This document shows, in pieces, positions 1-14,541 of a DNA stretch of 14,541 nt. How positions within the stretch are numbered: position 1 is the first letter of the stretch; every line of letters begins with the position of its first letter. This stretch comes from Alphaproteobacteria bacterium (GTDB lineage: Bacteria > Pseudomonadota > Alphaproteobacteria > RF32 > CAG-239): assembly GCA_017557925.1 (NCBI GenBank), contig JAFYWO010000173.1, positions 1-14,541 of the forward strand, in the 5' to 3' direction. The position numbers and the translations under genes were made by a program. Below the pieces are notes generated by a model that saw only the letters and a list, made by a program, of their open reading frames with translations, had not been told where the DNA came from and did no database searches.

Positions 1-2
1 CC

Positions 3-323
3 AGACAAAGTCTGTTTAGTGATAAATTAGATGAAATAAGACGAGCAATAACAGGGGAAGATATTGACATTTCATCTCTTGATGAACCTATAGATTTGGA
101 CGACTATTCTGATGATGAGAATGTTCCTTTTGATGAAGATTTCAGCATATACGGCACGAAGGAACAAACTACAACCTCTACACCCTTGCCATCTAATCAA
201 GCAGAAGATGACGAGGAATGGGAGTGGGAGTATGTTGAAGATGACGAACAGGTAGGTGACATCACCGATGATGACGAATGGGAGTGGGAGTATGTTGAAG
301 AAACTGAGGAGAATAAAAAATAA
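3..323 (+). CDS. 3' end of an acidic protein with duplicated WEWEYVE motif (partial)
   Basis: The reading frame is open from the left edge, so the true start lies outside the window; the TTG at 96 is only an internal codon. About 106 residues are visible. The tail is very rich in Asp and Glu and contains two copies of a DDE-WEWEYVE segment 20 residues apart, encoded by a 26-bp exact DNA repeat. No transmembrane segment or catalytic motif is visible. It lies 55 bp upstream of, and on the same strand as, three genes that look like part of an envelope apparatus, so it may be the C-terminal tail of a cytoplasmic component of that system. I do not recognise the family. An acidic, low-complexity, probably disordered tail is all that can be read directly. 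Confidence 0.7.
   Translation, partial: RQSLFSDKLDEIRRAITGEDIDISSLDEPIDLDDYSDDENVPFDEDFSIYGTKEQTTTSTPLPSNQAEDDEEWEWEYVEDDEQVGDITDDDEWEWEYVEETEENKK
216..301 (+). repeat. 26-bp exact direct repeat with 60-bp period
   Basis: The copies at 216-241 and 276-301 are identical. Both are in frame and encode the EWEWEYVE(D/E) segment of the acidic protein. A 60-bp (20-codon) offset suggests an intragenic tandem duplication whose spacer has since diverged. Confidence 0.85.
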
Positions 324-381
324 ATAAAATATTTACAAATTCTATTGTATATTTTAGTTTTAGACAGATAGGGAAATAATG

Positions 382-897
382 ATGGCCGAAAATAATGAAC
401 TTGCAGCTACAAAAGAATCTTTATGGTATATAGATAACTATGTACTGATTAGGGATTACTATAACCGCACAGTATCAAGAATTGCCGCAAGATGTATAAG
501 AAAAGGAAATATTGCTATAGAGGACTATCCTTTTTATGGTTACATTGTAGATGTTCTTGATGAGTTATGCGAAATCGGAGATTACATAATTTCACATACA
601 GAATTGCATCCCTATGTTGAGAAAAAGATAAAAGGTGGAGTTATGGCTTTGAGTAGCAATTTGAGTTTATATAAGCAAGAATTGGAACGCAACGCTTCTG
701 TTGAAATAACCGCCAGAAAAGATTCCGATTTAAGTGTGGCAAAAAATGCTTTTGAAGGCTTCACTAATCAATCAGAAACACAAGACGCAAATCCAATAAA
801 AGGTGCAGGACAAAGTATTGATGATGTTGTAGCAAAACTTATGGCACAACAAAATAAACTTACAACCGAAAAAGAGGAAAATGATGAGAATGTATAA
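382..897 (+). CDS. Uncharacterised helical cytoplasmic protein in secretin-like operon
   Basis: The protein has 171 residues from the ATG at 382; an in-frame ATG sits immediately before it at 379. I prefer 382 because the AGGGA at 370-374 lies at a better distance from it. There is no signal peptide or membrane segment. The first 110 or so residues look like a helical domain rich in Tyr, Ile and Arg (for example IRDYYNRTVSRIAARC), and the last 60 are polar and probably disordered. Its 3' end overlaps the start of the secretin-like lipoprotein gene, which suggests translational coupling and a shared function, perhaps as a cytoplasmic part of the same apparatus. I do not recognise the family and assign no function. 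Confidence 0.75.
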   Translation: MAENNELAATKESLWYIDNYVLIRDYYNRTVSRIAARCIRKGNIAIEDYPFYGYIVDVLDELCEIGDYIISHTELHPYVEKKIKGGVMALSSNLSLYKQELERNASVEITARKDSDLSVAKNAFEGFTNQSETQDANPIKGAGQSIDDVVAKLMAQQNKLTTEKEENDENV

Positions 898-2167
898 TAT
901 TTTTAATAAGCGCAAAGGTCTTTTTTTGCTTTTTTCTTTATTTTTCCTAATATCTTGTAATGCACACGATAATTCACAAGAAGCTGTGACCTCAACCAAC
1001 CAAGAAGAGGAAAGATTGGATAATTTTGTAATTCTTCCTCAACAGAATCCTTATATGTTAAGAACAACATATAGAGCAAATGATTTAGATTTAGAAACAC
1101 CTCTGCGTTGTAATGTAAATTGGAAAACGCAAGAGATGGTTCAAACTTTACCTCATAATAACGTATCATTTAAGCTTGAGAGAAATGATGTAAATGATAA
1201 AGTTCCTGATTTTGAGGTTAGAGATTTTTCTTTTGACAACATACCAACAGAACAAGCACTTCTAAAACTTACTGAAGAAGCAGGAATTACCTTGGTTGCT
1301 AAAGATGCTCCCTACCCTATGCTCTATGGAAATGACATAAGCGGTAGCTTTAAGGAAGTTTTGGATATGATTTCAAGGTCTGCGGACTTATTCTACAGAT
1401 ATGATGCAAAAACAAATTCCATAATTTTAAGCAGAAGAGCAAGTTTCACTCTGACAATTCCAAATTCTAGAACTCTTATGATTGGTTTTCTTGATGTTTT
1501 AAGAGGTGCCGGTATTACTGATATGGTTACAAACTGGCGTGATTACTCAATAACATTTGAAACAAATCTTGAAACGATGGATAAAGTTAATGATTTAGTT
1601 AAAGAGTTTGAAAATAACCCGACTATGGTTATGTATGACGTAAATATCTTTAGAGCTAAAGCTAAAGAACCCTGCGGAATTGTTTGGAATGATTTATTAA
1701 AAGATTTTGACTTTGGAAGCATAGCCACTACTCAGACAGGTATTATCGGCAGAATGCTTACGGTAACAAATGAAATATCTATTGAAACATTAAAAAACTT
1801 CGTTGGAAAATATGCTGAAATACAAGATATTTCTGAAGGACGTTTTGTCGTTCCTACTCGTTGGTTCTCTCGTTTTGATGTAGGTCGTTGCGGTAAATTA
1901 AGCGATATGGAATATCCATTATCATTACTTGCAAGAGCTGAGATAGAAAAAAATAACCGAATTTTATCGGAAATAACTTTAGATACAACAGATGGTGAAA
2001 TTACTAAATTTAAAGCTAGAAATCGTTTGGGTGAAAATTTCTTAATCATAGGTCTTCCAAGTGAAATTTTCGGAACAACTGAGCAAGGAACAGAAACTAT
2101 TGTGTTTATTGTTCCTCGTTTAGTTAGAATGTTAAAAACAGATGAAATGATAAAAAACAAAATTTAA
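884..2167 (+). CDS. Secretin-like outer-membrane lipoprotein (type IVb pilus PilN/BfpB-like)
   Basis: About 427 residues. GAGG at 874-877 serves the adjacent ATGs at 881 and 884, and I chose 884 on spacing. In numbering from 881, a lipoprotein signal peptide ends in a lipobox LISC with Cys26. Residues about 113-186 resemble the secretin N0/STN domain (FDNIPTEQALLKL, then a strand pair). Residues about 189-245 resemble a second N-type domain. From about 250 (MYDVNIFRA) to 420 (GLPSEIFGT, ETIVFIVPRLV) the pattern matches the secretin core, including an ISEGRFVVPTRWF stretch where secretins have their conserved mid-barrel segment. Secretins form multimeric outer-membrane channels for type II secretion, type IV pili and phage. 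At this length only the minimal domains are present, with no S-domain. The identification rests on reading by eye: secretin family is likely, the exact subtype uncertain. Confidence 0.65.
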   Translation: MRMYNIFNKRKGLFLLFSLFFLISCNAHDNSQEAVTSTNQEEERLDNFVILPQQNPYMLRTTYRANDLDLETPLRCNVNWKTQEMVQTLPHNNVSFKLERNDVNDKVPDFEVRDFSFDNIPTEQALLKLTEEAGITLVAKDAPYPMLYGNDISGSFKEVLDMISRSADLFYRYDAKTNSIILSRRASFTLTIPNSRTLMIGFLDVLRGAGITDMVTNWRDYSITFETNLETMDKVNDLVKEFENNPTMVMYDVNIFRAKAKEPCGIVWNDLLKDFDFGSIATTQTGIIGRMLTVTNEISIETLKNFVGKYAEIQDISEGRFVVPTRWFSRFDVGRCGKLSDMEYPLSLLARAEIEKNNRILSEITLDTTDGEITKFKARNRLGENFLIIGLPSEIFGTTEQGTETIVFIVPRLVRMLKTDEMIKNKI

Positions 2168-2178
2168 CGGAGTAAGTT

Positions 2179-2928
2179 ATGACCGACGAATCTTTGGATA
2201 AATTTACATACGAAAATAAAACAACTTCAAGTTCTTTATATAGTTCAACAACATCAGGAGAGATTGTAAGACCGAAACTTCGTAAAATAAAAAGACCAAA
2301 GATAAGAATCGCACCAGATACCCCTCCTGCACCTAAAAAGTTTACTCCTGAGGGTATAGACAACACCGAAGATATTTTAGTAGAAGCTCCTCAAGAAAAA
2401 GCAGATGATGTTATAAAAGAAACAAATACCAATCTGATAACTGCTTTAGAGGCAAATGATTTGGTATCAAACAATGAGTTTGAAAATTCTTATGTTCTGG
2501 AAGGATTACCCCCCGAGCTAGATTATGTAACAGACAACAATTTAGATGATGATGGTTATTATGACGGATATGTAAAAAAGAATATTGTTATAATCGCCTC
2601 TTTTGTTTGTATCATATTGGGTATATTTATTGGAAAAACTTTGTTTTCTTCTAAAAAAATTGAAAAACATGGCTTGGAAGGAGTTGTTATCAATCAAGAT
2701 GTTCCCTCAGGCAGACCAAGATGCGGACTAACAGATAAAAGTCAAGCATGTGTGTTTTATTTAATGAATTGGTATAAACAAGAATTAAACGGTAGAGATT
2801 TTTATAGACTGGCAGCACAACTTACCGGCAGGGAAGAATATATGATTGAAACTGATAATCTTCGCTATGCAAATGTAAAAATTAAACCCGGACACTTTGC
2901 GCAATTAAATATTCCTGCATTGAAATAA
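2179..2928 (+). CDS. Bitopic inner-membrane protein with periplasmic C-terminal domain
   Basis: The protein has 249 residues and starts 11 bp after the secretin-like gene, behind an ACGGAG ribosome binding site. Residues 1-132 are hydrophilic and presumably cytoplasmic, with a basic Pro/Lys stretch (about 31-55) followed by an acidic linker. Residues about 134-155 form one transmembrane helix. The remaining 95 residues are presumably periplasmic and include two cysteines (182 and 191) that could form a disulfide. This architecture suits an inner-membrane linker between cytoplasmic components and an outer-membrane secretin, as PilP/PilO-like or GspC-like proteins do. No family signature was recognised, so that role comes from context only. 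It is the last gene before a strong terminator. Confidence 0.75.
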   Translation: MTDESLDKFTYENKTTSSSLYSSTTSGEIVRPKLRKIKRPKIRIAPDTPPAPKKFTPEGIDNTEDILVEAPQEKADDVIKETNTNLITALEANDLVSNNEFENSYVLEGLPPELDYVTDNNLDDDGYYDGYVKKNIVIIASFVCIILGIFIGKTLFSSKKIEKHGLEGVVINQDVPSGRPRCGLTDKSQACVFYLMNWYKQELNGRDFYRLAAQLTGREEYMIETDNLRYANVKIKPGHFAQLNIPALK

Positions 2929-2947
2929 ATCCATAGACACAAAGCAC

Positions 2948-2974
2948 AAAAAAATGGGCAAAGCCCATTTTTTT
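2948..2974. terminator. Bidirectional Rho-independent terminator
   Basis: A perfect inverted repeat has arms at 2948-2959 and 2963-2974 with a 3-nt loop. The GC-rich core ATGGGC/GCCCAT is flanked by seven A and seven T, so it can terminate transcription from both directions. It sits between the convergent + strand secretin-like operon and the - strand SPOR-nagZ-tatA operon. Confidence 0.9.
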
Positions 2975-2986
2975 GTTACCTTATTA

Positions 2987-3175
2987 CTATTTTTCTTTCT
3001 TCTTGGAATTTGTACCAGCTTTTGAGGTTGTTGCTTTATCTTTTAGCTCTTTAGACATTTTTTTTGCCTCTTCAACAATATGAGGAGCTTCACCTTTTAT
3101 ACGTTCAGCTATTTGAGGCAAACGTTCCGCATTATAAATTACGGCAACAACTATTAAAACCAAAACCCAAATCAT
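2987..3175 (-). CDS. tatA: TatA/TatE-family-like small membrane protein
   Basis: A 62-residue protein with the TatA layout: a short N-terminal membrane helix (about 2-15), a hinge, an amphipathic helix (about 19-45) containing ERLPQIAERIKGE, and a Lys-rich tail. TatA assembles with TatBC to carry folded twin-arginine proteins across the inner membrane. The usual FG before the KLP motif is replaced by YNA, so this is a divergent member. The start codon overlaps the nagZ stop (ATGA at 3172-3175), which suggests translational coupling. In many alphaproteobacteria nagZ is followed by scpA, scpB, tatA, tatB and tatC. Here scpA and scpB are absent and no tatB or tatC follows before the terminator. 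The gene symbol rests on architecture plus synteny; a TatB-like or unrelated single-pass protein remains possible. Confidence 0.7.
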   Translation of the reverse strand: MIWVLVLIVVAVIYNAERLPQIAERIKGEAPHIVEEAKKMSKELKDKATTSKAGTNSKKKEK

Positions 3176-4239
3176 TTAACTTCTCCTTTCTTTAGCATCT
3201 TATGTAATACTTCCGTTGCATCATATGTATATTTTACATTCATAACATCCTTAAGCCCCTCAACATAGAAGTTTTTCTTAAGTTTGATATCAATTCGTTT
3301 TGGAGTATTATGAATGACTTTTTTTATGTTTGCAAATCTAATTAAAGATTTTTCAGTCATAAATCTTTTTTCATTGCATATGGCATTAAGTTCATCAATA
3401 TTTCCGGCGCAGTAGCATATTGCATCAATACCGGCATCCAAACAATTTATTGCCTTTTCAACAATATTACCTCTTACAGCGTGCATATCAATAGCATCAC
3501 TTAATAAAAATCCGTCAAAACCTATTATACCACGAATAAGCGTTGAAATTGATTTTTCAGAACTGCTGACGGGATTTTTATCATCAATACTATTCAATGT
3601 TATATGTGAGGTCATTGAAAGAGGATAATCTTTTACAAAATTCAGATATTCTACTTCCTTTTCTATTTCTTTTACCGAAAGATTTGTATCCAAAATATTT
3701 AAATGAGGGTCTTTTAGACAAGAAAAATGCCCAGGTATATGTTTGATACAAGGACAAACAGACATAGCAATATAGGCATCTGCCATAGCTGTTGCATATT
3801 TTACGATATCATTTTTATTTTTACCAAAACATCTGCTACTTAATACATTATTATCAACATCAGGAGCAATATCAATTACCGGAGCATAATTAACATTTAT
3901 ACCAAATTCTCTCATATCAACAGACATCAGTTCAGCGTGAATCTTACTGTATTCTATCGGATATTTTGACAAACTTTCTGCTGATACGTAAGGTGTTCTT
4001 TTTATCTTTTTTAGTCTTGAAACTCTTCCACCTTCTCCGTCAATAGCTATCAGCACATCATCTCTATTGATTGCATTTTTTATGTCATCAACTAATATTT
4101 TCAGCTCTTTTTTAGTTCTTATGTTTCTCTCAAACAACGTAACACCTAAAGGGCAGTATTTTGCAAACAACCGTTTTTCTTCATCGGTTAAAAACGCTCC
4201 TTTGCAAGATAGCATAGCTGAAAGAATTGGTTTACTCAT
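3172..4239 (-). CDS. nagZ: Beta-N-acetylglucosaminidase NagZ (GH3)
   Basis: The 355-residue length fits NagZ. GH3 signatures in order are IDGEGGRVSRL (66-76), the KHIPGH motif (166-171), the DPH segment with the NagZ Asp-His dyad (Asp177, His179), and LSDAIDM (247-252), whose Asp248 is the expected nucleophile. NagZ works in the cytoplasm on muropeptides recovered during peptidoglycan recycling, removing GlcNAc from GlcNAc-1,6-anhydroMurNAc peptides. It starts 9 bp after the SPOR-protein stop and overlaps the tatA-like start, so the three genes form one operon. SPOR next to nagZ is a common alphaproteobacterial arrangement. The IDGEGG segment carries Gly where many homologues have Gln. Confidence 0.92.
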   Translation of the reverse strand: MSKPILSAMLSCKGAFLTDEEKRLFAKYCPLGVTLFERNIRTKKELKILVDDIKNAINRDDVLIAIDGEGGRVSRLKKIKRTPYVSAESLSKYPIEYSKIHAELMSVDMREFGINVNYAPVIDIAPDVDNNVLSSRCFGKNKNDIVKYATAMADAYIAMSVCPCIKHIPGHFSCLKDPHLNILDTNLSVKEIEKEVEYLNFVKDYPLSMTSHITLNSIDDKNPVSSSEKSISTLIRGIIGFDGFLLSDAIDMHAVRGNIVEKAINCLDAGIDAICYCAGNIDELNAICNEKRFMTEKSLIRFANIKKVIHNTPKRIDIKLKKNFYVEGLKDVMNVKYTYDATEVLHKMLKKGEVK

Positions 4240-4248
4240 ATATGTATC

Positions 4249-5178
4249 CTAATTTTGTTTTATTATACAACTTATTTTGTTTTGCTTAAGTTTATAAGCT
4301 AAATTATCAGCCTCAGTTCTTGTCTTAAAAGCACCAACTTTCAGACGATATAAAGTGCTACCGTTTGTTGCGGTTATTTCTTCTATCTCGTGATGATACT
4401 GCTTTAAAAATGTATTTTTTTGTAACAAACCTTTCCATAATTTTTCTACAGCACTGCGACTTGATGAAGCAATAATTTGGGCATACCAAGTTCCTTTTAA
4501 GTTCTTTATCGGTGCAGCAATCTTTTCTTGTGGTTTAGAATCTGAAATATTTTCTGTTTTTTTAACAACATTAGAATTTATGGTATCTTGTAAATTAACC
4601 TCTACATCTTTTATTTTTTGAGGAATCACTATTTTTTCACGACTATTTGTATTAATACTTAAAAGGTTAGTTTCCGCAAGTTTAACTTCTTCTATTTTTT
4701 CTTCAAAATCTTCTTCTTTTTCATCCTTTAAAGAAACATCTTCATTTATACTTTCTACAAGACTCTCCATATCATTTGGAATGCTTATGGTATTTTCTAC
4801 AACCATTTTAGGCATATCCGGAAGAGGACGAATATTTACTTCTTTTATCTCCTTTTGTGTATTGTCCACAATATGATAAATTTCCCTGTCTTGATTATCA
4901 ATCTCCATACCTCCCGGGTCATTAGGTTGAACCTTAAAAGGTTTTGGCTGACGATGAATAACCGGTATTACAACCTCTTTATTACTCTTATCTTTCGGAG
5001 CTAAGAATACCCAACCGACGATTGCACCGACAAGGATTCCGGCCAACATTCCAATAAAACCATTTTTTGCCTGCTCTATTTCTTCTTGCCTATCATCCAA
5101 ACTTTGTATATTGCGGTCAGCAACTCGTTGATGATAGTCACTTATACTAGTCCTATCTTGGTTAAATCCTTGTAACAT
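4249..5178 (-). CDS. SPOR-domain inner-membrane protein
   Basis: The protein has 309 residues. A short cytoplasmic N-terminus is followed by one transmembrane helix (about 40-60, FIGMLAGILVGAIVGWVFLA), a long Lys/Glu-rich periplasmic linker, and a C-terminal SPOR domain (about 228-305) that begins GTWYAQIIAS and includes LYRLKVGAFKTRTEAD. SPOR domains bind denuded septal glycan, so the protein probably acts at the division site, like the FtsN and DedD family. It is the first gene of the minus-strand operon with nagZ, a pairing that places it near peptidoglycan turnover. A candidate -10 (TATACT) lies upstream on the minus strand, but no convincing -35 was seen. Confidence 0.88.
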   Translation of the reverse strand: MLQGFNQDRTSISDYHQRVADRNIQSLDDRQEEIEQAKNGFIGMLAGILVGAIVGWVFLAPKDKSNKEVVIPVIHRQPKPFKVQPNDPGGMEIDNQDREIYHIVDNTQKEIKEVNIRPLPDMPKMVVENTISIPNDMESLVESINEDVSLKDEKEEDFEEKIEEVKLAETNLLSINTNSREKIVIPQKIKDVEVNLQDTINSNVVKKTENISDSKPQEKIAAPIKNLKGTWYAQIIASSSRSAVEKLWKGLLQKNTFLKQYHHEIEEITATNGSTLYRLKVGAFKTRTEADNLAYKLKQNKISCIIKQN

Positions 5179-5636
5179 TATAAACCCCTTTTTATTGTGT
5201 TCGCCGTAGAGTATAATTAAAATATGTTTATAATCATTTAATATTCATCTGATAAAATTTAAGATATAAAAAAATTTTATAAAGATACATAATCAAAAAC
5301 ATTAACATATTAAAAATACGAAATTTTAATTTTTCATAACAAACCTAACAAAAAGAATTATGACTTTAAATAACGATTCGCAAACATCGTCTCAAAAAAA
5401 AGCTAAAAAACACAAGAAATACCCCCAAAAACAACATGTAAAAACAGTATGTTAGAGCCATTTCCTCAAAAATATCTCACTTTTTTAAACGAATCGGAAA
5501 AATACAGTATATTTTTGACTGATTTATGCTCCTTTATAAAGAAATCAGAAATAAAATAACGACAAAAATCATATAATTTGTTTGAAATTTTAAAATTTTA
5601 TGCAAAAAAAGCAAAATTTTTGCATTTTAAACGATC

Positions 5637-5658
5637 TTGGTAACTATTTGGTAACTAT
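5637..5658 (+). repeat. Perfect tandem 11-bp repeat TTGGTAACTAT x2
   Basis: Two adjacent identical 11-bp units, 5637-5647 and 5648-5658, lie about 90 bp upstream of the S41 peptidase start. An 11-bp period is about one helical turn and is typical of direct-repeat sites bound by OmpR/PhoB-family regulators, so an operator is plausible. This is inference. Confidence 0.6.
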
Positions 5659-5685
5659 TTCAGGACTAAAATTACGTTATAAACT

Positions 5686-5710
5686 TATATCAGCACGAAG
5701 TGCTGATATA
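5686..5710 (+). promoter_or_regulatory. Perfect 11-bp hairpin upstream of S41 peptidase
   Basis: The arms TATATCAGCAC (5686-5696) and GTGCTGATATA (5700-5710) are perfect complements around a GAA loop. No T-run follows, so it is not a classical terminator. It may be a 5'-UTR structure or a dyad protein-binding site. Confidence 0.5.
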
Positions 5711-5745
5711 ACAAACGAAATTAAATTATGACAATAGAGACTAAA

Positions 5746-6777
5746 ATGATGAAAAAGTTTTACATATTTTTATTTGCATTGCTTATAAATAGCTCTATTG
5801 CCTCTGCATACGAGTTTTTAGAAGTTAACAAGTTGTATCGTTTATTGGGCGACAAACACGAAACTTCTACAGATTTCCGCAGTATTTCAATAAAAGGCGC
5901 TAAAACTCTTAATGATTTTGATAAAGATTTCAGATTATTCAACAGTCATACAAAAGCCTATTTATACTATAAAAATAATCTTGTTAAAGTTCTTGATTTA
6001 CCAACCGAAGACTCTTCTGCAGAGGCATGGAGAACAACTTTAACAGATATTTTATCAACTTATAACCAATATTCTTCTATTAGTGACGAAAACAAACAAC
6101 GTTTAGAAAAACTCGTAATAAAGAACGTTGCAAAAAATATTGATAAAAATTCAAGAATCGAGAAAGACAGCTTAAAAAACAAGAAATTGAGCTTCAAAAT
6201 AAAAAATAATATAATTTACATCAGCTCACAAAATTTCTATAATGGTCTTGCTGACGATATAAAGAAAATCACTTCAGAAAACACAAATACAGTTGGTCTT
6301 ATATTGGATTTAAGAAATAATAAAGGCGGAGATTTTGCCGAAGCAGTTAAGGTTGCTGATTTATTTTTAGATAATTCTTTGATTGCATATAGTGTAGAAA
6401 ACGGCAAAACAAATTACTATAATTCTTCTAAAGGTGATGTTCTTGAAGGTAAGCAAATAGTTGTCTTGGTAAATAACAAAACCGCATCTGCTGCAGAAAT
6501 TGTTACAGCCGCACTTGGAGAACAAAGCAGAGCAACTATTATCGGAACAAAAACATATGGAAAAGGAAGCATCCAATCCGTTTATCATATAGATAACAGA
6601 AATCTTTATGTTACAAGTGGTTTTACATATACTCCTTCCGGAAAAATGATAAATGAGGCAGGCATTATTCCTCAAATTTGCACCGGCATTCAAAATAGTT
6701 GCAAAATTTCAGATAATAAAAATTCCTCAAAAGATATTTTGTTGGCTATAAACCTTATAAAAAATAGCTTAGTGTAA
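5746..6777 (+). CDS. Secreted S41-family (CtpA-like) serine peptidase lacking a recognisable PDZ domain
   Basis: The protein has 343 residues from 5746. That start puts a signal peptide (MMKKFYIFLFALLINSSIASA) right at the N-terminus and has an AGAGA upstream. The in-frame ATG at 5728 has no ribosome binding site. The C-terminal half is a clear S41 fold: GLILDLRNNKGG, then TASAAEI with the catalytic Ser (about 248), then YGKGSIQ with the catalytic Lys (about 273), then a TPSGKMINEAGI-like end. Carboxy-terminal processing peptidases cleave periplasmic substrates, often in envelope quality control. In the family a PDZ domain precedes the catalytic core, but here only a short linker separates the N-terminal helical region (ending VAKNIDKNSR) from the core. 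The gene appears monocistronic, and its upstream region carries the 11-bp tandem repeat and the hairpin. Confidence 0.85.
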   Translation: MMKKFYIFLFALLINSSIASAYEFLEVNKLYRLLGDKHETSTDFRSISIKGAKTLNDFDKDFRLFNSHTKAYLYYKNNLVKVLDLPTEDSSAEAWRTTLTDILSTYNQYSSISDENKQRLEKLVIKNVAKNIDKNSRIEKDSLKNKKLSFKIKNNIIYISSQNFYNGLADDIKKITSENTNTVGLILDLRNNKGGDFAEAVKVADLFLDNSLIAYSVENGKTNYYNSSKGDVLEGKQIVVLVNNKTASAAEIVTAALGEQSRATIIGTKTYGKGSIQSVYHIDNRNLYVTSGFTYTPSGKMINEAGIIPQICTGIQNSCKISDNKNSSKDILLAINLIKNSLV

Positions 6778-6786
6778 AAAAATTAG

Positions 6787-6814
6787 TTGACATTATAGAT
6801 ATTAAATATATAGT
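6787..6814 (+). promoter_or_regulatory. Putative sigma-70 promoter for rpmG
   Basis: A perfect -35 (TTGACA, 6787-6792) is followed by a 16-bp spacer and a near-consensus -10 (TATAGT, 6809-6814), about 50 bp upstream of rpmG. The elements lie within an imperfect inverted repeat (TGACATTATA, 6788-6797, against TATAGTGTCA, 6809-6818). Confidence 0.6.
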
Positions 6815-6864
6815 GTCATAAAAGTTTTTTGTGTTTAACCTTAATATTGACAAGAGTAAAATAA

Positions 6865-7032
6865 ATGGCAAAAGCAGTTAAGATAAAAGTTAAGATGGAA
6901 AGTACAGCTGGTACCGGTACATTTTTTGTTGCTGAAAAAAATCCAAGAACTCATCCTGAGAAATTGGTTATGAAAAAGTTTGATAAAAAATCTAAAAAGC
7001 ACGAAGAATTCGTAGAAAAGAAATTAAAGTAA
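6865..7032 (+). CDS. rpmG: 50S ribosomal protein bL33
   Basis: A 55-residue basic protein starting MAKAVKIKVKMESTAGTGTF and containing EKNPRTHPEKL, the hallmark core of bL33, followed by a KKFDKKSKKH tail. bL33 is a small protein of the large ribosomal subunit near the E site. It has no cysteine pairs, so it is the zinc-independent form usual in alphaproteobacteria. It has its own putative promoter and is closed by a hairpin terminator 17 bp after the stop, so it is probably monocistronic. A weak AAGAG precedes the start. Confidence 0.95.
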   Translation: MAKAVKIKVKMESTAGTGTFFVAEKNPRTHPEKLVMKKFDKKSKKHEEFVEKKLK

Positions 7033-7048
7033 TTTTTAGAATTTTATT

Positions 7049-7079
7049 AAAAAAAAGCACCTTTTGGGTGCTTTTTTTA
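7049..7079. terminator. Rho-independent terminator, probably bidirectional
   Basis: The stem GCACC/GGTGC (7057-7061 with 7067-7071) is extended by an upstream A-run and a downstream run of seven T. It ends the rpmG transcript and, read on the minus strand, the xerC transcript. Confidence 0.9.
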
Positions 7080-7092
7080 TTACATATATTTT

Positions 7093-7998
7093 TTAATCAG
7101 GAAATGCCTTGTGATATTCTTGTTTAATTTTATTTAAATCAACATCTGTATATCGTTGAGTAGAACTTAATGAGGCGTGTCCTAATAACTCTTGTATAGA
7201 CCTTAAATCCGAACCTCCTGCAAGTAAATGTGTTGCAAAAGAATGACGTAAAGCGTGTGGCGTTATGTTGTCTGGTAAATTTAACTTTATTCTAATCTGT
7301 TGTAATCTTCTTTGAATAACTCTTGGCGTTATTCTCTCACCTCTTGCCCCCAAAAATAATGCATTTTCAGGCAACAATTTATAAGGACAATTTGCTTTAT
7401 ACAGCTCTATACTTTCTACTACTTCAGGCAATATCGGAACATATCTATCTTTACCACCCTTTCCTCTAATTTTTATTAACTCATTTCCGTTAACGTCTTC
7501 TACATTCAATGAAGTAGCTTCAGATATACGAAGCCCGCAACCATACAATAGTGTGAATATAGCCATATCTCTCATTCCTATCCATGGTGCTTTATCTTTA
7601 TTTTTGGCTTCATCTAAAATATCAAAAGTTGAATCAACATCTAATGAACGTGGCAATACTTTGGGTAATTTTGGAGGTGATATTTGGAATATTTCCGTAT
7701 TAGTTAAAATTTTATTTTCATTTAGCCATTTATAGAAATTTTTTACTGCAGATTCTTCTCTTGCAACTGATGTTCTTGACAATCCCTTTTTAGCCCTATG
7801 ACTAAAAAAATTGCGAAAATCTCTAATTTCTAAAAGACTTAAATCCTTGATACCAAAATTTTTGTCTTTTGAAAAATATGATAAGAAAATATCTATATCA
7901 CTTGCATACCCATCAATAGTATTTACTGAATAGTTTTTTTGAACAACCAGCCATTTTTTCCATTTTTTTATTATTTCTGCTAATTCTATGTCTAACAT
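7093..7998 (-). CDS. xerC: Tyrosine recombinase XerC
   Basis: The 301-residue length is typical of Xer recombinases. The N-terminal SAM-like DNA-binding domain spans about 1-105 and the catalytic domain about 115-301. Catalytic residues are visible: Arg157 (GCGLRISEA), Lys183 (GKGGKDR), His248 and Arg251 (HALRHSF), His274 (LLGHASL) and the nucleophile Tyr283 (TQRYT). XerC with XerD resolves chromosome dimers at dif. AGGAGA lies just upstream of the start. It lies downstream of the ferritin-like gene with a terminator between them, so it is probably expressed separately. XerC rather than XerD is chosen from overall pattern; the distinction is less certain than the family. Confidence 0.88.
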   Translation of the reverse strand: MLDIELAEIIKKWKKWLVVQKNYSVNTIDGYASDIDIFLSYFSKDKNFGIKDLSLLEIRDFRNFFSHRAKKGLSRTSVAREESAVKNFYKWLNENKILTNTEIFQISPPKLPKVLPRSLDVDSTFDILDEAKNKDKAPWIGMRDMAIFTLLYGCGLRISEATSLNVEDVNGNELIKIRGKGGKDRYVPILPEVVESIELYKANCPYKLLPENALFLGARGERITPRVIQRRLQQIRIKLNLPDNITPHALRHSFATHLLAGGSDLRSIQELLGHASLSSTQRYTDVDLNKIKQEYHKAFPD

Positions 7999-8010
7999 AA
8001 AATCTCCTAC

Positions 8011-8054
8011 AAAAAAACACCTCTTAATGCTAATAAAATTAAATCATCAAGAGG
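8011..8054 (-). terminator. Terminator of the ferritin-like gene
   Basis: Read on the minus strand, CCTCTTGATG pairs with CATTAAGAGG (one G-T wobble) across an AT-rich loop, followed by TG and seven T. It lies between the ferritin-like stop and the xerC start. Confidence 0.7.
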
Positions 8055-8079
8055 TTAAAAAAATGTTATAAAGACTAAT

Positions 8080-8565
8080 TTAATAATGTTTAAAATCGTT
8101 CTTAAAATCTTCCATTTCTTGTTCGTGCTCCAATTCTTCTTTTAATATTTTACGAGAAATTCTAAACGTTTCATAATCCTTATGTTGACAAAATTCACAA
8201 ATTTGCTGATAACGCCCTATAGCACAACGTTCTGCAATTAAATTTTGTTCAACAAGCACTTTTGTATCTGCATTTGTGGGAGCATCATATTTGCATTTAG
8301 CAAATTTTTCCCAATCCAACGGATTAAGTATAGGAACTCCTCCTAATTGAATTATTCTGTCTGCAAGCCAATCTGCGTGTTTTAATTCTTCGATTGCATG
8401 TTCATAAAATTCTTCAACAACTTTAGGGCGCTCAACACCCTCTGCAACTTTTGCTCCTATCCAATATTGATAATAAGCAAGCCATTCTTCCGCAAAAGCA
8501 GACTGTAATAAATTCAGTAATTCATCTTTATTTATTTTAGATATTTTTTCAGCCATTTCACCCAT
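8080..8565 (-). CDS. Ferritin-like protein, DPSL/thioferritin-like
   Basis: The 161-residue four-helix protein carries ferritin-type di-iron ligands in the expected order: Glu26/27 (FAEEWLAYYQYW), Glu60 and His63 (EELKHADW), Glu112 (IAERCAIGRY), and Glu144 with His147 (EELEHEQE). Such proteins oxidise and store iron and protect against peroxide in the cytoplasm. Cys114, Cys123 and Cys126 cluster next to the third and fourth ligand helices, as reported for Dps-like (DPSL, thioferritin) proteins of archaea and anaerobes, rather than classic Dps or bacterioferritin. A strong AAGGAGAT precedes the start and a terminator follows, so it is a single-gene unit. Bacterioferritin-family or rubrerythrin-like proteins are alternatives; no rubredoxin domain is present. 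Confidence 0.82.
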   Translation of the reverse strand: MGEMAEKISKINKDELLNLLQSAFAEEWLAYYQYWIGAKVAEGVERPKVVEEFYEHAIEELKHADWLADRIIQLGGVPILNPLDWEKFAKCKYDAPTNADTKVLVEQNLIAERCAIGRYQQICEFCQHKDYETFRISRKILKEELEHEQEMEDFKNDFKHY

Positions 8566-8694
8566 AATTATCTCCTTTTTATTATTGATAGAAGTAATAA
8601 ATAATTCTTAAAAAGAGGATATCAACCCTAGTCTTTGCATTTACCAGAACTTAAAACTTTTTGTTTACAATATGTGAATAAACGGGAGAAAAAA

Positions 8695-9336
8695 ATGATA
8701 AAAATTGCACCTAGTATTTTAGCTTCAAATTTCTTATGCTTAAAAGATGAAATCATAAGTGTTGAAAAAGCCGGAGCCGATTTGATACATTTTGATGTTA
8801 TGGATGGTCATTTTGTTGACAATATTACTTTCGGACCTATGATTTTAGCACAAGCAAAAAATTGTGTTAACATTGATTTTGATGTTCACTTAATGGTGCA
8901 AAATCCTTCTAAATTTATACCGTGGTATGCTAAAGCCGGAGCAGACATTATTACCTTCCATTTAGAAGCTTCTAATAATCCGATGACAGAAATAAATCTA
9001 ATAAAAAGTTTTGGTCTAAAAGTTGGAATATCTGTAAAACCTCAAACAGATGTAAACGAACTTCTGCCATATATAGACTACATAGACCTAATTCTTATTA
9101 TGTCTGTCAACCCAGGATTTGGCGGTCAAAGTTTTAATACAGACACCCTTAATCGTATTTCAAAAGTAAAAGAAATGATAAAAAACAATAATATATTTAT
9201 AGAAGTAGATGGTGGTATAAATAAAGAAAACGCAAAACTATGTATAGAGAAAGGCGCTGATATTCTTGTGGCAGGAACAACTATATTTAAGAGTGAAAAT
9301 TATAAAAAAATTATTGACGAACTAAAAGGAGTATAA
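8695..9336 (+). CDS. rpe: Ribulose-phosphate 3-epimerase
   Basis: The protein has 213 residues from the ATG at 8695, which follows a GGGAG and begins the conserved IAPSILASNF. A longer frame from 8635 is non-homologous leader. It is a TIM barrel with the family signatures HFDVMDGHFVDN (His32 and Asp34), DVHLMV (His65), SVNPGFGGQSF and EVDGGI (Asp172), then GADILVAGTTIF. It interconverts ribulose-5-phosphate and xylulose-5-phosphate in the pentose phosphate pathway, with metal held by the His/Asp set. The response-regulator gene starts 1 bp after its stop, with the ribosome binding site inside the last rpe codons, so the two are co-transcribed. Confidence 0.96.
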   Translation: MIKIAPSILASNFLCLKDEIISVEKAGADLIHFDVMDGHFVDNITFGPMILAQAKNCVNIDFDVHLMVQNPSKFIPWYAKAGADIITFHLEASNNPMTEINLIKSFGLKVGISVKPQTDVNELLPYIDYIDLILIMSVNPGFGGQSFNTDTLNRISKVKEMIKNNNIFIEVDGGINKENAKLCIEKGADILVAGTTIFKSENYKKIIDELKGV

Positions 9337-9337
9337 A

Positions 9338-10054
9338 ATGAGCTTAGTTATGATTATTGAAGACGAAGAGGCTATTGCTACCTTGCTTTGTTATAATTTA
9401 GAAAAAGAAGGATATAAGGTTAGTGTTGTTAACAATGGACTCAATGCCTTAAATGAGGTAGAAAGACAACGACCTTCCGTTATCATTTTAGACTGGATGT
9501 TGCCTGAAATTTCGGGCATTGAAATCTGCAAATTAATCAGGTCAAAACCTGACATAAAAACAATTCCTATCATTATGCTTACAGCTAAAACTCAAGAAGA
9601 AGATAAAATAAAGGGTCTAACTTCGGGAGCTGATGATTATGTGACAAAACCTTTTTCAATCCCAGAACTTATGGCCAGAGTAAAAACTAATATGAGGCGT
9701 GCACCTTTATTTGAAGAAAAAGAAAAATACCTTATTTTTGAAGACATCACTATTGATTTGGTAGAAAAAAAAGTAAAACGTGGCAATACTTACATCCATT
9801 TAAGCCCAACAGAATTTCGCTTGCTTAAAATGTTGGTAAAAGATCCCGGAAAGGTATTTTCTCGTGAAGTATTACTTAAATCTGTTTGGGGAGAAAATAT
9901 ATTTGTAGAATCAAGAACTGTTGATGTGCACATAAGAAGATTAAGAAGTTCTCTCAATAAATATGGCCCTGACTATATCAGAACAGTCAGAGCAAACGGA
10001 TATGCTATTGATAGAAATACAAACAATAATACACCAGATGAAGATGAAAATTAA
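9338..10054 (+). CDS. phoB: PhoB-family response regulator (OmpR/PhoB winged helix)
   Basis: The protein has 238 residues. The receiver domain (about 3-118) has the acidic pair Glu8/Asp9, the phospho-acceptor Asp52 in LDWMLPEISGIE, Thr82, Tyr101 and Lys104 (KPF). The C-terminal winged-helix domain contains LSPTEFRLLKML, VFSREVLLKSVWG and RTVDVHIRRLRSSL, which match PhoB closely. PhoB switches on phosphate-starvation genes through tandem 11-bp repeats. It is cotranscribed with rpe. No sensor kinase, phoU or pst gene is in the window, so the partner must be elsewhere. It converges on recR with 3 bp between stops and no terminator. The assignment as phoB rather than a paralogue is likely but not proven. 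Confidence 0.82.
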   Translation: MSLVMIIEDEEAIATLLCYNLEKEGYKVSVVNNGLNALNEVERQRPSVIILDWMLPEISGIEICKLIRSKPDIKTIPIIMLTAKTQEEDKIKGLTSGADDYVTKPFSIPELMARVKTNMRRAPLFEEKEKYLIFEDITIDLVEKKVKRGNTYIHLSPTEFRLLKMLVKDPGKVFSREVLLKSVWGENIFVESRTVDVHIRRLRSSLNKYGPDYIRTVRANGYAIDRNTNNNTPDEDEN

Positions 10055-10057
10055 AAT

Positions 10058-10651
10058 TTACAGCAATTTTCTCATATCTAAAGCGAGTTTTATTGTTCCA
10101 TCATCCATATAATTTAATTCTCCTCCCACCGGTATACCTTGTGCAAGAGTAGATATTTTTATGTCTTTTTCTTTTAGTAATGTGTAGATATAGTGCATTG
10201 TTATCTGCCCATCAACTGTTGCCGGAAGGGCTAAAATTACTTCTGTTATATCTTCATTATCTATACGTTTTAATAATTTATCTATATTTAGGTCATCTGG
10301 AGTAACACCTTCTATTGCAGAAAGGACTCCTCCCAAAATATGATACAATCCTTTGTATAATCCACCTCTTTCTAAGGCCCATAAATCACTTATATCTTGA
10401 ACAATACATAATGTATTATTTTCTCTTGTCTTAGAGCTACATATACCGCAAGGTGATATAGTGTCATAATTACCGCATACGTCACAAATTTTGATATTTT
10501 TATGTACGTTATCTAATGCAATCATTAACTGCGGTATAATACTCTCTTTTTTCTTCAAGAGATGTAGAACAATCCTTCTTGCAGAACGTGTTCCCAATGA
10601 AGGAAGCTTGGATATAACTTTTATGAGTTGTTCTATATAAGAATCAGACAT
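10058..10651 (-). CDS. recR: Recombination mediator protein RecR
   Basis: The 197-residue length is typical. An N-terminal helix-hairpin-helix (LPSLGTRSARRIVLHLL) is followed by a four-cysteine zinc finger (Cys56, Cys59, Cys68, Cys71) and a Toprim domain with CIVQDISDLWALE, GLYHILGGVLSAIEG and ATVDGQITMHYI. RecR acts with RecO and RecF to load RecA at gaps. It starts 9 bp after ybaB behind AGGAAA, as the last gene of the conserved dnaX-ybaB-recR operon. Only 3 bp separate its stop from that of the convergent phoB-like gene. Confidence 0.95.
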   Translation of the reverse strand: MSDSYIEQLIKVISKLPSLGTRSARRIVLHLLKKKESIIPQLMIALDNVHKNIKICDVCGNYDTISPCGICSSKTRENNTLCIVQDISDLWALERGGLYKGLYHILGGVLSAIEGVTPDDLNIDKLLKRIDNEDITEVILALPATVDGQITMHYIYTLLKEKDIKISTLAQGIPVGGELNYMDDGTIKLALDMRKLL

Positions 10652-10660
10652 TTATATTTC

Positions 10661-10987
10661 CTAAAATGGCAATTTCAAACCACCTAAGTTTACTCCACCT
10701 GTTGCAGATTTCATACTTTCTTCTGATAAAGCTTCAACCTTTGCGTGCGCATCATTATATGCAACCAAAATCAAGTCTTCCAACATTTCAACATCATCTG
10801 AAGAAACAAGAGATTTATCTATAGAAATTTTTTTCATCTCAGATTTACCGTTTAATGTTATTGTCAAAAGTCCATTAGCTGCCGAACCTAAAACTTCTGT
10901 TGTAGCCAATTTAGCTTGAGCTTCTTCTATTTTTTTTTGCATCATTTGTGCTTGTTTCATAAGACCTTGAATATTTAACATTTTCAT
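10661..10987 (-). CDS. ybaB: YbaB/EbfC nucleoid-associated protein
   Basis: A 108-residue protein with the family pattern: MKQAQMMQKKIEEAQAKL helix, a short beta-sheet (LLTITLNGKSEMKKISI), a helix, and the GGVNLGGLKLPF end. It is a small homodimeric DNA-binding protein that coats DNA and affects expression. The listed start overlaps the dnaX stop (ATGA). The AGAGG inside the end of dnaX is better spaced for the second Met at 10981 (MLNIQGLMKQ), so the true start may be two codons later. Its place between dnaX and recR is highly conserved in bacteria. Confidence 0.93.
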   Translation of the reverse strand: MKMLNIQGLMKQAQMMQKKIEEAQAKLATTEVLGSAANGLLTITLNGKSEMKKISIDKSLVSSDDVEMLEDLILVAYNDAHAKVEALSEESMKSATGGVNLGGLKLPF

Positions 10988-12678
10988 TCCTCTTCTTCAA
11001 AATATGTTATAGATATATCACTTGTAAATTCAGGTTCAGACGGAGCTAATTCTGTTATATTTTTACGAATTATTGTTTCTATCTTTGCACCCTTAAATTC
11101 TTCAAGTATTTTTTTTACTAAGGGATATTCTGCCACATTTTTTGTTTTTGCTTCAACTTTTGTTTTCTCTTTATCCGCAATAGTTTCACCTAATTGTCCT
11201 TGCAGAATATCTATTTCCCATTTTTTACCTGTTGTATCCGTTAAAAGCTTATGCAGATTCAATATAAAGTCCTGCCCTATATTTTGGTTAATGTGCATTT
11301 TGATATAACCATCTTTAAACTCATCAAAACTTATGTCATTTTTTATAGAATATTCTACAATGACCTTTTTATTTTTTTCTAAATAACGTAAAAAATCATC
11401 AACCGTATAAAAACTTTCACACGCCTTTTGGTTATACAAAACTTCTACTTTATTTTTTTTTTCAAAAGCAGTTTGCTTTTCTTCTGTAGCGGATATTAAA
11501 TTAGAGTTTTTTTTTACCTCATTTAATAATTCATACGGAGTAGGAAGTGATGCTGAATATGCAACACGCAACAATACCATTTCTAAAGCCTCAACTGATG
11601 ACGGGGCTAAATTTAACTCACTAATTCCTTTTATAAGCATTTGCCATATTTTAGATAATATAGCCAACGAACAATCACTACTCAAAGCTGAAAAAACATT
11701 ACGCTCAATTTCGCTAAAGTTTGTTGAATTTAGAAAATTAGGAACTATTTTTACTTTTGCAATATCGTGCGTTATGTTAATTAAATCCTGCAAAATTATC
11801 AAAGGAGTTGCACCAAAGGTATATTGCTCTTGAACATTGCTCAACACTTTGTCCATATCCCCTTTTATTAGATTTTCAAACAGAGTTAATGTTTGTGTTC
11901 TATCAGCAAGACCTAACATTTTTTTCACAACATCTGTTTTTATATCTCCATTGCTTAAAACGATTGATTGGTCTAACAATGATAAACCATCCCTTGCTGA
12001 ACCGTCTGCAGATTTAGCAATAATATCCAAAGCTTCTTCTTCTGTAGGGATATTTTCATTTTTTAGAATTTTAGTAAATAATGACTTTAACGTTTCAACA
12101 CTTAAACGTTGTAAATCAAATCTCTGACAACGAGAGAGAATCGTAACAGGAACTTTTCTAATTTCTGTTGTTGCAAATATAAATTTCACATGAGCAGGTG
12201 GCTCTTCCAATGTTTTTAATAATGCATTAAAAGCGCCATTAGATAACATATGCACCTCATCAATAATATAAACTTTATAGCGAGCATTTGTAGGAGCATA
12301 ACGAGCACTATCCAACAACTCTCTTATATCTGCAACACTTGTATGAGAAGCAGCATCTAGCTCCATAACATCCATATGCCTGCCTTGAGCTATTGTTTTG
12401 CAATTATCACATTCTCCACAAGGATGAATTGTTGCACCACCTAACCCGTCTTTACCTGTGCAATTTAACGCTCTTGCGATAAGACGAGCTGTTGTTGTTT
12501 TACCAACTCCTCTTATACCTGTCAAAATATATGCATGATGAAGTCTGTTATTTTGTATAGCATTAGTTAATGTTTGCACTAAAGCATCTTGCCCTAGCAA
12601 ATCTTCAAAATTTTGAGGACGATACTTTCGTGCTAAAACCACATATTGATTTTCTTTATTTTCTGCAACCATTTCCAT
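10984..12678 (-). CDS. dnaX: DNA polymerase III subunit tau (with likely gamma form by slippage)
   Basis: The protein has 564 residues. Clamp-loader ATPase features: Walker A GIRGVGKT (54-61), zinc-site cysteines (Cys87, Cys90, Cys93 with Cys73), Walker B DEVH (140-143), sensor 1 FATTE, and the SRC motif (182-184). Domain III ends near 375 (LLRVAYSAS), followed by a linker and a divergent C-terminal tau region (about 420-564) that would contact polymerase and helicase. The linker carries runs of nine (11507-11515) and ten (11453-11462) coding A residues, where one-base slippage either way gives a quick stop. The start has no clear Shine-Dalgarno sequence and lies about a dozen bases after the SRP RNA; the third codon is an alternative ATG. 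It is followed by overlapping ybaB and then recR. Confidence 0.95.
   Translation of the reverse strand: MEMVAENKENQYVVLARKYRPQNFEDLLGQDALVQTLTNAIQNNRLHHAYILTGIRGVGKTTTARLIARALNCTGKDGLGGATIHPCGECDNCKTIAQGRHMDVMELDAASHTSVADIRELLDSARYAPTNARYKVYIIDEVHMLSNGAFNALLKTLEEPPAHVKFIFATTEIRKVPVTILSRCQRFDLQRLSVETLKSLFTKILKNENIPTEEEALDIIAKSADGSARDGLSLLDQSIVLSNGDIKTDVVKKMLGLADRTQTLTLFENLIKGDMDKVLSNVQEQYTFGATPLIILQDLINITHDIAKVKIVPNFLNSTNFSEIERNVFSALSSDCSLAILSKIWQMLIKGISELNLAPSSVEALEMVLLRVAYSASLPTPYELLNEVKKNSNLISATEEKQTAFEKKNKVEVLYNQKACESFYTVDDFLRYLEKNKKVIVEYSIKNDISFDEFKDGYIKMHINQNIGQDFILNLHKLLTDTTGKKWEIDILQGQLGETIADKEKTKVEAKTKNVAEYPLVKKILEEFKGAKIETIIRKNITELAPSEPEFTSDISITYFEEEE
11453..11515 (-). promoter_or_regulatory. 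Candidate slippage site in dnaX: A9 and A10 tracts with a 7-bp hairpin between them
   Basis: On the coding strand an A9 tract (11507-11515) and an A10 tract (11453-11462) flank an AAAAGCA/TGCTTTT hairpin with a 3-nt loop (11464-11480), which ends one base before the A10. At the A10 tract, a one-base insertion, or a -1 ribosomal slip at A-AAA-AAA, gives Glu-Lys-Lys-Lys-stop at 409 residues. A one-base deletion stops at 410. At the A9 tract the corresponding products stop at 392 and 393. Confidence 0.55.
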
Positions 12679-12689
12679 TAACTTTTAAG

Positions 12690-12778
12690 GCGAAGGGATG
12701 CAGACCTTGTCTAAACTGTTACGGCTGCTTTCTTCCGAACCTGACCGAGTTGGCAGCAATCCAACCCTGCACCCTTCA
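12690..12778 (-). ncRNA. ffs: Signal recognition particle RNA, small bacterial type (4.5S)
   Basis: The minus strand holds the diagnostic SRP apical core: GGTCAGGTTCGGAAGAAAGCAGCC includes the GGAA-type tetraloop region and the asymmetric loop bound by Ffh. The outer ends pair as GAAGGG (5') with CCCTTC (3'), followed by TGCAG with CTGCA, giving the long hairpin expected for a 90-100 nt SRP RNA. With Ffh it targets nascent membrane proteins to FtsY and SecYEG. Exact ends are estimated from the terminal helix. It sits between the lpoA-like gene and dnaX, about 12 nt from the dnaX ATG, with no separate terminator, so it may be processed from a shared transcript. Confidence 0.93.
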
Positions 12779-12791
12779 TATATTTTTATCC

Positions 12792-12820
12792 AATATTGCG
12801 CAAATATTAAAAATTTGCAA
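12792..12820 (-). promoter_or_regulatory. Possible promoter of ffs-dnaX
   Basis: On the minus strand a TTGCAA (-35) is followed by a 17-bp spacer and AATATT (-10), with the predicted start a few bases before the SRP RNA. The -10 is only a 4/6 match. The same stretch contains a near-palindrome around TTGCGCAA. Confidence 0.35.
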
Positions 12821-12839
12821 GCCTAAAATTATTTAAAAA

Positions 12840-14102
12840 CTAATTATTGTATAACCACTCTAATATTTCAGAATTATTCTTACCATAAAATCTTGGCAAG
12901 CTATCGTATGGTATATAGCGAATATCTATGTGGTTTTCAATATATTCAACATCTTTGCTTCCTTTAGATACAATTTTTGGTCCGGAAGCAGATACTTCAT
13001 ATACTTCTAAACTATGCCTGCTTTGCCCTGTTGGTAGAATTTTAAAATATCCGTTTACACCTATAAAACCACTTTTGGATGTCAAACCTTCATCCAAGTT
13101 ATTATATTTTTTTGTAGATAAAACTGAAGCTAATAAAACACTATCATAAGCTAATGAATATATATTTTTAGGCATTTCTCCGAATGTTTCTTTATATTTG
13201 TCCGTAAAATATGAACCATAACTTTTTGACACCATCGGATACACACCACGATACAATATTGTTTCTTTACTGAGATTAGTATTATCCCATGCTGATGTCC
13301 CCATAAAAAGCACATCAGGATACATCATATCATTATACGCAAACATTGAAACCAAAGACTTCAAACGATTTCCACCATCTGCAATCAAAACTGAATCAAA
13401 ATCTTTTGTTTCCACCATAGATTTTACAAGCGACGTAAAATCTACACTTGACTGATCATAAAAACCAACCTTTACCAATTCCATATCCTTGTTTTGAATA
13501 GACATCAAAACAGATTTAACAACATTAAGACCTCCTGCATTATCAGGAACTAACAGAGCCAATCCTTTTTTATTCTGACTTTGAGCATAAGACAAAACCC
13601 TCTCTACCTGCTCTCCATTTAATAAACCTATACTGTATATACCTTGTTGCAATACTTGTGGAGATGTAGTAAACGACACAACAGGAATGTTTTCCGCCAA
13701 TGTAACCGGAGCAATAGCCTCAACTTCTTCATACATTACAGGACCAAGTATAATATTTGCCCCTTCATTGATTGCTTTTCTTACAACCTCTTTTGCCACA
13801 ACGGCAGAACTTTGAGTATCATAAAATTTTAGAACAACTTTATTATTTTGCAAATCATCCAAAGCCATAAACATAGCATTTTGCATACCTTGACCAACAG
13901 ATGACACTTTACCGGTTAAAGGCAATAGCACCCCCACATTTAACACATTTTCATCTTCAGCCATTTCTCTGTCCAGTGCATCATAATCTATGATGTCATA
14001 TTTATAATCAGAAATTTCTATTCTATTATCAGTTAGACGACTATTACACCCAAACAGTCCCAACATAAGAAAAAATATAGCTATATTTTTTAACACTTGC
14101 AT
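12840..14102 (-). CDS. LpoA-like penicillin-binding-protein activator lipoprotein (periplasmic-binding fold)
   Basis: The protein has 420 residues. A lipoprotein signal peptide ends at the lipobox LFGC with Cys19. The rest is a type I periplasmic-binding-protein fold: NVGVLLPLTGKVSSVGQGMQ (about 55-75), NIILGPVMYEEVEAIAPV and IPVVSFTTSP, then a second lobe with DSVLIADGG. This matches the C-terminal domain of LpoA (YraM, LppC), the outer-membrane lipoprotein that activates bifunctional peptidoglycan synthases. It lacks the N-terminal TPR domain of the enterobacterial protein, as usual for alphaproteobacterial forms. Divergence from rsmI reproduces the E. coli yraM/yraL arrangement, which strengthens the call. 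A branched-chain amino-acid-type binding lipoprotein is the alternative. Confidence 0.82.
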   Translation of the reverse strand: MQVLKNIAIFFLMLGLFGCNSRLTDNRIEISDYKYDIIDYDALDREMAEDENVLNVGVLLPLTGKVSSVGQGMQNAMFMALDDLQNNKVVLKFYDTQSSAVVAKEVVRKAINEGANIILGPVMYEEVEAIAPVTLAENIPVVSFTTSPQVLQQGIYSIGLLNGEQVERVLSYAQSQNKKGLALLVPDNAGGLNVVKSVLMSIQNKDMELVKVGFYDQSSVDFTSLVKSMVETKDFDSVLIADGGNRLKSLVSMFAYNDMMYPDVLFMGTSAWDNTNLSKETILYRGVYPMVSKSYGSYFTDKYKETFGEMPKNIYSLAYDSVLLASVLSTKKYNNLDEGLTSKSGFIGVNGYFKILPTGQSRHSLEVYEVSASGPKIVSKGSKDVEYIENHIDIRYIPYDSLPRFYGKNNSEILEWLYNN

Positions 14103-14172
14103 TTATTCCCAAAAGTTTTACTATTATGTATCCAATTTAAAACAAAAAACATTTTTTGTAAAGAGTAATAAA

Positions 14173-14541
14173 ATGAGTAATCAATGTTTATATATAGTTG
14201 CTACCCCTATTGGCAACTTAGACGATTTATCTAAAAGAGCAAAAGACATTTTAAGCTCTGTAAAAATAATTGTAGCCGAAGACTCTCGTGAAACAAAAAA
14301 ATTATTTACCCTAACTAATATTAGCTCTCAAAACAAAAAATTTATTGCCTATGATGACCATTTTGAACAAGAAAAAGTTCAAGAAATTATTGATTTAATA
14401 AATAATAATAATGATGTTGCTTTAGTCAGCGATGCCGGTTCTCCCTTAATTTCCGATCCCGGCTATAAATTAGTCAGAGAATGTAGAAAACAAGGTATAA
14501 AAGTTACTACAATACCCGGATGCTATGCTGTCATATCTGCA
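14173..14541 (+). CDS. rsmI: 16S rRNA (cytidine-1402-2'-O)-methyltransferase RsmI (partial, 5' part)
   Basis: The first 123 codons are present; the gene runs off the right edge. SAM-dependent tetrapyrrole-methylase-type signatures are clear: LYIVATPIGNLDDLSKRA near the start, IIVAEDSRETKKLF, ALVSDAGSPLISDPGYKLV, and VTTIPG leading to the conserved PG-x-x-A segment at the edge. RsmI methylates the ribose 2'-O of C1402 in 16S rRNA, in the decoding centre. The start at 14173 follows AAGAG and places the conserved strand directly at the N-terminus. It is divergent from the lpoA-like lipoprotein gene across 70 bp. Confidence 0.95.
   Translation, partial: MSNQCLYIVATPIGNLDDLSKRAKDILSSVKIIVAEDSRETKKLFTLTNISSQNKKFIAYDDHFEQEKVQEIIDLINNNNDVALVSDAGSPLISDPGYKLVRECRKQGIKVTTIPGCYAVISA

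Follow-up and report, generated by a model that had tools for sequence, protein, structure and literature searches.

The dnaX gene of the window, by which we mean the whole 14,541-nucleotide stretch of alphaproteobacterial DNA analysed here, probably encodes two proteins (with a probability of about three in four by our own estimate), the second of which would arise through slippage of RNA polymerase on a tract of A residues backed by stops in both alternative frames. RNA polymerase would slip on a run of nine A (A9) and, in this genus, also on a run of ten (A10), leaving a share of the mRNAs with extra or missing A's; on these mRNAs, translation would meet a stop just beyond the tract in either alternative frame and release a gamma-type clamp-loader ATPase of 392–393 residues (A9) or 409–410 residues (A10), terminated shortly past domain III and devoid of the tau tail, the unslipped mRNAs yielding the 564-residue tau. 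The conservation of the tract at silent sites and that of the stops in both frames are read directly from the sequences; the slippage itself, its mainly transcriptional nature, its rate and the use made of gamma are what we infer from them. The two tracts had been singled out in a preliminary description of this DNA, and the observation is confirmed, on grounds stronger than those available at the time.

The gene (DNA polymerase III gamma/tau; positions 10,984–12,678, minus strand, 564 codons) matches the NCBIfam profile PRK09111 with 709 bits (cut-off 604) and the Pfam families DNA_pol3_delta2, DNA_pol3_gamma3 and DUF3646, so that both the clamp-loader AAA+ domains I–III and the tau tail are present. 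Domain III (PF12169; 11,518–11,937, minus strand, residues 248–387) is the last folded part ahead of the A9, and the tau-only C-terminal domain (DUF3646, PF12362; 11,071–11,403, minus strand, residues 426–536) would be missing from the truncated products. In the AlphaFold model of DnaX (mean pLDDT 72.4, pTM 0.46), the pLDDT falls below 50 at residues 379–387 and 389–419, i.e., in the linker. Immediately upstream of dnaX lies a bacterial small SRP RNA (RF00169, 58.2 bits; 12,686–12,780, minus strand). The family of the window belongs to the GTDB order RF32. Among public contigs, the closest named relatives of this dnaX come mostly from alphaproteobacterial metagenome assemblies of animal-gut origin, in which homopolymer lengths can be wrong; Azospirillum sp. 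CAG:239, also a family member, is more distant.

The A9 (11,507–11,515, minus strand) reads GTA AAA AAA AAC TCT and extends from the third base of V388 to N391; it thus starts in codon 388, Pfam domain III ending at residue 387. One additional A (or a −1 ribosomal shift) leads to a TAA at 11,501–11,503 (minus strand) and a 392-residue gamma, and one A fewer leads to a TAA at 11,496–11,498 (minus strand) and a 393-residue gamma. The A10 (11,453–11,462, minus strand; GAA AAA AAA AAT AAA, E406–N409) follows 44 bases past the A9 and is itself closed directly by a TAA in the insertion frame (11,450–11,452, minus strand; 409-residue product) and by a TAG in the deletion frame (11,445–11,447, minus strand; 410-residue product). 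The position of both tracts in the linker after domain III, as first described, is borne out by the sequence and by Pfam, and the four product lengths agree with those that we worked out by hand from the sequence. The zero frame stays open for 174 codons beyond the A9 and encodes tau, hence the gene does not have the reversed arrangement discussed below, in which tau is the slipped product.

The conservation of the first tract was examined across a family set of 152 genomes, of which 146 have a whole or partial dnaX and 142, from 16 genera, a readable linker. Among the other ten, dnaX is partial in four (G008, G071, G138 and G148) and either not found or represented by a weak paralogue-like match only in six (G017, G034, G046, G117, G127 and G142). 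All 142 readable genomes carry an uninterrupted run of nine to eleven A at the site (A9 in 88, A10 in 52, A11 in 2) and none has a shorter one; the distance of the run from the end of domain III is constant (offset of 47 bases in 141 genomes and of 48 in one), whereas the linker past the tract diverges in both length and sequence. Tract and stops are thus kept while the linker beyond them drifts, which is the pattern that the preliminary description had expected of a functional tract in relatives, and the synonymous AAG that it regarded as evidence to the contrary occurs at K389 or K390 in none of the 142 genomes.

At the codon level, the site stands apart from the rest of the gene. K389 and K390 are encoded by AAA in 142 of 142 genomes. 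Counting from the N-terminus up to the tract, there are 204 conserved columns, and these two alone have one codon throughout; the next most uniform column reaches 96%, and the other nine conserved Lys columns vary between 65 and 92%. With one genome per genus, third-position identity at four-fold sites is 0.35 between genera (0.26 expected), i.e., silent sites are near saturation, so that the fixation of these two codons points to selection and not to recent ancestry. The codon before the run is GTA in 82 genomes, TTA in 44, ATA in 15 and ATT in 1. Over the 140 in-frame genes, to which the codon statistics were restricted by excluding the two A11 genomes G123 and G125, its last base is A in all but one (139; 24.3 expected from the usage of each gene), the exception (G040) having ATT followed by a run of ten A; elsewhere in dnaX, of 1444 Val, Leu or Ile codons that precede Lys, 424 have A as their last base.

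These figures bear on the idea that the A-runs are a by-product and merely reflect a protein motif (Lys-Lys-Asn) that is conserved in an A-rich genome, with no role in expression. The residues are indeed well conserved (K389 and K390 being nearly invariant) and AAA accounts for 78% of the Lys codons, yet the synonymous positions are fixed without any need of the protein. When synonymous codons were permuted within 141 genes, 1880 of 7050 trials (27%) still had a run of at least nine A at the first site, against 142 of 142 genomes observed, and other Lys-Lys pairs across dnaX are AAA AAA in 209 of 364 cases. The Asn after K390 has become Lys in five genera, where the run nonetheless still reaches at least ten, and two of the 142 genomes (G014 and G109) have AAG as the codon following K390, so that the A9 stays unbroken and a G comes next. 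The next gene, ybaB (YbaB family, PF02575), offers a control with an A9 of its own (10,930–10,938, minus strand) that is not conserved: among 121 distinct sequences (loci L001–L200, nearly all from this family), 73 have Lys-Lys at the site and only 39 of these 73 use AAA AAA, the codons drifting freely. The by-product reading is therefore strongly disfavoured by the sequence comparisons, and we regard it as extremely improbable.

Closely spaced stops complete the pattern. Both shifted frames are closed within nine codons of the first tract in 140 of the 142 genomes: the insertion frame (one A gained) meets a stop after 1–5 codons in 141 and after 9 in the remaining one, and the deletion frame (one A lost) after 1–6 codons in 140. 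The caveat, raised at the outset, that stops abound in AT-rich out-of-frame sequence is answered by within-gene controls, since stops equally close in both frames are found at a mean of 3.4% (maximum 9.8%) of the other positions of the same 140 genes. In addition, where the codon at +3 encodes Leu, it is TTA or CTA, either of which closes the deletion frame, in 75 of 96 cases (23.4 expected).

AT-richness alone is likewise rejected as an explanation of the tract, both by the within-gene controls and by the presence of tracts in genes with up to 52% GC (the GC content of the 140 in-frame dnaX genes is 0.315–0.524), and several members of the class with a GC content of 0.29–0.37 have no linker run of at least nine A (G312, G321, G227, G362 and G213). 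A moderately low GC content does favour both stops and A-runs, which counts against the slippage reading. Outside the linker, none of the 142 dnaX genes has a run of at least nine A; over domains I–III (156 kb), this absence compares with 1.4 runs expected by permutation, numbers too small for a conclusion, and runs of eight A are commoner than expected (9 seen, 3.1 by permutation). The genome of the window itself contains 91 overlapping 9-base windows of A or T, a number that does not establish any genome-wide avoidance of A9. The tract-plus-stop motif (ATA A9 CTCTGA) recurs in one relative at a genomic position away from dnaX (G044:C35:3677-3693). Two dnaX frames are broken elsewhere, in L013 (G003) at the C-terminal end and in L016 (G004) 32 codons past the tract, possibly through assembly errors.

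How the frame is changed is a separate issue. One known case is that of E. coli, whose dnaX undergoes a −1 ribosomal frameshift at A_AAA_AAG. The gene of the window resembles it in encoding the same type of product with a stop shortly past the shift site, but differs in that the family shows no stem-loop or Shine-Dalgarno (SD) stimulator, lacks A_AAA_AAG in 140 of 142 genomes and has both frames closed. For the downstream stem-loop, the folding energy of the following 60 nt, ranked within the same genes, has a median percentile of 0.52 (n = 142), with 11% of the genomes under the 10th percentile (energy only, no pseudoknots); for the upstream SD-like motif, there is none in 133 of the 142 genomes and a 4-base one in nine; the heptamer A_AAA_AAG occurs in neither tract of the window and in two of the 142 relatives. 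The sole genome checked for tRNAs (G002; 38 tRNA places) has tRNA-Lys with both UUU and CUU anticodons. Given the lack of stimulators and the two Lys tRNAs of this relative, slippage of RNA polymerase as in Thermus would fit better than ribosomal frameshifting as in E. coli, and the two levels may both contribute. Slippage of the Thermus type would be expected to yield mRNAs of heterogeneous tract length, and gamma and tau in a ratio of roughly 1:1.

A purely ribosomal origin of the same gamma, by programmed −1 frameshifting or by sliding on AAA codons of uniform transcripts, nevertheless keeps a minor but appreciable probability in our view. The heptamers A_AAA_AAA, A_AAA_AAC and A_AAA_AAU lie in frame within the tracts, the two relatives noted above end theirs in the very shift site of E. 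coli, the stop in the insertion (−1) frame is the more uniform of the two in the family and comes first in 112 of 140 genes, and sliding of ribosomes on poly-A has been reported (PMC4363877; this and the other papers given by PMC number are cited from excerpts). Against it, besides the missing stimulators and the two Lys tRNAs of G002, stands the rarity of A_AAA_AAG, the most shift-prone version among those compared in E. coli according to the excerpted PMC5009743. Moreover, the deletion frame is also kept closed by TTA or CTA at +3, which a mechanism shifting only to −1 would not need; in the order of G241 (see below), 15 of the 28 tracts at the same offset meet their deletion-frame stop first, and the insertion-frame stop lies up to 16 codons off; and the runs are held at nine or more although a heptamer would suffice.

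Polymerase slippage thus has its closest known counterpart in Thermus thermophilus, whose dnaX contains an A9 subject to transcriptional slippage (PMC5009743, PMC1088944) with nearby stops in both other frames (PMC5009743). The window shares with it the run of nine A, the tau in the open frame and the near stops in both frames, and one relative (G002) shares the two Lys tRNAs, a feature that the same excerpted review suggests to be linked to polymerase slippage in Thermus. In a large share of genomes, selection against slippage becomes visible once a run is nine nucleotides long (PMC1088944). The present case differs by its alphaproteobacterial host and by the tandem A10 of the genus. The proposal that this lineage makes gamma by slippage on plain A tracts is supported as far as the conservation of tract and stops is concerned, the slippage step itself being probable.

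The further suggestion of two tracts acting in tandem stands for the first tract across the family; the second is better described as an addition of the genus with scattered parallels. A run of at least nine A deeper in the linker is found in 34 of the 142 family genomes, and the A10 in all 16 readable members (of 18) of the genus of the window. Outside the genus it is scattered, which makes the tandem arrangement characteristic of this genus. In these 16 genomes, the deletion-frame stop follows the A10 by 1–2 codons throughout, and the insertion-frame stop by one codon in 12 and by 8–10 codons in four. The hairpin noted ahead of the A10 (11,464–11,480, minus strand) is a perfect one of 7 bp in the window, as described, but it is not conserved: the longest perfect stem measures 7, 6 and 5 bp in one genus member each, 4 bp in four and 3 bp in one, and is absent from eight. 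A role as a general stimulator is thus rejected. A weak case can be made for G000, G003 and G005 alone (stems of 7, 6 and 5 bp; 4 bp in G002), because a nascent hairpin does stimulate slippage in an IS element of Roseiflexus (PMC5009743, in excerpt).

Two family genomes depart from the rule. In G123 (L198) and G125 (L199), the tract is A11, the zero frame ends four and six codons on, respectively, and the tau tail lies in another frame; either these assemblies are one base too long, or tau depends on slippage in these organisms. They could also be taken to mean that the tract is a site of phase variation or decay, at which slippage during DNA replication would silence tau in part of the cells or in certain species. 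However, the length is in frame in 140 of 142 assemblies, the tau tails of both A11 genes still carry PF12362 (E-values of 2.8e-21 and 1.3e-22) and hence are not decaying, and the A11 itself may be an assembly error, so that this explanation has next to no probability.

Beyond the family, a search of 240 genomes of the class matched 226, from which 64 loci, completed by G152, which represents a different family within the order of the window, gave a set of 65; the 64 comprise 27 of the 30 best-scoring matches (the other three belonging to the present family) and 37 hand-picked ones, so that they are not a random sample. Calling a tract closed when the nearer stop lies within 6 codons and the farther within 16, 15 of the 65 loci have a linker run of at least nine A with both frames closed, one is reversed, 43 have none, one is short and five are cut by a contig end. 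Every genome of the class set with at least nine A within 260 bases is either closed or reversed. Eight of the 15 closed tracts lie at the identical offset (families f2, f51, f23, f40 and f91) and seven elsewhere in the linker. Twenty further class loci, hand-picked from the list and all with a GC content of at least 0.53, contain no linker tract of at least nine A. For the order of G241, 43 genomes gave 38 matches, of which 37 were examined; the tract is present in 33 and at the same offset in 28, and an A9 or A10 at offset 75–82 is found in eight loci (L319–L325 and L408). In five of them (L319, L320, L321, L325 and L408), the first tract is either missing or reduced in length, looking as though one tract had taken over from the other. 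As isolated observations, two stops close the dnaX frame of L232 (G257), which has no A-run, about 27 codons beyond the anchor, its tau tail being possibly lost or split, and the open frame reported for L240 (G317), at 1064 aa, greatly exceeds the length of the other dnaX frames.

In the order of G292, 15 of 17 genomes matched, and dnaX is reversed at all 15 loci (L351–L365). There, an A9 or A10 is followed by G, the zero-frame stop comes 2–4 codons on and the −1 frame is open for 65–187 codons; the three tau tails scanned all carry PF12362. A strong downstream fold occurs at one of the 15 loci (L355) and SD-like motifs at three. This order and the two A11 genomes recall the two-ORF dnaX genes of reversed type described by Antonov et al. 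2013, which have poly-A runs of 7–10 (10 in nine genes; PMC3711429, in excerpt), from which the window differs in having tau as its zero-frame product.

In Caulobacter crescentus, a member of the same class with the same gamma/tau outcome, gamma is produced differently, through cleavage of DnaX by ClpXP (PMC5422525, PMC5009743, both in excerpt), and the Caulobacteraceae-type loci L103 and L104 have glycine-rich linkers without an A tract. One could thus suppose that the gamma of the window also comes from ClpXP trimming of tau, the tract being secondary. This precedent from an alphaproteobacterium notwithstanding, such trimming would leave the A tract and the conserved out-of-frame stops unexplained, and we deem it very unlikely as the main source; trimming and slippage could also coexist.

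The tract label is clustered in a quick tree of DnaX domains (123 rows), with at least eight label changes on starred branches, and the deep forks are weakly supported, so that neither a single old origin nor repeated gains of the tract can be read from it. A broader scenario can be put forward tentatively, although we judge it somewhat less probable than its contrary: outside the GC-rich models, Alphaproteobacteria might commonly make gamma by slippage on an A tract at a set position behind domain III. The trait would be old and belong to a large clade, within which tracts would have been lost, moved or doubled, with one order reversed (tau being slipped) and the ClpXP cleavage of Caulobacter a replacement; the tandem tract of the genus of the window would then provide two gamma lengths and a higher share of gamma. 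We found no earlier report of dnaX slippage in this clade in the open-access PMC literature, which is no proof of absence; the mechanism is known from Thermus, and the apparent novelty lies in the taxon, in the tandem arrangement of tracts and in the contrast to the proteolysis of Caulobacter.

In practical terms, homopolymer “errors” in assembled dnaX genes should not be corrected by default. If polymerase slippage is indeed at work, a single bacterial class would reach gamma and tau by three routes, namely proteolysis, slippage that gives gamma, and slippage or frameshifting that gives tau. The role of gamma in the replisome has long been disputed even in E. coli, though it is taken as established in the excerpted review (PMC5009743); purifying selection at silent sites for a truncation of DnaX, across 142 genomes, would argue independently that the short form is wanted.
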